Assembly: GCA_002700305.1 (NCBI GenBank)
Contig: PACZ01000024.1
Location: 186,001-250,000, forward strand
DNA length: 64,000 nucleotides
Origin: Hyphomonas sp.
Lineage (GTDB): Bacteria > Pseudomonadota > Alphaproteobacteria > Caulobacterales > Hyphomonadaceae
Direction of reading: 5' to 3'
Positions 1-64,000 of this stretch are shown piece by piece. Positions within the stretch are counted from its first letter, which is position 1, and each line of letters begins with the position of its first letter. Below the pieces are notes generated by a model. It was not told the DNA's origin and did not search any database. It saw only the letters and a program-made list of their open reading frames with translations. The position numbers were made by a program, and so were the translations under genes.

Positions 1-438
1 GCTGGCGCACCTCCGCCTGTAGATCTGGCCGAAGAAGTTCGCATTGGCGGGTTTGTACGGAGCCTGATCCAGCGGGGGCTCGTCAACGCCGTCCACGATG
101 TCAGCGAAGGGGGCATTGCCTGCGCCGCGACTGAAATGGCCATGGCTTCAGCCTGCGGTGTGACGCTGGTGCCGGACCGCGAACCAGAGACCGAGCGCGC
201 CGAACCCGGCCTGTTTGGCGAAGATCAGGGCCGCTACCTGATCGCCGCGAATGAAGACCAGGTCCGCGAATGGCAATCCCAGGGTTTCCTGCCGACCGCG
301 CTGGGCAAGTTCGGCGGTGACAGTGTCGTCCTCAGAACCGGTCTTGGCCAGGACGGCGCGGAATTCTCGGTACTGCTCTCCAAGCTCCGTGAAGCCCATG
401 AGGGCTGGCTGCCAGCCTATATGAACTCCGTCGACTAA
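1..438 (+). CDS. purL: phosphoribosylformylglycinamidine synthase II, C-terminal part (partial)
   Basis: The gene enters from the left edge in frame 1 and ends at TAA 436-438; 145 C-terminal residues are visible. PurL uses ATP and glutamine-derived ammonia to convert FGAR to FGAM in purine synthesis. The segment has the family's conserved C-terminal pattern (VHDVSEGGIACAATEMA, residues about 33-49 of the fragment) followed by the terminal E-x-P-G-L-F-G-E-D-Q-G-R-Y strand and loop region. The 5' part, with the ATP-binding residues, lies outside the window. An imperfect hairpin just after the stop (about 448-473) has no T tract, so no terminator is claimed. Confidence 0.93.
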   Translation, partial: AGAPPPVDLAEEVRIGGFVRSLIQRGLVNAVHDVSEGGIACAATEMAMASACGVTLVPDREPETERAEPGLFGEDQGRYLIAANEDQVREWQSQGFLPTALGKFGGDSVVLRTGLGQDGAEFSVLLSKLREAHEGWLPAYMNSVD

Positions 439-565
439 ACGCACCGTCTCCCCGATCTCATCGGAGAGGGGGCAGCATATTAGTTCAGCCCGGGCGCGGC
501 TCAGGCATGCTTACGCTCTGCACACTGAATTAGGTGGTGGAACCAATGGCCGAGTCCTGAAACTT

Positions 566-1585
566 CTACTCCGTGGGAGAGGTCTCTTCCATCGGCCGCG
601 CAGCCGTGTCGAGTTCATCCAGCGACTGGTCTGCCGCTATGGCGGCCTTGACCAGCGTCTCTGCTGAACGGACGAAGAAATCAATCGGGATCGCATCATA
701 ATCATCCGTCGGCTTATGATAGTCCGGATGATCTTCGACGCCGAAATATATGAATGGAATGCCGGCATCATGGAATGCCGCCTGGTCCGACAAATTCGTC
801 CAGTCGTCTGGTCCCTGCTCTGGCCGGTCATGGCCCATCAATATTGTCACCGGTGCTTCGGCGGCGATGCTTTCGACAAACGGCACCAGCCCCGGATAAT
901 GATAGGTTCCTGAGGCATATAGCTCATCCTTGTCAGACCGGCTTACCATGTCGAAATTCAGGTTCAGTGCTATACGGGACAGATCGATCTCCCCAGACCT
1001 GACCAGGGCGCGCGCGCCCAACTGCCCCGGTTCCTCTCCGTCGACGAGGGCGAAGAGAATGTCATGCTGCGGCTTGTGCTGGCTGAACCAGTCCGCCACG
1101 GCAATCAGCGCCGCTACACCGGAGGCGTTGTCGTCCGCTCCGTTGTAAATTTCGCCATCCACAATTCCGAGATGATCGTAGTGAGCTGAAATCACCAGCA
1201 TCTTGCCGCCGGGATTTTGGCCCTCGATAAGCCCCAGAAGGTTCACACCCTGTATCGGCTCGTCACTCTCGGAATCAGGGAGCGGCAGGGCCGTGAAAGG
1301 ATGTTCGTAGGAATTTCCGATTTTCGTCAGGTTCAGCGTTTCAAATCGCTTGCGCAGAAAGCCCTTCGCGGCCTCATTGCCAGGCGTGCCGATGCGGCGG
1401 CCTTCCAACGCATCATTCGACAGGAGTTCTGTAAGGTGCAGCAATTCTCCCGCATCGAGATAATCGGATTGTGGGAGCGCGACTGTCTGCGTTGGAGGAT
1501 GTTTGGGTGTGTTCAGGTACCAGACCAGCCCGAAAGCCAGGAACGCCAATAGCCCCGCCGCAATCGTCCAGACATGTTTTCTCAT
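566..1585 (-). CDS. membrane-anchored M28 family zinc peptidase
   Basis: This 339-residue protein begins with a short basic end and one hydrophobic segment (residues about 7-24), so it is probably a membrane-anchored periplasmic enzyme. The M28 di-zinc aminopeptidase signature is complete: SAHYDHLG (His ligand), NGADDNASG (bridging Asp), DGEE (catalytic and ligand Glu), NFDM (Asp ligand) and a late DYHKPTDD (His ligand). Family members remove N-terminal residues from peptides; substrate specificity cannot be read. It is transcribed against its neighbours and sits between purL and bolA. Confidence 0.88.
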   Translation of the reverse strand: MRKHVWTIAAGLLAFLAFGLVWYLNTPKHPPTQTVALPQSDYLDAGELLHLTELLSNDALEGRRIGTPGNEAAKGFLRKRFETLNLTKIGNSYEHPFTALPLPDSESDEPIQGVNLLGLIEGQNPGGKMLVISAHYDHLGIVDGEIYNGADDNASGVAALIAVADWFSQHKPQHDILFALVDGEEPGQLGARALVRSGEIDLSRIALNLNFDMVSRSDKDELYASGTYHYPGLVPFVESIAAEAPVTILMGHDRPEQGPDDWTNLSDQAAFHDAGIPFIYFGVEDHPDYHKPTDDYDAIPIDFFVRSAETLVKAAIAADQSLDELDTAARPMEETSPTE

Positions 1586-1711
1586 GGAGGGCTCCGCAGA
1601 ATCTCAAGCAGGACGCTAGAAGCCGCGTCAAGCCGGTGCAAGGCTTCCAGTGTCACGCTTGACGGGTGTGCCTCAGCAGCCCAAGTGAACCCGGATTGTG
1701 AGGAGAACCCC

Positions 1712-1942
1712 ATGGGCATGTCGCGCGAAATTCTGATGGAGCACCTGACGGAAGCCTTCCCTGAGGCCGAAATCATTCTCACCGATCTCGCAGGCGACAA
1801 TGACCACTGGCAGGCAGAGATCGTCAGCCCGCAATTCGCCGGCATTCCGCGCGTGAAACAGCATCAGATGGTCTATGCGGCGCTGAAGGGAAAGATGGGC
1901 GGCGAGCTGCATGCGCTTGCCTTGAAAACCCGCGCGCCCTGA
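1712..1942 (+). CDS. bolA: BolA family protein
   Basis: A 76-residue protein with the short BolA fold. The central D-L-A-G-D-N-D-H-W stretch and the C-terminal RVKQHQMVYAAL...GGELHALALKT region are typical of BolA proteins that pair with monothiol CGFS glutaredoxins to hold or traffic a [2Fe-2S] cluster; the His in HALALKT is the expected ligand. ATG 1712 is chosen because GAGGAG lies about 7 bases upstream; the frame is open further upstream but without a plausible start. A CGFS glutaredoxin lies 2 kb downstream (3949), so the partner pair is split only by a peptidase gene. Confidence 0.92.
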   Translation: MGMSREILMEHLTEAFPEAEIILTDLAGDNDHWQAEIVSPQFAGIPRVKQHQMVYAALKGKMGGELHALALKTRAP

Positions 1943-2008
1943 CACAGCCTGAAGATTGACCTTACGAAGGGTTCACGGTCTTCTCCGCCTAAATTGAGGA
2001 GATCGTCC

Positions 2009-3865
2009 ATGAAAAGAATCACCCTTTCCGCCAGTCTCGTTGCGCTGTGTGCGGCGATGACGTCCTGCGCAGCTGCCACGACGCCGGAAGCAGAAGAAAC
2101 CATCGTCACTGCGCCTGAGGTCGATGAAGAAGCCGCCGAAATCGCGGAAGCGACCGCGTTCGTCGCCCGCGCTGAAGCCGAACTGGCCGCCCTCAGCAAG
2201 GTCACGGCGCTCGCCTACTGGGCAAACGAGACAAATATCACTGACGAGACCGATGCCGCCGCCGCCGAAGCTGGCGCGAAGATGACGAAACTCGCGGTGT
2301 CTCTCGCCAACGAGTCCAAGAAATACGATGTCGACATCATGCCCTATGATGTCGCCCGCAAGATCCGCATCCTACGCAGCGGCATCACCATTCCCGCCCC
2401 GTCCCGTGAAGGCGCAGCCGAAGAGCTGTCCGCGATCACGACTGACCTCAGCTCGACCTATGGCAAGGGGAAGTTTGAGTACAAGGGCGAGATGATCAAT
2501 CTGGATCAGGCTTCCACGATCATCGAAACCTCGCGCGACCCGGAAGAACTGAAAGCCGTCTGGGAAGGATGGCGCACGGTCTCGCCGCCGATGAAGGACA
2601 ATTACGCCAAGATGGTGGAGCTCGCCAATGAAGGCGCTCAGGAGCTCGGCTACCCAACTCTGGATAAGATGTGGCTGTCCAATTACGACATGCCGCCCGA
2701 AGAGATGGAGGCAGAAGTCCAGCGCCTCTGGAGCCAGGTGGAACCGCTCTACAAGGATCTGCACTGCTACGCCCGAACCAAGCTGAACGCGCAGTATGGC
2801 GACGACGTCCAGCCTGCGACCGGTCCGATCCGGGCCGATCTGCTTGGTAATATGTGGGCCCAGCAATGGTCTTCCATCTATGACATCGTGAAGCCGGACA
2901 CTGCGCCCGTCAGCTACGATCTGACGACGCGGCTCAATGAAAAGGGCTACACCCCGATCAAGATGGTCGAGACCGGCGAAGGCTTCTTCACATCTCTCGG
3001 TCTTGAGCCACTGCCGGAAACCTTCTGGGAGCGCTCCATGATCGTGCGTCCGGAAGGCAAGGAAGTGGTTTGCCACGCCTCCGCCTGGGATCTGGATGAC
3101 GAAGAAGATGTGCGTATCAAAATGTGCACCGAGGTGAATTCGGAAGACTTCTTCACGGTCCACCACGAGCTTGGCCACAATTTCTACCAGCGCGCCTACA
3201 AGGATCAGCCTTACCTCTACAAGAACGGCGCCCATGACGGTTTCCACGAGGCGATCGGGGATTTCATCGCCCTGTCGATCACGCCGGAATACTTGGAGCA
3301 GATCGGTCTGATCACCGAAGAGGAAAAGCCGGGCCCCGATGCCGATACGGCGCTCCTGATGCAGACCGCGCTCGACAAGATCGCTTTCCTGCCATTCGCC
3401 CTGACGGTCGACAGCTGGCGCTGGGACGTTTTGAACGGCACCACACCGCCGGAAGACTACAATAAGGCCTGGTGGGAGCTGCGCCTGAAGAACCAGGGGA
3501 TCGTGCCGCCCGCACCGCGCCCGGCCGATGCCTTCGACCCCGGCGCCAAGTATCACATCCCGGGCAACACGCCTTACCTGCGCTATTTCCTGTCCTTTGT
3601 GATGCAGTTCCAGTTCCACAAGGCCGCCTGTGAGCAGGCCGGCTGGGAAGGCCCGCTGCACCGCTGCTCGATCTACGGCAACAAGGAAGTCGGCGAACGT
3701 TTCAACGAAATGCTCGAGGCTGGCATGTCCCGTCCATGGCCGGAAACGCTGGAGAAATTCACGGGCACCCGTGAAATGGACGCCAGCGCCATGGTCGAAT
3801 ATTTCGAGCCCCTGACCGAGTATCTGGACGAGCAGAATGAGGGCCAGTCCTGCGGTTGGGACTAG
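2009..3865 (+). CDS. M2 family peptidyl-dipeptidase (ACE-like) lipoprotein
   Basis: A 618-residue zinc dipeptidyl carboxypeptidase of the angiotensin-converting-enzyme family. The N-terminus is a signal peptide ending in a lipobox-like M-T-S-C (Cys about residue 21), so the protein is probably lipidated and periplasmic or surface-attached. The HEXXH zinc site is H386-E387-L-G-H390, and the third ligand is E414 in HEAIGDF. Length matches single-domain bacterial M2 enzymes. ATG 2009 is preferred over the in-frame TTG 1994 because GAGGAGAT sits 6-13 bases upstream of the ATG. A physiological substrate cannot be inferred. Confidence 0.9.
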   Translation: MKRITLSASLVALCAAMTSCAAATTPEAEETIVTAPEVDEEAAEIAEATAFVARAEAELAALSKVTALAYWANETNITDETDAAAAEAGAKMTKLAVSLANESKKYDVDIMPYDVARKIRILRSGITIPAPSREGAAEELSAITTDLSSTYGKGKFEYKGEMINLDQASTIIETSRDPEELKAVWEGWRTVSPPMKDNYAKMVELANEGAQELGYPTLDKMWLSNYDMPPEEMEAEVQRLWSQVEPLYKDLHCYARTKLNAQYGDDVQPATGPIRADLLGNMWAQQWSSIYDIVKPDTAPVSYDLTTRLNEKGYTPIKMVETGEGFFTSLGLEPLPETFWERSMIVRPEGKEVVCHASAWDLDDEEDVRIKMCTEVNSEDFFTVHHELGHNFYQRAYKDQPYLYKNGAHDGFHEAIGDFIALSITPEYLEQIGLITEEEKPGPDADTALLMQTALDKIAFLPFALTVDSWRWDVLNGTTPPEDYNKAWWELRLKNQGIVPPAPRPADAFDPGAKYHIPGNTPYLRYFLSFVMQFQFHKAACEQAGWEGPLHRCSIYGNKEVGERFNEMLEAGMSRPWPETLEKFTGTREMDASAMVEYFEPLTEYLDEQNEGQSCGWD

Positions 3866-3948
3866 GCGTCGCCTGCACAGGATGGGGGCGGCCTGCTTGA
3901 CGCCGCCCCTTATCCACCACACATCACGGGAAATCCGGAGATATCACC

Positions 3949-4287
3949 ATGACCGACCAAGCCACGCTCGACGCCATCAAGACGGCTGTAGAAAGCAATG
4001 ACGTTGTCCTTTTCATGAAAGGCACACCGACCTTCCCGCAGTGCGGCTTCTCATCCGTTGTGGTGCAGGTGCTGGACTATCTGGGCGTTGAGTATGTCGC
4101 GACGAATGTTCTGGAAAACCAGGCCGTCCGCGAAGGCATCAAGGTCTATTCGGAATGGCCGACTATCCCTCAGCTATACGTGAAGGGTGAGTTCGTCGGC
4201 GGCTGCGACATCATCAAGGAGATGTTCGAAAGCGGCGAACTGCGCGATTTCCTGAAGGAAAAAGGTATCGAGCTGGAAGACGCCTGA
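3949..4287 (+). CDS. grxD: monothiol glutaredoxin, Grx4/GrxD type
   Basis: A 112-residue CGFS glutaredoxin with active motif P-Q-C32-G-F-S35, KGTP before it, WPTIPQLY and a GGCDI glutathione-binding loop. This class is not a general disulfide reductase; it binds a glutathione-ligated [2Fe-2S] cluster and works with BolA in Fe-S trafficking and iron sensing. GGAGAT about 8 bases upstream supports the start. The nearby bolA gene (1712) agrees with this role. Confidence 0.95.
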
Positions 4288-4291
4288 CACC

Positions 4292-4696
4292 TCACGCGAA
4301 GAAATACAGCGCGATCAGGATCAGGATCGGCACCAGAGACATGCCGAACAAATTGCGCGTGAAGGCGTAAGTGCCGATCCATTTGTCGATTTCCGCATCA
4401 CCGCTCTCTGCAGTCCGCGTGACCATCTCGACATTGTCGCCCTTGATGACGGTATCGTCAGACAGGATGTATTTCTGAAGCGATCCTTCCAGCAGCAGCG
4501 CCCCGAAATAGAAGAGTCCGCTGAAGCTGATACTGGCGAACGCAAAGGCCATCACGATCGGCGCGACTTCAGGCTTTCGGAACTGCCCCATCAGCCAGAG
4601 CGACAGGATCAGGACGCCCGCCCCGACCATCAGGGAAGCGATCTGGATGATCCTGAGGCGCCTGAAATTCGGCTTGGAATCCGAGTTATCAGCCAT
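4292..4696 (-). CDS. small inner-membrane protein of unknown function
   Basis: About 134 residues. After a short polar N-terminus there are two adjacent hydrophobic segments (about residues 17-35 and 45-70), then a charged stretch of about 40 residues, then a third hydrophobic segment at the extreme C-terminus. I do not recognise a family. ATG at 4696 is chosen because GGGAGGA precedes it by 8 bases on the minus strand; an in-frame start 30 bases upstream lacks this signal. It is convergent with grxD and divergent from rimO. Confidence 0.7.
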
Positions 4697-4749
4697 GCGG
4701 TGCGTCCTCCCGCTTTCCTGTCCCACGCTTTCAATATAGCAGAGCGGGC

Positions 4750-6102
4750 ATGGACACGACCACCCGCCCCGCCCCGATCCGCCCGACGCAGCCGAAAGTC
4801 GGCATCGTCTCGCTTGGCTGCCCGAAAGCGCTCGTTGATTCCGAGCGTATCATCACGCGCCTGCGTGCCGAAGGCTACCAGATCGCCCCGGATTATTCCG
4901 GCGCGGACCTCGTTCTGGTGAACACCTGCGGCTTCCTCGACAGCGCCCGGGATGAGAGCCTGGAAGCCATTGGCGAAGCGATCGAAGCGAACGGCAAAGT
5001 GATCGTGACAGGGTGCCTTGGTGCCGAACCGGACGTCATCGAAAAAGCGCACCCCAAAGTGCTCGCGATTACGGGTCCGCATCAGTATGAGGCGGTGATG
5101 GATGCCGTGCATACGCATCTTACTCCGCCGCACAATCCGCATCTGGATCTGCTGCCTGAGGCTGGGCTGCGCCTCACGCCTCGCCATTACGCCTATCTGA
5201 AAATCTCCGAAGGCTGTAATAACCGCTGCAGTTTCTGCATCATCCCGAAGCTCCGCGGGGACCTCGTCTCCCGTCCGATCCACCACGTGCTGACCGAAGC
5301 CGAACAGCTTGTGAAAGCGGGCGTCAAAGAGCTCCTTGTTATCAGCCAGGATACGTCCGCTTACGGTCTCGATGTCCGCTACAAACCGGAGACCTGGCGC
5401 GGCACCGAATACGAGACCCGCTTCCTTGATCTGGCGAAGGGGCTCGGAAGCCTCGGCGTATGGACGCGGATGCACTATGTCTATCCCTACCCGCACGTCG
5501 ACGCGGTCATCCCGATGATGGCGGAAGGGCTGATCACGCCCTATCTTGACATCCCCTTCCAGCACGCCTCGGCGAATGTATTGAAAGCGATGAAGCGCCC
5601 GGCCAAGCAGGACAAGGTTCTGGAACGCATCCAGCAATGGCGCCGCGATGTGCCGGATCTGGCGATCCGCTCCACCTTCATTGTCGGCTTCCCGGGTGAG
5701 ACCGAAGAAGACTTTGAAATCCTGCTCGACTTCATCCGCGAAGCGAAGATCGATCGCGCCGGCTGCTTCCAGTATGAGAACGTCGCCCACGCTGACAGCC
5801 GCACTCTGCCAGATCACGTGCCGGATGACGTGAAAGAAGACCGTTGGCACCGCTTCATGCAGGTCCAGGCCGAAATCTCAGCCGCTCGTGCGGAAGCTCA
5901 GGTCGGTACGGTTCAGGACGTGATCGTCGATGGAGCTGATAAAGAAGAGCCTGGTATCATGATCGCCCGCACGAAGGCCGATGCGCCAGACGTCGACGCG
6001 GTCGTGTATCTGGACAACGCGACCCACCTGAAACCGGGTGACATCGTGCCGGCGAATATCACCGGCGCCGACGATTACGACCTTTACGCGACGCCGGCCT
6101 GA
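4750..6102 (+). CDS. rimO: ribosomal protein S12 methylthiotransferase RimO
   Basis: A 450-residue radical-SAM methylthiotransferase that adds a methylthio group to a conserved Asp of ribosomal protein S12. The N-terminal UPF0004 domain has three cluster cysteines (V-S-L-G-C, N-T-C-G-F, V-T-G-C). The radical-SAM CX3CX2C motif is C156-N-N-R-C160-S-F-C163. [13 protein letters not shown] marks the SAM domain, and the last 70 residues form a TRAM-like RNA-binding domain. The [12 protein letters not shown] variant is characteristic of RimO rather than MiaB. Its last 19 bases overlap the 3' end of the convergent gene. Confidence 0.95.
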
Positions 6103-6788
6103 GCGTGCATTCGCGCGCCGGCCTCACGCGCTTCGGCCCGGCGCTGATCCATCAGCCTCGCCATCATGCGGTTATAGGCTTCGAGTGTCTCCGGCTCGGC
6201 CAATTCGGGCCGGCCGCCGGGATAAGGTGGAGCGGGCGCGTATTCGTACCCCAGGGTGAGTGCCTTGGCGTAAGCCTCTCCGGCGATCTCCGCCACCATG
6301 GTCAGCGCGAAATCGATCCCTGCCGTGACGCCGCCACCGGTGAACGTATTGCCGTCGCGCACGACCCGGCCTTCGTCCACAGTCGCGCCGAATTCCGTGA
6401 GCAACTCCCGCCAGGCCCAGTGACACGCCGCGCGCTTGCCCTGCAGCAGCCCGGCGGCCCCGAGGATGAGCGATCCCGTGCAGACCGAGGTGACATATGT
6501 CGCCCCCTGCCCGAGACGGCGGACCTCAGCGACAAAGGCCTCGTCCAGGGCGATTTGCGTTGCGGTCACACCGCCAGGAATGCAAAGCAGATCGCAGCGG
6601 TCGATGTCGGACAGTTTTACCGTACTGCCAATGACGAGGTTGCCTTCGGCCACGATGTCTCCGCCATCTCGGCTGGCGATCACGGTCTGCGCATCCGGTA
6701 GTCGGCACAGGATCTGGTGTGGTCCGGTAAAGTCCAGATGAGTCATGTTATCGTAGACGGCAAATACGGTGGTGAATGGCTGGCTCAT
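6084..6788 (-). CDS. DJ-1/PfpI family protein, isonitrile-hydratase-like
   Basis: A 234-residue single-domain DJ-1/PfpI protein. The nucleophile elbow T-S-V-C-T-G-S and the later [11 protein letters not shown] match the isonitrile hydratase (InhA-like) branch, which hydrates isonitriles to N-substituted formamides. The acidic residue expected near the N-terminus is present ([12 protein letters not shown]). A strong AAGGAGG precedes the ATG at 6788. The divergent neighbour is a GlxA-type regulator carrying the same fold, so the pair may be a regulated enzyme and its regulator. The exact substrate is uncertain. Confidence 0.85.
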
Positions 6789-6855
6789 GGTCGGCCTCCT
6801 TGCTGGCCTGCTCTTTCTCGCCTAAGAGCCGTTTGGCAGAAAGGACATTGTTCCC

Positions 6856-7842
6856 ATGTTTTCCGCCACTCCAGCTCCCCGTGAAATCGGTGTCCTCATC
6901 TTTGAAGATTTCCAGCTGCTCGATGCTGCCGGGCCGATTTCCGTGTTCGAGATGCCCAATCGCGGACTGGAGCCGTCCCCTTACCGGCTCACAGTTTACT
7001 CCCTTGAGGGCGGACCCATCCGGGCGTCCTGCGGTGTGACCATGCAATCGGAACGCCTGCCCCCGAACCTGAACCTCGACACCCTGATCGTGTCTGGCGG
7101 TGAAGGAACAAGGCAAGCCATGACTGATCACAAAATACTAAGCGCAATCAAACGCTTGTCGAACAATGCCAGACGGACAACCTCAGTCTGCTCAGGTGCA
7201 ATTCTGCTGGCCGCCACAGGCCTTCTGAACGAGCGCCGCGCGACCACACATTGGCGCCGCTGCGCCGACATGCAGCGGCATTTTCCGGAGGTCTCCGTCG
7301 AACCAGACCGGATCTTTGTTCAGGATGGGAAGTTCTGGACATCCGCTGGAATTACTGCCGGGATCGACCTTGCCCTGGCGCTCGTGGAAGACGACCTCGG
7401 CGAAGACGTCGCACGCCGCTCCGCCCGCGAGCTCGTGGTGCACCATCGCCGCTATGGCGGCCAATCACAGTTCTCCGTGATGCAGGACATCGAACGGGCG
7501 TCCGGCAGATTCGATTCCCTCATCGACTGGATCCGCACCCATCTGGCAACCGATCTGAGCGTAGATGTGCTGGCAGAAAAAGTGGGCATGAGCCCTCGGA
7601 ATTTTGCGAGGGTTTTCCGGTCAGAAACCGGAACGACACCGGCGCGGTTTGTCGGGAAACTCCGTCTGGAGTCGGCCCGCCACCTGGTCGAAACAACATC
7701 TCGTCCGCTTCTTCAGATCTCACAGGATACCGGTTTTGGAGACACAGAGCGCATGCGCACCTCCTTTATTCGAGCCTACGGCCAGCCGCCCATGGTTCTG
7801 CGCAGACAAGGACGTGGTGGAGTCAGTATGCTCGAAAACTGA
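6856..7842 (+). CDS. GlxA-type transcriptional regulator (DJ-1/PfpI + AraC HTH)
   Basis: A 328-residue regulator. Residues about 10-195 form a DJ-1/PfpI sensor domain with its own T-S-V-C-S-G-A elbow and a T-A-G-I-D-L-A motif. Residues about 220-320 form an AraC-type double helix-turn-helix (M-S-P-R-N-F-A-R-V-F-R, then GFGD...FIRAYGQPP), the standard C-terminal signature. Such regulators control nearby catabolic or detoxification genes, and the divergent gene at 6084-6788 shares the 67-bp intergenic space. AGAAAGGA 11 bases upstream supports the start. Confidence 0.9.
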   Translation: MFSATPAPREIGVLIFEDFQLLDAAGPISVFEMPNRGLEPSPYRLTVYSLEGGPIRASCGVTMQSERLPPNLNLDTLIVSGGEGTRQAMTDHKILSAIKRLSNNARRTTSVCSGAILLAATGLLNERRATTHWRRCADMQRHFPEVSVEPDRIFVQDGKFWTSAGITAGIDLALALVEDDLGEDVARRSARELVVHHRRYGGQSQFSVMQDIERASGRFDSLIDWIRTHLATDLSVDVLAEKVGMSPRNFARVFRSETGTTPARFVGKLRLESARHLVETTSRPLLQISQDTGFGDTERMRTSFIRAYGQPPMVLRRQGRGGVSMLEN

Positions 7843-7871
7843 ATGCAATTTATCGAATTTCGACGATTGAC

Positions 7872-7888
7872 TTATCGTATTACGATAA
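7872..7888. promoter_or_regulatory. perfect 17-bp palindrome upstream of the DUF2807 pair (candidate operator)
   Basis: The sequence is TTATCGTA-T-TACGATAA: two exact 8-base arms around one base, 31 bp upstream of the first DUF2807 gene. A second smaller palindrome, TCGAA-T-TTCGA, lies at 7853-7863. The symmetry suits a dimeric repressor and the local base composition is AT-rich as in a promoter. Which regulator binds is unknown; no candidate is adjacent apart from the upstream GlxA-type gene. Confidence 0.45.
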
Positions 7889-7918
7889 TTCATAGTGCCT
7901 CCAACTCAAGGAGCTCCC

Positions 7919-8851
7919 ATGACCCGCACCGCTATTTGTCTCGCCGCACTCTCGATGCTAACCGCACCGGCCGCTTTTGCAGACACCAAAACCTATCCCG
8001 CACAATCCTTTTCATCGATTGAAGCAGCCGGTCCGATCGACGTCGTTTACGAACCGTCCGCAACACCCGGAATTGTTGTCGAACAGGCGGAAGGTGACTT
8101 CAGCGATGTCTATCTGGACTTCGACGGCGACACGCTGATCGTATCCCGCAACAGCGTGCGTGACCGCTCGGGCTGGTTCAATAATGTATCGATCCGAGTG
8201 AAAAACGACCGGAAAATCGTGAAGGTCAACGGCAAGCGAGTGCCCTATTATATCGTTCGAGTGTCCGGTCCGGATCTGAACGGTGTTGTTTCAAAGAACT
8301 CAGCCAAACTCACCGCGACGGGTCTGGACAGCGAGACTTTCGACGCGCGTGCTTCGTCCAGCGGGGATCTCGTCCTTGCCGGCGCCGCTGCCTCAGCCAA
8401 GCTCCACGCATCCTCCAGCGGCGATATTTTCGCCGAGGAACTCCGAGCCGGAACGCTGACCCTGCACGCCTCTTCCAGCGGGGACATCGAGTCTGCTTCC
8501 TACGGGACCGGACCAATCCGGATTGAAGCGTCTTCGAGCGGCGACATTGAACTGGAATCCCACGGCGCCGCAAATTTCATTATCGATGCCTCATCCAGCG
8601 CCGACATCGAGCTGTCCGGTGCATGCAGCGGCATCGAGGTCGAAGCCTCTTCAAGCGCAGACGTCGATGCAAACGACCTGCTTTGCGGCACCGCCAATAT
8701 CTCTGCGTCCAGCAGCGCAGACGTCAGCGTTCATGCCACTGATAGCGTGACCGCCCAGGCTTCAAGCGGCGGCGACATCTACGTGTCCGGAAACCCTGCA
8801 ACGCGCGACATCTCCAGGTCGAGCGGCGGCGACATCGATTTCGGCAGCTGA
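7919..8851 (+). CDS. secreted DUF2807 (GIN-domain) beta-helix protein
   Basis: A 310-residue protein with a cleavable signal peptide (about residues 1-21, ending A-F-A-D). It has a DUF2807-type head (E-A-A-G-P-I-D-V-V-Y) and then at least nine imperfect repeats centred on A-S-S-S-G-D/A-D or S-S-G-G-D, spaced roughly 16-22 residues. Such spacing is expected of a right-handed beta-helix with a serine ladder. No catalytic residues are recognised. ATG 7919 is chosen because AAGGAG lies 5-10 bases upstream. The shorter gene that follows is a paralogue, 17 bases downstream. Confidence 0.85.
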   Translation: MTRTAICLAALSMLTAPAAFADTKTYPAQSFSSIEAAGPIDVVYEPSATPGIVVEQAEGDFSDVYLDFDGDTLIVSRNSVRDRSGWFNNVSIRVKNDRKIVKVNGKRVPYYIVRVSGPDLNGVVSKNSAKLTATGLDSETFDARASSSGDLVLAGAAASAKLHASSSGDIFAEELRAGTLTLHASSSGDIESASYGTGPIRIEASSSGDIELESHGAANFIIDASSSADIELSGACSGIEVEASSSADVDANDLLCGTANISASSSADVSVHATDSVTAQASSGGDIYVSGNPATRDISRSSGGDIDFGS

Positions 8852-8868
8852 TCATAAGGACCGCCCCC

Positions 8869-9498
8869 ATGTTCAAGCCCCTGCTCATTTCCGCCTTTCT
8901 CCTGACGGGCGCGCATACTGCTCTGGCAGACACCGCCACGACATATGATTTTACCGGTTTCAATGAACTGGACATTGCTGCTGGCGTTGAGGTCAATTTC
9001 ACGACTGCGCCCGACTACAGCATCGTCGCTGATTTTCATCGGGGCGGTCCGGACGAACTGAAAATCAGGCAAGAGGGTGAGCGCCTCTACATCTCCCGCA
9101 AGATGTTGTCTGGCAGTGGCGATCATCTGCGTGTCACCCTGACTATCAGCGCCCCGGAACTCACCACAATTGAAGCCAGTTCAGGCTCGTCACTCCGGGC
9201 GGAGGGGCTGACGGCCGAGACCTTCGAACTCAGGGTATCCAGCGGCGCCACAACTGACTTGTACGGCACTTGTGGCACTCTGAAGCTGAAAGTCAGTTCG
9301 GGCGGCAACGCCGATGCGAGAAGCTTGGAATGCCTGAATGTCTCGGCCACTGCGAGCAGCGGTGGCGCCGCGAAGGCTTTTGCGTCGCAATCGGCTTTGA
9401 GCAAGACGTCAAGCGGTGGCAGCGTCGACATCTGGGGCAATCCGCCTGACCGGTCAGCAAATCGCTCTATGAGTGGCGGAAGCACCGACTTCCACTAG
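8869..9498 (+). CDS. secreted DUF2807 protein, shorter paralogue
   Basis: A 209-residue protein with a signal peptide ending A-L-A-D. Its head domain is DUF2807-like (N-E-L-D-I-A-A-G-V-E-V-N-F), followed by S-S-G/S-G-G-x turns resembling those of the upstream protein but fewer. AAGGA precedes the ATG, and the 17-base gap to the first gene implies one transcript. Two cysteine pairs in the repeats (G-T-C-G-T, S-L-E-C-L) could form a disulfide in the periplasm. The last four bases overlap the convergent PPK2 gene. Function unknown; envelope or surface location is inferred. Confidence 0.82.
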   Translation: MFKPLLISAFLLTGAHTALADTATTYDFTGFNELDIAAGVEVNFTTAPDYSIVADFHRGGPDELKIRQEGERLYISRKMLSGSGDHLRVTLTISAPELTTIEASSGSSLRAEGLTAETFELRVSSGATTDLYGTCGTLKLKVSSGGNADARSLECLNVSATASSGGAAKAFASQSALSKTSSGGSVDIWGNPPDRSANRSMSGGSTDFH

Positions 9499-10322
9499 CT
9501 GAAATCGAAGTCCTCAAGACGGTAATCTGAGCCCGGCCAGCTAAGGTCCATATCCTCAAGCGCTCCGCGCACCAGCCGGGCGATCATGGCATTGCGCCGG
9601 GTGCGGCTATCCGCAGGAATAACGTACCAAGGCGCGTGATCTGTTGAACAACGCTGAACGGCTGTCTCGTAGGCAGCCATGAAGTCCTTCCAGAGCGCGC
9701 GATCGTCGAGGTCTGCCGGATTGAATTTCCAGTATTTGTGTTCCTCCTCCAGACGCTCCCGTAGCCTGATGCCCTGCTCTTCATAGCCGACATTCAGCAT
9801 GCATTTGATCAGCGTCACCCCGTTTTCCGATAGGTGTTTTTCAAACGCATTGATCTGGTCATAGCGCCGTTCGACATCTTCCGGGCTGGCAAAACCGCGG
9901 ACTTTCACAACCAGGACATCTTCATAGTGAGACCGGTCAAAAATGCCGACGTGCCCTTTCTTGGGAACGGCATTATGAACCCGCCAAAGGTAATCCCGGG
10001 CCAATTCGTTCGAGCTTGGCGCCTTGAAGGCTTTGACTTCCATTCCAAGCGGCGTGGTCTCGGCGAATACTGACTTGATGGTGCCGGACTTCCCGGCGGT
10101 ATCCATGCCCTGCAGCACGACCAGAATGGACCGCTTCTTCTCTGCGTAGAGAATGTCCTTCAGCTCGTTGATAACAGCGGCATCTTTCTTGAGGCTGGTT
10201 TTCGCGACCGACTTGTCATCGAACAGGCTTCGATCTGCGCTGTCGCGCTTGGAGAGGTCGAACGCCTTTCCGGGTTCTGCGATCAGGTGATTGCGAACAT
10301 CGGAAATACTGGGAATGCGCAT
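9495..10322 (-). CDS. polyphosphate kinase 2 family protein (PPK2)
   Basis: A 275-residue PPK2 protein that transfers phosphate between polyphosphate and nucleotides. The P-loop is G72-M-D-T-A-G-K-S-G80 and the Walker B/lid segment is F-D-R-S-H-Y-E-D-V (128-136), both typical of PPK2 and related to thymidylate kinase. Whether it prefers NDP or NMP cannot be settled here. It lies downstream of the rpsD terminator and has its own start context (GGAG about 10 bases upstream), so it is probably a separate unit. The main PPK1 and Ppx genes are also in this window (39419-43071). Confidence 0.88.
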   Translation of the reverse strand: MRIPSISDVRNHLIAEPGKAFDLSKRDSADRSLFDDKSVAKTSLKKDAAVINELKDILYAEKKRSILVVLQGMDTAGKSGTIKSVFAETTPLGMEVKAFKAPSSNELARDYLWRVHNAVPKKGHVGIFDRSHYEDVLVVKVRGFASPEDVERRYDQINAFEKHLSENGVTLIKCMLNVGYEEQGIRLRERLEEEHKYWKFNPADLDDRALWKDFMAAYETAVQRCSTDHAPWYVIPADSRTRRNAMIARLVRGALEDMDLSWPGSDYRLEDFDFS

Positions 10323-10337
10323 GGGGTTGAATCTCCA

Positions 10338-10369
10338 AAGAAAAAGGCCACGCCAGTCTGGCGCGGCCT
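10338..10369 (-). terminator. rho-independent terminator of rpsD
   Basis: On the minus strand the arms at 10345-10369 form a stem of AGGCC-x-CGCCA type with one internal mismatch and a short loop, followed by TTTTTCTTT. It lies 28 bases after the rpsD stop and before the PPK2 start. Confidence 0.8.
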
Positions 10370-10396
10370 GTTCCGTTGTTCAAGAAATCCCCTGTC

Positions 10397-11014
10397 TTAA
10401 GAGGAGTAGAATTCGACCACCTGAGCCGGTTCCATCTTCACCGGATACGGCACATCAGCCAGTTCCGGGATGCGGGTGAAGGTGGCGCTCATGGCTTTCG
10501 GGTCGACCTCGACATAGTCCGGCAGGTCACGTTCCGGGCTGCCGAGCGCTTCAAGCACGAGCGCCATGTTGCGGGACTTTTCACGGATCTGCACAACGTC
10601 GCCCGGCTTCAGGCGAACCGAGCCGATGTTGCAGCGACGACCGTTGACCAGGACGTGACCATGATTGACGAACTGGCGCGCTGCGAAGATCGTCGGAACG
10701 AACTTGGCGCGGTACACAACTGCGTCGAGACGCGATTCCAGCAGGCCGATCAGGTTCTCAGCGGTGTTCCCCTTTAGGCGGGCAGCTTCTTCATAGACGC
10801 GAAGGAACTGTTTCTCGGTGATGTCCCCGTAGTAGCCTTTGAGCTTCTGCTTCGCCATGAGCTGCATACCGAAGTCGGACGTCTTGCTGCGACGGTTCTG
10901 GCCGTGCTGCCCGGGCTTGTAGTTGCGCTTGTTGACGGGGGACTTCGGACGGCCCCAGATGTTCTCACCGACGCGACGGTCGATCTTGTACTTCGCGCTA
11001 TGGCGACGTGACAT
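10397..11014 (-). CDS. rpsD: 30S ribosomal protein S4
   Basis: A 205-residue S4, the primary 16S rRNA-binding protein of the small-subunit body. It begins [14 protein letters not shown]. The S4 RNA-binding domain, with [11 protein letters not shown] and [13 protein letters not shown], is intact at about residues 95-155. The N-terminal zinc-binding cysteines of some S4 proteins are absent, as is usual in alphaproteobacteria. GAGG upstream supports the ATG. Confidence 0.97.
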
Positions 11015-11182
11015 TGTAGTACCTCATTGTCGACGCGGACCGGTGGGCAAGCTCATCCTGCCCACGATTTCAACGGCGGTTCCGCACCATCCCGTCATGA
11101 AGCGGCGGGTAAAACACCAAACAGCCTCTTCCGTCAAGCGGCGTACCTGCTACAGCTACCAGAAATAACACGGGAGGAAATC

Positions 11183-11992
11183 ATGGGTTTACTCGATGGC
11201 CGGGTGGCCGTTGTGACAGGGGCCGGCAGCGGCATCGGCCGTGCGGCTGCAGAAGCGCTCGCAAAAGAAGGGGCAGCCGTTTTTGCCACCGACATTGACC
11301 CGGAGGGTCTGGAGGTTACGGCAAGCAACATTGCGGCTGCCGGAGGAAAGGTCGAGACAAAACAGCAGGATGTCACCGACGAAGCGCTTTGGGACACCGT
11401 GATGGAGGAAACTGAAGCCAAACTCGGCAGGCCGTCCATTCTCGTCAACAATGCCGGCATTGCGATTGGAGGCGCCATTCCTGACTTCTCGCTCGAGGAC
11501 TGGAAAACGCAAATGTCGGTGAATGTGGACAGCGTCTTCCTCGGCACGCGGGCCGCGATCCGTAGAATGCAGGAAGGCGGAGGCTCCATCATTAACATCT
11601 CGTCGGTCGCCGGGTTGCGCGGGGCGCCCGGTCTCAGCGCTTACTGCACTTCCAAAGGCGCCGTCCGCCTTTTCACCAAGGCAGCCGCAGTCGAGTGCGG
11701 CCGCGCGGGCTGGCCAATCCGCGTGAATTCCGTGCATCCCGGCATAATCGATACGCCAATCTGGCAGAAATCGATCACCCGCCTCGGTGAAGGCATGCCC
11801 ATCCTTCCGGACGTTCCGGTCGGCGCAAATGCGCTGGATGCAGACACGCTGGGTGCGCAGGCGTCTCCGATGGGACGTCCCGGACGACCGGACGAGGTTG
11901 CGGACCTGATCGTTTATCTCGCATCGGACAAGTCCAGCTATATCAACGGGCAGGAACTGGTCGTTGATGGCGCCATGACGGCGGGCGGCTAG
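11183..11992 (+). CDS. SDR family NAD(P)-dependent oxidoreductase
   Basis: A 269-residue classical short-chain dehydrogenase. It has the dinucleotide motif T12-G-A-G-S-G-I-G19, N-N-A-G, the catalytic Ser in N-I-S-S-V-A, Y154-x-x-x-K158, and the C-terminal S-Y-I-N-G-Q-E-L-V-V-D-G. A 20-residue insertion before the last strands (A-L-D-A-D-T-L-G region) resembles steroid- or cyclic-alcohol-dehydrogenase-like members, but the substrate is not determined. ATG 11183 follows GGGAGGAAATC. It lies 0.5 kb before the Pfa cluster and may be unrelated to it. Confidence 0.88.
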   Translation: MGLLDGRVAVVTGAGSGIGRAAAEALAKEGAAVFATDIDPEGLEVTASNIAAAGGKVETKQQDVTDEALWDTVMEETEAKLGRPSILVNNAGIAIGGAIPDFSLEDWKTQMSVNVDSVFLGTRAAIRRMQEGGGSIINISSVAGLRGAPGLSAYCTSKGAVRLFTKAAAVECGRAGWPIRVNSVHPGIIDTPIWQKSITRLGEGMPILPDVPVGANALDADTLGAQASPMGRPGRPDEVADLIVYLASDKSSYINGQELVVDGAMTAGG

Positions 11993-12516
11993 GCCGCCCC
12001 GCTCCGCTACCTTAAGGAGTACTCCGGAGGACGGGCAGCTTGGGAAAGCTGGCTGGCGGTTGACTTGCAGCTACAGCCCATGCCGCCCTCCCTGGCAATC
12101 CAGCGGACAGGCAAGCCGTCCTGAGAAGGTTGGCATTGTGGAGCTGATGCACGCGGCTCGGGGAAGCTTTGGGGCAATGACGCATGAATCGGATTGCCCC
12201 CTCCCGACGCTGGCAGCGTGTTCACACTGGCAGGGAATCATTCACCCCAGCCAAAAGGACATGCTTAATCTTCTCCAATCGCTCGCAAAGCGGGCTGATC
12301 GTTCTCTTGCCAAATGAAAAACTTTGCAGGGACCGAAACTTACCGGTATGTCGGAATAGTCGAAAACATTACAGATTCAGGAAAACGGCACTCAGAATGG
12401 TCCGGCCTTTATTCTGTGAAACACGGGTTTTCGGTCGCGGGCGTATGCCGTTCGTATAGTTTTAAATAGCAACTGCGTAGAATTGCGTAGTGAGATGGCA
12501 AGAAGTGTCTTGAGTC
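11993..12516. other. 524-bp intergenic region upstream of the Pfa operon
   Basis: No convincing gene is seen. Short open frames on either strand lack ribosome sites and protein-like composition. The right third is AT-richer and should carry the pfaD promoter. Just upstream of pfaD, the near-perfect tandem repeat AACTGCGTAG-AATTGCGTAG lies at 12471-12490, preceded by TATAGTTTTAAATAG. No riboswitch or terminator was recognised. Confidence 0.6.
12471..12490 (+). repeat. tandem 10-bp direct repeat upstream of pfaD
   Basis: AACTGCGTAG at 12471-12480 is followed directly by AATTGCGTAG (one difference), ending 26 bp before the pfaD start. A 10-bp period places both copies on the same face of the helix, so it could bind an activator or repressor. 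There is no supporting evidence beyond position and periodicity. Confidence 0.4.
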
Positions 12517-14058
12517 ATGAGCGTGTGCACCACGATCATTGAAAACCCGCGCCTCCCGGTCAGCCTGGTGCTCTCCGAGAATGAGGTAAGAGTCGGCGTC
12601 ACAAACCAGACCGCACCTCCGGAAGCGACGGTTTTGCCCCCGATTTATCCGGAATGGCTCGGTGACCGGGCTTTCTCAGCCACCCATGGCGCCCGTTTCA
12701 ATTATGTCGTTGGTGAAATGGCTCGTGGTATCACCACGCCACGTATGGTTGTTGAAGCGGTTCGAGCCGGCTGCATCGGCTTCTACGGAAGCGCGGGGCT
12801 GCCGCTCGAAGAGATCGAACGCGGAATCCGTGAGATCAAAGCCGGGCTTTCGGAACATCAGATCAGCTGGGGCGCCAACCTAATCCATACGCCCCAACAA
12901 CCCGGGTACGAGGCGAGCGTTGTCGACCTGTTCCTGCGCGAAGGGGTCCGCAGGGTGTCTGCCTCCGCCTATATGCGCCTTTCCCCGGATATCGTCCGCT
13001 ACACTGCGCTGGGACTCGAGCGCGATGCGCAAGGCAAGATCCGTCGTTCCAATCACGTCTTCGCCAAGGTTTCACGCGCGGAAGTCGCCGAACAGTTTCT
13101 GGCCCCTGCGCCGGAAAAGATTCTGAAAGACCTCGTCAGTTCCGGAGCTATCTCCAAAGCGCAGGCGGAATTGGCGGCACTCGTCCCCGTTGCGGCCGAG
13201 ATCACAGCTGAAGCCGACAGCGGTGGGCACACCGACCGACGATCAGCCGCCCCGCTCTTTTCTTCCATTTGCGCCGCCCGCGACCGTGTGGCTGCAAAGA
13301 CTGGCATCGATCCAGATGCAGTCAGGATCGGACTGGCCGGAGGAATTGCCACCCCACACGCCGTTGCTGCCGCTTTCGGAATGGGTGCCGCATACGTCCT
13401 GACCGGATCGATCAACCAGGCCGCCGTTGAATCCGGTCTTTCTCTGCCAGGCCGACAAATGCTGGCGAAAGCCGGACCGGCGGACGTTGCAATGGCGCCT
13501 GCCGCTGACATGTTCGAGCAAGGCATTGAAGTACAGGTTCTGAAACGCGACACGCTCTTCGCAATGCGCGGAAAGAAGTTCCATCAGCTCTACAGATCGG
13601 GCGCTTCATTCGAAACGCTTGACGCAAAAGACCAGGCATGGGTCGAAGATGTACTCGGCGAGCCATTTGATGCCGCGTGGGCTGCAACGCGCGAATATAT
13701 CAGACGGGTAAATCCGAAAGAGGCAGACAAGGCCGAAAATGACGGCAACAAACGCCTGGCGCTGGTCGCACGCCGCTATCTGTTCTCCGGGGCCCAGCTG
13801 GCCCGCGAAGGTGATCCAGCACGGGTGACTGACTATCAGATCTGGTGCGGACCGGCCCAGGGCGCCTTCAATGAATGGGTCGCAGGCTCGTTCCTGGAAG
13901 ATATTGCCAATCGCACGGTTCAGCAGATTGCCTGGAACCTGATGGAAGGCGCTGCGCGGATCACGCGTGCGTCCCAGTTGAGAGCGCTTGGCGCGGCGGT
14001 TCCACCAACTGCCTTCAATTACGTCCCGCAACAGTTTTTAGAAACGGAACCTGTGTAA
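12517..14058 (+). CDS. pfaD: PfaD family enoyl reductase (PUFA-synthase-type)
   Basis: A 513-residue FMN enzyme of the nitronate-monooxygenase-like TIM-barrel fold, in the PfaD/FabI-like branch that serves as trans-acting enoyl reductase of PUFA and related iterative synthases. Diagnostic segments are the family motif A-D-S-G-G-H238-T-D-R-R, N-L-I-H-T-P and the G-L-A-G-G-I-A-T-P phosphate-binding loop. The C-terminal extension (W-C-G-P-A-Q-G-A-F-N-E-W) matches PfaD and is absent from ordinary nitronate monooxygenases. The ribosome site is weak. TAATG joins its stop to the pfaA start (1-bp overlap), implying translational coupling. Confidence 0.92.
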   Translation: MSVCTTIIENPRLPVSLVLSENEVRVGVTNQTAPPEATVLPPIYPEWLGDRAFSATHGARFNYVVGEMARGITTPRMVVEAVRAGCIGFYGSAGLPLEEIERGIREIKAGLSEHQISWGANLIHTPQQPGYEASVVDLFLREGVRRVSASAYMRLSPDIVRYTALGLERDAQGKIRRSNHVFAKVSRAEVAEQFLAPAPEKILKDLVSSGAISKAQAELAALVPVAAEITAEADSGGHTDRRSAAPLFSSICAARDRVAAKTGIDPDAVRIGLAGGIATPHAVAAAFGMGAAYVLTGSINQAAVESGLSLPGRQMLAKAGPADVAMAPAADMFEQGIEVQVLKRDTLFAMRGKKFHQLYRSGASFETLDAKDQAWVEDVLGEPFDAAWAATREYIRRVNPKEADKAENDGNKRLALVARRYLFSGAQLAREGDPARVTDYQIWCGPAQGAFNEWVAGSFLEDIANRTVQQIAWNLMEGAARITRASQLRALGAAVPPTAFNYVPQQFLETEPV

Positions 14059-17000
14059 TGGCCAAACCGAGTGCCGCTCCGATTGCAATCGTTGGCCTGG
14101 GGGCCGTCTTCCCCGGCCGGGGCGACGTAACGGGTTTCTGGCGGGACCTGTTTGAAGGCAGCGACCTCATCACGGATGTTCCGCCAACGCACTGGTTGAT
14201 CGACGACTATTACGATGAAGACCCCAAGACAAAGGATCGCACATATGGCCGCCGAGGCGGCTTCATCGATCCTCTGGCATTCGATCCATTGTATTTTGGA
14301 ATTCCCCCAAAAGCCATGGAGGGAACCGACACCGCCCAACTGCTTGCACTGATCGCGGCCCAGATGACGCTCGAAGATATTGAGCGGGATTCCGGCGGCA
14401 TGATCGACAAGTCCCGGACAAGTATTGTCCTGGGTGTTGCTTCGGCCACAGAGATGACGGCTCACATGGCGGGCCGATTGCAGCGACCCGCCTGGGTGAA
14501 CGCCATGCGTCAGGCCGGTCTCGCAGAGAGCCAGGTTCAGGACATTGCCGCCCGAATTTCAGATCACTATGTCGACTGGCAGGAAGCAACATTTCCCGGC
14601 CTGCTTGGCAATGTGATTGCCGGACGGATTGCGAACCGGTTTGACCTGACCGGCAGCAACTATGTCACCGACGCAGCCTGCGCCTCAAGCCTGTCTGCGC
14701 TTCAGATTGCCTTGCACGAACTCCGGTCCGGGGACAGCGACACAGTCCTGACCGGCGGCGTCGATGCGCTGAATGACATCCTGATGTACATGTGTTTCTC
14801 GAAAACACCTGCCCTGTCGACCTCAGGAGACTGCCGCCCGTTTTCGACGCGCGCCGACGGCACAATGCTTGGCGAAGGGATAGGCATGCTGGCCCTGCGC
14901 AGGCTGGACGATGCCGAACGCGACGGGAACCATATTTACGCTCTGATCAAGGGGCTCGGAGGTGCGTCGGATGGGAAGGGAACAGCGATTTACAGCCCCG
15001 TTCCTCATGGACAGGCACGCGCACTGAAACGCGCTTATGATCAGGCTGGGTACAATCCTTCCACGGTCGATTTGGTTGAAGCACATGGCACCGGGACGAA
15101 AGCTGGCGACAAAGCGGAAATAGAGGGTCTGCACCTTGTGTTCGGCGAATATGCAGCCGACGAGCCATGGTGTGCCGTCGGTTCCGTCAAGGCACAGATC
15201 GGCCACACCAAGGCGGCCGCCGGCTCTGCCAGTCTGATCAAGGTAACTCACGCCTTAAGCCGCAAAATCCTGCCTCCGACGATAAAAGTCGAAGAGCCCG
15301 CCGATGCGATCAAAACCAGTCCTGTCTTTTATCTCAACACCGAAGCGCGACCTTGGATTTCACCCAAGAAGCGTCCGCGGCGCGCATCCGTCAGTTCATT
15401 CGGTTTTGGCGGTAGCAATTTTCACGTCACGCTGGAAGAGTACACCGGACCGAATGCTGCGAAGCCCTGGCGTTCGTTGCCATCAGAACTGTTCCTCTTC
15501 TCCGCAGATTCACCAGAGACGCTTGCAGCAAAAATAGAAAGCTCGTTGCCTGTCCCGACAGAGAGCGAACTCGCCTACAGGGCGTGGCAATCGCAAGATG
15601 CATTTGATTGCAAGGCGCCTGCCCGCGCTGCGATTGTCGCGTGCAACCCGGCGGAGCTTTCCGAGAAAGCTTCCGCAATTGTGGATGCACTCAGGCGTGG
15701 AGAGATCGGTAAGCGCCCTCTCAAGATGGGATGCCATGTCTCCCTCGATCCGCCGACTGACGATAAAGTTGCCTTCATGTTTTCGGGGCAAGGAAGCCAG
15801 TATGTCGGGATGGGCTCTGATCTTGCAATGGGCTTTCCAGCAGCCCGCTCCGTCTGGGACCAGGCTGCGGGCCACAAACGCGCAGGTGATTTGAAGCTGC
15901 ATATGCTGGCCTTTCCGCCCGCAGCTTTTGATCAGGTTGAACATGGCGACCAGACAGATCGCCTGAAAGCCATGGAGCATGCGCAGCCCGCAATTGCTGC
16001 GGTCGCCTTGGCTCAACTGTCCTTGCTTGAGCAGGCTGGTATCACAGCCGACATGACAGCCGGACATAGTTTCGGAGAGATCATGGCTCTCCACTATGGA
16101 GGCACGTTCAACCTGGCCAGCGCGCTGACTGCGGCTGTCGAACGCGGCGCCCTGATGGCCGAAGCAGCCAGTTCCACCGCGGGGTCCATGATGGCCGTCC
16201 AGGCAGGCGCCGAGGACGTTGGAGGTCTATTACAGCGCTTTAGTCCCGATCTTGTACTTGCGAACGATAACGGCCCTAGTCAGATTGTCCTTTCCGGTCC
16301 ATCGGGCATCATCCGTGAAGCGATCGAGACCTGCACACAAGAAGGGCTCAAAGCTCGCGCGCTGCCTGTCGCGACGGCTTTCCATTCGCAGATAGTCGCG
16401 TCAGCGGTGAAGCCTTTTGAAGCGGCCCTCACAAAACTCCGTCCACGTAAGCCAAGCTTGCCCGTATACGCAAACGCAACGGCGAAACCCTACACATGTA
16501 CCGCCGCTCAAATGCCGACGGAAATTGCTGGCCAGCTGGAATCTCCGGTCAGGTTCCGTGAACTGGTTGAGCAGATGTATCGCGACGGCGCCAGAACCTT
16601 CATCGAAGTCGGCCCGGGATCAGTCGTTTCGGGTCTGGTGGACGACGTTCTCGGCTCAAGACCGCATACCGCCTATGCACTCGACAACAAACGCGTAAAC
16701 GGCGTGACCCAGTTTTTGTCTACGCTTGGAGCACTCTCGGTGTCAGGCCTGGCGATCAATTTCGCCGGCTTGTTCGATGACCTGCCTGCCGAGCCTCCAA
16801 GACCGGCGCCCCCGAAACATGCCGTCATGATTTCAGGTGCAAACTACGGCAAGCCTTACCCACCCCCAGAAGGTGCCGCAGGCCGCGCGGCGCCAAATCC
16901 GGAAAAATCCAGTTCGCCGACCGAAACGAAACCGGTCGCGCAACCTCCCCGAACTGCTCAGCCTGAATTCAAATCCTCACCGTCCTTCTCTGCCTCAAGC

Positions 17001-17993
17001 TCCCAGGAACCAGCCATGCCGGATTCATCTTACTCCTCGTTCCCGTCCCTTCCTCCTTATGAGCCGTCGGGGTCTGCGGGTGAAACTCCGGCGGAACGGG
17101 TCATGATGGAAGTCTCTCGCCGCCACGCTGATTTCCTGAAGATTGCTTCATCCGCTCACGCCGCTTATCTGAACACGGTCGCGCAGGTCATGAGTGGCAA
17201 AGGCGCGGTACAGAACGAGCCGGCCAAAGCACTACCGGAGCCGCCCGCAAGCCCTGCACCGGTACCTCGTCAGGTGGAACCTGTAGCCGCATCCGCCGCG
17301 CCGACCCCGTATCCTGTTGCGACCCGACCTGCTCCGCCTGCTGTGGCCCCTGCTTCAACGCCTGTATCGAAGCCGGCAGCGTTCTCATCGCCCATTGCAG
17401 ACGCAGCGCCCCCTCCACCGGCAAAACCAGCGCGAACTGAGCAGGTCGATGCTGTCGCTCTGGTGCGGGCCATCATCGCGGACAAGACCGGCTATCCGGA
17501 AGACATGCTTGACGCAGATATGGATCTGGAAGGCGAACTGGGCGTCGACTCCATCAAACAAGTGGAGATCCTTTCCACGCTGCGCGAGGAGCTTCCCGAC
17601 CTGCCTGAGATTGATCCGGAGCGCCTCGTTGAATTGCGGACCATTTCCGCAATTGCCGAAATGGTATCGGGAGCCGCTGGCGCATCTACGCCCCCACCCG
17701 TAGCCAAACCCACCCCTCAGCAGGTACCTGCGTCCACTGCACCATCGCCTGCCTCGGGAAACGGCAGCATAACTACTGACATTGTCAGGGATCTGATTGC
17801 CGACAAAACGGGTTATCCCAGCGATATGCTGGAAGATGATATGGACCTTGAAGGCGAGCTTGGCGTCGACTCAATTAAACAAGTAGAAATTCTTTCCGCG
17901 CTGCGCGATCAACACCCAGACTTGCCGGAAGTTGACCCAGAGGTTCTGGTGGAGCTCCGCACGATCAGAAAGATCGCTGATTTTTTTGCATAA
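14058..17993 (+). CDS. pfaA: PfaA-like polyketide/fatty acid synthase, KS-AT-ACP-ACP
   Basis: A 1311-residue iterative synthase subunit. The ketosynthase (about 5-440) has D-A-A-C208-A-S-S, E-A-H-G-T-G-T and G-H-T-K-A-A-A-G. The acyltransferase (about 570-890) has F-S-G-Q-G-S-Q, G-H-S671-F-G and A-F-H-S. A Pro/Ala-rich linker contains a short helical R-R-H-A-D-F-L segment. Two ACPs have phosphopantetheine serines S1165 and S1272 in near-identical G-V-D-S-I-K-Q-V-E. Canonical PfaA continues into a ketoreductase; here the frame stops at TAA 17991, four codons after a T7 run, and KR lies in the -1 frame. Two ACPs is few for a PUFA synthase. The start overlaps the pfaD stop. Confidence 0.93.
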   Translation: MAKPSAAPIAIVGLGAVFPGRGDVTGFWRDLFEGSDLITDVPPTHWLIDDYYDEDPKTKDRTYGRRGGFIDPLAFDPLYFGIPPKAMEGTDTAQLLALIAAQMTLEDIERDSGGMIDKSRTSIVLGVASATEMTAHMAGRLQRPAWVNAMRQAGLAESQVQDIAARISDHYVDWQEATFPGLLGNVIAGRIANRFDLTGSNYVTDAACASSLSALQIALHELRSGDSDTVLTGGVDALNDILMYMCFSKTPALSTSGDCRPFSTRADGTMLGEGIGMLALRRLDDAERDGNHIYALIKGLGGASDGKGTAIYSPVPHGQARALKRAYDQAGYNPSTVDLVEAHGTGTKAGDKAEIEGLHLVFGEYAADEPWCAVGSVKAQIGHTKAAAGSASLIKVTHALSRKILPPTIKVEEPADAIKTSPVFYLNTEARPWISPKKRPRRASVSSFGFGGSNFHVTLEEYTGPNAAKPWRSLPSELFLFSADSPETLAAKIESSLPVPTESELAYRAWQSQDAFDCKAPARAAIVACNPAELSEKASAIVDALRRGEIGKRPLKMGCHVSLDPPTDDKVAFMFSGQGSQYVGMGSDLAMGFPAARSVWDQAAGHKRAGDLKLHMLAFPPAAFDQVEHGDQTDRLKAMEHAQPAIAAVALAQLSLLEQAGITADMTAGHSFGEIMALHYGGTFNLASALTAAVERGALMAEAASSTAGSMMAVQAGAEDVGGLLQRFSPDLVLANDNGPSQIVLSGPSGIIREAIETCTQEGLKARALPVATAFHSQIVASAVKPFEAALTKLRPRKPSLPVYANATAKPYTCTAAQMPTEIAGQLESPVRFRELVEQMYRDGARTFIEVGPGSVVSGLVDDVLGSRPHTAYALDNKRVNGVTQFLSTLGALSVSGLAINFAGLFDDLPAEPPRPAPPKHAVMISGANYGKPYPPPEGAAGRAAPNPEKSSSPTETKPVAQPPRTAQPEFKSSPSFSASSSQEPAMPDSSYSSFPSLPPYEPSGSAGETPAERVMMEVSRRHADFLKIASSAHAAYLNTVAQVMSGKGAVQNEPAKALPEPPASPAPVPRQVEPVAASAAPTPYPVATRPAPPAVAPASTPVSKPAAFSSPIADAAPPPPAKPARTEQVDAVALVRAIIADKTGYPEDMLDADMDLEGELGVDSIKQVEILSTLREELPDLPEIDPERLVELRTISAIAEMVSGAAGASTPPPVAKPTPQQVPASTAPSPASGNGSITTDIVRDLIADKTGYPSDMLEDDMDLEGELGVDSIKQVEILSALRDQHPDLPEVDPEVLVELRTIRKIADFFA

Positions 17994-18026
17994 GGGGCGG
18001 AGCGCGCGACACAGCGATCCGTCCCT
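17981..18026 (+). promoter_or_regulatory. candidate -1 frameshift signal joining pfaA to the KR frame
   Basis: The last codons of pfaA read GAT TTT TTT GCA TAA, so the T7 run (17981-17987) is in phase as a T TTT TTT slippery heptamer. After a 5-base spacer comes a stem AGGGGCGGA (17993-18001) with TCCGTCCCT (18018-18026): nine pairs including one G-U, 16-base loop. A further hairpin with a 7-bp stem is at 18051-18069. The -1 frame is open from the run through to the KR. This is the standard layout of programmed -1 frameshifting. It is inferred, not demonstrated; transcript slippage or a miscounted homopolymer would look the same. Confidence 0.6.
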
Positions 18027-18109
18027 CTGGGACAATCGGAGAGTTTAAACCGTACGGAAACGCCGTACGCGTACTTGATTCTGTTCTGGTCGCGCCATTC
18101 GGTTCTTCA

Positions 18110-19441
18110 GTGCCACGAACAAACCTCGGCCCGGTCTGTATTACGAATGCCGCGCCGGAATATGCCGAAGCACTCCGAGAAAAAATTCAGGCTTCAGGAG
18201 GCACCGCAGTTATTGTTGATGTGCCTGAAGGCACCGGAACGTTCGTCCTGACCGAGGGCCTATCAGCACAACCGCCAGCAGAACGGCATTATTTTGCGCT
18301 ACAAGCCATGCTGGCTGCGAAAGCTGGCTCCAAAACAGTCCTGTTGAATTTCGCTTCCTCTCCCTCGCGAACGGAAATCGGGGGCACAACCGGACTTTGT
18401 CGCACAATCAGGCTGGAGCATCCAGGAACTGAGGCCTACTCCATATCCATTGCAGACGACAGGAACCCGGGTTCCCTGGCGTCCAAAATCATGCAGGCCA
18501 TCTCCCTTTCTGACAGTGACTACTCGCTTCGGGAAGACGGGATATATCTGGATATGCCGGACGAAGACCTTGCCCCGCCCGAAGTTCCCGAACAAAAGCC
18601 TGATCGCCAATCCGTCTGGCTTGTCTCTGGTGGCGCCCGGGGCGTTACGGCGGACTGCACGATCGAACTCGCCAGGCGAACAGGTGGTACATTTGTTCTG
18701 CTCGGACGATCGGACGTTACACCCTGGCCTGAATGGCTGCCGCTGGAAAGAGACCTAAAAGCCCTCCGCGGAGCGCTTGCACGAAACGCGAGCCGCCCCG
18801 GCATGCCCCGCAAGCCAATGGAGATAGACCATTACGCCCGCAGACTTCTGGCAGGTCTGGAAATCACCGACACGATCTCGTCCATCGAACAATCCGGTGC
18901 CAAAGCGCGCTACATTCAAGTGGATATTGGAAATGCAGACCAGCTCCGCGCCACTCTTGAAAACGTCCAACATGAACTGGGCAGCATAACCGGGCTTGTT
19001 CATGGCGCCGGTGTTCTGGCGGATGGAACGGCTGAACAGCTCCGTCTGGAAGACTTCCAACGAGTCTTTGGTCCAAAAGTATTTGGACTGGAGAACATTC
19101 TGGCGTCTCTGGATGTGAATTCATTGTCGCACATCGCCCTGTTTTCATCCGCATCTGCCGTATTTGGAAACGAAGGACAGGCAAATTATGCGGCCGCCAA
19201 TGAGTGGCTCAATAATGTGTCACTGCAGCTGGCGCGCGAACATCCGGCCACTCAAGTGAAAGCCTTTTGCTGGGGACCATGGCAAGGTGGCATGGTCGAT
19301 GAAGCACTGGCTCGTATGTTTACCGAACGCGGGATCAGCCTCATCAGCAAATCCGAAGGCGCAAGAATTTTTGCCGATCAGCTGCTTCAGTCTCCACATG
19401 ACCATATCCGCTTTGTCGTCGGCGACGATTGGGGTGGGTGA
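18110..19441 (+). CDS. PfaA-type ketoreductase (KR), probably expressed as a -1 frameshift extension of pfaA
   Basis: From GTG 18110 this gives 443 residues with an N-terminal structural subdomain (about 1-160) and a catalytic KR: S-G-G-A-R-G-V-T-A for NADPH and S-S-A-S-A-V-F-G...N-Y-A-A-A-N with catalytic Ser/Tyr/Asn. It reduces the beta-keto intermediate. No ribosome site precedes GTG 18110, and no ATG, GTG or TTG occurs in frame between it and the pfaA T7 run. The frame stays open back to 17981, and its translation looks protein-like. With a -1 shift at 17981-17987 the fusion would be about 1794 residues, KS-AT-ACP-ACP-KR, the normal PfaA order. It ends in TGATG, coupled to the next gene. 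Confidence 0.85.
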   Translation: MPRTNLGPVCITNAAPEYAEALREKIQASGGTAVIVDVPEGTGTFVLTEGLSAQPPAERHYFALQAMLAAKAGSKTVLLNFASSPSRTEIGGTTGLCRTIRLEHPGTEAYSISIADDRNPGSLASKIMQAISLSDSDYSLREDGIYLDMPDEDLAPPEVPEQKPDRQSVWLVSGGARGVTADCTIELARRTGGTFVLLGRSDVTPWPEWLPLERDLKALRGALARNASRPGMPRKPMEIDHYARRLLAGLEITDTISSIEQSGAKARYIQVDIGNADQLRATLENVQHELGSITGLVHGAGVLADGTAEQLRLEDFQRVFGPKVFGLENILASLDVNSLSHIALFSSASAVFGNEGQANYAAANEWLNNVSLQLAREHPATQVKAFCWGPWQGGMVDEALARMFTERGISLISKSEGARIFADQLLQSPHDHIRFVVGDDWGG

Positions 19442-22400
19442 TGAAGGCATTCGAACCTGTCGCGATCGTTGGGCAGGGGTGTGTTCTGCCTGGAGCCAAT
19501 ACACCAGGTAAACTGACCCAGCTGGTTATGGAAAACAGGACGGTCTACGGCACGGTCACGCCTGAGGAGTTAGGACTATACAGAAGCGCAGCCCAGGGAC
19601 GTTCTTTTGTATCCGGACGTATCAAAGGGTTCGAACAGCTCTTCGACCCTGACCGGCTCAAGCTCAAATCGGTGAACCCAGACGAACTGGATCCCGTTTG
19701 CAGCTGGCCGTTACACGCTGCGCTCGACGCCTGGGAAGACGCTGACCGCCCAAAAGTTCGGCCGACATCAATGGGTGTGTTTGTCGCCAACCTCTCTTAT
19801 CCATCTACCAGTCATGTGAAGTTTGCCTCTCAGCTATGGCAACATCAGGAAACGCCGCCGGCGCATTCCGTTTTAAATTCCGCGCTGCCCGCCAAGCTGA
19901 TCGCGGAATCGCTTCGCTCAACCGGCCCCTGCTTTTCACTGGACGCGGCCTGCGCATCGTCACTGTACGTCATCGACATTGCCTGCGGAAAGCTGAACGC
20001 GCGGCAGATCGACTGCGCCGTAATTGCAGGCGTGAACGCGGCAGACAACCTGATCCTCCATATTGGCTTTGAGGCGCTGAACGCCCTCAGCCCCACAGGC
20101 CGCTCCCGTCCTTTCGTCAAAGGCGCCGATGGACTCATTCCGTCTGAAGGGGCAGCAGCGCTTGTGTTGAAGCGCCTGACGGATGTTGAGCCCGGAGAAA
20201 AAGTCTACGGCGTAATTCGCGGCAGCGGTCTGTCCAATGACGGGCGCCGCAAAGGACTGCTTGCCCCTGCTACCGAAGGTCAGGTCGACGCAATGCGACG
20301 GGGGCTAGAATGCAGCGGGATAGATCCGCACACGATCCAGTATGTTGAGTGCCACGCGACAGGCACCGCCGTCGGCGATAGCGTGGAGGTCTCGTCTGTC
20401 AGATCCGTCTACAAAGACGTCGAACATCTGTCTTTGGGGTCTCTGAAGGCAAATACCGGTCATCTTATCACGGTTGCCGGCCTTGCCAGCGTGCTGAAAC
20501 TTACCGGCGCCATGGCAGAAGAGCGTATACCGCCAACGCCCCTGGACGGTCAGTTGCTTGACCCGTTGCAGGACAGTGGACTGGACGTTCCGACGAGTCC
20601 CTCAAACTGGGAAACCTCCGGAGCGCCGCGCCGAGCTGCCATCAGCAATTTCGGATTTGGTGGAAACAATGCCCACCTGATTCTGGAGGAGTATCGCCCT
20701 TCGACACGAAAGGGCCGTAGCCGGGCGATCAAGACACCTCCTGCTCCGGATATCGTTATCTGTGCCGCATCGCTGATGGCGGGCAGTGATTGCACAACTG
20801 ATAGCGTTCTCCGGCGCCTTATGAACCACCCTGTCAAACGGCCCGAAAAGCTTGAAGAGATCGGCGCCAATGCGGTGGATGCCCGTTCTCCGCCCAAGGA
20901 CCTGGCGCAGGCAGAACCTCAGCAACTCGCCATCCTCTCAACGGTCAGTGAAGCCCTGAGCCGCGTCGGCTCCTTCGAGGCTGAAACGACAGGCGTGTTT
21001 GCCGGCATGGCTTGTGCTGCAGACTCCGCGAGATGGGCGTTGAGGGAACGTGCAACAGCCAATCCGGCGCAATCTGCAGACGATATCGCGCCTAAACTGG
21101 ATTCCGCCGCTGTTCTTGGCGCGATGGCCAACATGACGGCGAACAGGATTACCTTCGCACAAGACATCCGCGGGATGGGCTTCTCGGTGTCTGCCGGTCC
21201 TGCGAGCGGGTTGGCGGCGCTTGATCTCGCAATTGACGCGCTGATCTCCGGACGCCTGTCCACCGCTATCGTTGCGGCTGCAGATTTTGCCACTGAGCCC
21301 GTCCGTGCCCGAGCGCTTGCGGATATTCGCGGCCTTGAGCATCCCGGAGACGCCTCCGCGGCCCTGGTTCTGAAACGGCGCGAAGATGCTGAAGCGGCGG
21401 GAGACCCCATCCTTGCCACCGTAAAACCGGTGGATTGGAAAAACAGGAAGGCCCGATCGACTCCAGGCCTGTTTCCTGCGGTCTACGGTCAGGCACCTGA
21501 TGCAGAACCTCTGGCGGAGGTCGCGCTGGAGTGTCTGCTGAATGCTCACAGCCATATGCAGACGGACGCTGGCGCCATACCGGCCCTCTCTTTCAAGAGA
21601 AAGAAGCGCCATGTTTCAGTTTCGGCCGGACTGGCAAATGCAGGTTCGTCGGTTTCCTTTGAGCTTGAGCCTCCTCAGGTCCTGCCGGATCCTCTCCGGC
21701 CAACGCCATTTATGTTCCATGCCGCTGCCAGCGGCCGGAGGAAACTTGCAGAAGCACTGAATGCCGGCCGAGAAGGTGGCCGGGGCGGCTACCGGATCGC
21801 ACTCGTTGCAACGAGTGAGGATGAACTGGACGAGCTTCGCGCTACAGCCGCCCAGTCCTTGGCGAGGGACCAGCTTCCTTCCGGTGAAGGCATCCATTTT
21901 GGAGAAGGCAAGCCTGACGGTGAGCTGGCATTCATGTTTACCGGCTCAGCCGCCGTCTACCCGCGCATGGCAAGACGGCTGTTGATGGCATTTCCTGAGG
22001 TCCGGAAAGCCCTCTCCAAATTGTTGCGGGCTGAAGAGATTGCCGCCCTGCTGTCTCGTTCGAACCTGACTGAGTTCGAACAGTTGTGCGCTGGCACGCT
22101 GGTCAGTCAGGCGCACGCGATCCTGTGGCTTGATTTGCTCAAAGTGAAACCCGATGCCGCCATCGGCCTGTCATTGGGTGAGTCCAACGCACTGTTTTCG
22201 TTTGGATACTGGAAAGACCCGGGGGCCCTCCTGGATGAAATATCCGAAGCCGCAATGTATGAGCGGCATATTGGCGGCGCGTTCGAGACAGCCAAACAAG
22301 CCTGGGGCCCAAATGTCCCGTCAGACTGGACCAATTGGCGGCTGCAGGCGCCCGTCGAGCAGGTTAAACAAGCGCTCGAACGGCACCCGGGCGTCGAGAT

Positions 22401-25400
22401 CACCATCATCTACACAGATGACGACTGCATGATCGGTGGCCCCGCAGACGCCTGCAAGCAGCTATGCGATGAATTTGGCAAACAGGCTGGCGTGAAGATG
22501 AACCAGCACCTGATCGTGCATGCGAAGGCCATGAGGCCATTTGCGGACACGTGGCGGCGTCTGCATACGCGGGAGGTGCACCGGGGCTCTGGGGTGCGGC
22601 TATACGCCAATGCTATCCATGCGGCGTACGAGCCTGAGACAGCGGTCGTCGCGGACATGCTCACGCGGCAGGCGGTGGATACGGTTGATTTCCCCAAAAC
22701 GGTCCGCCAGGCGTGGAAGGACGGCGTGCGCACCTTCCTGGAGCTCGGTCCACGGGACACATTGACGACCAGCCTTTCCAAGACACTGAAAGATAAGCCT
22801 TTTAAGGCTATTTCCACGGACAGGATCGAGGCGTCCGACCTGGGCCAGGTCGCCCATGCGGCAGCCTTCCTCTACGCCGATGGCCGAGACATAGACCTCG
22901 AACCCCTGCGCCAAACCCTTGCTGCTGCAAGGAAAAACGAGACCGTTCCGCGCCGCAAATGGAACGTCACCAGACCGGTACCTTACCCCATGCCCAAGAT
23001 CGCCGAAGCCCCGCCAGAACCTGTCCGGAACGTTCTTCCGCATGCGCCCACGCTGCGCATACCCGACTATGCCATGACTATAGCGGACCAGGTCATGATC
23101 CCGGCCGGACCAGAAAATGCTCCCAAGACGGGCAAATGTGTCGAACCGCCCCGCAAAGTGACCAGCGGAACGGCACCGCTCCGACTGCGTACGCCGACCG
23201 GCCCGACACGTGACCGGGGCGCGATTGAGGCATCGACCCGTGGCAAGATGTCGGAATTCTTCGGACCTGATTTTTCCGATCAGGACAGTTTCGAGCGGCA
23301 GGTCCGGCTGCCGGCTCCGCCTCTCCTGCTTGTCGACCGGATCACCGGAATCGATGCGGCACCCCAGGAAGATGCGGCCGGAATTATCTGGACCGAAACC
23401 GACCTCTCCAACCATACCGACTTTGTTCAAGACGGGCGCGTCCGCCCGGGGCCGCTGATCGAATGCGGCCAGGCGGATCTGACCCTGATTGGCTGGATGG
23501 GCGCTGACCTGCAAAACAGGGATGAGCGCGTCTACCGCCTGCTCGGTTGTGAAATCACATTCCATGAAGGCGGACTGCCCCTCGATGCGGACACGCTGAA
23601 ATTCCAGATTGAGATTACCGGCCACGCCGAGCTTGCCGGGGTCCGGATGTTCTTCTTCCAGTACGACTGCCGCACAGAGGATCGCCTCGCCTTTTCCGTA
23701 CGCAACGGACAGGCTGGCTTTTTCACGGACGACGAACTCAACAACAGCAAGGGCGTCATCTGGGACGCTACCAAAGACGCGCCTTCGACAGCCACGCCTA
23801 CCGACTTCACCCCTCAGCGTGTCACGGAGAAACGCAAATTCACGGCCGCGGACGTCAACGCGTTCCGCAAGGGTGACGCCTTTGCGTGTTTCGGGGCGGG
23901 CTTCGAGCTTTGCGCGGCCCACTCCAATCCCCCTCATATTCCCGACGGAAAACTCGCCCTTTTCGACGAGGTGATTGCCTTTGACCCGCAAGGCGGGCCC
24001 TGGAAACGGGGCTACCTCCGCGCGCGGGCCGCAACGCCCGCAAGTAGCTGGTTCTATGACGGCCACTTCCACAAAGACCCCTGCATGCCCGGCACACTTA
24101 TGGCGGAAGCCGCGGTCCAGACACTCGAATTCTTTGCGGCAGCTGTAGGCCTTACGGTTGAACGGGATGGATATGTGTTTGAACCCATTCCGGAACACAC
24201 GGCCAAGTTCGTTTGCCGCGGACAGGTTGTTCCGGACAAGGATCATGATGTGACCTATGAAGTCTTCATCGATGAAATCATCGATGGGGAAACGCCGGAA
24301 ATCTACGCGTCCCTTCTTGCGCGCTGCGATGGGCACAAGGTCTTCCACTGCCCGCGTTTCGGCATCCGCCTGCGCCGCAACTGGCCCGCGGCGCGCATTG
24401 ACGCAAATCCGCTTCTGATCGGCCCCGAACGGGAAAGCCGCGGCGACCATGCCGCCTTGCTGGACTGCGCAAACGGCGCCCCCTCTGCCGCTTTCGGCGA
24501 GATGTATCGCCCCTATGATGATCAGGGGAATGTACCGCGCCTGCCTCAGCCGCCTTACCACTTCATTTCCCGTGTGACATCCGTCAGCACACGCCCGGCT
24601 GAAGAAACACTCGGTGCGACGATGACGGCGGAATACGATATACCCGCCGATGCCTGGTATTTCGATGATAATCTCAACGGCACGATGCCGTTTGCCGTCC
24701 TGTGCGAGATTGCCCTTCAGCCATGCGGCTGGCTGGCCAGCCATTCCGGCTTTGCCCTTGTTGGCACCTTGCGGTTCCGCAACCTTGAAGGCGATGGCTT
24801 CCTCCACATGGAAGTCGGCCGCAATGACGATATGCTGAAGGTCCGCAGCACACTGACGAATATCGCCAAGGTCGGTCCGATGACCCTTGTGTCTTTTGAC
24901 GTCGAGGTCATTACAGGCGATGGGCGTCAGGTTCTGGATCTGAAGACGCAATTTGGCTTCTTCCCGCCGGCATCGCTTGTGCGGCAGGCGGGGCTCCCTG
25001 CCAAACCTCACTTCACATCCGCATTCGACCTTCGCCCTGCGCCAATCCAGATAGATATGCAGGAACCGCTCGCTTCCGGCCGGATGAAAATGATCGATGA
25101 GATTGACTTCTGCGACCCGAACGGCGGTGAAGCCGGCCTCGGCCTGATCCGCGCGCAACAGCATGTCGATCCGTATGCGTGGTACTTCAAGGCGCACTTT
25201 TATCAGGACCCTGTCCAGCCCGGCTCGCTGGGGCTCGATGCATTGGTCCAGGCGCTGACGCAACTCGTCTGGAAGAAGGGCCTGCAGCAAGGCATGACCC
25301 ACCCCCACCTCACAACCCTGGCGCCCAATGCGCCCATGAAGTGGAGTTATCGCGGCCAGGTCACACCGGAACGCAAGACTGTGACGAGCGTGATGGAAAT

Positions 25401-25521
25401 CCTGAGCATCGAAGACCGGGAAGACGACATTCTGATCACCGCCCGGGGCAGCCTCTGGCGCGATGGGCTTCGTGTCTATGAAGTCGGCCCGATGAGCGTT
25501 TCGTTGAAGGACCTTGGCTAG
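19441..25521 (+). CDS. pfaC: PfaC-like synthase with fused AT: KS-CLF-AT-DH-DH
   Basis: A 2026-residue protein. KS (about 1-420) has D-A-A-C171-A-S-S, C-H-A-T-G-T and N-T-G-H. The chain-length-factor domain (about 430-760) aligns Pro587 (S-A-G-P-A-S-G) with the lost active Cys. A PfaB-like acyltransferase (about 770-1150) has G-L-S911-L-G-E. After a linker come four hotdog folds: the 1st and 3rd lack the catalytic His, while the 2nd (F-Y-D-G-H1542-F-H-K-D-P) and 4th (Y-F-K-A-H1919-F-Y-Q-D-P) keep the FabA-type H...D-P-x-x-P-G. That makes two double-hotdog dehydratases/isomerases. In the classical marine system the AT is a separate PfaB; here it is fused between CLF and DH. The start overlaps the KR stop. 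Confidence 0.92.
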   Translation: MKAFEPVAIVGQGCVLPGANTPGKLTQLVMENRTVYGTVTPEELGLYRSAAQGRSFVSGRIKGFEQLFDPDRLKLKSVNPDELDPVCSWPLHAALDAWEDADRPKVRPTSMGVFVANLSYPSTSHVKFASQLWQHQETPPAHSVLNSALPAKLIAESLRSTGPCFSLDAACASSLYVIDIACGKLNARQIDCAVIAGVNAADNLILHIGFEALNALSPTGRSRPFVKGADGLIPSEGAAALVLKRLTDVEPGEKVYGVIRGSGLSNDGRRKGLLAPATEGQVDAMRRGLECSGIDPHTIQYVECHATGTAVGDSVEVSSVRSVYKDVEHLSLGSLKANTGHLITVAGLASVLKLTGAMAEERIPPTPLDGQLLDPLQDSGLDVPTSPSNWETSGAPRRAAISNFGFGGNNAHLILEEYRPSTRKGRSRAIKTPPAPDIVICAASLMAGSDCTTDSVLRRLMNHPVKRPEKLEEIGANAVDARSPPKDLAQAEPQQLAILSTVSEALSRVGSFEAETTGVFAGMACAADSARWALRERATANPAQSADDIAPKLDSAAVLGAMANMTANRITFAQDIRGMGFSVSAGPASGLAALDLAIDALISGRLSTAIVAAADFATEPVRARALADIRGLEHPGDASAALVLKRREDAEAAGDPILATVKPVDWKNRKARSTPGLFPAVYGQAPDAEPLAEVALECLLNAHSHMQTDAGAIPALSFKRKKRHVSVSAGLANAGSSVSFELEPPQVLPDPLRPTPFMFHAAASGRRKLAEALNAGREGGRGGYRIALVATSEDELDELRATAAQSLARDQLPSGEGIHFGEGKPDGELAFMFTGSAAVYPRMARRLLMAFPEVRKALSKLLRAEEIAALLSRSNLTEFEQLCAGTLVSQAHAILWLDLLKVKPDAAIGLSLGESNALFSFGYWKDPGALLDEISEAAMYERHIGGAFETAKQAWGPNVPSDWTNWRLQAPVEQVKQALERHPGVEITIIYTDDDCMIGGPADACKQLCDEFGKQAGVKMNQHLIVHAKAMRPFADTWRRLHTREVHRGSGVRLYANAIHAAYEPETAVVADMLTRQAVDTVDFPKTVRQAWKDGVRTFLELGPRDTLTTSLSKTLKDKPFKAISTDRIEASDLGQVAHAAAFLYADGRDIDLEPLRQTLAAARKNETVPRRKWNVTRPVPYPMPKIAEAPPEPVRNVLPHAPTLRIPDYAMTIADQVMIPAGPENAPKTGKCVEPPRKVTSGTAPLRLRTPTGPTRDRGAIEASTRGKMSEFFGPDFSDQDSFERQVRLPAPPLLLVDRITGIDAAPQEDAAGIIWTETDLSNHTDFVQDGRVRPGPLIECGQADLTLIGWMGADLQNRDERVYRLLGCEITFHEGGLPLDADTLKFQIEITGHAELAGVRMFFFQYDCRTEDRLAFSVRNGQAGFFTDDELNNSKGVIWDATKDAPSTATPTDFTPQRVTEKRKFTAADVNAFRKGDAFACFGAGFELCAAHSNPPHIPDGKLALFDEVIAFDPQGGPWKRGYLRARAATPASSWFYDGHFHKDPCMPGTLMAEAAVQTLEFFAAAVGLTVERDGYVFEPIPEHTAKFVCRGQVVPDKDHDVTYEVFIDEIIDGETPEIYASLLARCDGHKVFHCPRFGIRLRRNWPAARIDANPLLIGPERESRGDHAALLDCANGAPSAAFGEMYRPYDDQGNVPRLPQPPYHFISRVTSVSTRPAEETLGATMTAEYDIPADAWYFDDNLNGTMPFAVLCEIALQPCGWLASHSGFALVGTLRFRNLEGDGFLHMEVGRNDDMLKVRSTLTNIAKVGPMTLVSFDVEVITGDGRQVLDLKTQFGFFPPASLVRQAGLPAKPHFTSAFDLRPAPIQIDMQEPLASGRMKMIDEIDFCDPNGGEAGLGLIRAQQHVDPYAWYFKAHFYQDPVQPGSLGLDALVQALTQLVWKKGLQQGMTHPHLTTLAPNAPMKWSYRGQVTPERKTVTSVMEILSIEDREDDILITARGSLWRDGLRVYEVGPMSVSLKDLG

Positions 25522-26192
25522 ACTGACATGGCGCGGCTGAGGACGAGCTCCCCGGTCTCAAAAATCTCAACCCGCAGAGTCAGGCCATCGTGCGCAAGGC
25601 TAAACTGGTCCTGCTGACCCGAGATGACTTCCCGAGGTAGGTGTATCCTTGGGGCGCCCCCTTTCAGCCCCGTTCCGGCGGACTTCAAGATCGCCTCCTT
25701 GGCGGCCCAACACCGGAAGAAACCGGCAAGGCCGCTCACCCCTTCGACAGCGCTACGGATGTCCCTGGCCTCGACTTCGGAGGAAAGCATGGGAAGCATC
25801 GCCTGCCAGCCAATGGGCCGGACCGTTTCGACATCCACACCCACCTTTCCCGACCGCACCAGGGCCAGCGCATTGGCTGTCCCGCTGTCTGAAAAGCTGA
25901 CCGAGACGTCGGGAAAATCCGGAAGGAAAGGACGTCCCTCCGGGTCATGGGCAATTGCAATGTCCGCGGCAGGTTCCGCCAGCAAATGAGACAGGAGTTC
26001 CCGCCGCTGGGAAAGATTACGGCCAAGCTGGTCGCGCTTTTCATCCGATACCAGACGCGAAATGCGCACTTTGTCGGCGCCGGAGAGTACAGCTTCGTTC
26101 AGCCGGCCCGACGCAGAATGCCAGAACCACGCCCCCTCCGCCCCCGGCTCAGCCGGGCCGCACTTCGGGAAAGGTCTGAAGTCCTGCAACAT
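25518..26192 (-). CDS. Sfp-type 4'-phosphopantetheinyl transferase (PfaE-like)
   Basis: A 224-residue Sfp-like transferase that moves phosphopantetheine from CoA onto ACP serines. The two diagnostic motifs are G118-V-D-V-E122 (Mg2+ binding) and W162-A-A-K-E-A167. The N-terminal F-S-D-S-G motif (P3-like substrate region) is also present. It converges on pfaC with a 4-bp overlap, so although transcribed separately it is very likely the activator of the two PfaA ACPs, the role of PfaE elsewhere. No strong ribosome site is visible. Confidence 0.9.
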   Translation of the reverse strand: MLQDFRPFPKCGPAEPGAEGAWFWHSASGRLNEAVLSGADKVRISRLVSDEKRDQLGRNLSQRRELLSHLLAEPAADIAIAHDPEGRPFLPDFPDVSVSFSDSGTANALALVRSGKVGVDVETVRPIGWQAMLPMLSSEVEARDIRSAVEGVSGLAGFFRCWAAKEAILKSAGTGLKGGAPRIHLPREVISGQQDQFSLAHDGLTLRVEIFETGELVLSRAMSV

Positions 26193-26263
26193 CGTCTGCA
26201 GCCTTGTAGATCGGCGCCTGCCCGGGCGCCAGAACCAGCTTCAACGAAAAACGACCGTGAAAG

Positions 26264-26353
26264 TGGCGGAGAGGAAGGGATTCGAACCCTCGATACGCGT
26301 TAACGTATACGCCCTTAGCAGGGGCGCGCCTTCAGCCACTCGGCCACCTCTCC
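26264..26353 (-). tRNA. tRNA-Ser (GCU anticodon)
   Basis: On the minus strand this folds as a class II tRNA. Acceptor GGAGAGG pairs with CCTCTCC (7 bp), D arm is GTGGCCGAGTGGCTGAAGGC, and the anticodon stem-loop CCCCTGCTAAGGG gives GCU. A long variable arm (CGTATACGTTAACGCGTA) and the TTCGAAT T-loop follow, then discriminator G and an encoded CCA at 26266-26264. It reads AGC/AGU serine codons. It lies 71 bp upstream of the phosphopantetheinyl transferase on the same strand. Confidence 0.95.
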
Positions 26354-26536
26354 AGCGCGGACTGCCGGTCTATTGAATGGCGGCTCCAATCGCAAGCCCT
26401 CTTCGCTTTCCGGGCTGCGGTTGTTGGCGTTTTGCCCCTGCCGGTGGGCTGGCAGCAATGCCATTGCCTGTATCCAGCACCCCTGCCTGTGATAGTTACG
26501 TATTCCTGATAGTCCAAAGCCCCTTAGGGAAAGCAG

Positions 26537-27478
26537 ATGACCGAATATTTCAAGCCCGTCCCGTTCCCGCTGTGGAAGGAAGACAAACTGGCCTTCGCCG
26601 ATGCGCTGGGCCGGTCTTTTCGCGAAACCGGATTTGCTGTCATTTCCGAACACCCGGTGTCCCAGTCCGTTATCGATGCGAACCTGAAGGCGACGAAGGA
26701 TTTCTTTGCCCTGCCTGAAGAGGTGAAGCTCAAATATGACGGACGTGAAGGCGGCGGACAGCGCGGCTACACGGCTTTCGGCGTGGAGAACGCCAAAGGG
26801 AAAGCGGAGGCGGACCAGAAGGAGTTCTGGCACACCGGACGGGCCCTGCCCGCGGATTCGCCTTATCGGGAGACGATGGCAGATACGCCGTCTGTTCCCG
26901 AGGTCCCGGATTTTGATGCCGCGACACGGGGAATGTATGACGCTCTGGACGGGTTTGGGCGCCAGCTTCTCCGCGCCGTTGCCCTTCACCTGAAGCTGGA
27001 AGAGACCTGGTTCGACAACAAGGTGGACGTCGGCAACTCCATCCTGCGCCTGCTTCACTACCCGCCGCAGACGAACCCGCCGCCGGAAGGCTCTGTGCGG
27101 GCCGGTGCGCATGAAGACATCAATGTCATCACGCTGCTGCTGGGCGCCGAAGAGGCCGGACTGGAAGTGAAACACCGTTCCGGGAAATGGCTGGCCGTGA
27201 GCCCGCCCCCGAATGCCCTGGTGATCAATTGCGGAGATATGCTTCAAAGGCTGACAGGCGGCGTGCTGCCGTCGACCACGCACCGGGTGGTGAACCCCTC
27301 TCCGGAACGTTCCAGATTCCCGCGTTACTCGACGCCTTTCTTCCTGCACTTCAACCAGGATGTGATGATCGAGGCGCTGCCGGGCTGCATTGCAGAAGGC
27401 GGCAAGGCTGAACCGCCGATCACGGCGCAGGACTATCTGATGGAGCGCCTGCGCGAGATTGGCCTGGTGAAAGCCTGA
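26537..27478 (+). CDS. 2-oxoglutarate/Fe(II) oxygenase, isopenicillin-N-synthase-like
   Basis: A 313-residue enzyme with the N-terminal DIOX_N region (R-E-T-G-F-A-V-I-S-E-H) and a C-terminal jelly roll holding the iron triad H192-x-D194...H249. The 2-oxoglutarate-binding R-x-S is in F-P-R-Y-S-T-P-F-F. Members hydroxylate or oxidise small metabolites; the substrate cannot be told. A ribosome site (AGGGAAAG) precedes the ATG by about 5 bases. Its stop codon lies inside an 11-bp inverted repeat shared with the convergent thiG end. Confidence 0.87.
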   Translation: MTEYFKPVPFPLWKEDKLAFADALGRSFRETGFAVISEHPVSQSVIDANLKATKDFFALPEEVKLKYDGREGGGQRGYTAFGVENAKGKAEADQKEFWHTGRALPADSPYRETMADTPSVPEVPDFDAATRGMYDALDGFGRQLLRAVALHLKLEETWFDNKVDVGNSILRLLHYPPQTNPPPEGSVRAGAHEDINVITLLLGAEEAGLEVKHRSGKWLAVSPPPNALVINCGDMLQRLTGGVLPSTTHRVVNPSPERSRFPRYSTPFFLHFNQDVMIEALPGCIAEGGKAEPPITAQDYLMERLREIGLVKA

Positions 27479-27496
27479 TCTGAACTCAGATCAGGC
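27473..27496. terminator. perfect 11-bp hairpin spanning both convergent stop codons
   Basis: GCCTGATCTGA and TCAGATCAGGC form an exact 11-bp inverted repeat with a 2-base loop. It contains the stop of the 2OG oxygenase (27476-27478) and of thiG (27486-27488). No T tract follows on either strand, so intrinsic termination is uncertain; it may protect the 3' ends or act as a bidirectional block. Confidence 0.4.
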
Positions 27497-28256
27497 CCGC
27501 CAGCGGAGAACTCGGGTCAGCATACATCTTCTTGGACATGCGGCCGGCGAGGTAGGCTTCGCGGCCTGCGATGACGGCGTGCTTCATCGCAGACGCCATG
27601 AGGACCGGATCTTTTGCCGCCGCGATGGCTGTATTCATCAGAACGCCGTCGCAGCCGAGTTCCATTGCGATCGCAGCATCTGACGCGGTGCCGACCCCTG
27701 CATCGACAATTACCGGCACGCGGCTCTGCTCGACGATGAGGCGGATGTTGACCGGATTCATGATGCCAAGGCCCGATCCGATCAGGGAGCCGAGCGGCAT
27801 GATTGCGCAGCAGCCGGCGTCTTCCAGCATCTTTGCGTACACCGGATCATCAGAGCAGTAGACCATGACTTCAAAGCCATCAGCGATGAGCGCCTCAGCA
27901 GCTTTGAGCGTCTCCGGCATGTTCGGGTAGAGCGTCTTCTGGTCCGCCAGCACTTCGAGTTTGACCAGGTTCCAGCCACCCGCTTCCCGGGCGAGCCGCA
28001 AGGTGCGCACCGCCTCATCCGCTGTGAAGCAACCCGCCGTGTTCGGCAGGTAGGTAAACTCATCCGGCTTTACAAAGTCCGTCAGCCGCTCCTCGTCCGG
28101 ATTGGACAGGTTCACCCGCCGGAGCGCGACGGTGACAATCTCTGCCCCGGCCGCCCGGGCGGCATCTGCATTCTGTTGATAGGACGAATACTTCCCGGTC
28201 CCCACGATCAGGCGCGAGGCATAGGACTTACCGGCGATAATCAGGGGGTCGTTCAC
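27486..28256 (-). CDS. thiG: thiazole synthase ThiG
   Basis: A 256-residue TIM-barrel enzyme that forms the thiazole ring of thiamine from 1-deoxyxylulose 5-phosphate, dehydroglycine and the ThiS thiocarboxylate. It has the family pattern [10 protein letters not shown], the Schiff-base lysine in [19 protein letters not shown] and the phosphate-binding [11 protein letters not shown]. thiS lies 48 bp upstream on the same strand, so the two form a minimal operon; thiE and others are not in the window. Confidence 0.96.
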
Positions 28257-28304
28257 GAGAGACTTCCAATTCTTCTGAGGCCAACTTGGTACAGGAGAGG
28301 CAGA

Positions 28305-28517
28305 TCAACCGCCACCAACGAACTGCACCACTTCAATCCGGTCTCCATCCTCCAGAACGGTGGACGCATGTTCGGATTTTGGCACGATTTCCAGGTTCCG
28401 TTCGATCGCGACACCGCGGGAATCACGTCCCTCTGCGCCCGAGATCAGCGCCACAAGCATGGCGACGGTTGTGCCGGGCTCTATTTCGCGGGTTTCCCCG
28501 TTCAGCGTAATTGTCAT
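28305..28517 (-). CDS. thiS: sulfur carrier protein ThiS
   Basis: A 70-residue ubiquitin-like sulfur carrier ending in V-G-G-G. The C-terminal Gly is adenylated and thiocarboxylated and delivers sulfur to ThiG. I start it at the ATG at 28517 (M-T-I-T-L-N-G-E), the usual ThiS beginning; an in-frame ATG five codons upstream is possible. No THI-box riboswitch could be recognised in the 65 bp between thiS and the divergent aroQ. Confidence 0.88.
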
Positions 28518-28582
28518 CCGCTGTAACTCCATGCGTCAGCAGGCCTTGCCTTGCCCGGCGTTACAGCGCAAGACAACACCCA

Positions 28583-29017
28583 ATGGTGAAGCCGATATAT
28601 GTCCTCGGAGGCCCGAACCTCAACCTGCTGGGAACGCGGGAACCGGACATTTATGGCCGGGACACGCTTGATGACATTCATGCGCGCCTGAAGGCACAGG
28701 CCGGAGACACGCCGATTGAGGCCCGCCAGACCAATTCCGAAGGCGAGCTGGTCACATGGATCCAGGAGGCTTCCAGGGAAGCGTCCGCCGTGATTCTCAA
28801 TGCCGGCGCCTACACCCACACATCCGTCGCACTTCACGATGCTCTGCGCGCCTGCGCGGTGCCGGTCATCGAAGTGCACCTCTCAAATCCTGCCGCCCGA
28901 GAGGCTTTTCGGCAGGTGAATTATGTCGCGCCAGCGGTGAACGCATCGATTGCGGGCCTTGGCGCCTATGGTTATGAGCTTGCCCTGATGGCCGCGCTAA
29001 AGCTGTCGGGAAAATAA
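28583..29017 (+). CDS. aroQ: type II 3-dehydroquinate dehydratase
   Basis: A 144-residue dodecameric dehydratase of the shikimate pathway. It carries [13 protein letters not shown] with the catalytic Tyr just after (D-I-Y-G), [15 protein letters not shown] and E-V-H-L-S-N with the catalytic His. accB follows after 14 bases, an arrangement common in alphaproteobacteria. The ATG at 28583 gives the expected [11 protein letters not shown] start. Confidence 0.95.
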
Positions 29018-29031
29018 GGGACGATAGATCC

Positions 29032-29505
29032 ATGAGCACTGGCAAGAACAAGCTGGATACCGGACTCGTCCGGGAACTCGCCGCCATCCTTCGCGAGGCG
29101 GACCTGGGAGAAATTGAAGTTGAACACGAGGGCCTTCGGGTGCGTGTCAGCAAGCCGACCCCGCCGGTCGTACAAGCTGCTGTGGCCGCGCCGGCCCCTG
29201 TCGCAGCCGCACCTGCCCCGGCAGCCGCTGCTGCGCCAGCTGCCGCTGCAGAAGCTGCGCCCGCAACGCCTGACAATGCAATCAAGTCGCCGATGGTCGG
29301 CACGGCCTATCTCTCGCCGGAGCCCGGTGCCAAGGCGTTCGTGTCGGTTGGCGACAAGGTGAAAAAGGGCGACACGCTGATGCTTGTCGAAGCCATGAAG
29401 ACCTTCAATCCGGTCGAGGCGGACCGCGCTGGCACGGTAAAGGCCATCTATGTCACCGATTCCCAGCCAGTCGAATTTGGCGAGCCGCTCATTCTGATCG
29501 AATAG
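29032..29505 (+). CDS. accB: acetyl-CoA carboxylase biotin carboxyl carrier protein
   Basis: A 157-residue carrier. The N-terminal part holds an [12 protein letters not shown] segment, then an Ala/Pro-rich hinge (about 47-80), then the biotinyl domain with E-A-M-K123-T, Lys123 being the biotinylation site. It shuttles carboxybiotin between AccC and the carboxyltransferase for malonyl-CoA synthesis. It is spaced one base from accC (TAG-C-ATG), a tight operon. Malonyl-CoA is also the extender for the Pfa synthase 4-16 kb away. Confidence 0.96.
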
Positions 29506-29506
29506 C

Positions 29507-30886
29507 ATGACCGAACAACGTACCATCCAGAAGGTCCTCATCGCGAACCGCGGTGAGATCGCGCTGCGTATTCACCGCGCTTGCAAGGAAATGGGCCTGC
29601 AGACCGTCGTCGTGCACTCAGAGGCCGACCGGGACGCCATGGCCGTCCGCCTGGCAGATGAAAGCGTCTGCATCGGGCCGCCCCCCTCCTCGCAGAGCTA
29701 TCTCAAGAAATCCCAGATCCTGGCAGCAGCCGAGATCACAGGAGCGGATGCCATCCATCCAGGCTACGGCTTCCTGTCCGAGAACGCCCAGTTCGCGGAA
29801 ATGGTCGAAGCCCACGGCCTCGCCTTTATCGGCCCGACGGCTGAGCATATCCGGGTCATGGGCGACAAGATCGCGGCCAAGCAGGCCATGATCGATGCCG
29901 GCGTCCCCTGCGTACCGGGATCGGAAGGCGCAATCTCCTCAATCTCCGACGCCAAGAAGGCAGCCAAGAAAATCGGGTTCCCGGTTCTGGTGAAAGCGTC
30001 TGCAGGCGGCGGCGGCCGCGGCATGAAACTCGCCAAGACCGAAGCCGACCTTGAGAACGCTGTCCGGACCGCAAAGACAGAAGCAAAAGCTGCTTTTGGT
30101 GACGATGCCGTCTATCTCGAGAAATACCTTCAGGGCCCCCGGCACATCGAAGTGCAGGTGATCGCGGATACCCATGGCAATGTTGCGCACCTCTGGGAGC
30201 GCGATTGCTCCCTGCAGCGCCGCAATCAGAAAGTATTCGAGGAGGCCCCGTCCCCGGCTCTCACTCAGGCCCAGCGCGAAGAGATCGGTACGATCTGCGC
30301 CAAGGCCATGGAGAAGCTCGGCTATCGCGGCGCCGGTACGATCGAGTTCCTCTATGAAGACGGCCGGTTCTATTTCATTGAAATGAACACCCGCCTGCAG
30401 GTCGAACACCCGGTAACCGAAATGATCACCGGCATCGATCTCGTGCGTGAACAGATCCGCATCGCGGAAGGCAAGAAACTGTCATTCTCTCAGGATGACG
30501 TCCTGCTCGTCGGCCATGCCATCGAATGCCGGATCAATGCCGAACATCCGGAGACGTTCGTCCCCTCTCCGGGCCTGATCTCTGACTTCCATGCTCCGGG
30601 CGGCCCCGATGTGCGCCTGGATAGCGCGGCCTATGCGGGGTACCGGATTCCGCCGCACTATGACTCCCTGATCGGGAAGCTCATCGTGCACGGCCGTACA
30701 CGCCGGGAATGCCTGATGCGTCTTCGCCGTGCCCTGTCGGAAATGGTTGTGGGCGGAGTTTACACGACGCTCGATCTGCACCGACGCCTCGTCGAAAACG
30801 AAGACGTCCAGAACGGTGACTACAATATTCACTGGCTGGAAAAATTCCTCGCCGAGAACAAGATCGCTCCGGAAGAAAAAGCCTAG
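29507..30886 (+). CDS. accC: acetyl-CoA carboxylase biotin carboxylase
   Basis: A 459-residue ATP-grasp enzyme carboxylating biotin on AccB. It has [15 protein letters not shown] at the start, the glycine-rich ATP loop [23 protein letters not shown] and [12 protein letters not shown] with the metal-binding and catalytic residues. Length is typical. Stop is at 30886, before aat. Confidence 0.97.
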
Positions 30887-30939
30887 CGCGGCGCAGCGTC
30901 CGATAGACATGAGCCCAGTGGGATAACCATATAGGTCTC

Positions 30940-31608
30940 ATGTCTGCTCGGTTTGGCACCAATGACCTGCTCGCCTGCTACCGGCGAGGCGTGTTCCCCA
31001 TGGGGGATGCGCGCGATGATCCGAATCTGTTCCTTGTGGATCCGGACATGCGCGGCATTCTTCCGCTGGATGGCTTCCACATTCCAAAACGCCTGAAGCG
31101 CCGGGTCAGACAGGAACCGTACCGCGTCACGGCTGACACCGCTTTCACCCGGGTCATGGAGATGTGCGCCGAAAGCGCTGAGGACCGGGAGACGACCTGG
31201 ATCAACTCGACGATCCTGAACCTCTACAGCGCTCTCCACCGCGAAGGTCACGCCCACTCCGTCGAATGCTGGGATGAGTCGGGCGAGCTGGTCGGCGGAT
31301 TGTATGGGGTCGCCGTCGGCGGTGCCTTTTTTGGCGAAAGCATGTTCTCGCGGGCGACGGATGCGTCGAAGATTGCCCTGGTCCATCTGGCCGCCCGCCT
31401 GATCGAAGGCGGGTTCACGCTTCTGGATGCGCAGTTTCACAACCCGCATCTGGAACAGTTCGGACTAATCGAAATCCCGCGCGCGGACTTCAAACGCCGG
31501 CTCAAGGCGGCGCTTGTCGTGGACGCGGACTTTTACTGCGGCCGCTCCGGGGCATCCGGCAGTTTCACAGGATCCGGCGCGGTGCAGCGGATCACCCAGA
31601 CATCGTAG
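30940..31608 (+). CDS. aat: leucyl/phenylalanyl-tRNA--protein transferase
   Basis: A 222-residue cytoplasmic GNAT-fold transferase that puts Leu or Phe on N-terminal Arg/Lys, creating ClpS/ClpAP N-degrons. Family hallmarks are G-V-F-P-M in the N-terminal region, T-W-I-N-S, H-S-V-E-C-W, L-V-G-G-L-Y-G-V and F-F-G-E-S-M-F-S. The distal 76 bases overlap the 3' end of the convergent DUF2155 gene, unusually long for this window; the last 30 residues lie beyond the conserved domain. Confidence 0.93.
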   Translation: MSARFGTNDLLACYRRGVFPMGDARDDPNLFLVDPDMRGILPLDGFHIPKRLKRRVRQEPYRVTADTAFTRVMEMCAESAEDRETTWINSTILNLYSALHREGHAHSVECWDESGELVGGLYGVAVGGAFFGESMFSRATDASKIALVHLAARLIEGGFTLLDAQFHNPHLEQFGLIEIPRADFKRRLKAALVVDADFYCGRSGASGSFTGSGAVQRITQTS

Positions 31609-31997
31609 ACCGGGTGCTCCAGAGCGCTGAGACCGGGTGAAGAGGCATACATCCAGCCCGAGAAGAGTTCCGGGTTCTCTTCACTCACCGTCTCCACGGC
31701 ATTTGCGTCAACGGCAGCATCCATTGTCTCGACCGCGACAGGCTGCGTCGAAAAGATCTTCAGGAATGCCGCGCTTTCAGGCGCCTCTTCCGGCGGGGTC
31801 TGGTAGCAGACTTCCAGCTCCACTCTGAGGGAGCCGAAGACAACCGGCTGGCCGACGAAGACTTCGATATCCGTCGAGCGTCCGGTGATCTTGTCGAGCG
31901 CCCGCAGCGTTGCCTTGTCTTTCTGGACGAAGGTTGCGGCATGCGCCGCTCCGACCAGTCCGGCTATGACAACAGCTGAAACAAGCGCTCGAAACAT
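31533..31997 (-). CDS. DUF2155 domain secreted protein
   Basis: A 154-residue protein with a signal peptide (about 1-20, ending A-H-A-A) and the alphaproteobacterial DUF2155 core: L-R-A-L-D-K-I-T-G-R-S, F-G-S-L, V-C-Y-Q-T-P-P-E-E and the late S-G-W-M-Y-A-S-S-P-G-L-S-A-L-E-H-P-V-Y-D-V-W sequence. The two cysteines could pair in the periplasm. Function is not known. It overlaps the upstream mlaD-like stop by one base (TAATG) and its 3' end runs 76 bases into aat. Confidence 0.85.
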   Translation of the reverse strand: MFRALVSAVVIAGLVGAAHAATFVQKDKATLRALDKITGRSTDIEVFVGQPVVFGSLRVELEVCYQTPPEEAPESAAFLKIFSTQPVAVETMDAAVDANAVETVSEENPELFSGWMYASSPGLSALEHPVYDVWVIRCTAPDPVKLPDAPERPQ

Positions 31998-32539
31998 TAT
32001 TGATCTCCATCCGCTGGATAGGGGTCGCCGGCCGGATAGGCGTCATCCGATGCAGACGAAGACGCACCGGCAGACCCGGCGTCTCCACCGCCGCCACCGG
32101 AGGCGAAGGACGCAAACAGCGTCAGCAGATCGACGCTGCCGCGTGTGTATTTGACTTCGCCAGTTCCATCCTGCGGCAGGTTATCGAAGCTGCCGCCCGG
32201 TTCCAGGGCCACATAAGCTCCGCCGAGAAGACCGTCTGTCGAGATGCGGGCGTCGGTATCGTCCGGCAGCGCCCATTTCTTGTCGAGGCTCATCGTCAGC
32301 ACGGCTTCGAATCGTTTCGGGTCGCCGTCAATCGCCTTGACGACGCCGGCCTTCACGCCGGCGATCCGCACATCGGCGCCCCGGTCAATGCCGCTGATAT
32401 TGTTGAAGCGTGCAGTCAGTTCATACCGGTCCGGACCTGCCGACGCTTCCCCGCCGCGGTCGATCGCGAACCAGAGGAAAACGCCTGCGACGGCGATCAC
32501 TGCCGCGCCGACGAGGGATTCGAACATCGACTCACGCAT
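31997..32539 (-). CDS. MlaD-family (MCE domain) lipid-transport protein
   Basis: A 180-residue inner-membrane-anchored protein. One transmembrane segment (about 8-26) is followed by an MCE domain: F-N-N-I-S-G-I-D-R-G-A-D-V-R-I-A-G-V-K-A-G-V-V, and S-T-D-G-L-L-G-G-A-Y-V-A-L-E-P-G-G. The tail is Gly/Ser/Ala-rich. MlaD proteins form periplasmic hexamers that hand phospholipids between outer membrane and the MlaFE transporter. mlaE and mlaF are not adjacent. Start chosen at M-R-E-S-M-F-E-S; a start 24 bases upstream is also possible. It overlaps the NDUFA12 stop by 8 bases. Confidence 0.87.
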   Translation of the reverse strand: MRESMFESLVGAAVIAVAGVFLWFAIDRGGEASAGPDRYELTARFNNISGIDRGADVRIAGVKAGVVKAIDGDPKRFEAVLTMSLDKKWALPDDTDARISTDGLLGGAYVALEPGGSFDNLPQDGTGEVKYTRGSVDLLTLFASFASGGGGGDAGSAGASSSASDDAYPAGDPYPADGDQ

Positions 32540-32924
32540 CGGGAGACCACGCCTCATAGTCACCCGTTGCCTTCTGGCGATGACCGCCCGTGGACAGGCT
32601 GCCTTTGGGCTTTGTGGCCCAGGGCGTTCCGGTCATGTTGGGCTTGTGATCGGTTTCCCACTCGCGCCGGGTGAGCGGCGACTTGGTCGGCGGCTCATCT
32701 ACGGTGTGATGCAGCCAGCCATGCCAGTCGGCCGGCACTTTCGACGGCTCTGCGAGGCCTTTGTACATGACGTAACGACGGCGGCGGCCTTCGAGAGAAG
32801 GCTTGCGCTCTTCGTAGTATTTGTTGCCGTATTCGTCTGTTCCGACGAATGTGGAACGCCGTCCGATATCGAACGCTGCACCGAGCGTATGGCCGCTCCA
32901 CCAGGTAAAGAGTTGCTTCAGCAT
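32532..32924 (-). CDS. NDUFA12-like accessory subunit of respiratory complex I
   Basis: A 130-residue protein with the NDUFA12/B17.2 core: L-G-A-A-F-D-I-G-R-R-S-T-F-V-G-T-D-E-Y-G-N-K-Y-Y-E, R-R-Y-V-M-Y, and P-A-D-W-H-G-W-L-H-H with D-E-P-P. In alphaproteobacteria and mitochondria it is a peripheral accessory subunit of NADH:ubiquinone oxidoreductase. The ATG at 32924 (M-L-K-Q-L-F-T-W-W) is the usual beginning; 12 extra codons upstream look spurious. It heads a three-gene minus-strand run with the mlaD-like and DUF2155 genes. Confidence 0.9.
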   Translation of the reverse strand: MLKQLFTWWSGHTLGAAFDIGRRSTFVGTDEYGNKYYEERKPSLEGRRRRYVMYKGLAEPSKVPADWHGWLHHTVDEPPTKSPLTRREWETDHKPNMTGTPWATKPKGSLSTGGHRQKATGDYEAWSPDA

Positions 32925-33126
32925 CGTATGGCCTGTCCTGCCGTGAGTTGGTGGCCGCAATATGGCGGCTCAGGGGCAACTAATCCATAGCGCCACCGCA
33001 GGCAATGCGGTGCAACTTCCCGCGTGCTCAGCCCATGGGAGCTGTCGCGGGAGTTGTTGTGCAGCGCTTGCCCCGGACGGTCTCAGGCGTCACGCTTGTT
33101 CAAGTGATTCGCTGGGGAGAATTGGC

Positions 33127-35397
33127 ATGAACGAGATGCAGGCGCATGAAATCCTGCGGGCAGCCGAATCGGATGGCCTGTTGTCGGAGCAGACCACGCT
33201 TTCCGAACTTTACCGAGGCGCAGGACGGCCTCCTCGGCGGCTAACTCCCGAGGCGCTCAAAGCCTCCGCGGCTGCTTGTTCTGCCGCAGCGCTCGTCAGC
33301 GTTTCCCAGCTCGCATCTGCTGAAATTCTCGAGCGATTCGGTGAGGCCCCGCGCAATGCAGACCTCGCCGAAGCCCTGGCGGCAGGATTGCCTCAGGATG
33401 TGCTGGAAGAAGCCTTGCGCCAGCCTGGCGGGTTTCAGCGCACTGCCGACTCGCTCCGCGCCTCCGCGGTCAGCGCCGCCGCGCCGCCGCCCGCCGTTTT
33501 CCAACCGGAAGCCCTCGACCCGGTTCTTGAGCAATTGCTGATCGGATCATTGCTCGAAGGTGCGGAAATCATCCTCACGCATGACAGCCTGCCAGCGGCT
33601 GGCTCAGCTGCCCGTATCCTCGATATCGCGATGGCCGTCGGACCGGATGGCCTTGAGGCGGACTATCTGCGGGAAGCCCTGGAGGCCGCCGGAGAAGAGA
33701 TGCCGGATGGGTCAGTGGTGATTGCCGGTCTGGCAGCCGCAATCATGTCCCTTGGAATCGATTATTCCTCACCGGAAGGCGCAGCCACTGCGGCGGCCCT
33801 TTGCGCCCTTGTGCGTTCCGGGGTGACGGGCGCAGCTTTGCCAGCTGCCCAGGCAAAAGTTTTGGGGCTTTCTGCTCAGAAAGCGTCCGGCAAACGGACC
33901 TGCAATGTGCTGATCCTGCCCATCGCGGATCTCGGAGCATTCCTGCCGGATTGCGAAAGCCATGGCACAGCGCCGCTCGCCACCGTCCTCGCATATGGCG
34001 ATGAGACACCGACCCTCTCGCGGGCCGGACGGCTCGGAATCGCCCACCATGCGCCGGAACGCCTGCCGATGGCCCTGGAACGAATCTCAGCCTCGGCAGA
34101 GTCGGACCTCGACCGTGCCCTCGGCCTGGACCGGTTGCGGGATCGCGGATTTTCAGAAGTGGCACTCGACAAAGTATCCAGAGCACTCGGCGAAGGCCTG
34201 CCCCTGAATGCGGCCTTCTCCCGCTGGGTGCTGGGGGACGAAGTCATCTCCAGCGACCTGAAACTCGCCCCGGAAGAGTTCGACGCGGACGGCGGCGGCC
34301 TTCTCTCAGCAATCGGCTTCTCACGGAAAGACATTCAGGCTGCGGAAACGACCATCGCCGGAGAAAATGGCGATGCGACCGCAGAAATCATGGCAGATTG
34401 CGGCCTACAGATCGGCGCGTCTCCGGAAGCTGAGATTGCCTTCGCGTCGGCCTGCGCAAAAGCGCTCGGCGGAAACGTTACACTCACCGTAGACGGCCGA
34501 GGTGGCCTCGACATGGCCGAAGCGGCGCTGGAGGCTGGTCTGTCCGTGCAACTGCTTGGCCACCGGGCACCTCCTTCGGACGAGGTCCAGGAGCGCATGG
34601 AGCACATCACCGCGCTCGCCGAGGAGATTGCCGCCGAAGCAGATGCGCCAGCAGCCATTTCACACCCTGTTCAGGCCGGTGAAGGTGCTGCCCGCACCCG
34701 CCTGCCAGACCGTCGGAAAGGGTACATCCAGAAAGCATCTGTCGGGGGGCACAAGGTCTACCTCCACACGGGTGAGTTTGAGGATGGATCTCTGGGCGAG
34801 ATCTTTATCGACATGCACAAGGAAGGCGCCGCCTTCCGGAGCCTGATGAACAATTTCGCCATCGCGACCTCGATCGGTCTTCAATATGGCGTGCCGCTGG
34901 AAGAGTTCGTCGACGCGTTCGTCTTTACGAGGTTCGAGCCCGCAGGCGCCGTGACCGGAAACGACCGGATCACGCGCGCAACGTCCATTCTCGACTATAT
35001 CTTCCGCGAGTTGGCTGTTTCCTATCTCGGCCGGGACGACCTGGCTGAAGTGGACGTTACTCATGACGGCCTTGGCCGGGGCGCAGGTGACGGAACGCGG
35101 ACAGAGGCGGCGCCATTTACGGAAGAAGCTGCTCAGATCATTTCCCGCGGTTTCTCGCGTGGCCAGCTGCCGGACAACATCGTGATTCTGGACCGGAAAC
35201 GCGCCCAGAAGCTCGCGGAAGAGGAAGCCGAAGCAGCAGAATCTGCCCTCGAGGAGGCTGAAACCGAAGAGCTGGACGCTCCCGACTATCTGGGCGACGC
35301 CTGCCCGGTTTGTGGCAGTTTCACCCTCTTCGAGATCAGCGAAGACGGTGACATCGAGTGTGATACCTGCGGCGAAGAATCCAGAAAACACAAATAA
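33127..35397 (+). CDS. class II ribonucleotide reductase-derived protein, catalytic core apparently lost
   Basis: A 756-residue protein. Residues about 527-650 match the C-terminal region of B12-dependent ribonucleotide reductase almost word for word ([47 protein letters not shown]). The tail has a Cys4 zinc-ribbon-like set (C726-x-x-C729, C745-x-x-C748), as in NrdJ. The preceding region (about 355-510) still resembles the NrdJ segment F-x-R-W-x-L-G...A-x-G-F-S but lacks N-P-C-G, the glycyl/thiyl-barrel and the P-T-G-T substrate loop. So it cannot be a working reductase. Role unknown, perhaps regulatory. GGGGAGA precedes ATG 33127. Confidence 0.78.
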
Positions 35398-35539
35398 TTT
35401 CAAAGACCTTAGACATCTTGAGTGCCGATAGTCCCAGCCTGCAAGCGGTCATGGCAAATCTGCAACACATGTCACAATGAAACAGTGGTTACAGCTTGTT
35501 CAGTTTTGACCCGCAAAACAACGCTGTATCCAATTAGGC

Positions 35540-36256
35540 ATGATCCGGGTTCTGCTCAGCCTCGCCACCCTTATGGCCGTGACCTCATTCGGGGCTGCGG
35601 CACAGGAGCGCGCCAAACCGAGCCAGCCGGTCGCCTGGGCCCCCAGCTATGTCGGATCCTGCAGCGGCTGTAACCTTTCGGGACGCAACCTCACTGGCTG
35701 GACACTGAGCGGCGCGAACTATCGTGAAGCCAATCTCGAATACGCCTTCATGCGCGGAACCCAGGCACGTGAAACCAATTTCGAGGGAATCGTGGCGACT
35801 GGCGCCGACATGCGCGCGGCAGTCCTGACCTCTGCGAAACTTTCCGGTGCCAACCTCGTGAATGCCCGGATGCAGTCCGTCCAGGCTTCGGGCGCCGAAT
35901 TCAAGCAAAGCGTGCTCGTCGGAGCCAACCTGCAGAGAGCCATGCTTGTCGGGGCCAATTTTGCAGCTGCAAATCTTGCGACGGCAGCCCTTGAGGGCGC
36001 TGACTTTTCCGGCGCGAACCTGACGGGCGCGGATCTCAGCGGCACCATCATGATGTCGACCATTTTCAATGGCGCGAACCTGTCCCAGACAAAACTGGAT
36101 GCTGCCAACGCCCAGGGGGCGTCGTTCAAGGACGTGCGCTTTGTCGACGCAAACCTGACGGGGCTGATTGGCTGGCACGATGCGGATTTTGAAGGTGCGT
36201 GCGCATCACAGCGGACGCTGTTGCCGCGGGGCCTGACCCTTCCGGAATGCCAGTAA
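35540..36256 (+). CDS. secreted pentapeptide-repeat protein
   Basis: A 238-residue protein with a signal peptide (about 1-22, ending A-A-A-Q) and about 25 tandem A-x-L/F-x-x pentapeptides (S-G-A-N-L, V-G-A-N-F, T-G-A-D-L and similar) from residue 40 to 215. These build a right-handed quadrilateral beta-helix. Cysteines at the N-terminal cap (C-S-G-C) and C-terminal end (G-A-C...P-E-C) suggest disulfide capping in the periplasm. A bidirectional terminator follows at 36284. Function unknown. Confidence 0.85.
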   Translation: MIRVLLSLATLMAVTSFGAAAQERAKPSQPVAWAPSYVGSCSGCNLSGRNLTGWTLSGANYREANLEYAFMRGTQARETNFEGIVATGADMRAAVLTSAKLSGANLVNARMQSVQASGAEFKQSVLVGANLQRAMLVGANFAAANLATAALEGADFSGANLTGADLSGTIMMSTIFNGANLSQTKLDAANAQGASFKDVRFVDANLTGLIGWHDADFEGACASQRTLLPRGLTLPECQ

Positions 36257-36283
36257 GTCCGGCGTTGTTGGTACTAAAATTCA

Positions 36284-36316
36284 AAAGCCCGCGCCGATCA
36301 GATCAGCGCGGGCTTT
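36284..36316. terminator. bidirectional intrinsic terminator
   Basis: AAAGCCCGCGC (36284-36294) and GCGCGGGCTTT (36306-36316) make an 11-bp stem with an 11-base loop. To the right comes GATTTTTCT, and on the minus strand TTTTGAATTTT, so it can stop both the pentapeptide gene and aspS, which ends 7 bp away. Confidence 0.85.
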
Positions 36317-36323
36317 GATTTTT

Positions 36324-38156
36324 CTAGGACTTCATCTGTGGCGCGAGCCGGATATTAAGCTCACGTAGCTGGCTATCGTCGACCGGGCTCGGGGCCCCCA
36401 TCATCAGGTCACGTGCCTGGCCGTTCATCGGGAACAGGGTGACGTCGCGGATGTTCTCGGCGTCGGCCAGCAGCATGACGATCCGGTCCACACCCGGTGC
36501 GATTCCGCCGTGCGGCGGCGCCCCGTGCCGGAATGCGTTCAGCATGCCGCCAAACTCTGCCTCGACCACTTCCGGGCCATAGCCAGCCATGGCGAATGCT
36601 TTCAGCATCACTTCCGGCCGGTGGTTCCGGATGGCGCCCGAGGACAGCTCGATCCCGTTACAGACGATGTCGTACTGGAACGCCTTGATGTCGAGGATCT
36701 CTTCGTCGGTGCTGGCAGCTTCCAGCGCCTCCATACCGCCCTGCGGCATGGAGAACGGGTTGTGGCTGAAATCGATCTTCTTGGCGTCTTCGTCATATTC
36801 GAACATCGGGAAATCGACGATCCAGCAGAAACGGAACACGCCCTGCTCGATCAGGTCGAGTTCGGCGCCGATCTTGTTGCGGGCCGCGCCAGCCAGCTTG
36901 TAGGCATCGCCTTTTTTGCCGGCGGAGAAGAACACGCCGTCACCGGCTCCAAGCCCCAGATGCTTCAGCAAGGCGGCCAGATGGTCCGGCGCAAAGCCTT
37001 TCAGGGCGGGATCCTGGCTGTCGACTCCGCCGCCATCGGCCTCTTTCAGGCGCGCATAGCCCAGGCCCGGCGCCTGCATTTCCTTCTTCGCCCACTTGTC
37101 CATGTCGTCGAAGAATTTGCGGGACTTCTCAGCAGCGGCTTTCGGCGCCGGAATTGCGACGACTTTGCCGCCGCCCTTGATGATCTTCGCAAAAATGCCA
37201 AAGCCGGTCTTTTTCTCATCCACGAAGAACTCGGTCACGTCGGACAATTCGAGCGGGTTGCGCAGATCAGGCTTGTCGGAGCCATATTTCGCCATCGCTT
37301 CGGCATAGGGAATGTGCGGGAATGGCTCGGCTGGAACCGTCCGGTCCTTGTTATCCCAGCCTGCGAATTCCTCAAAAACGCCGCGCATGACCGGTTCGAT
37401 TGCGTTGAAAACATCGTCCTGGGTGACGAAGCTCATCTCGATATCGAGCTGGTAGAATTCGCCGGGCGAGCGATCTGCGCGGGCGTCCTCGTCACGGAAA
37501 CACGGCGCGATCTGGAAGTACCGGTCGAAACCGGAAACCATGAGCAACTGCTTGAACTGCTGCGGTGCCTGCGGAAGGGCATAGAACTCTCCCGGATGCA
37601 GACGCGACGGCACAAGGAAGTCGCGCGCCCCTTCGGGGCTCGACGCGGTCAGGATCGGGGTCTGATATTCGGTGAACCCCTGCTCGATCATCCTGCGGCG
37701 CAGGCTGGCGATCACGTCGCTGCGCAGGGTCATGTTCTTGTGGAGCGTTTCCCGGCGCAGGTCGAGATACCGGTGCTTCAGGCGAATGTCTTCCGGGTAG
37801 TCAGGCTCGGCGAACACCGGCAGCGGCAGCTTTTCTGCCGCGCTTTCGATCACCAGCGACTCAGCTGGAAGTTCCACTTCACCCGTCGGCAGCTCCGGAT
37901 TCACGGCCTCGGCGTCGCGGGCGATAAGCTTGCCGGTAACGGTCAGCACGCTTTCCGCAGTCGCACGCTTGGCATCTTCATAGAAGGCCGCATTCGGGTA
38001 CACCACGACCTGGGTGAGGCCGTAATGGTCTCTCAAATCGATAAACAGGGCGCCGGCATGCTCCCGGCGGCGGTGCAGCCAGCCGGACAGCTTGACGGTT
38101 TCACCAACGTGGGATTTGCGAAGCTCCCCACAGGTATGGGTGCGATAGGCGTGCAT
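36324..38156 (-). CDS. aspS: aspartyl-tRNA synthetase
   Basis: A 610-residue bacterial-type class II synthetase. The N-terminal OB anticodon-binding domain has [10 protein letters not shown] and [14 protein letters not shown]. Class II motif 2 is seen as [10 protein letters not shown], the bacterial GAD insertion is about 285-420, and motif 3 is G-V-D-R-I-V-M-L-L. The frame is open for another 63 codons upstream, but the start at [12 protein letters not shown] is the one expected from the family. Divergent from rnd. Confidence 0.96.
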
Positions 38157-38250
38157 CGGATCAGTCTCCGGAAAGGGTCGGTCCAGTAAATGTCTGCGGG
38201 AGGTAATAGACTCTCGCATTTGTTCTGGCGATGCGATACGCAAGCCCGCG

Positions 38251-39417
38251 ATGACTGACAACACCCTGACTCCCATTACTGAGCAGTCGGCCCTCGAAGA
38301 TTTCTGCGGAAAGCTGGCCGAAAGCGATTTTATCTGCGTCGACACCGAGTTTCATCGGGAAACGACCTATTGGCCCGAACTCTGCCTCGTTCAGGCTTCC
38401 GCCCCCGGTGTCGAGGGCCTGATCGACCCTCTGGCGGAAGATCTGGACATCGGCCCGTTCCTGAACCTCATCGCCGCAGACAACCGGGTGAAGGTTTTTC
38501 ATGCCGCACGCCAGGACATTGAGATTTTTAACCGCCTGATCGGCCACCCGCCGGGCCCGATCTTCGACACCCAGATTGCCGCTATGGCGCTCGGCTATGG
38601 CGATTCAATTTCCTACGACAATCTGGTTCAGCGCGTCCTGAGGCGCCAGATCGACAAGTCCAGCCAATTCACCGACTGGATGCGCCGTCCCCTGTCCCAG
38701 AAACAACTGGTCTACGCGCTGGGCGATGTTACCCATTTGCGTGATGCCTACCTCATCATGCACGAAAAGCTGGAAACGAGCGGCCGCCTGCCATGGGTGC
38801 AGGAAGAGATGGCCGATCTGGAGGATCCGGCCAAATACGACACGGATCCGGCAAAGGCCTGGCAACGTCTGAAACTGCGTACTCCAAAGAAAGACTACGC
38901 AGCCCTGATCGTGGCCGTCGCGGCCTGGCGCGAGCAGCTCGCGCAGGATCTCGACAAGCCCCGCCGCCGGATCCTCAAGGATGATGCGATCCAGGAAATC
39001 GCGAGCCAGAAACCCCGTAGCGAAAATGACTATAATCAGCTTCGCGCTGTGCCGAATGGCTTTATCCGCTCCAAACACGGGCAAGGCCTGATGGACGCCG
39101 TACAGGCCGCAATGGACAGCCCGGACCAGTTTGCCCCTGAATTGGAACCTCGCCGGCAAAATGCCCAAATCCCGGCCGGGGCGCCCGAATTGCTGAAAGT
39201 GCTTCTGAAACACGTCTCGGAAGAGAACGATGTCGTACCGCGCCTGATCGCGAACGCCGCTGACATCGACCGTATCGCCCGTGGAGAAACCTCGGAAGGC
39301 ATCGCGGCCATGCATGGCTGGCGCTACGAAATGTTCGGACGCAAGGCCCAGGCACTCTTGAGCGGCAAGCTCGCCGTCTCTTTTGAAAATGGTCAGGTAC
39401 GCCTGTTCGACGTCTGA
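38251..39417 (+). CDS. rnd: ribonuclease D
   Basis: A 388-residue DEDDy 3'-5' exoribonuclease with an HRDC domain. Exonuclease motifs: [10 protein letters not shown] (Asp, Glu), [12 protein letters not shown], and Y-A-L-G-D-V-T-H-L (Tyr/Asp). The HRDC domain follows at about 210-290 (A-W-R-E-Q-L-A-Q...[10 protein letters not shown]). It trims tRNA and other stable RNA precursors. It starts 94 bp from aspS and converges on ppx with a 1-bp gap. Confidence 0.95.
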
Positions 39418-39418
39418 T

Positions 39419-40900
39419 CTAGCCGATACGAATGTCTGGCTGGAGGCGTAGCGTATTTGCGGTCTGCGCCAGACGCCGGGAGACCGTTTCAGAGATCATG
39501 GCCTTGTCGGTCTTCCCGACACTCAGGCACAGCTTGTCGCCTTCCCGTGACAGTTTGGCCCTCCGCAGGATCGGGCCAGACCGGCCGGAAAACACCGCCC
39601 CAAGACGCATGGCGCTGCCAAGTTGTTTTGCCCGTTCGGCCTGGGGTTCAGAGGTGAGGCCAACATACTCCCCCGGACGTTTGAAATCCTTCTGGTACCG
39701 GCAGCCGACCGCATAGGCGATCATGGCCCGCTCTGCATGAGAAACTCCGGTATATGGCGCACGCAACGCCTGATCATATGCCATCTGGGCACGATGATCC
39801 GGGTGGAAACGTCCCGCGCTGTCCGACATCATGCAGGCCGCCTGTTCAATCCTGACATCGGCCGCGGGAGATCCGAACAAATCCGCCTCCGGCGCGAAGG
39901 CCGGTGCGATAAATTCATGAAGCGCCTGCCCGAAGGCAATCTGATTGTGATCGAGACGGACGAATGCGATCACTCCGTCTAGAAGCGGATCGGAGACGGC
40001 CGCGCCGGTGAGATCTGTCAGGACCCCTTCGCGCAAGCCGGCAGATGAAATGGAAACGCCGTCCAGCTTGCTGATGGAAAGCAGCTCCTCCAGCACAATG
40101 GCCGCAATCGGCATATGCCTGGCCCGGCGCTTATCGACAGATTCCAGCATCGACCGGGACGCCGAATTGGAGAGCGAGTCGATACAAAGCTTCGCTGTCC
40201 GGGCGATCTGCCCCTGATTCATCTGGTAGCCATGAAGAACCTGAAGCGCGTATTTCTCCAGCTCCATGTTGATCTTGGCAAATGTTCGCCACGCGCCGCC
40301 GACAGCGAAGAAGCGGCCTTTGGCACTTGCGAGAACGTCAGACGATTTCAGCTCCGACCGGATCGCTTTTCGCAAATCCTTCAGGTCATTGCCAACTTCC
40401 ATGAGCGACAATGGCCCCAGCATCAGGCTTTCGCCTTTTCCCTTGCCTTTCCCAACCTGCATGAACTCCAGGCTGGACCCGCCAAGGTCTCCGATGACGC
40501 CCTGAGGCTGATGAAAGCTCGCCTCGACTCCCAGAGCGGAAAGCCGGGCTTCATCTTCGCCTGAGAGCACCGATACCGGCCGACCGAGGACCCGATTGGC
40601 CTTGCGGATGAAGTCTGTTCCGTCTTCTGCGGCACGCACAGCCGCCGTTGCCACCGCCTGAAAGTTCCGAAGGTTCAGGGCTTTCAAAATGGCGCGATAC
40701 CGGGCCAGCGCAGAGAGAGCAGATTCCTGTCCGGGGGCGGAAAGCCGGCCTGTTTTGGCAAGTCCAACCCCCAGTCCCGCCATGACCTTTTCGTTGAATG
40801 TCGGCAGGATTGATCCTCCGAGCACATCAAAGATCACAAGGCGCACCGAATTGGACCCGATATCGATGATCGCAACCCTGTGCGAATTCGGGAAGGGCAT
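39419..40900 (-). CDS. ppx: exopolyphosphatase (Ppx/GppA family)
   Basis: A 493-residue ASKHA-fold phosphatase that removes terminal phosphate from polyphosphate (or pppGpp). Phosphate loop 1 is I-D-I-G-S-N-S-V-R-L and loop 2 is G-D-L-G-G-S-S-L-E-F; the middle E-D-G-T and G-E-D-E-A-R-L segments are also typical. The C-terminal extension holds the usual HD-like helical region. ppk1 and ppx overlap by one base (TGATG), so synthesis and breakdown of polyphosphate are translated from one message. Confidence 0.94.
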   Translation of the reverse strand: MPFPNSHRVAIIDIGSNSVRLVIFDVLGGSILPTFNEKVMAGLGVGLAKTGRLSAPGQESALSALARYRAILKALNLRNFQAVATAAVRAAEDGTDFIRKANRVLGRPVSVLSGEDEARLSALGVEASFHQPQGVIGDLGGSSLEFMQVGKGKGKGESLMLGPLSLMEVGNDLKDLRKAIRSELKSSDVLASAKGRFFAVGGAWRTFAKINMELEKYALQVLHGYQMNQGQIARTAKLCIDSLSNSASRSMLESVDKRRARHMPIAAIVLEELLSISKLDGVSISSAGLREGVLTDLTGAAVSDPLLDGVIAFVRLDHNQIAFGQALHEFIAPAFAPEADLFGSPAADVRIEQAACMMSDSAGRFHPDHRAQMAYDQALRAPYTGVSHAERAMIAYAVGCRYQKDFKRPGEYVGLTSEPQAERAKQLGSAMRLGAVFSGRSGPILRRAKLSREGDKLCLSVGKTDKAMISETVSRRLAQTANTLRLQPDIRIG

Positions 40901-43071
40901 CAGCCTTTGCTCCCTTTCGGCTGCAATCGTGGTGGCAGGCTGACTTCAAGCGCGCTTCCGCGGCCTGACAGGCTGGGATTGTCCATGAAGTACCGGTGCG
41001 CCGAAAACCCAGCACTATCTCCTTCCGATCTGGCCCGTATATACGTGCCGTCTTCCCGCATCAGCCAGCTCTGCAATTCATCATTCAGGTTTGCAACCAT
41101 GATCTGGTTCATCACCTGGCGATGCACTGTCGGATTCTCCACAGGCACCAGTGCTTCGACGCGGCGGTCCAGATTTCGGGGCATCCAGTCCGCTGAGGAA
41201 ATGAAGACCTTGGCTTTCGCAGATGGCAACGCCTCACCATTCGCACAGCACAGAATGCGCGAATGCTCCAGGAAGCGTCCGACAATGCTTTTTACGCTGA
41301 TATTATCCGAGAGCCCGGCCACGCCTGGCCTCAGGCAACAGATACCGCGAACGACCAGATCAATCGGAACACCGGCCTGACTTGCCTTGTACAGAGCATC
41401 AATAACGTCTCCGTCCACGAGGGAGTTCATCTTGGCCCATATCCCGCTGGGATTTCCTTTCCGTGCTGCGCTCGCTTCCTTATCAATCATCTTGATCAGA
41501 TCAGATTTGAGATTGAGCGGCGACATCGAAATCTTTTCGAGCTCCGGCCCCACTTCCGGCGGCTCCCGATATGCGGTCACGAAATTGAACAGCCGGTTTG
41601 CGTCCCGCCCCAGCGCCGGGTCAGCGGTAAAGAGTGACAGATCCGTATAAATCTTGGCATTCACCGGGTGATAGTTGCCGGTCCCAAAATGGGTATAAGT
41701 CCGCAGCTCACTTCCCTCACGCCGGACAACCAGAGATACTTTGGCGTGGGTCTTATACTCAATAAATCCGTACACGACCTGAACCCCAGCCCGTTCCAGG
41801 TCCCGGGCGAGCCGGAGATTGGCTTCCTCGTCAAAGCGCGCCTTGATCTCAACCAATGCGGTGACATTCTTGCCGTTCTCTGCTGCCTCTACGAGTGCCG
41901 CAACGATGGGAGAATTATTTGTGGTCCGATAAAGTGTCTGCTTAATGGCGACGACTTGCGGATCCGCAGCCGCCTGACGGATAAATTCGACAACAACGTC
42001 GAAACTCTCGAAGGGATGATGGACCAGGATGTCCTTCATCCGGATGGCCGCAAAACAGTCCCCACCCATTTCACGGATACGTTCCGGGTAGCGGGGGTCG
42101 TAGGGCGGGAACTTCAGATCCGGCCGGTCATCGACAATCAGCTCTGAAAGCTGCGCCATTCCCAGAATGCCATCATAGAGGACGACGTCGGCGTTCTCGG
42201 CTCCGATTTCCCGCGTGATGAATTCACGCAGGTGCTGCGGCGCGCTGGACTGCATACGCAGCCGGACAATCCGCCCTCGCCGCCGCTGCTTCAGCAAGAC
42301 TTCGAATTCGCGGATCAGGTCTTCGGCCTCTTCCTCGATCTCGATATCGCTGTCACGGACGATACGGAACAGGCACCGGCTCTTTTCCTTGTAGCCGGGG
42401 AAGAGATCGCCAATGAACAATCCGATCACATCTTCCAGCGGGATAAAACGCAGCGGACCTTTCTGCTTGCTCGGCAGACGGATGAAACGACGCACGAAAG
42501 CCGGCAAAGGCACGATGCCGATATGCCCCTCGTCGCCATATTTGGAGACAAGATCCAGAGCGACCGAGAAGCCAAGATTGGGGATGAATGGGAATGGATG
42601 TGCTGGGTCCACAGCCAGCGGTGTCAGAACGGGAAAAATGTGGCTTCGGAAAAATGTATCCAGATCCGCCAGATCTTTCTTGCTGAGATCCCCTGCCGAG
42701 AGAACGTGGATGTTCTCCGACTCCAGTTCTTCCTTCAGCTGCCGCCAACGTGACAATTGCTCTGCGATCAGTTTGAGCGACAATTCCTCAATCTGCTCGA
42801 CCTGAACGGCCGGAGTAAGCCCTTCCTGACTGGGCTTCGTCACGCCTGCGCGGACCTGTTCCCTCAGGCCAGCATACCGGACCATCTCGAACTCATCGAG
42901 ATTGCTCGCCGAGATCGACAGGAAGCGGAGACGTTCCAGCAGCGGGTGGTTCGGATTGGCCGCCTCTTCGAGTACACGCCGATTGAATTCCAGCCAGGAA
43001 AGCTCCCGGTTCAGAAACCTGTCAGGCGAAGCCATCATTTGTCTCGCCGTCTTGGCAGCCCCATCAGCCAT
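40900..43071 (-). CDS. ppk1: polyphosphate kinase 1
   Basis: A 723-residue PPK1 that polymerises the ATP gamma-phosphate. The N-domain starts F-L-N-R-E-L-S-W-L-E-F-N-R-R-V. The phosphohistidine site is in T-H-F-G-T-G-N-Y-H-P, and A-K-V-S-L-V-V-R-R-E-G and S-A-D-W-M-P-R-N-L-D-R-R-V-E (second catalytic His/Arg region) are intact. The C-terminal 20 residues are poorly conserved. It is downstream of hdaA with 32 bp between, in the hdaA-ppk1-ppx order seen in caulobacteria. Confidence 0.96.
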   Translation of the reverse strand: MADGAAKTARQMMASPDRFLNRELSWLEFNRRVLEEAANPNHPLLERLRFLSISASNLDEFEMVRYAGLREQVRAGVTKPSQEGLTPAVQVEQIEELSLKLIAEQLSRWRQLKEELESENIHVLSAGDLSKKDLADLDTFFRSHIFPVLTPLAVDPAHPFPFIPNLGFSVALDLVSKYGDEGHIGIVPLPAFVRRFIRLPSKQKGPLRFIPLEDVIGLFIGDLFPGYKEKSRCLFRIVRDSDIEIEEEAEDLIREFEVLLKQRRRGRIVRLRMQSSAPQHLREFITREIGAENADVVLYDGILGMAQLSELIVDDRPDLKFPPYDPRYPERIREMGGDCFAAIRMKDILVHHPFESFDVVVEFIRQAAADPQVVAIKQTLYRTTNNSPIVAALVEAAENGKNVTALVEIKARFDEEANLRLARDLERAGVQVVYGFIEYKTHAKVSLVVRREGSELRTYTHFGTGNYHPVNAKIYTDLSLFTADPALGRDANRLFNFVTAYREPPEVGPELEKISMSPLNLKSDLIKMIDKEASAARKGNPSGIWAKMNSLVDGDVIDALYKASQAGVPIDLVVRGICCLRPGVAGLSDNISVKSIVGRFLEHSRILCCANGEALPSAKAKVFISSADWMPRNLDRRVEALVPVENPTVHRQVMNQIMVANLNDELQSWLMREDGTYIRARSEGDSAGFSAHRYFMDNPSLSGRGSALEVSLPPRLQPKGSKG

Positions 43072-43103
43072 GGAAATCCTCTTTATATCAGGCCCCGGTT
43101 ACG

Positions 43104-43829
43104 TCAGCTGGTCGGCGGCTCGTCAGGCTCCGTCAGCCCCATGGCTTCCAATACCTCTTTTGCAAGTGGAACAGAAGGCGCGCGGCCTGTCGTTGTGACA
43201 CCATGACTTAGCTTTTCCGCGAACGCCTCAATGGCTTCGTAGGTGAGGTCAAGGCGCGGCGAAAGATATGCGACAACTTCCGGCTCCAGCTTGAGGTAAT
43301 GACGCGCAGCCGCTGCCCTCAGGCGGCCGATCAGCATGTCTTCGTCGGGCGGCAGGACTTCAACAATCGGCATCGAATTCAGACGCGACTTCAGGTCTGC
43401 CGACGTGACGCGCCATTGCGAAGGGCTCTCGGCAGACGCCAGCAATAGCCGCCCACCGGCCTCGGATGTCTGGTTAATAAAAGTCAGCAGGGCTTCCCTG
43501 CCCGCCACCTTTTCAGCGTCATCGATGGCAACCGATTGTCCAGCCAAAGCTGACAGCCGGTTTTGCTTCAGCTTCGCAAATTCAACCGCAGTCAAATAAG
43601 TGCCGCCTGTTTCAGCGCACCAGGCCTGCAGCAAGGCGGTCAGACCGCAACGGCGCGGTCCGGTGATGCAGAAGACAGCCGTTGGCCATTTGTCCGGCTG
43701 GCGAATAATGCTGACCGCCGCCTGATTGGACGGCGTGACGACCAGTTGATCAAACCGAAGCCGTCCTGCCGGGAAGGCAAAACTCAGCTGGTCTGGTTGT
43801 CCTGTCGGTACGGATGGCCGCTTGCTCAC
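43104..43829 (-). CDS. hdaA: DnaA-related regulator of replication initiation (HdaA)
   Basis: A 241-residue DnaA-like AAA+ protein without a DNA-binding domain. With the sliding clamp, Hda-type proteins stimulate ATP hydrolysis on DnaA to prevent re-initiation. The N-terminus carries a clamp-binding motif Q14-L-S-F-A-F19. The P-loop is degenerate (G-P-R-R-C-G-L-T: no Lys before Thr), sensor/Arg-finger region L-K-S-R-L-N is present, and lid helices follow. GTG 43829 is chosen because GTGA overlaps the upstream gene's TGA and it places the clamp motif near the N-terminus. Confidence 0.88.
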   Translation of the reverse strand: MSKRPSVPTGQPDQLSFAFPAGRLRFDQLVVTPSNQAAVSIIRQPDKWPTAVFCITGPRRCGLTALLQAWCAETGGTYLTAVEFAKLKQNRLSALAGQSVAIDDAEKVAGREALLTFINQTSEAGGRLLLASAESPSQWRVTSADLKSRLNSMPIVEVLPPDEDMLIGRLRAAAARHYLKLEPEVVAYLSPRLDLTYEAIEAFAEKLSHGVTTTGRAPSVPLAKEVLEAMGLTEPDEPPTS

Positions 43830-44848
43830 GGAACCCCTGCAGCAGATACGGCCGAGCGGAGCACCCATCCCGCCTGCGGCTCTTCTCCAAGCGCCACACC
43901 CCGCTGCAAAAGGTCGTTCTGCAAACGCTGCGGGTCGCCCAGATAGGCGAACGTGACGACAGCGCCATCACGGGCGACGGCCGTGGTCCGAAAATCCGAC
44001 ACGAGCGGCGACCGCGCCAGCGCGCCGCGAAGCGTGTTCCATTCGGCGAGTGACGTGTAGCGGACGGTTGCCTTGGCCTGCGTCCGCTCGCCGCCACGGA
44101 TAATCGAGGCCCGCTTCCAGTTCTCTTCAAGAAGCCCAACCATGGCCGCTGCCGCATCATCGACAGTGCGGGCCGGGAGCGTGATCCCGATTGTTTCCGT
44201 TCCGGCAGTTGTCACGATGGAGACGCTGACCCGCCAAGCGCCTTCACGTCCCATCAGTTCCGCAAGCACCGCCCGGCGCGCACGCAGACTGCCGGCTTCC
44301 GGCGAGAGGGCGTTCCAGTCGCTATAACTCGAATAGCCTGCGAGGTTCGCCGTAACATAGGGCGCCAGTGCGCCGGGATTCGCCGGGCCCAGGGCTTCAC
44401 GCCACGCCTCTTCGAGGTCTGCAGAAGCTGCAAGCGGCACCATCAGGCTGAGGGGTGCCTGGGTATCCACATAAGGCACACCCAATCCGTCCAGATGGGC
44501 GCGCACCATGCGCGGATTGTAGACCACCCGGAGTGTGCCCTTGTAGCGTCCTGCCCCGGCCGTTTCTTCCTGCACATCCACGGCCGCAGAAAGCCGGTTC
44601 GCCAACGCGCCATCAATCGGGACGCCGCCCGCCGCGATACGGTCTTCGGAAAGCGTGATCTTGTCGATCAACCGGCGCGCGCCCTGAAGACGGGCCGCAG
44701 CCATGGCCTGCTCACGCGCCTGGATGAGGGTCGGCGCGACCTCATCGACCTCCAGATCCGAGATCGTGTAGACGTCCTGCGTATCCGCTGCAGCACTGGA
44801 AACCGCAAACAAGGCTGCGAGCATGGAAGCAAGAAGCATACGAATCAT
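43826..44848 (-). CDS. DUF2066 domain periplasmic protein
   Basis: A 340-residue protein with a signal peptide (about 1-21, ending S-A-A-A-D) and the DUF2066 pattern (A-R-L-Q-G-A-R-R-L-I-D-K-I-T, then Y-N-P-R-M-V-R-A-H-L). The function of the family is unknown. A later domain (about 250-340) has a repeated sequence of alternating strands. GAGGAGG about 9 bases upstream of the ATG at 44848 supports this start over one 21 codons upstream. Its TGA overlaps the hdaA GTG by 4 bases, so the two are co-translated. Divergent from purM. Confidence 0.85.
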   Translation of the reverse strand: MIRMLLASMLAALFAVSSAAADTQDVYTISDLEVDEVAPTLIQAREQAMAAARLQGARRLIDKITLSEDRIAAGGVPIDGALANRLSAAVDVQEETAGAGRYKGTLRVVYNPRMVRAHLDGLGVPYVDTQAPLSLMVPLAASADLEEAWREALGPANPGALAPYVTANLAGYSSYSDWNALSPEAGSLRARRAVLAELMGREGAWRVSVSIVTTAGTETIGITLPARTVDDAAAAMVGLLEENWKRASIIRGGERTQAKATVRYTSLAEWNTLRGALARSPLVSDFRTTAVARDGAVVTFAYLGDPQRLQNDLLQRGVALGEEPQAGWVLRSAVSAAGVP

Positions 44849-44955
44849 GGTCAGAGACCTCCTCGGTTGGCGACCTTGTAGCAAGTCATTCGCGGGGCTG
44901 GAACCGCGCACGGCACTGGCAGAGTCGAATTCCCCATGCTAACGCGCGAGTCATC

Positions 44956-45981
44956 ATGAACGACCCTTCAAAGACTTCCCTTTCTTACCGCGACGCTGGT
45001 GTCGATATTGAGGCAGGCGAGCGGCTCGTCGATGCGATTGGCCCTCTTGCCAAGGCGACCCGTCGCGCTGGCGTCATGGGAGGGCTGGGCGGCTTCGGCG
45101 CGCTGTTTGATCTCAAGGCGGCAGGCTATAATGACCCGGTGCTTGTCTCCGGCACGGACGGTGTCGGCACCAAGCTGATGCTCGCCTTCGAAACCGGTAT
45201 TCATAACACCGTCGGCATCGACCTGGTGGCCATGTGCGCCAATGATGTCCTGGCACAAGGCGCTGAGCCCCTGTTTTTCCTGGACTATTTCGCCACGGGA
45301 AAGCTGGAGGAAGGGATCGCTGAAGCTGTCATTTCCGGGATTGCCGAAGGCTGCCGCCAATCAGGTTGCGCGCTGGTCGGCGGCGAAACCGCCGAAATGC
45401 CCGGCATGTATCCGCCTGGGCATTACGACCTCGCCGGGTTCGTTGTCGGCGCGGTCGACCGGGACAAGGTCCTGCCACGCATGGAGACAATGGTCGCGGG
45501 TGATCTGCTCATCGGCATCGGCTCATCCGGGCCTCACTCGAACGGCTATTCCCTGATCCGCCGGATCGTGGAGCGCGAAGGCCTGTCCTATGACGGCGCT
45601 TCGCCATTCTCCAATACCACGCTGGGTGAAGCCCTGCTGACGCCCACCCGGCTTTATGCCGAGGCCGCTTTGCCGCTGATCCGCAAGGGTCTGGTCAAAG
45701 GCCTCGCCCACATTACCGGTGGCGGACTGACCGAGAACACGCCGCGGATGTGTCCGGACCATCTGGCGCCGGTGATCGAGCGGAAAGCCTGGACGCCCCC
45801 ACCCGTATTCGAATGGCTTCAATCTGCAGGGAATGTTACAGAAGACGAGATGCACCGGACCTTCAATATGGGGATCGGCATGGTCTTCGCGGTGGCCCCT
45901 GAGGACGCCGATACGGTTTGCGCCGTTCTCCAGACAGCGGGTGAAGCGCCCGTCATTCTGGGCCGCCTCGCCGACGCATGA
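44956..45981 (+). CDS. purM: phosphoribosylformylglycinamidine cyclo-ligase
   Basis: A 341-residue AIR synthetase, the fifth step of de novo purine synthesis (FGAM to AIR with ATP). Typical segments: S-Y-R-D-A-G-V-D-I-E-A-G, G-G-F-G-A-L-F, S-G-T-D-G-V-G-T-K, I-D-L-V-A-M-C-A-N-D, G-G-E-T-A-E-M-P-G-M-Y and H-I-T-G-G-G-L-T-E-N. Its TGA overlaps the purN ATG by four bases (ATGA). The upstream enzyme PurL is encoded at the left edge of the window, not in this operon. Confidence 0.97.
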   Translation: MNDPSKTSLSYRDAGVDIEAGERLVDAIGPLAKATRRAGVMGGLGGFGALFDLKAAGYNDPVLVSGTDGVGTKLMLAFETGIHNTVGIDLVAMCANDVLAQGAEPLFFLDYFATGKLEEGIAEAVISGIAEGCRQSGCALVGGETAEMPGMYPPGHYDLAGFVVGAVDRDKVLPRMETMVAGDLLIGIGSSGPHSNGYSLIRRIVEREGLSYDGASPFSNTTLGEALLTPTRLYAEAALPLIRKGLVKGLAHITGGGLTENTPRMCPDHLAPVIERKAWTPPPVFEWLQSAGNVTEDEMHRTFNMGIGMVFAVAPEDADTVCAVLQTAGEAPVILGRLADA

Positions 45982-46565
45982 AACGCCTGAAGCTGGCCAT
46001 CCTGATCTCCGGGCGCGGCTCCAATATGGAGGCGCTGCTGGAAGCGGCAGCCGATCCTTCCTACCCTGCTGAACCTGTTTTGGTCGCATCCAACAGGCCG
46101 GATGCGAAGGGTCTGGAAACCGCGGCTTCTGCAGGCATTGCAACAGCTTCGGTCGATCACAAGCTCTATGGCAAAGACCGGGAATCCTTCGAACGCGCCC
46201 TGAATGCCGAACTTGAAAAGGCCGGGACCGAGATCATCGCCCTGGCTGGTTTCATGCGCGTGCTCACGCCATGGTTCGTGGCCCGATGGGAAGGCCGGAT
46301 GATCAACATCCACCCCTCGCTTCTCCCGAAATACAAAGGCCTGCACACCCACCAGCGCGCCATTGACGCGGGCGATGCCGAAGGTGGCTGCTCGGTGCAT
46401 TGGGTGTCTGCCGGTGTGGACGAGGGAAAGGTGATCGCGCAGGCGGCGGTACCAATCCTGTCGGGCGATACCGAAGACAGCCTCGCCGACCGCGTGCTGG
46501 TCGAGGAGCACAAGCTCTATCCGCGTGCCCTTGCGCTGGCGTGCGAGCAGATTCTGGCCGACTAA
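45978..46565 (+). CDS. purN: phosphoribosylglycinamide formyltransferase
   Basis: A 195-residue GAR transformylase using 10-formyl-THF. It begins L-A-I-L-I-S-G-R-G-S-N-M-E-A and has L-A-G-F-M-R-V-L-T-P, the catalytic I-N-I-H-P-S-L-L-P-K-Y (Asn/His), and S-V-H-W-V-S-A-G-V-D-E-G. The order purM-purN with ATGA overlap is the usual one. A hairpin (46583) follows. Confidence 0.96.
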   Translation: MKRLKLAILISGRGSNMEALLEAAADPSYPAEPVLVASNRPDAKGLETAASAGIATASVDHKLYGKDRESFERALNAELEKAGTEIIALAGFMRVLTPWFVARWEGRMINIHPSLLPKYKGLHTHQRAIDAGDAEGGCSVHWVSAGVDEGKVIAQAAVPILSGDTEDSLADRVLVEEHKLYPRALALACEQILAD

Positions 46566-46582
46566 GCCGGACCAAAGAAAGA

Positions 46583-46604
46583 GCCCGCCGGATCACCGGC
46601 GGGC
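46583..46604. terminator. intrinsic terminator between purN and ndk
   Basis: GCCCGCCGG (46583-46591) and CCGGCGGGC (46596-46604) form a perfect 9-bp stem with an ATCA loop. On the minus strand the run after it is TCTTTCTTT, so it fits best as the ndk terminator, 42 bp after its stop; it also lies 17 bp after purN. Confidence 0.7.
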
Positions 46605-46645
46605 CAATTCAGACTATATCGGATTATAACGGACTATGCCGTGCC

Positions 46646-47068
46646 TCAGCCGGCGATGTCGGCTTCGGAGAAGAATTGCGCGATTTCGATCGCGGCGTTC
46701 TCTTCGGAGTCGGAGCCGTGGACCGAGTTCTCGCCGATCGATTTTGCGTAGAGTTTGCGGATTGTGCCCTCATCGGCATCGGCCGGGTTCGTGGCGCCCA
46801 TCACTTCGCGGTATTTCGCAACAGCATTCTCGCCTTCCAGAACCTGGACGACCACCGGACCGGAGGTCATGAATTCGACCAGCTCGCCGAAGAACGGACG
46901 CTCGGAGTGGACGGCGTAGAAGCGCTCGGCCTGTTCCTGGGTCATCTTGATGCGGCGCTGGCCGATGATGCGCAGGCCTGCCTTCTCGATGACCGCGTTG
47001 ACGGCGCCGGTCAGGTTACGCTCGGTCGCGTCGGGCTTGATGATGGAAAAAGTGCGCTGGACAGCCAT
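46646..47068 (-). CDS. ndk: nucleoside diphosphate kinase
   Basis: A 140-residue NDK that equalises NTP pools by a ping-pong phosphohistidine. The active site N-S-V-H-G-S-D-S is intact, and [14 protein letters not shown] is the standard start; the frame is open upstream but those codons overlap the promoter region. GGAAATT-like bases precede the ATG only weakly. Divergent from the PhnA-like gene. Confidence 0.96.
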
Positions 47069-47214
47069 GGGAGGGTTCCTGTTGTGCGGAAATTGGAATG
47101 TTGGCGGGCCTATAGCGGCGCCCGCCCGCAGGGGCAAGGACAGAGCGCCGCGCTTGCGCACACTTTCCTCAGGGCGTAGGGCCGGACCAGTCTATCAATC
47201 CGAAAGTCCCCTCC

Positions 47215-47550
47215 ATGAGCGCCCTGCCTCCCTGTCCGAAATGCCAGTCCGAATTCACCTATGAGGATGGCGCCCTGCTGATCTGCCCGGAGTGCGGCCA
47301 TGAATGGTCCGCCGATGCGGCGGCGGATTCTGATGAAAAGGTGGTGAAGGATTCCAACGGCAATCCGCTGGCGGATGGCGATACGGTGACTGTGATCAAG
47401 GACCTGAAGATCAAAGGCAGTTCCCAGGTGGTGAAGCGCGGCACCAAGGTGAAAAACATCCGCCTCGTCGATGGCGATCACGACATCGACTGCAAGATCG
47501 ACGGCATCGGCCAGATGGGCCTCAAGTCCGAATTCGTGAAGAAAGCCTAG
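47215..47550 (+). CDS. yjdM: zinc-ribbon protein of the PhnA/YjdM family
   Basis: A 111-residue protein with two CxxC pairs at the N-terminus (C-P-K-C at about 7-10, C-P-E-C at about 24-27) and the PhnA C-terminal beta domain: [25 protein letters not shown]. Despite the old name, the family has no clear role in phosphonate breakdown. CCCTCC upstream is not a strong ribosome site. A GNAT gene follows 21 bp downstream. Confidence 0.9.
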
Positions 47551-47571
47551 GCAGAGCCTGAAGGAGGCGCA

Positions 47572-48021
47572 ATGAACATCACGGTCCGGAAGGCCCGAGT
47601 TGAAGATGCGCCGGAGGCCGTGGAGACGCTGCGGCGCTCCATTATAGAGCTCTGCATTGCGGATCACGGGAATTCGTCGGAAGCGCTTAAAGGCTGGCTG
47701 GCGAACAAGACCGAGCCGCAATGGCGGGACTGGAGCGCCCGGCCGGATGTGTCCGTTTTCGTCGCGGAACTGGACGGCGCCGTGCGGGGTGTTGGCCTGA
47801 TCGCGCATACCGGCGAAATCCGGCTGAACTATGTGCACCCTCAGGCGCGGTTGCGTGGCATAAGCCGGGCCTTGCTGTCAGCCATGGAAGATGAGGCGCG
47901 GCGGCAGGGGCTCTCGCGCTGCGTTCTTGAGAGCACGCAGACAGCCCTACGCTTCTATCGGGCGAATGGGTACCGGCCGCAAAGCGATGAGAACGAATTC
48001 CTGCTGGCGAGGGATCTCTAG
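47572..48021 (+). CDS. GNAT family N-acetyltransferase
   Basis: A 149-residue single-domain GNAT. It has the acetyl-CoA loop in the form H-P-Q-A-R-L-R-G-I-S-R-A-L-L, preceded by the beta4 strand (I-R-L-N-Y-V) and followed by L-E-S-T-Q-T-A-L-R-F-Y-R-A-N-G-Y. Substrate unknown. AAGGAGG stands 7 bases before the ATG. The last four bases overlap the convergent holC. Confidence 0.85.
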   Translation: MNITVRKARVEDAPEAVETLRRSIIELCIADHGNSSEALKGWLANKTEPQWRDWSARPDVSVFVAELDGAVRGVGLIAHTGEIRLNYVHPQARLRGISRALLSAMEDEARRQGLSRCVLESTQTALRFYRANGYRPQSDENEFLLARDL

Positions 48022-48491
48022 GCGCCCGCCTCTTTCCAGCCGCCGCTTCCGGTCTGCTGGAAGTAGCGTGTGACGAGGCCCGCATCCTTGGCGGCCTTGA
48101 AAGCTTCGCGCGCGGCGCTGCGGGCGTCCATGTCGCCATCGTCGAACATCATCATGCAGCGCGTGTAGGGCGCATCGACGGGCGCCTTCACGCCGTCCAT
48201 TAGGAACAGCGCCGCCGCGCCATTCACATTGTCTGCCTTGGCGGAGATCAGCACCGGCTGGCGCGCTGCATCGAGGCCCGGCGCCTCTGCCTGGCCGTGT
48301 GGCAGGAAGGACCGGTCGTCATACGTCCATAGCACCGCGTCCAGTGCCGCCCGCCGGTCTGCACTCGGGCTGACGGCAAGAACCCTCCAGCCGACCTCAA
48401 GGCATTTGGACATGAGGGGCGCCGCCGCCTGCTCCAGCGTGGTGCGGGAGAGATGGTAAAACCACCATTCCGGCTTTGGCGCCTCGCTCAA
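48018..48491 (-). CDS. holC: DNA polymerase III chi subunit
   Basis: A 157-residue HolC-like protein: W-W-F-Y-H-L-S-R-T-T-L-E-Q-A at the N-terminus, W-T-Y-D-D-R-S-F-L-P-H-G and a central V-N-G-A-A-A-L-F-L-M-D-G region. Chi links the clamp loader to SSB at the fork. It lies three bases downstream of pepA on the same strand, an arrangement common in proteobacteria. Confidence 0.92.
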   Translation of the reverse strand: MSEAPKPEWWFYHLSRTTLEQAAAPLMSKCLEVGWRVLAVSPSADRRAALDAVLWTYDDRSFLPHGQAEAPGLDAARQPVLISAKADNVNGAAALFLMDGVKAPVDAPYTRCMMMFDDGDMDARSAAREAFKAAKDAGLVTRYFQQTGSGGWKEAGA

Positions 48492-48494
48492 ATC

Positions 48495-49958
48495 CTATGC
48501 CTCGTAATTGTCGGCGATCCAGCGATCCAGGAGGCGCGGGCCGAAGCCGGAGGCCCAGCTGACGTCGAACGCGGCTTTTTCGCCCTCGACCCAGGCCGCA
48601 CCTGCGATGTCGAGGTGGGCCCATTTCACACCATCCTTCACGAAGCGCTTCAGGAACTGTGCAGCCGTGATCGATCCCGCTGCGCGGCCGCCGATGTTGC
48701 GCATGTCCGCAAATTTCGACTTCAGCAGCGCGTCATATTCCGGCCCCATCGGCAGGCGCCAGACGCGCTCGCCTTCGGTCAGGCCAGACTTGGTCAGCTC
48801 ATCCGCAAGTTCATCACTATTGGTGAACAGGCCGGCATGGTGATGGCCGAGAGAGATCACGATGGCGCCGGTCAGGGTGGCGAGGTCGACGATGGCCTTC
48901 GGCTTGAATTTCTCCTGCGCGTACCAGAGCACATCACACAGGACGAGACGGCCTTCGGCATCGGTGTTCTGGATTTCGATCGTCTGGCCGGAGGCCGACT
49001 TCACGATGTCGCCCGGACGCTGTGCATCGCCGTCGGGCATGTTCTCGACAAGGCCGATCAGTCCGATGGCGTTGACCTTGGCTTTTCGCTCGGCCAGCGC
49101 CTTGATCGTGCCGGTCACGGCCGCAGCGCCGCCCATGTCGCCGCGCATGTCTTCCATGCCGGGGCCCGGCTTCAGCGAGATGCCGCCGGTGTCGAAGCAG
49201 ACGCCCTTGCCGACCAGGATCACCGGATCCTCGCCCTCCTTGCCGCCATTCCATTTCATGATACCGAGCTTGGATTCCTTGCGGGAGCCCTGCCCCACGC
49301 CGAGCATGGCATTCATGCCCAGCTTGGCCAGCTGCTTCTCGCCGAGGATTTCGACGTCCACGCCGATGTCGCCCAGTTCCTTGATCTTCTCTGCGAAGGT
49401 TTCGGGATTGAGGTCGTTCGGCGGCATGTTCACGAGGTCGCGCGCCAGCATGGTGCCCTCGGCAGCAGCGCCGAGCGGCGCAAAGGCAGCCTTGGCAGCT
49501 TTCACGTCATCCACGACGAATGAAACGGCCGTGAGGCTCGGCTTCTGGTCCGGCTTCAGCTTGGTGAAATAATTGTCGAAGCGATAGGCGGCGAGTTTCA
49601 CACCAAGACCCATCCGCGCCGCGTCTTCGGCAGAACCGGCATGGATCGCCATGGATTTGAAGCCGCTCATGTTGAACGCCTTCACGAGATTGGCCCCCAG
49701 CCCCTCCAGAACGCGGGCATCCCGCTTGCCTGGCTTGCCGCCGCCAATCAGAATGGCACGGCGTGCATCAGCATCTTTTGGCAGGACGACAACGGCCTGC
49801 TGGTCTTTCTTGCCGGTAAACCGGCCATCAATCGCGGCGGACAGAAGGCCGCCCGTCGCCTTGTCGAGCGCAGCTGCCGCTTCCGGCAGGCCCCCGGCCT
49901 CGTCGACAATAAAAGCAAAAACGTCAGCCTTGGCAGCGTCGGTGAAGGTGATTTTCAT
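48495..49958 (-). CDS. pepA: leucyl aminopeptidase (M17)
   Basis: A 487-residue M17 cytosolic di-metal aminopeptidase. Signature N-T-D-A-E-G-R-L-V-L is intact, with the metal-binding L-V-G-K-G-V-C-F-D-T-G-G-I-S-L-K-P and D-M-G-G-A-A-A-V. The N-terminal alpha/beta domain (about 1-170) is normal. ATG at 49958 follows GAGATTCCTCACA on the minus strand, a GAG-type site. Divergent from lptF. Confidence 0.95.
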   Translation of the reverse strand: MKITFTDAAKADVFAFIVDEAGGLPEAAAALDKATGGLLSAAIDGRFTGKKDQQAVVVLPKDADARRAILIGGGKPGKRDARVLEGLGANLVKAFNMSGFKSMAIHAGSAEDAARMGLGVKLAAYRFDNYFTKLKPDQKPSLTAVSFVVDDVKAAKAAFAPLGAAAEGTMLARDLVNMPPNDLNPETFAEKIKELGDIGVDVEILGEKQLAKLGMNAMLGVGQGSRKESKLGIMKWNGGKEGEDPVILVGKGVCFDTGGISLKPGPGMEDMRGDMGGAAAVTGTIKALAERKAKVNAIGLIGLVENMPDGDAQRPGDIVKSASGQTIEIQNTDAEGRLVLCDVLWYAQEKFKPKAIVDLATLTGAIVISLGHHHAGLFTNSDELADELTKSGLTEGERVWRLPMGPEYDALLKSKFADMRNIGGRAAGSITAAQFLKRFVKDGVKWAHLDIAGAAWVEGEKAAFDVSWASGFGPRLLDRWIADNYEA

Positions 49959-50079
49959 GTGAGGAATCTCCGTTTGAGACGGAAACTAAGCATCGACGCG
50001 CGCAGCGCAACTCGTTAGGCAGGGAAAATATGCCCGCCAACTGCCAGTTTCTGCTTTATTTCCCGGCACGTGACACTCG

Positions 50080-51222
50080 ATGACGAAAGTGCAGTCGTAC
50101 CTGTTTTATGAAGTCCTGCGTGCGGTCGTGATCATCGTGGGCGGTCTCGCCTTGCTCGCACTTCTGGCTCAGGGCCTGTCCCGCACCGACCTGATCCTCG
50201 AAAACCGCCAGTCTGCGCTGACCTATTTCTACATCGTGATGCTGGGCTCGCCTCAGATCATCGCGCTCCTGACGCCGCTGGCCCTGTTTGTGGCCGGGGT
50301 CTGGTCCCTTAACCGTATCCACAAGGACAGCGAGATCGTTGTGGCGCAGGCTGCCGGCATGACGCGCTGGCAAATCGCCTCGCCGATCATGCGGCTGGCG
50401 GTCATCTGCGCCATCGCACACCTCGGGGTGAATCTCTGGGTCCAGCCGCTGGCCCAGCGCGCGATGCGGGAAACCGTCGCTGTGGCACGGGCAGACCTCG
50501 CGGCTGCGCTGATCCGTCCGGGACAATTCACCACCAATGATGACCGGCTGACCTTCTACGCCCGCGAACAGATTGGCGGAGAACTCCGCGGCGTGCTCAT
50601 CTCGGACATGACCGACGAGCTAAATCCGACGGATATTCTCGCCCGAAGCGCGGCACTCGTCGAAATCGATGGCAAGCCAACGCTGCTGCTGCGGGATGCC
50701 ATCAGCATGCAACTGGACGAGAACAAGCAACTCTCCATCCTCGAATTTGCACAATATCCATTCGATCTCAGCGAATACATGAAAGAGGATTCCGACCTGG
50801 CCCTGAAAGCGTCGGACAAATTTCTGCATGAACTGTTCTTCGTAGACCGGACGAATTATTTCGAGCTGAGAGACGCAGACGCCCTGCTGGCAGAGGCAAA
50901 CACGCGTCTGACTTCACCCTTGCTCAACATCGTCATGGCGCTCATCGCCATTATCGCAGTGCTGGGCGGGGACTTCAGCCGGAAAGGCTACGGCAAGCGG
51001 ATCGCGATTTCATCCGCTGCAGCGATTACGGTGCTGATCGTGCAGCTGACGGCGCAGTCGGCGGCGGCTGACGACCCGGCCATGAATGCGCTGCAGTGGA
51101 TCCTGCCGATCAGCCTCATTGCAGGATTGAGCTATGCCTATTTCTCGCGCGGCCGACATCTGGGACGTATAGACAGGCCAAATATTGACCTCTTCCGTGG
51201 CGCAGGAGGCGCGCGCGCCTGA
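50080..51222 (+). CDS. lptF: LPS export permease LptF
   Basis: A 380-residue YjgP/YjgQ permease. Predicted six transmembrane segments: three near the N-terminus (about 11-35, 50-75, 95-120) and three at the C-terminus (about 285-305, 310-330, 340-360), with a periplasmic jellyroll between them. LptF, LptG and LptB2 extract LPS from the inner membrane. The N-terminal M-T-K-V-Q-S-Y-L-F-Y-E-V-L-R matches LptF. One-base overlap with lptG (TGATG). Confidence 0.92.
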   Translation: MTKVQSYLFYEVLRAVVIIVGGLALLALLAQGLSRTDLILENRQSALTYFYIVMLGSPQIIALLTPLALFVAGVWSLNRIHKDSEIVVAQAAGMTRWQIASPIMRLAVICAIAHLGVNLWVQPLAQRAMRETVAVARADLAAALIRPGQFTTNDDRLTFYAREQIGGELRGVLISDMTDELNPTDILARSAALVEIDGKPTLLLRDAISMQLDENKQLSILEFAQYPFDLSEYMKEDSDLALKASDKFLHELFFVDRTNYFELRDADALLAEANTRLTSPLLNIVMALIAIIAVLGGDFSRKGYGKRIAISSAAAITVLIVQLTAQSAAADDPAMNALQWILPISLIAGLSYAYFSRGRHLGRIDRPNIDLFRGAGGARA

Positions 51223-52343
51223 TGCCTTTTGGATCCCGCATCCAGTTTTACATCCTGCGTGAGTGCCTCTCCGGCCTGGCGCTGGTGCTCGGCATCCTGC
51301 TGATCGCAATCCTGATGATCGACGTGGTGGAGCAGCTGCGGACGGTGGGCAGCGATGTCAGTCTCAGCCTGTTTGGCGCATTGCAGCTGTCGCTCCTGAA
51401 ACTGCCGCAGATCATGGAGCAAACGCTGCCTTTCGCCCTGCTTGTGGCCTCGATGATGGCCTTCACACGGCTCAACCGGCGCTCTGAACTCTCTATCATC
51501 CGGGCAAGCGGCATTTCCGCCTGGCGGTTCCTGACCCCGGTAATCGTGCTGGGTCTGGTGGTCGGCATCGCCACAACGACGCTGCTCAACCCGATTTCAG
51601 CCCGGCTGACCGAGTCGTTCGAAGTGGCGCGCGCGCAGATCCTGAACAAGGGCCGCATGGCGATGGCCGTGTCCGATTCCGGCGTCTGGCTGCGCCAGGG
51701 GGACGATACCAGCCAGATCGTGATCCATGCCCAGCATGTCGATCAGGGCGGCGTTGTGCTGCGGAACGTGAAGATGATCGAGGAAGAGCGTCTCTATTCC
51801 GGCAGCAAACCGACCAGCGATTTCGCTTTTGCCCGCCGCATCGATGCAGACCGCGCGACCTTGCAGGACGGTTTCTGGCAGCTGGAAAACGTTATCGAGA
51901 ACATTCCCAACCAGCCGCCGGAGCGCAAAGCGAATCTCGCCATCCCCTCACCGCTCGATGCCGTCACCCTGTTCGACAAGTTCGCCTCTCCGAACACGAT
52001 CGGCTTCTGGCGTCTGCCGCGTTTCATCCAGCAGACACAGGCTGCCGGGCTGGACGCGTCGCGCTACCGAATGCGGTGGCACGCCCTGATGGCGACCCCC
52101 GCCCTGTTCGTCGCCATGGCGCTGATCGGCGCCGTTGTGTGCCTCCGACTGCAGCGAATGGGCGGCACTTCGCAGTTGCTCGCCATAGGTGCCCTGGCCG
52201 CGGTCGGGCTCTATTTCTTCACGCAATTCTCGACCAGCCTTGGGGCCACAGGTGCTGCGCCGCCTATTGTCGCAGCCTGGAGTCCGCCGCTTTTTGTTCT
52301 GTTCTGCACGCTCGGTTACATCGCCTACCGGGAAGACGGCTGA
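51222..52343 (+). CDS. lptG: LPS export permease LptG
   Basis: A 373-residue partner of LptF, with the same six-TM plus jellyroll layout and the LptG start S-R-I-Q-F-Y-I-L-R-E-C-L-S-G-L. The coupling helix region after TM2 (L-N-R-R-S-E-L-S-I-I-R-A-S-G-I-S) is the most conserved site, contacting LptB. It is directly coupled to lptF; topA follows after 68 bp. Confidence 0.92.
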   Translation: MPFGSRIQFYILRECLSGLALVLGILLIAILMIDVVEQLRTVGSDVSLSLFGALQLSLLKLPQIMEQTLPFALLVASMMAFTRLNRRSELSIIRASGISAWRFLTPVIVLGLVVGIATTTLLNPISARLTESFEVARAQILNKGRMAMAVSDSGVWLRQGDDTSQIVIHAQHVDQGGVVLRNVKMIEEERLYSGSKPTSDFAFARRIDADRATLQDGFWQLENVIENIPNQPPERKANLAIPSPLDAVTLFDKFASPNTIGFWRLPRFIQQTQAAGLDASRYRMRWHALMATPALFVAMALIGAVVCLRLQRMGGTSQLLAIGALAAVGLYFFTQFSTSLGATGAAPPIVAAWSPPLFVLFCTLGYIAYREDG

Positions 52344-52411
52344 CACGCATCCAGCCTTGACATTGGCTCGCCGACGCGGCCATCACTCGCGCCCTTGAAG
52401 AGGTATCCCGA

Positions 52412-54997
52412 ATGAAACTTGTCGTCGTCGAGTCTCCCGCGAAGGCCAAAACGATCAACAAATATCTGGGCAAGGACTACAAAGTCCTGGCCTCCTACGG
52501 CCATATCCGGGACCTTCCCTCGAAGAATGGCTCGGTCGATCCCGACAATGATTTCGAGATGATCTGGGAAGCGGATTCAAAGTCTTCCAAGCGCATCACC
52601 GACATCGCCAACGCGCTGAAAGAAGCCGACACGCTCGTCCTCGCGACTGACCCGGACCGCGAAGGGGAAGCCATTTCCTGGCACCTGATCGAAGCGCTGA
52701 AGAAGCGCCGGGCGCTCAAAAAGGATGTCGCCGTCGAACGGGTCGTGTTCAACGCCATCACCAAGAACGCGGTCACCAAGGCGATGGAACAGCCGCGCCA
52801 GATCGATGCCGAACTGGTGGATGCCTACCTCGCCCGCCGGGCGCTGGACTATCTCGTCGGCTTCAATCTCTCCCCCGTCCTCTGGCGCAAGCTGCCGGGC
52901 TCCCGCTCGGCCGGCCGCGTGCAGTCGGTTGCCCTGCGCATCGTCTGCGACCGCGAGAACGAGATCGAAATGTTCAAGCCGCAGGAATACTGGTCCGTTG
53001 CGGCTGACCTGCGCGCCCCCGACGGCACCGACTTCCAGGCGCGCCTCCACGCGCTGGACGGCAAGACGCTGAAAAAGTTCACGCTGGGCGACAAGGGTGA
53101 GGCCGACAAGGCCCTCGAAGCTGTCCGCGTCGGCGGTTATTCTGTCAGTTCGGTCGAAGCCAAGCCGGTCAAGCGGAACCCGGCCCCGCCCTTCATTACC
53201 TCGACGCTGCAGCAGGAAGCCTCCCGCAAGCTGGGTTTCACCGCCAAGCGCACCATGCAGGCCGCCCAGAAGCTCTACGAAGAAGGCCGGATCACCTATA
53301 TGCGGACCGACGGCGTCAACATGGCTGAGGAAGCCTATGTCGCCGCCCGTTCGATGATCCAGTCGAACTATGGCGCACGCTACCTACCGGAAAAGACGCG
53401 CTACTATTCCTCCAAGGCCAAGAACGCTCAGGAAGCGCACGAAGCCATCCGCCCGACCGATTTCGACCTGCGGCCGGAACAGTACAATGGCGACGACGAC
53501 CTGCGAAAGCTCTACACGCTGGTCTGGCGCCGGGCTGTCGCGTCCCAGATGGAAGCGGCCATTTTCGAGCGCACCACGATCGACATGCTCTCCAAGGACA
53601 AGCGGGCCCAGCTGCGCGCCAGCGGCCAGGTTCTGGTGTTCGACGGCTTCATCAAGCTCTACACCGAAGGCCACGATGCCGGGGACGATGATGACGACTC
53701 CGAGAACCGTCTGCCCAAGATGTCGGAAGGTGAGCATGCGGACCTTCTGAAGGCTGACGCCACCCAGCACTTCACCACGCCGCCACCGCGCTACACCGAG
53801 GCTTCGCTCGTCAAGCGGCTCGAAGAGCTCGGCATCGGCCGCCCGTCGACCTATGCTTCCACGCTCTCGACACTTGAAGACCGCGGCTATGTGCGGCTTG
53901 AGAACAAGGCGCTCATCCCGGAAGACAAGGGCCGCCTTGTCACGGCCTTCCTCGAAAACTTCTTCCAGCGCTATGTCGAATACGATTTCACGGCCGGCCT
54001 TGAAGAGAAGCTGGACATCATTTCCGACGGCAAGCTCGACTGGAAAGCCTTCCTGCACGAGTTCTGGAAACAGTTCGCTGACGACATCGGCCAGACGAAG
54101 GACCTTCGCGTCAGCGAAGTGCTGGACGCCCTCAATGACGCGCTCGCCGCGCACGTCTTCCCGGACCATGACGCTGAAGGCAATGTCATCGAACAGCCGC
54201 GCCTCTGCCCGCTCTGTAAGGAAGGCGAACTGTCGATCAAGGTCGGCCGGTTCGGCGCCTTCGTCGGATGCTCGCGCCACCCGGATTGCAAATATACCCG
54301 CCAGTTCTCGTCCGATGGCGAGGAAGCCGGCTTTATCGATCCGGATGGGAACGAGCTCGGCGTGCACCCGGAAACGGGCGAAACCGTCTGGCTGAAGAGC
54401 GGGCGGTTCGGGCCTTATGTCGAAATGGCAAATGGCGAGAAGCCGAAACGCTCCTCGCTGACCAAGAACGATACGCCACAGACCCTGACGCTGGAACGCG
54501 CGGTCGAGCTTCTGTCCCTGCCCCGCGAAGTCGGTCCGCACCCGGAAGATGGCGAGATGATCTATGCGAACTTCGGCCGCTTCGGGCCTTACGTTCAGCA
54601 TCACAAGACCTATGCGAACCTGAAAGACCCGGCAGACGTCTTCAATATCGGCCTCAACCGTGCCGTGGCGCTGATCGAGGACAAGAAGGCGCGCGGCTCC
54701 AAGCGCGGCGGCGCCACCCCGCTGAAGACGCTGGGCGAGCATCCGGACGGCGGCCCGATCGAGGTCTATGAAGGCCGCTATGGCCCTTATGTGAAGCACG
54801 CCAAGACCAATGCCACCCTGCCCAAGGATGTGACGCCGGACGCCGTGACGCTGGAACAGGCCATCGAACTGATCAACGCCAAGGCAGCGAAGGGCGGAAA
54901 GAAAAAGGCCCCGGCTAAGAAACCGGCTGCCAAGAAAAAAGCGCCCGCGAAGAAAAAGGCACCGGCAAAGAAGACTTCCAAAACGGACGAAGGCTGA
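52412..54997 (+). CDS. topA: DNA topoisomerase I
   Basis: An 861-residue type IA topoisomerase relaxing negative supercoils. Toprim: V-V-E-S-P-A-K-A-K-T-I and A-T-D-P-D-R-E-G-E-A-I. Active Tyr296 in I-T-Y-M-R-T-D-G. One Cys4 zinc-like motif (C-P-L-C...C-S-R-H-P-D-C) about residue 600, then repeated G-R-F/Y-G-P-Y-V topoisomerase-C modules. The last 30 residues are a Lys/Ala/Pro tail (repeated K-K-A-P-A-K), which may add DNA affinity. AGAGGT precedes the ATG. Confidence 0.97.
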   Translation: MKLVVVESPAKAKTINKYLGKDYKVLASYGHIRDLPSKNGSVDPDNDFEMIWEADSKSSKRITDIANALKEADTLVLATDPDREGEAISWHLIEALKKRRALKKDVAVERVVFNAITKNAVTKAMEQPRQIDAELVDAYLARRALDYLVGFNLSPVLWRKLPGSRSAGRVQSVALRIVCDRENEIEMFKPQEYWSVAADLRAPDGTDFQARLHALDGKTLKKFTLGDKGEADKALEAVRVGGYSVSSVEAKPVKRNPAPPFITSTLQQEASRKLGFTAKRTMQAAQKLYEEGRITYMRTDGVNMAEEAYVAARSMIQSNYGARYLPEKTRYYSSKAKNAQEAHEAIRPTDFDLRPEQYNGDDDLRKLYTLVWRRAVASQMEAAIFERTTIDMLSKDKRAQLRASGQVLVFDGFIKLYTEGHDAGDDDDDSENRLPKMSEGEHADLLKADATQHFTTPPPRYTEASLVKRLEELGIGRPSTYASTLSTLEDRGYVRLENKALIPEDKGRLVTAFLENFFQRYVEYDFTAGLEEKLDIISDGKLDWKAFLHEFWKQFADDIGQTKDLRVSEVLDALNDALAAHVFPDHDAEGNVIEQPRLCPLCKEGELSIKVGRFGAFVGCSRHPDCKYTRQFSSDGEEAGFIDPDGNELGVHPETGETVWLKSGRFGPYVEMANGEKPKRSSLTKNDTPQTLTLERAVELLSLPREVGPHPEDGEMIYANFGRFGPYVQHHKTYANLKDPADVFNIGLNRAVALIEDKKARGSKRGGATPLKTLGEHPDGGPIEVYEGRYGPYVKHAKTNATLPKDVTPDAVTLEQAIELINAKAAKGGKKKAPAKKPAAKKKAPAKKKAPAKKTSKTDEG

Positions 54998-55261
54998 TCG
55001 AGCCTCAGATACACTTCGCGGTAACGCCCCTATTGCGCTCCCTTTCGCCGAGCTGGATGACGGACACCTTGTCGCTCCAAGCGCGCCGCTGGGTATCATG
55101 GACAATACGGCGGGCTATACCATTCCCCGCCACCTGCACAACGCAGTGCTGACCGGCACCCGCGCGCTACGTTGATTTAACCCGAACATAGAAAAGTATT
55201 GGCACTGGGCGTTTCTGTTGCGAAACAACAATGGCAACAACAGATGACGCGGGCGGATTGA
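54998..55261. other. intergenic segment between topA and an orphan gene, with a coding-like remnant
   Basis: No complete gene. A frame (third base multiple of 3) is open from inside the topA end to TGA 55173-55175 and translates to a plausible-looking sequence (D-T-L-R-G-N-A-P-I-A-L-P-F, later G-Y-T-I-P-R-H-L-H-N-A) but lacks a usable start. It may be a remnant of a gene cut away when the following AT-richer orphan arrived, or chance. The last 80 bases are AT-rich. Confidence 0.35.
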
Positions 55262-56074
55262 ATGGGCGAACTGCAAATACCTGATTGGCTCACCGCGCTC
55301 CTTTTCCTCTTTGGGTTTCCAGGAGCGATTGTTTTGGGCCAACATATTTGGCGAAATAAAGGTACCTATAGAGCCACAAACCTGACAGAGCGGGGCAAAA
55401 CACTTATCGCCGAACAGGTTCCGCTGGTGAACAGCCTTCCTGACAGCCTGAAACAAAATCTGTTCGAGCAGGTTGGTGAGTTGCGAAAGACCTGCAATTT
55501 TCGTGTTCGGTATGCGACATCGTCTCAGTCTGAAGTTCTCGACGATATGACCAATGACGATCAAGCGATCCTTCTCTGTCATCTGGCACTGCTGACGCTC
55601 AAACGCACTACACCATTCCCTACTCATTTGTTTCCGATAGCGATGACAGGGAACATTCCGCTACAATCGGAACCGATTATTCAGGGACGAGCTGGAACGG
55701 TGTACCCACGAACAGTGAGCAGAGAAGACATTGCATTGGATAGTGTCCTGAACTCGCTGGGGCTTTCGCCATTCACGTTTCAGATCGCGAAATTTCTGGA
55801 AGAACCTACTCTCAAAGTCGCAACGGCAGAGCATCGCGAGGAATACAACAAAGCAGTGTTGGAGCTCGATCAGGCCTACAAAGAAATTGTGGTTGAGCCT
55901 GCAAAGGAACTGGCTGCAGCGAGCGGCGAGCCTGAAACCATCCCCAGCCCCTACACATATTTACTTGAGCAACAGAAGAAGTTCTTTGGGTCATTCGCTG
56001 AGTACCTCTCTATCGATCCACGGATCCGGTCTTTTATCGATAAATTCTATGGACAGCGCCAACAGTTGCATTAG
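55262..56074 (+). CDS. hypothetical membrane-anchored protein
   Basis: A 270-residue protein that I do not recognise. A hydrophobic segment at about residues 8-27 gives an N-terminal anchor; the rest is soluble, largely helical, with charged C-terminal helices (E-E-Y-N-K-A-V-L-E-L-D-Q-A-Y-K-E). No catalytic motif is seen. Base composition is clearly more AT-rich and codon use less GC-biased at third positions than in topA and rnr on either side, suggesting later acquisition. There is no good ribosome site upstream of the ATG at 55262, so the start is tentative. Confidence 0.65.
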   Translation: MGELQIPDWLTALLFLFGFPGAIVLGQHIWRNKGTYRATNLTERGKTLIAEQVPLVNSLPDSLKQNLFEQVGELRKTCNFRVRYATSSQSEVLDDMTNDDQAILLCHLALLTLKRTTPFPTHLFPIAMTGNIPLQSEPIIQGRAGTVYPRTVSREDIALDSVLNSLGLSPFTFQIAKFLEEPTLKVATAEHREEYNKAVLELDQAYKEIVVEPAKELAAASGEPETIPSPYTYLLEQQKKFFGSFAEYLSIDPRIRSFIDKFYGQRQQLH

Positions 56075-56154
56075 TGGCGCATTAGTTGCTGGCACCGGCC
56101 GCATGCATCAAGCCACCGCAAATCCCCCGCGCATTTCCCGCCGATTCGGCCTAT

Positions 56155-58434
56155 ATGGCCCTTATGACATTCCCTGACCGCCAGACTGTTCTGGACTTTC
56201 TTCGCGAGAACCCAAGCGCCACCACCAAGCAGGAAATCGCCCGCGGCCTCAAGCTGAAGGGCAAGGAACGCACGATTTTGCGTGAAATCCTGAAGGAAAT
56301 GGAGGGCGACGGCACGCTGGAGCGCACCGGCAAACGCGCCTGGGCGCAGGCAGACCGGCCGCCGCCCACCGGCGTTGTTGAATTCACGCATCTCGATGGT
56401 GATGGCGAGCTGATCGGCAAATCCGTTGGCGACAATGGACTGTTCGGGCCGGAGATCCGCTATGCCGGCCCGTCCGGAAAGCCGAAGGCCAAGGCTCCCG
56501 CCGTCGGTGATCGCGCCCTCTGCAAGATCTCAGAGCGCGATGGCGAGTGGCTGGCCCGCGCCATCACCGTGTTTGAAAAACGCCTGTCCGACAAGCTGGT
56601 CGGCCTCTACAGCCAGACCCAGCGCGGCGGGAAGGTTGTGCCCTCCTCCCGCAAGGAAAAGCGCGAATTCGTCATTCAGGAAGCCGACCGCAACGGCGCC
56701 GAGGAAGGCGATCTCGTCATCGCCGAGCCGAAGCCCGTCGGCCGCCGCCAGTATGGCCCGGCCTATGGCATCGTGACGGAAGTTATCGGCCACATCACAG
56801 ACCCGCGCTCGGCCAGCCTGCTGGCCATCCATGCGCACGACATTCCGACAGAGTTTCCGGAAGCCGCCCTCGAACAGGCGCGCGACCCTCAGCCGGCCGC
56901 GGCAGAGCGCGAAGACCTGACAGCCGTCCAGCTGATCACCATCGACCCGCACGATGCCCGCGACCATGACGATGCCGTCTGGGCCGAAGAGCTGAAGGAT
57001 GGCTGGCGTGTGATCGTCGCCATTGCCGACGTGGCGGCCTACGTCACCGAAGGTTCGCCGCTCGACAAGGAGGCCCTGAAGCGAGGCAACTCCACCTATT
57101 TCCCAGACCGCGTCGTGCCGATGCTGCCGTTTGAACTGTCCGCGGACGAATGCTCCCTGCGCGAAGGCGAGCTGCGCCGCTGCATGGCAGTGGAGATGGT
57201 GTTCGACCAATCCGGCACCAAGCGCTCCCATCGCTTCATCCGTGGCATGATGAAGTCTGCTGCCAAGCTTTCCTATGAGGAGGCTCAGGCCGCCATTGAC
57301 GGCAAGCCGGGCGGCAAGGCGGAGGAATTGCTGGACAGCGTGCTGAAGCCGCTCTGGGGCGCCTATGCAGCTCTGACGAAGGCACGTGACAAGCGTAGCC
57401 CGCTGGACCTCGACCTGCCCGAACGCCGGATCGTGTTCGACGAGGACGGCGAGATCCAGGGCATCATCGCCAAGGAGCGGCTGGACGCACACCGCCTGAT
57501 CGAAGAATTCATGATTCAGGCGAACGTCGCCGCCGCCGAGTCGCTGGAGAAAGCGAACAGCCCGCTGGTCTACCGCGTCCACGACGTGCCGAGCGATGCC
57601 AAGATCGCCGCCTTTGCGGAGTTCCTCCAGACCATCGACATCAAATGGCATATCGGTGAGCGCCCGCAGACGCAGCGTTTCAACAAGCTGCTCGAAGACA
57701 TTCGCGGCGGAGTCTATGACGAGATGGTCACCCAGATGGTGCTGCGTTCTCAGGCGCAGGCGATCTATTCGGAAGAGAACCTCGGCCATTTCGGCCTGAA
57801 CCTGGCGAAGTATGCGCACTTTACCTCACCGATCCGCCGTTATGCAGACCTGATCGTCCACCGCGCCTTGATCCGCGCGCTGAAGCTCGGCCCGGACGGG
57901 CTGAGCGACCAGAATGCTGTGCGGCTGGAAGAAATCGCCGAACACATCTCAACGACCGAGCGCCGCTCCATGGCCGCTGAGCGCGAAGCAACAGACCGCT
58001 ACCTCGCCATTTTCCTGGCCGACCGGGTCGGCGCAGAGTTCGAAGGCCGCATCATGGGCGTCACCGGGTCCGGCCTGTTCGTCGCCTTGGCAGGCTCCGG
58101 CGCGGACGGCTTCGTGCCGATCTCGTCCATCTCGGATGACTATTGGGTGCTCGACCAGGCCGCGATGGAAATCTACGCCCGTGGCAGCGGCAAGACCTAT
58201 TCCATGGGCCAGACCGTGCGGGTGCGCCTCAAGGAAGTCACACCCCTGCAGGGCGGCCTCCTGCTGGAAATGCTGTCGGAGCCCCAGCCTGCCCCCAAGG
58301 GCCGCGCTGAGGCGCGCAAGGCGGCGGACGCCGGCGGACGTTCCCCTCGCGGCAGGGGTGGACCTCCACGGCGCGGCAAGCCCAAATTCAATAAAAAGAC
58401 GCTTCCGAAGCATAAACGGAGAAGCCGGAAATGA
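56155..58434 (+). CDS. rnr: ribonuclease R
   Basis: A 759-residue RNB-family 3'-5' exoribonuclease that degrades structured RNA. N-terminal winged helix (about 10-65: T-T-K-Q-E-I-A-R-G-L-K-L-K-G), cold-shock domains, then the RNB centre with T-I-D-P-H-D-A-R-D-H-D-D-A-V (metal-binding Asp set) and Y-A-H-F-T-S-P-I-R-R-Y-A-D-L-I-V-H-R. An S1 domain and a very basic R/K/G/P tail complete it. The frame is open further upstream, but the start at M-A-L-M-T-F-P-D or three codons later fits the family. ATGA overlap with the Nudix gene. Confidence 0.94.
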   Translation: MALMTFPDRQTVLDFLRENPSATTKQEIARGLKLKGKERTILREILKEMEGDGTLERTGKRAWAQADRPPPTGVVEFTHLDGDGELIGKSVGDNGLFGPEIRYAGPSGKPKAKAPAVGDRALCKISERDGEWLARAITVFEKRLSDKLVGLYSQTQRGGKVVPSSRKEKREFVIQEADRNGAEEGDLVIAEPKPVGRRQYGPAYGIVTEVIGHITDPRSASLLAIHAHDIPTEFPEAALEQARDPQPAAAEREDLTAVQLITIDPHDARDHDDAVWAEELKDGWRVIVAIADVAAYVTEGSPLDKEALKRGNSTYFPDRVVPMLPFELSADECSLREGELRRCMAVEMVFDQSGTKRSHRFIRGMMKSAAKLSYEEAQAAIDGKPGGKAEELLDSVLKPLWGAYAALTKARDKRSPLDLDLPERRIVFDEDGEIQGIIAKERLDAHRLIEEFMIQANVAAAESLEKANSPLVYRVHDVPSDAKIAAFAEFLQTIDIKWHIGERPQTQRFNKLLEDIRGGVYDEMVTQMVLRSQAQAIYSEENLGHFGLNLAKYAHFTSPIRRYADLIVHRALIRALKLGPDGLSDQNAVRLEEIAEHISTTERRSMAAEREATDRYLAIFLADRVGAEFEGRIMGVTGSGLFVALAGSGADGFVPISSISDDYWVLDQAAMEIYARGSGKTYSMGQTVRVRLKEVTPLQGGLLLEMLSEPQPAPKGRAEARKAADAGGRSPRGRGGPPRRGKPKFNKKTLPKHKRRSRK

Positions 58435-59231
58435 GCCGCGCCACCTCATCTGCCAAAAAGACCGAACGTGGCACGCCGGCGTCAGCTGAAAGCACCGGTA
58501 AGTCCGGTATGGTCATGATCAAGTCCGCTTTCGACAAGGAAAGCGACGACGAAGTCATCATCAAAGACCAGAAATCGCCGCGTCCGAAGGATGCTGCCAC
58601 GCTGATTCTGATTCGCCGCGACGCCGAGAAACCGCGCGTCCTGATGGGCAAACGCTCCGGCGGTCATGTCTTCATGCCGGACAAATACGTCTTCCCCGGC
58701 GGCCGCGTGGATCCAGACGATGGCCGCGCCGTGTCCTGGTGCGAATTGCGGCCCGAAGTCGAGGCGAAACTGCGGATCAGCGCCCGGCGCCAGCCGCGGG
58801 CATTTGCCTTGACGGCGATCCGGGAAACCTTTGAAGAAACAGGGCTTTTGGTCGCCCGTCCGGCGGAAATGCCTGCCTCAGCCCCGAAGGGCTGGGACCG
58901 GTTCCATGAGCTGGACGCCGCGCCCCACCTGTCGCCGCTCACCTTTATCGGACGGGCTGTCACGCCGCCCTACCGGCCACGCCGCTTCGATGCGCGCTTC
59001 TTCATGGCCGATGCCGAGGAAGCGCTGATCGATGAGCGCCCGCCGGTCGACGGCGCCGAACTGTCAGACCTACAATGGGTCACGCTGAAAGACGCCCACG
59101 ACCTCGACCTGCCGAGCGTAACCCGCTTCATGCTGGACGAGATCGATGCGCGCCTGAAGGCCAAAGATTACAAGGAAGGACCGCCCTTCCTGCGCTGGAC
59201 GCGTTCCGGCCACAGCACAGAGCGGCTCTAG
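58431..59231 (+). CDS. NUDIX hydrolase
   Basis: A 266-residue Nudix protein. A polar, low-complexity N-terminus (about 1-45) precedes the fold. The Nudix box is G-G-R-V-D-P-D-D at its start with an insertion before R-E-T-F-E-E-T-G-L-L, so the spacing is longer than the classic GX5EX7REUXEEXGU. It probably cleaves a nucleoside-diphosphate-linked substrate; which one is unknown. It is translationally coupled to rnr. Confidence 0.86.
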   Translation: MSRATSSAKKTERGTPASAESTGKSGMVMIKSAFDKESDDEVIIKDQKSPRPKDAATLILIRRDAEKPRVLMGKRSGGHVFMPDKYVFPGGRVDPDDGRAVSWCELRPEVEAKLRISARRQPRAFALTAIRETFEETGLLVARPAEMPASAPKGWDRFHELDAAPHLSPLTFIGRAVTPPYRPRRFDARFFMADAEEALIDERPPVDGAELSDLQWVTLKDAHDLDLPSVTRFMLDEIDARLKAKDYKEGPPFLRWTRSGHSTERL

Positions 59232-59318
59232 AACGGTAACGGGTGCTTGACTTCGCCCGCGCACCCCGCCATTAAGCCGCTTTCCGATTTCAGACGCTAG
59301 CACAAGCGAGCCCGCGCC

Positions 59319-59486
59319 ATGGCAAAACCCGCCACCATCAAGATCCGCCTCAACTCGACGGCTGACACAGGCTTCTTCTATGTCACGAAGAAGAACCCGC
59401 GCAACATGACCGAAAAAATGGTCCAGCGTAAGTACGATCCGATCGTCAAGAAGCACGTCGAGTTCAAAGAAGGCAAAATCAAGTAA
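59319..59486 (+). CDS. rpmG: 50S ribosomal protein L33
   Basis: A 55-residue L33: [27 protein letters not shown], and [18 protein letters not shown]. It is of the cysteine-free type, lacking the zinc ligands, as expected in proteobacteria. AAGCGAG precedes the ATG. A strong terminator follows at 59514. Confidence 0.96.
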
Positions 59487-59513
59487 TCACTTGATCCTTT
59501 TGGACTTTTGAAG

Positions 59514-59542
59514 AGCCCGCTCGCGACCCGAGCGGGCTTTTT
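59514..59542 (+). terminator. intrinsic terminator of rpmG
   Basis: AGCCCGCTCG (59514-59523) pairs with CGAGCGGGCT (59529-59538), a perfect 10-bp stem and 5-base loop followed by TTTT. The convergent MFS gene stops inside the T tract. Confidence 0.92.
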
Positions 59543-60765
59543 CATGTGATCTCGTCGCGGTGCAGATAGCGCGTCTTGCGAATGGCCGGGAATAGGAACG
59601 ACCAGGCCGCGGCGACGCCGACGGCGGCAGCGCCGCCCGCCACCACGGTAAACACCGCCCCGTAGAAGTGCGCCATGAAACCGGCTCGCGCTTCACCCAG
59701 TTCGTTCGAGGCGCCGAGGAACACGGAATTCACAGCATTCACCCGCCCGCGCACCTCGTCCGGTGTCCAGAGCTGCAGCAGGATCTCACGAATATAGACC
59801 GATACCATGTCGAAGGCGCCGATCAGCGCCAGCGCGATGATTGAGAGCCATGCGAGTGTCGACGCCCCGAAAACCATCGTGGCAAACCCGAACAGGGCCA
59901 CACAGACGAACAGAATGACGCCGGCATGGTCACGGATCGGAAAGGCCGTGATGATCCCGATCATGATCACAGCCCCTACGCCCGGCGCAGCGCGAAGCAG
60001 GCCGAGCCCGGAAGGCCCAAGTTCCAGAATATCGCGCGCGTAGATCGGCAACAGCGCCACTGCTCCGCCGAGCAGAACAGCAAACAGGTCCAGAGAGATC
60101 GCGCCCAGAACCACCTTTTCTTTCCAGACATAAGAGAAGCCGCCGAGAAGCGTACGAATCGTCGTCGGCTCTTTCGATCCCTTCTGCGCGGGCTTCGGGA
60201 TCGTCAAAACGATCACACCCGAAATGAGGAAAAGCGAGACGGCGGTCGTGTAGGCAACCGGCGCGCCGATGCCATAAATCAATCCACCGAGAACAGGACC
60301 AAGGATAGACGCCAGCTGCCAGGACGCCGTAATCCATCCCACGGCATTCGCGAAGTCTTCTTTCGGAACCAGATTGACCGCCAGACTCGACGATGCAGGA
60401 GAGTAAAATGCCCTGGCAACGCCGAACACTGTGAGTGCAGCCAGCACCCAGAATGGCTCAAACTTGCCCGTCAGGGCGAGCATCAGGATGGCCAGCGCAC
60501 AGGCCATCTCAACGAAGACTGCCAGCCCCATGACATTGCGGCGCCCGAACCGGTCAGCTGTAACGCCTGTGACGACGACCAGTACAAGCGCAGGAAGGAA
60601 TTGAACCAGGCCGATCCAGCCAAGCAGCGCCGCGTTCTGGGTCAGGTCATAGATCTGCCAGGCCACGGAGACCGAGACGATCTGGGCGCCGAGCGACGTG
60701 CAGAACCGGGAAATGAAATAGCGGCTGTAGGCTGAATGCCGGAATGCTGAAAACCTGTCGGTCAC
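59542..60765 (-). CDS. MFS transporter
   Basis: A 407-residue major facilitator protein with about 12 hydrophobic segments. The loop 2-3 motif is seen as T-A-D-R-F-G-R-R-N, typical of the antiporter-like MFS drug/sugar efflux branch (ErmB/enterobactin-exporter-like subgroup). Substrate unknown. Gene order rpmG-MFS-pleD-divK recurs in caulobacteria. Confidence 0.88.
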   Translation of the reverse strand: MTDRFSAFRHSAYSRYFISRFCTSLGAQIVSVSVAWQIYDLTQNAALLGWIGLVQFLPALVLVVVTGVTADRFGRRNVMGLAVFVEMACALAILMLALTGKFEPFWVLAALTVFGVARAFYSPASSSLAVNLVPKEDFANAVGWITASWQLASILGPVLGGLIYGIGAPVAYTTAVSLFLISGVIVLTIPKPAQKGSKEPTTIRTLLGGFSYVWKEKVVLGAISLDLFAVLLGGAVALLPIYARDILELGPSGLGLLRAAPGVGAVIMIGIITAFPIRDHAGVILFVCVALFGFATMVFGASTLAWLSIIALALIGAFDMVSVYIREILLQLWTPDEVRGRVNAVNSVFLGASNELGEARAGFMAHFYGAVFTVVAGGAAAVGVAAAWSFLFPAIRKTRYLHRDEIT

Positions 60766-60818
60766 GCCTTATCCCCTGAGCTGAGCGCCTCTGTGGCGAC
60801 AGCCGGGTACCAAGTCAA

Positions 60819-62186
60819 TCAGGCGGCTGTGCTCTCGACCCGGTTCCGGCCGGTCGTCTTGGCCTGGTAAAGCGCCTGATCGGCCCGCTTGGTAAGGTCT
60901 GCGATCGTGTCCTGCTCACCCGCGATGGTCGAAACACCCACACTGACCGTGATCTGAATGTTCAATCCGGCCTTGCCGATGATGAAGGGCGCAGCAGCGA
61001 CCGCCCGCCGGATTCGTTCTGCGGCAGCGCAGGCCCGGTCCCCCGGTGTTTCAGGCATGATGACGAGGAATTCTTCACCACCGGGCCGGCAGACAATGTC
61101 CATCGGGCGCACATTCTCACGCAGCCGGTTGGCGATCTCCTGCAGGACCTCGTCCCCGGCATCGTGACCGTAAGTATCGTTCACCGATTTGAAGTGATCG
61201 ATGTCCGCCATCATGACCGAGACAGGCTTTCCACCCATGACCGACCGCTGCATGAACTGGTGCAGCTGGCCCATCATATAACGGCGATTGTAAAGCCCGG
61301 TCAGCTGGTCGATCACGGACAGTTCCAGACCCTTGTCCACCCGGCGGCGCAGCATCTCGATGTAACGTGCCCGGCGCGCCTGGGTGCGGACGCGCACCAG
61401 CAGCTCCTGCTTGTCGACGGGAGTCAGGATGACGTCGCTGGCTCCGATCTCGAGCCCTTTCGCCGCGCGGGCCCGGTCATCGGGATCGCAGATCAGGAGA
61501 ATGGACACCGCCCGGGTCGATTCCGTCACCTTGAAATGCGCACAAAGTTTCAGGGCATCAAAGGATTTGCTGGGCAGTGAGAGGATCATCAGGTCCACGC
61601 CGAGGCTGGAGAGGCCGCTCATGGACCCCGCCTCGGCAAGCGTCACCACCGTGTGGCCGGCCTCCCGCAACACAGATGCGAGGCGGGCAGATGCCCGCGG
61701 ATTGTCATCGACAATGAAGATCCGTGCCGGCTGGTCGGATTCTTCCTTGGTGGTTTCGTGGTCCAGACCACCGCCAAGACCATTGGCCTGGCGCTGTCTG
61801 AGCTCAGACGCCACGGCGTTGTAGCGCATCAGCGCCCCGACACGTGACATCAGCGCGAAATCATCGACAGGCTTCGTCAGGAAGTCTTCGGCGCCAGCCT
61901 CAAGCCCCCTGACGCGATCTTCAGTGTCACTGAGGGCTGTCACCATAACGACCGGGATGAACGCCGTCGCCGGATCTTCTTTCAGCCGGCGGCAAACCTC
62001 ATAGCCGTCCATTCCGGGCATCATCACGTCGAGCAGGATGATGTCCGGCAATTCCTTGCTGGCGACCTCTAGCGCCTGAGGCCCGTTCTCTGCCTGGATG
62101 ACGGTATAGTATTGGGCTTCCAGCTTGGCCTGCAGCAGCCGCCGGTTCGCTTCGATGTCATCGACAACGAGGATCCGCGCGCTCAT
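60819..62186 (-). CDS. pleD: diguanylate cyclase response regulator PleD
   Basis: A 455-residue REC-REC-GGDEF protein. REC1 has phosphoacceptor D53 in [11 protein letters not shown]2 is degenerate, with Ser203 where the acceptor is expected (L-M-I-L-S-L-P-S), as in an adaptor receiver. The GGDEF domain has G369-G-E-E-F373 and an inhibitory-site R360-x-x-D363 just before it, so the enzyme should make c-di-GMP and be feedback-inhibited. In Caulobacter PleD controls the swarmer-to-stalked transition. The ATG overlaps the divK stop by four bases. Confidence 0.95.
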
Positions 62187-62572
62187 GCCGCTTCCTTCGG
62201 CATGAGCGATTCAACAGCCTTGATGAAGGTCATGATCTGGATTGGCTTGGACAGATAGCCCTCGCAGCCCGCTTCGCGCACACGCTGCTCGTCGGCCCGC
62301 ATGGCAAAAGCCGTCACCGCAAGCACCGGGATATGGGCAACTTTCTCGTCGTCCTTCAGCCAGCGCGTGATATCCAGGCCGGACACTTCAGGCAGCTGGA
62401 TATCCATGATGATGAGGTCTGGCTGCTCCCGGCGGGCAATTTCGACCGCCTTGGCGCCATCGCGGCACTGATAGGTTTCGTAGCCGTAAGCGTCCAACAG
62501 GTCGCAAAACAGGCGCATGTTGAGTTCGTTGTCCTCAACAACCAGCACTTTTCTGGTTTTCGCGTCTGCCAT
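62183..62572 (-). CDS. divK: single-domain response regulator DivK
   Basis: A 129-residue receiver with [12 protein letters not shown], phosphoacceptor D57 in I-I-M-D-I-Q-L-P-E, the conserved Thr in A-V-T-A-F-A-M and Lys in Y-L-S-K-P-I. It is the DivK of caulobacterial cell-cycle signalling (DivJ/PleC/DivL-CckA). It is the first gene of a divK-pleD operon; a CtrA-like TTAA-N7-TTAC lies 68-82 bp upstream. Confidence 0.95.
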
Positions 62573-62639
62573 TTTTTCCCACGATTACGAGCGATTCGGA
62601 ACGGACCTTACCGTACCAGACCAGCTATACGGCAAAAGC

Positions 62640-62654
62640 TTAACGGGTGTTTAC
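62640..62654. promoter_or_regulatory. CtrA-like half-matching box between divK and dinB
   Basis: TTAA-CGGGTGT-TTAC: an exact TTAA and a TTAC at the N7 spacing of the CtrA consensus TTAA-N7-TTAA, one base off. It lies 68 bp upstream of divK, which is CtrA-controlled in Caulobacter. Weak support because of the mismatch and the short motif. Confidence 0.35.
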
Positions 62655-62682
62655 GGGTCTCTTCAGATTGCCGCCACCCCCG

Positions 62683-62697
62683 GAACATGGCATGAAC
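62683..62697. promoter_or_regulatory. LexA (SOS) box of dinB
   Basis: GAAC-ATGGCAT-GAAC (reverse complement GTTC-N7-GTTC), an exact match to the alphaproteobacterial LexA operator. It ends 8 bp upstream of the dinB ATG; a third GAAC is at 62701-62704. The position fits repression of dinB directly at the start region. Confidence 0.75.
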
Positions 62698-62705
62698 ATG
62701 GAACG

Positions 62706-63980
62706 ATGAGCCTGTTGTGCCGGGATTGTTTTCACTTCGAACTCACAGACGGGCACTCCTGCCCCGCCTGCAAGAGCTATCGTGTGGTTTGCCATCCTGC
62801 CCTGCACACGCTGACCGTTGCCCACATCGATTGCGATGCCTTTTTCGCGGCGATCGAGAAACGTGACAACCCCGCCCTGAACGACAAGCCTGTTATCGTC
62901 GGCGGCGGAGAACGCGGCGTGGTCCTCACCTGCTGCTACATTGCCCGGCTGTACGGCGTCCGGTCAGCGATGCCGATGTTCCAGGCCCTGAAGCTCTGCC
63001 CGGAGGCAACGGTGGTGAAACCCAGCCGGGGCAAATATTCCGAAGCCGCCGCGATTGTGCGGGAGAAGATGGAGGCCCTGACACCGCTGGTACAACCCGT
63101 TTCCATTGACGAGGCCTATCTCGACCTCTCCGGGACCGAAGCGATCCACAAGGCCCCGCCCGCCGCGTCACTCGCCCGGCTCGCGGCAGAGATAGAACAG
63201 GAACTTCAGATCACGGTTTCAGTGGGTCTCTCTGCCAACAAATTCCTCGCCAAAACAGCCAGCGAGCTCGACAAGCCGCGCGGTTTCGCCGTCATCTCAC
63301 CAGCCGAGGCCGAAGCGCTTCTCGAACCCCGCCCGGTGGGTTTCCTTCATGGGGTGGGACCAAAATTCGCTGCGAAGCTCGAACAGGACGGGTTTGAAAC
63401 GATCGGAGACCTGCAGAAAGCGGAGCTGAAGGCCCTGATCGGACGGTATGGCGAAACCGGCATGTGGCTGAAGCGTGTCGCACACGGGCAGGACAATCGC
63501 CCCGTCCGCACGGATGATGAGCGCAAATCCGTATCTGCGGAAACCACTTTCAGGACAGACATTTCAGATCTTGCCGCATTGGAAGACCAGCTCTGGAAAC
63601 TTTGTGTCAAAACCTCCGACCGGGCGAAGCAGATCGGTGTTGTCGGCTCGGTCATCACCCTCAAGCTGAAGACCTCCACCTTCAAGCCGCTTACCCGGCG
63701 CGTGTCCCTGTCAGAACCGACCCAGATCGCGCAATCGATTTTCCGGGCGGCTCGTCCGCTGCTCGCACGGGAAGTTGATGGGCGGAGGAAGTACCGGCTG
63801 ATCGGTATCGGCATTTCCGAACTCTCGGATCATCGCGCAGACGAAACCGATCTCCTTGACCCGCGCATCGCCCGGCGTGCGGCCGCGGAACGTGCTTCGG
63901 ACGCCGCGCGGGCAAAGTTTGGCCAGGACGCCGTCATGACCGGCCGTGCGGCACGCATGGGCCAGAAGCAAAAGGAATAG
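62706..63980 (+). CDS. dinB: DNA polymerase IV with N-terminal zinc finger
   Basis: A 424-residue Y-family translesion polymerase. An N-terminal CxxC...CxxC (C-R-D-C, C-P-A-C) precedes the usual H-I-D-C-D-A-F-F-A-A-I-E; this extra zinc-ribbon-like segment is common in alphaproteobacterial DinB. Catalytic S-I-D-E-A-Y-L-D-L-S and the HhH/little-finger regions are intact. The frame is open upstream to 62517, but ATG 62706, after the SOS box, is preferred. The C-terminus is basic. No beta-clamp motif is obvious at the very end (ends G-Q-K-Q-K-E). Confidence 0.92.
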   Translation: MSLLCRDCFHFELTDGHSCPACKSYRVVCHPALHTLTVAHIDCDAFFAAIEKRDNPALNDKPVIVGGGERGVVLTCCYIARLYGVRSAMPMFQALKLCPEATVVKPSRGKYSEAAAIVREKMEALTPLVQPVSIDEAYLDLSGTEAIHKAPPAASLARLAAEIEQELQITVSVGLSANKFLAKTASELDKPRGFAVISPAEAEALLEPRPVGFLHGVGPKFAAKLEQDGFETIGDLQKAELKALIGRYGETGMWLKRVAHGQDNRPVRTDDERKSVSAETTFRTDISDLAALEDQLWKLCVKTSDRAKQIGVVGSVITLKLKTSTFKPLTRRVSLSEPTQIAQSIFRAARPLLAREVDGRRKYRLIGIGISELSDHRADETDLLDPRIARRAAAERASDAARAKFGQDAVMTGRAARMGQKQKE

Positions 63981-64000
63981 GCGTGGGGCGCTTGCAGCCA

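Follow-up and report, generated by a model that had tools for sequence, protein, structure and literature searches.

Introduction

The closest described counterparts of the site reported here are the −1 frameshift sites of chlD and dnaX. According to the portions of PMC9227772 and PMC3711429 available to us, chlD of magnesium chelatase encodes a biosynthetic enzyme, a conserved frameshift gives two products from this one gene, and fused proteins exist elsewhere; the pfaA/KR junction described below resembles it in these respects. The two differ in that the tested chlD sites are A runs and that the enzyme and its domains are others. In addition, chlD has reporter data, and the pfaA/KR site is predicted from sequence. 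In dnaX (PMC5009743 and PMC3711429, available in part), a slippery heptamer likewise gives two isoforms, tau and gamma, that share an N-terminus. However, the frameshifted form of dnaX is the short one, whereas that of pfaA/KR would be the long one, and the E. coli dnaX heptamer is A_AAA_AAG rather than T_TTT_TT[T/C]. In the part of PMC3711429 that we used, the 2013 catalogue chose programmed-frameshift clusters by seven A-rich heptamers. Because of this filter, T-rich sites would have failed it, and more of them may await description. In E. coli assays, H_HH.U_UU.Y was among the most efficient heptamers (PMC4066793, in the section available).

An ordinary fused PfaA (KS-AT-ACPn-KR) contains the same domains in the same order as the products considered here and differs by having one continuous frame. 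Split forms also exist. In the available text of PMC3098273, Type D of Shulse and Allen has pfaA1 [KS-AT-ACP5], a separate pfaA2 [KR] and a fused pfaBC, and Type H has a split pfaA and a fused pfaBC, both resembling the present locus; that text mentions neither 'frameshift' nor 'Hyphomonas'. The initial annotation of this DNA, which proposed a −1 frameshift joining PfaA to its ketoreductase (KR), knew of no described frameshift in a PUFA-type synthase, and our literature search likewise found none in a PUFA-type or other megasynthase.

Results

We analysed a 64,000-nt stretch of Hyphomonas sp. (PACZ01000024.1), referred to as the window. By Pfam, it carries KS-AT-tandem ACP-KR beside pfaD, pfaBC and a phosphopantetheinyl transferase, the arrangement expected of PfaA in PUFA-type synthases; here, the architecture would include KR only via a frameshift. 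The system is a putative PUFA-type synthase by gene and domain content. The pfaA reading frame is open from 13875, and ATG 14058 was taken as its probable start because it overlaps the pfaD stop by one base.

Table 1. Coordinates of genes and junction features in the window
Feature	Position	Strand	Evidence or remark
pfaD-type gene, enoyl reductase-like	12517..14058	+	Pfam FabD_helical_ins 1.7e-15, NMO weak; 5' of pfaA
pfaA 0-frame, KS-AT-ACP-ACP, ending ...IADFFA-stop; predicted KR-less product	14058..17993	+	Pfam KS, AT, two ACP stretches
TGA closing the −1 (KR) frame	17978..17980	+	Touches the slippery run in the window
Slippery heptamer T_TTT_TTT	17981..17987	+	T7 in 38/55 junctions, T6C in 17/55, none other
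6-nt spacer GCA TAA with 0-frame stop	17988..17993	+	3 nt + stop in 55/55
Stimulatory hairpin (predicted)	17994..18025	+	MFE folds, z-scan, covariation (37-row group), covariance model R1
Hairpin stems: outer 17994-18000/18019-18025; inner 18003-18005/18014-18016	17994..18025	+	
KR, −1 frame	17987..19441	+	Pfam KR 3.5e-33; linker coding signal; AlphaFold model
pfaBC-type gene: KS, second KS-like, AT, two FabA-type dehydratases	19441..25521	+	Pfam; AT below cut-off
4'-phosphopantetheinyl transferase, pfaE-like	25518..26192	−	Pfam ACPS 1e-8; convergent with the operon

The main coordinates given for the junction by the initial annotation are correct in the window sequence. The T7 lies in phase as GA[T TTT TTT] GCA TAA, with the pfaA stop at 17991-17993, and the −1 frame is open from the T run to the KR stop at 19441. 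The neighbouring junctions overlap by one base as described, the pfaD stop with the pfaA ATG at 14058 and the KR stop with the pfaBC ATG at 19441.

We compared this junction among 57 Hyphomonadaceae genomes with this KR, 55 of which had a contig reaching the junction. Junctions were found by locating only the stop codon of the last ACP. All 55 consist of T_TTT_TT[T/C], an X_XXY_YYZ heptamer in 0-frame phase, followed by exactly 3 nt, a stop codon and GGG; in the window, GAT TTT TTT GCA TAA is followed by a GGGGCGG...CCGTCCC hairpin. The stop is TGA in 21, TAG in 19 and TAA in 15, and KR lies in the −1 frame at 54 of the 55. This signature, present at every junction examined and across three genera, is far beyond chance. 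The T run and stem that the initial annotation had proposed to look for in relatives are kept, and pfaA and KR are split alike. Neither eight Ts nor a continuous frame occurs at any of the 55 junctions, and the longest KR frame among the 57 genomes is at most 619 aa. The TGA directly 5' of the heptamer does not have a position common to all relatives.

Codon usage around the heptamer also speaks for a slip site. The first Phe codon is TTT in 55/55 (33% TTT in the same loci), and the base before it is T in 55/55 (40% GAT in the same loci). In two loci, the Asp before the Phe pair is replaced, by GGT and AAT, which still end in T; third positions of the codons just 5' of the Phe pair are variable. 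The alternation between T and C at the last position is by itself no proof of slip constraint, because the sole alternative codon for Phe is the one that T6C gives. The 0-frame stop just past the site is followed by a selected −1 reading frame with one exception, L024 (genome G003), in which a deletion (32 nt relative to L014 by eye count) removes the 3' stem arm and shifts KR out of the −1 frame. The stem is altered in L037.

These comparisons bear on two other explanations. Homopolymer runs are error-prone, and the split could be ascribed to a sequencing error or a pseudogene. Against this, the identical junction occurs in 55/55 assemblies, including single-contig ones (G163, G036, G016, G019, G020, G040 and G052), and the KR frame, within the available sequence, is interrupted only in L024 (L089 and L090 being truncated). 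Judged by the relatives, this reading is already refuted, and we give it almost no probability. Transcriptional slippage, in which an extra U inserted by RNA polymerase at the T run would put the frame change into the mRNA itself, could draw on the T7 of 38 loci; the other 17, however, have just six Ts and then C. In PMC3711429, as far as its available text goes, transcriptional realignment is associated with Tn, n>8, a length reached by neither T7 nor T6C. Moreover, the hairpin 6 nt 3' would still be untranscribed while the polymerase is on the run. We therefore consider slippage by the polymerase very unlikely.

Next, we examined RNA structure downstream of the heptamer. Excess structure was found in a single one of 31 windows scanned around the junction (mean z −2.95, 51 distinct junctions), with z between −0.80 and +0.28 in the other 30, and in MFE folds the three Gs after the stop were paired with the expected 3' arm in 53/55. 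The structure lies at a short, fixed spacing, 6 nt 3' of the heptamer. A 9-bp stem at 17993-18001/18018-18026 had been reported and is present; the core kept in relatives is the outer stem of Table 1, to which folding of the window sequence adds the 3-bp inner stem.

For pair counting, the 55 loci were reduced to 46 rows by dropping identical 58-nt junctions and leaving out L024. In the 46-row alignment A2, the shorter subgroup had its 3' arm out of register by 3 nt, so that pairs were counted in A3 (37 rows) and in A4 (9 rows) separately. Among the 37 rows, 10 of 14 pairs covary, a count as high in 2/500 shuffles, and there are 60 double-changed cells compared with 22.5 ± 4.4 in shuffles (0/500 as high), with shuffles uncorrected for relatedness in both comparisons. 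Versions of the stem slid along the alignment score lower in the covariation count. Further pair types in this group were not above shuffles (25 versus 23.8; 174/500). The 9-row subgroup, which includes the window, has a stem that is 98% paired with zero double changes, and so it provides no covariation evidence of its own. A covariance model, R1, matched 55/57 KR-bearing Hyphomonadaceae genomes and 0/48 others (E<=0.01); the 37 training rows match by construction, and the window's shorter-stem subgroup was outside the training. No known RNA family was found by Rfam at 17500-19500 (E<=1).

Two further elements had been suggested. A hairpin at 18051-18069 is present in the window, but it was rejected as part of the signal because no structure excess occurs at that offset among 51 distinct junctions. 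A pseudoknot between GCGCGAC in the loop and GTCGCGC downstream has perfect complementarity in the window, but in relatives loop-to-downstream matches are barely above shuffles (mean 5.05 versus 4.84 bases, 55 loci, by a crude longest-exact-match count); a pseudoknot stimulator is in any case optional in −1 frameshift signals.

We then asked how KR is translated. Between +51 and +126, changes in the linker before KR fall 43/19/87 by codon position (14 pairs, p 4e-11), and between +51 and +87 they fall 31/21/45 (18 pairs, p 0.011), a pattern by which the linker is judged to evolve as −1-frame coding sequence. The KR frame has no conserved start codon among 54 loci. In 6 of them, the first possible start is at codon 67-110, within the opening elements of the predicted KR fold or beyond them, and a start codon with an SD-like 4-mer within the first 60 codons occurs in 3/54. 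An AlphaFold model (5 sequences, moderate quality, mean pLDDT 65, pTM 0.56), used only to place the start of the fold, predicts residues 1-48 of the −1 reading frame to be disordered and the KR fold to begin near residue 50.

KR might instead be a separate protein, made from its own start at GTG 18110 or by ribosomes that reinitiate past the end of pfaA. That GTG, the first ATG/GTG/TTG in the KR frame (codon 44) as had been noted, is just 5' of the folded KR; the codon of a conserved V-R is GTG in 22/41 Val codons compared with 27% across KR; and Psychroflexus torquis has distinct pfaA1 and pfaA2 [KR] genes (PMC3098273, in the text available). However, GTG 18110 has no SD-like 4-mer upstream, and none of the 24 start-like codons in the V-R column has one. 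It is also missing in the 93%-identical L004, where the first start is at codon 110. An independent start is further contradicted by the coding evolution of the upstream linker and by the position of the fold, and it would leave stem and heptamer serving nothing. We regard it as extremely unlikely.

Discussion

Comparative sequence establishes the heptamer, its phase and spacing, a conserved RNA stem, selected −1 coding and the lack of a conserved KR start. The occurrence of slippage, a dual tRNA slip, its efficiency, coupling to pfaBC and a role for the KR-less form are what we infer. The frameshift proposed by the initial annotation is supported, and we consider it highly probable that the junction is a selected programmed −1 ribosomal frameshift that would yield PfaA without KR and PfaA-KR. 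With tRNA-Phe in the P and A sites, the ribosome would decode GAU UUU UUU and be held at the slippery run by a hairpin 6 nt 3', while both tRNAs re-pair one base back (UUU UUU). Non-slipping ribosomes would read one more codon, meet the stop and release PfaA as KS-AT-ACP-ACP. Slipping ribosomes would continue into KR by way of a flexible linker, about 48 residues long, giving PfaA-KR with the usual PfaA architecture. One message should then yield two enzyme versions.

Frameshifting could plausibly set the ratio of reductase to synthase. Of 52 relatives, 38 have a start codon overlapping the KR stop, so the frequency of frameshifting may also feed pfaBC translation. We put forward, as a tentative and rather unlikely proposal, that PfaA without KR functions as a subunit in its own right and that the frameshift ratio sets both the frequency of beta-keto reduction by the iterative synthase and, via the KR/pfaBC overlap, the amount of pfaBC, acting as a translational dial on megasynthase chemistry. 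Somewhat less doubtful is the possibility that the frameshift is real and only PfaA-KR matters, the KR-less form being an unused by-product and the split arrangement a relic of an old frameshift mutation rescued by slippage. In line with such an origin, all five KR-bearing genomes of the order outside Hyphomonadaceae carry KR in a continuous frame of 1982-2836 aa, from which the fused PfaA-KR is probably ancestral. ACPs and KR are read in a single frame in L091-L093; the fused PfaA is 2043 aa in G261 and 1982 aa in G213, whose ACP-KR joints, read as protein, have no Phe-Phe pair at the matching place. 'Savior' correction of indels by frameshifting is also named in PMC5009743, in the part available. 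On the other hand, the site is kept at 55/55 junctions in three genera, though single indels could restore a continuous frame, and the stop is invariably one codon past the heptamer.

With this site, pfaA is a well supported cellular addition to the bacterial genes known for −1 frameshifting and, within the reach of our literature searches, the first in a fatty-acid or polyketide megasynthase. If this reading is true, gene calls that place the KR start at the first GTG or ATG give a false protein, and heterologous expression of the cluster requires the slip to function in the host. It would also offer a simple test of whether the lipid product is controlled by the proportion of synthase with KR to synthase without it.

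Parallel cases outside the family were sought among part of the short KR frames found by searches at class and phylum level. L099 (G1109) has a stretch of N, L100, L104, L105 and L106 reach a contig end, and in L101 (G436) the frame changes between two ACPs. KR is in −1 in L096 (G796), without a convincing heptamer. L097 (G830) and L098 (G886, second copy) each have pfaA and KR separated by a −1 shift at an A10 run; neither locus, each of about 7 kb, contains another run of A or T reaching 9 bases. Homopolymer error may lie behind the splits of L096, L097 and L098, each from one genome: G830 is the only genome listed for its genus, in a family where KR is present in 6/74 genomes, and the G796 genus and the G886 family have 1 genome each. 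Since two distant genomes split in −1 at A10, recoding at the ACP-KR joint may even have more than one origin.

Conservation of the pfaA-KR junction in Hyphomonadaceae

In the window, which comes from a 3.5-Mb genome, pfaA runs toward KR through GAT TTT TTT GCA TAA, with KR in the −1 frame. Re-reading reproduced exactly the junction described in the initial annotation, and also its claim that the KR frame is open from the run onward; a TGA adjoining the run closes this frame upstream.

Genes of the pfa region in the window
Feature	Position	Remarks
pfaD	12517-14058	upstream of pfaA in the operon
pfaA	14058-17993	domains KS, AT and two ACPs
KR	ends at 19441	−1 frame relative to pfaA
pfaBC	19441-25521	KS-type, weak AT, two FabA-type stretches
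PPTase		opposite strand to the operon

At a cut-off of E≤1e-60, KR was present in 57 of 105 Hyphomonadaceae genomes (3 of 10 genera), always in an open frame of at most 619 aa. Four named KR-bearing relatives, Hyphomonas jannaschiana VP2, Hyphomonas sp. CY54-11-8 and two Hyphomonadaceae MAGs, all possess the same junction. Junctions were parsed in 55 genomes using nothing but the positions of the final ACP and of the stop codon that follows it; genomes G015 and G037 are outside this count because their contigs end before the junction. In every parsed junction, six Ts are followed by T (38 junctions) or C (17 junctions), three bases, the stop codon and, directly after it, GGG. A tree built from 52 KR rows and two fused outgroups requires at least three changes of the T7/T6C label. 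The slippery run noted in the window therefore recurs, as T7 or T6C, in all 55 genomes parsed, and the −1 split of pfaA and KR in 54. The exception, locus L024 of genome G003, has lost the 3' stem arm to a deletion around position 1500 (32 nt relative to locus L014, by eye), which shifts KR out of the −1 frame; the synthase may be broken there, or the assembly may be wrong.

Codon choice at the heptamer is also constrained. All 55 loci use TTT as the first Phe codon, although TTT makes up 33% of their Phe codons, and the base preceding it is always T (53 GAT, one GGT and one AAT), with GAT accounting for 40% of their Asp codons. As third positions vary in the codons just upstream, this usage indicates that the nucleotides of the heptamer are themselves conserved, also where the encoded residue differs.

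Conserved hairpin downstream of the pfaA stop codon

The stem proposed in the initial annotation recurs among the relatives: minimum-energy folding pairs the GGG that follows the stop with the expected 3' arm at 53 of 55 junctions, in three registers (40, 11 and 2 loci), the exceptions being loci L024 and L037. We scanned 51 distinct junctions, L024 included, in 31 segments of 40 nt from −300 to +300 with 40 shuffles each. The segment starting after the stop had a mean z of −2.95, with 84% of junctions below −2, and the remaining 30 segments ranged from −0.80 to +0.28.

Covariation was examined in 37 gapless rows against 500 shuffles, which ignore relatedness. Both-sided changes occurred in 10 of 14 stem pairs (2 of 500 shuffles were as high), and 60 cells were changed on both sides versus 22.5 in the shuffles, none of which reached 60. 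Every covariation measure fell when the stem partner was slid; further pair types in the stem were not above shuffles (174/500). The window's own subgroup (9 rows, with a stem region 3 nt shorter) has 98% of its cells paired, with too little variation to show any covariation. A covariance model built from the 37 rows matched 55 of the 57 KR-bearing genomes at E≤0.01, most of them by construction, having supplied rows to it, and none of the 48 other Hyphomonadaceae genomes. The two KR-bearing genomes without a match are those with cut contigs; weaker matches comprised a second site in genome G020 (0.024) and genome G059 (0.094). The shorter-stem subgroup lay outside the training rows; its matches have E values between 5.5e-8 and 7.1e-4, with 6.8e-4 for the window.

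Translation of the linker and the question of an independent KR start

From +15 to +87, the KR frame lacks a stop in 54 of 54 loci. Because one of the other two frames is open in 44 of them (the second in 1), openness alone is weak evidence for −1 translation. Substitutions were also counted in closely related pairs, each locus being used in one pair only. By codon position, changes numbered 43/19/87 from +51 to +126 (14 pairs, p 4e-11) and 31/21/45 from +51 to +87 (18 pairs, p 0.011), or 10/8/20 there under a stricter identity cut (13 pairs, p 0.038); the stem region gave 30/30/39. This substitution pattern is better evidence than openness for the putative −1 translation of the linker.

KR might instead be made as a separate protein from its own start, such as GTG 18110. 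The conserved V-R column is indeed rich in GTG (22 of 41 Val codons in 49 loci parsed, versus 27% of Val codons overall), but none of its 24 start-like codons has an SD-like 4-mer. GTG 18110 is absent from a 93%-identical relative (L004), and only 3 of 54 loci have any start codon accompanied by an SD-like 4-mer within the first 60 codons of the KR frame. In six of the 54, the first ATG, GTG or TTG comes only between codons 67 and 110. Initiation there would truncate the KR domain, since the structure model of the −1 product has very low confidence up to residue 48 and is folded from about residue 50. We consider an independent start highly improbable.

A candidate −1 frameshift signal and its origin

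A slippery run, a short spacer and a hairpin form the typical layout of a −1 frameshift signal, and the junction is very probably one, conserved in the gene of a PUFA-type synthase. With T7 and T6C alike, two tRNA-Phe could re-pair one base back, and the 6-nt spacing and hairpin would fit a paused ribosome. In E. coli assays (PMC4066793), motifs of the form H_HH.U_UU.Y rank with the most efficient. As the stop codon of KR shares 1 or 4 bases with an ATG or GTG in 38 of the 52 loci with the KR end present, slipping ribosomes may also reinitiate on pfaBC. A literature search judged by titles and abstract beginnings, which an unnamed entry in a frameshift database could escape, showed no frameshift in a polyketide synthase, PUFA synthase or pfaA, ACP, fatty acid synthase or megasynthase. 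The mechanism would be of a known kind, in a new kind of gene.

Outside Hyphomonadaceae, the KR of all five KR-bearing order-level genomes lies in a frame 1982-2836 aa long, and ACP and KR motifs are read in one frame in loci L091-L093. In a phylum sample (E≤1e-70, outside Hyphomonadaceae), KR lies in frames above 1,900 aa in 13 of 22 rows by eye; of the nine short frames, four are at a contig end, one contains N and four change frame. The simplest inference from these sequences is an ancestral PfaA-KR split in the Hyphomonadaceae lineage, kept joined by frameshifting.

In two of the four frame-changing loci, which belong to different families distant from the window's, a run of A10 sits at the ACP-KR joint and KR is in the −1 frame: L097 (G830, 5211-5220) and L098 (G886:C16, 5139-5148). 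The runs share the same phase and are the only A/T runs of at least 9 in each locus; G886 has a second KR match in a 2352-aa frame. The same joint may have been recoded independently, or the runs may be homopolymer errors, and these single genomes offer only a lead. In locus L096 (G796, around 5274-5610), the pfaA and KR reading frames overlap, KR being in the −1 frame, with no convincing slippery site at the junction, possibly an overlap in which KR uses its own start.

Within the window, one-base stop/start overlaps at 14058 and 19441 flank pfaA-KR on both sides, which suggests translational coupling along the operon. Downstream of the pfa cluster, a biotin carboxylase-like gene (29507-30886) is possibly a malonyl-CoA supply gene, or simply a housekeeping one.
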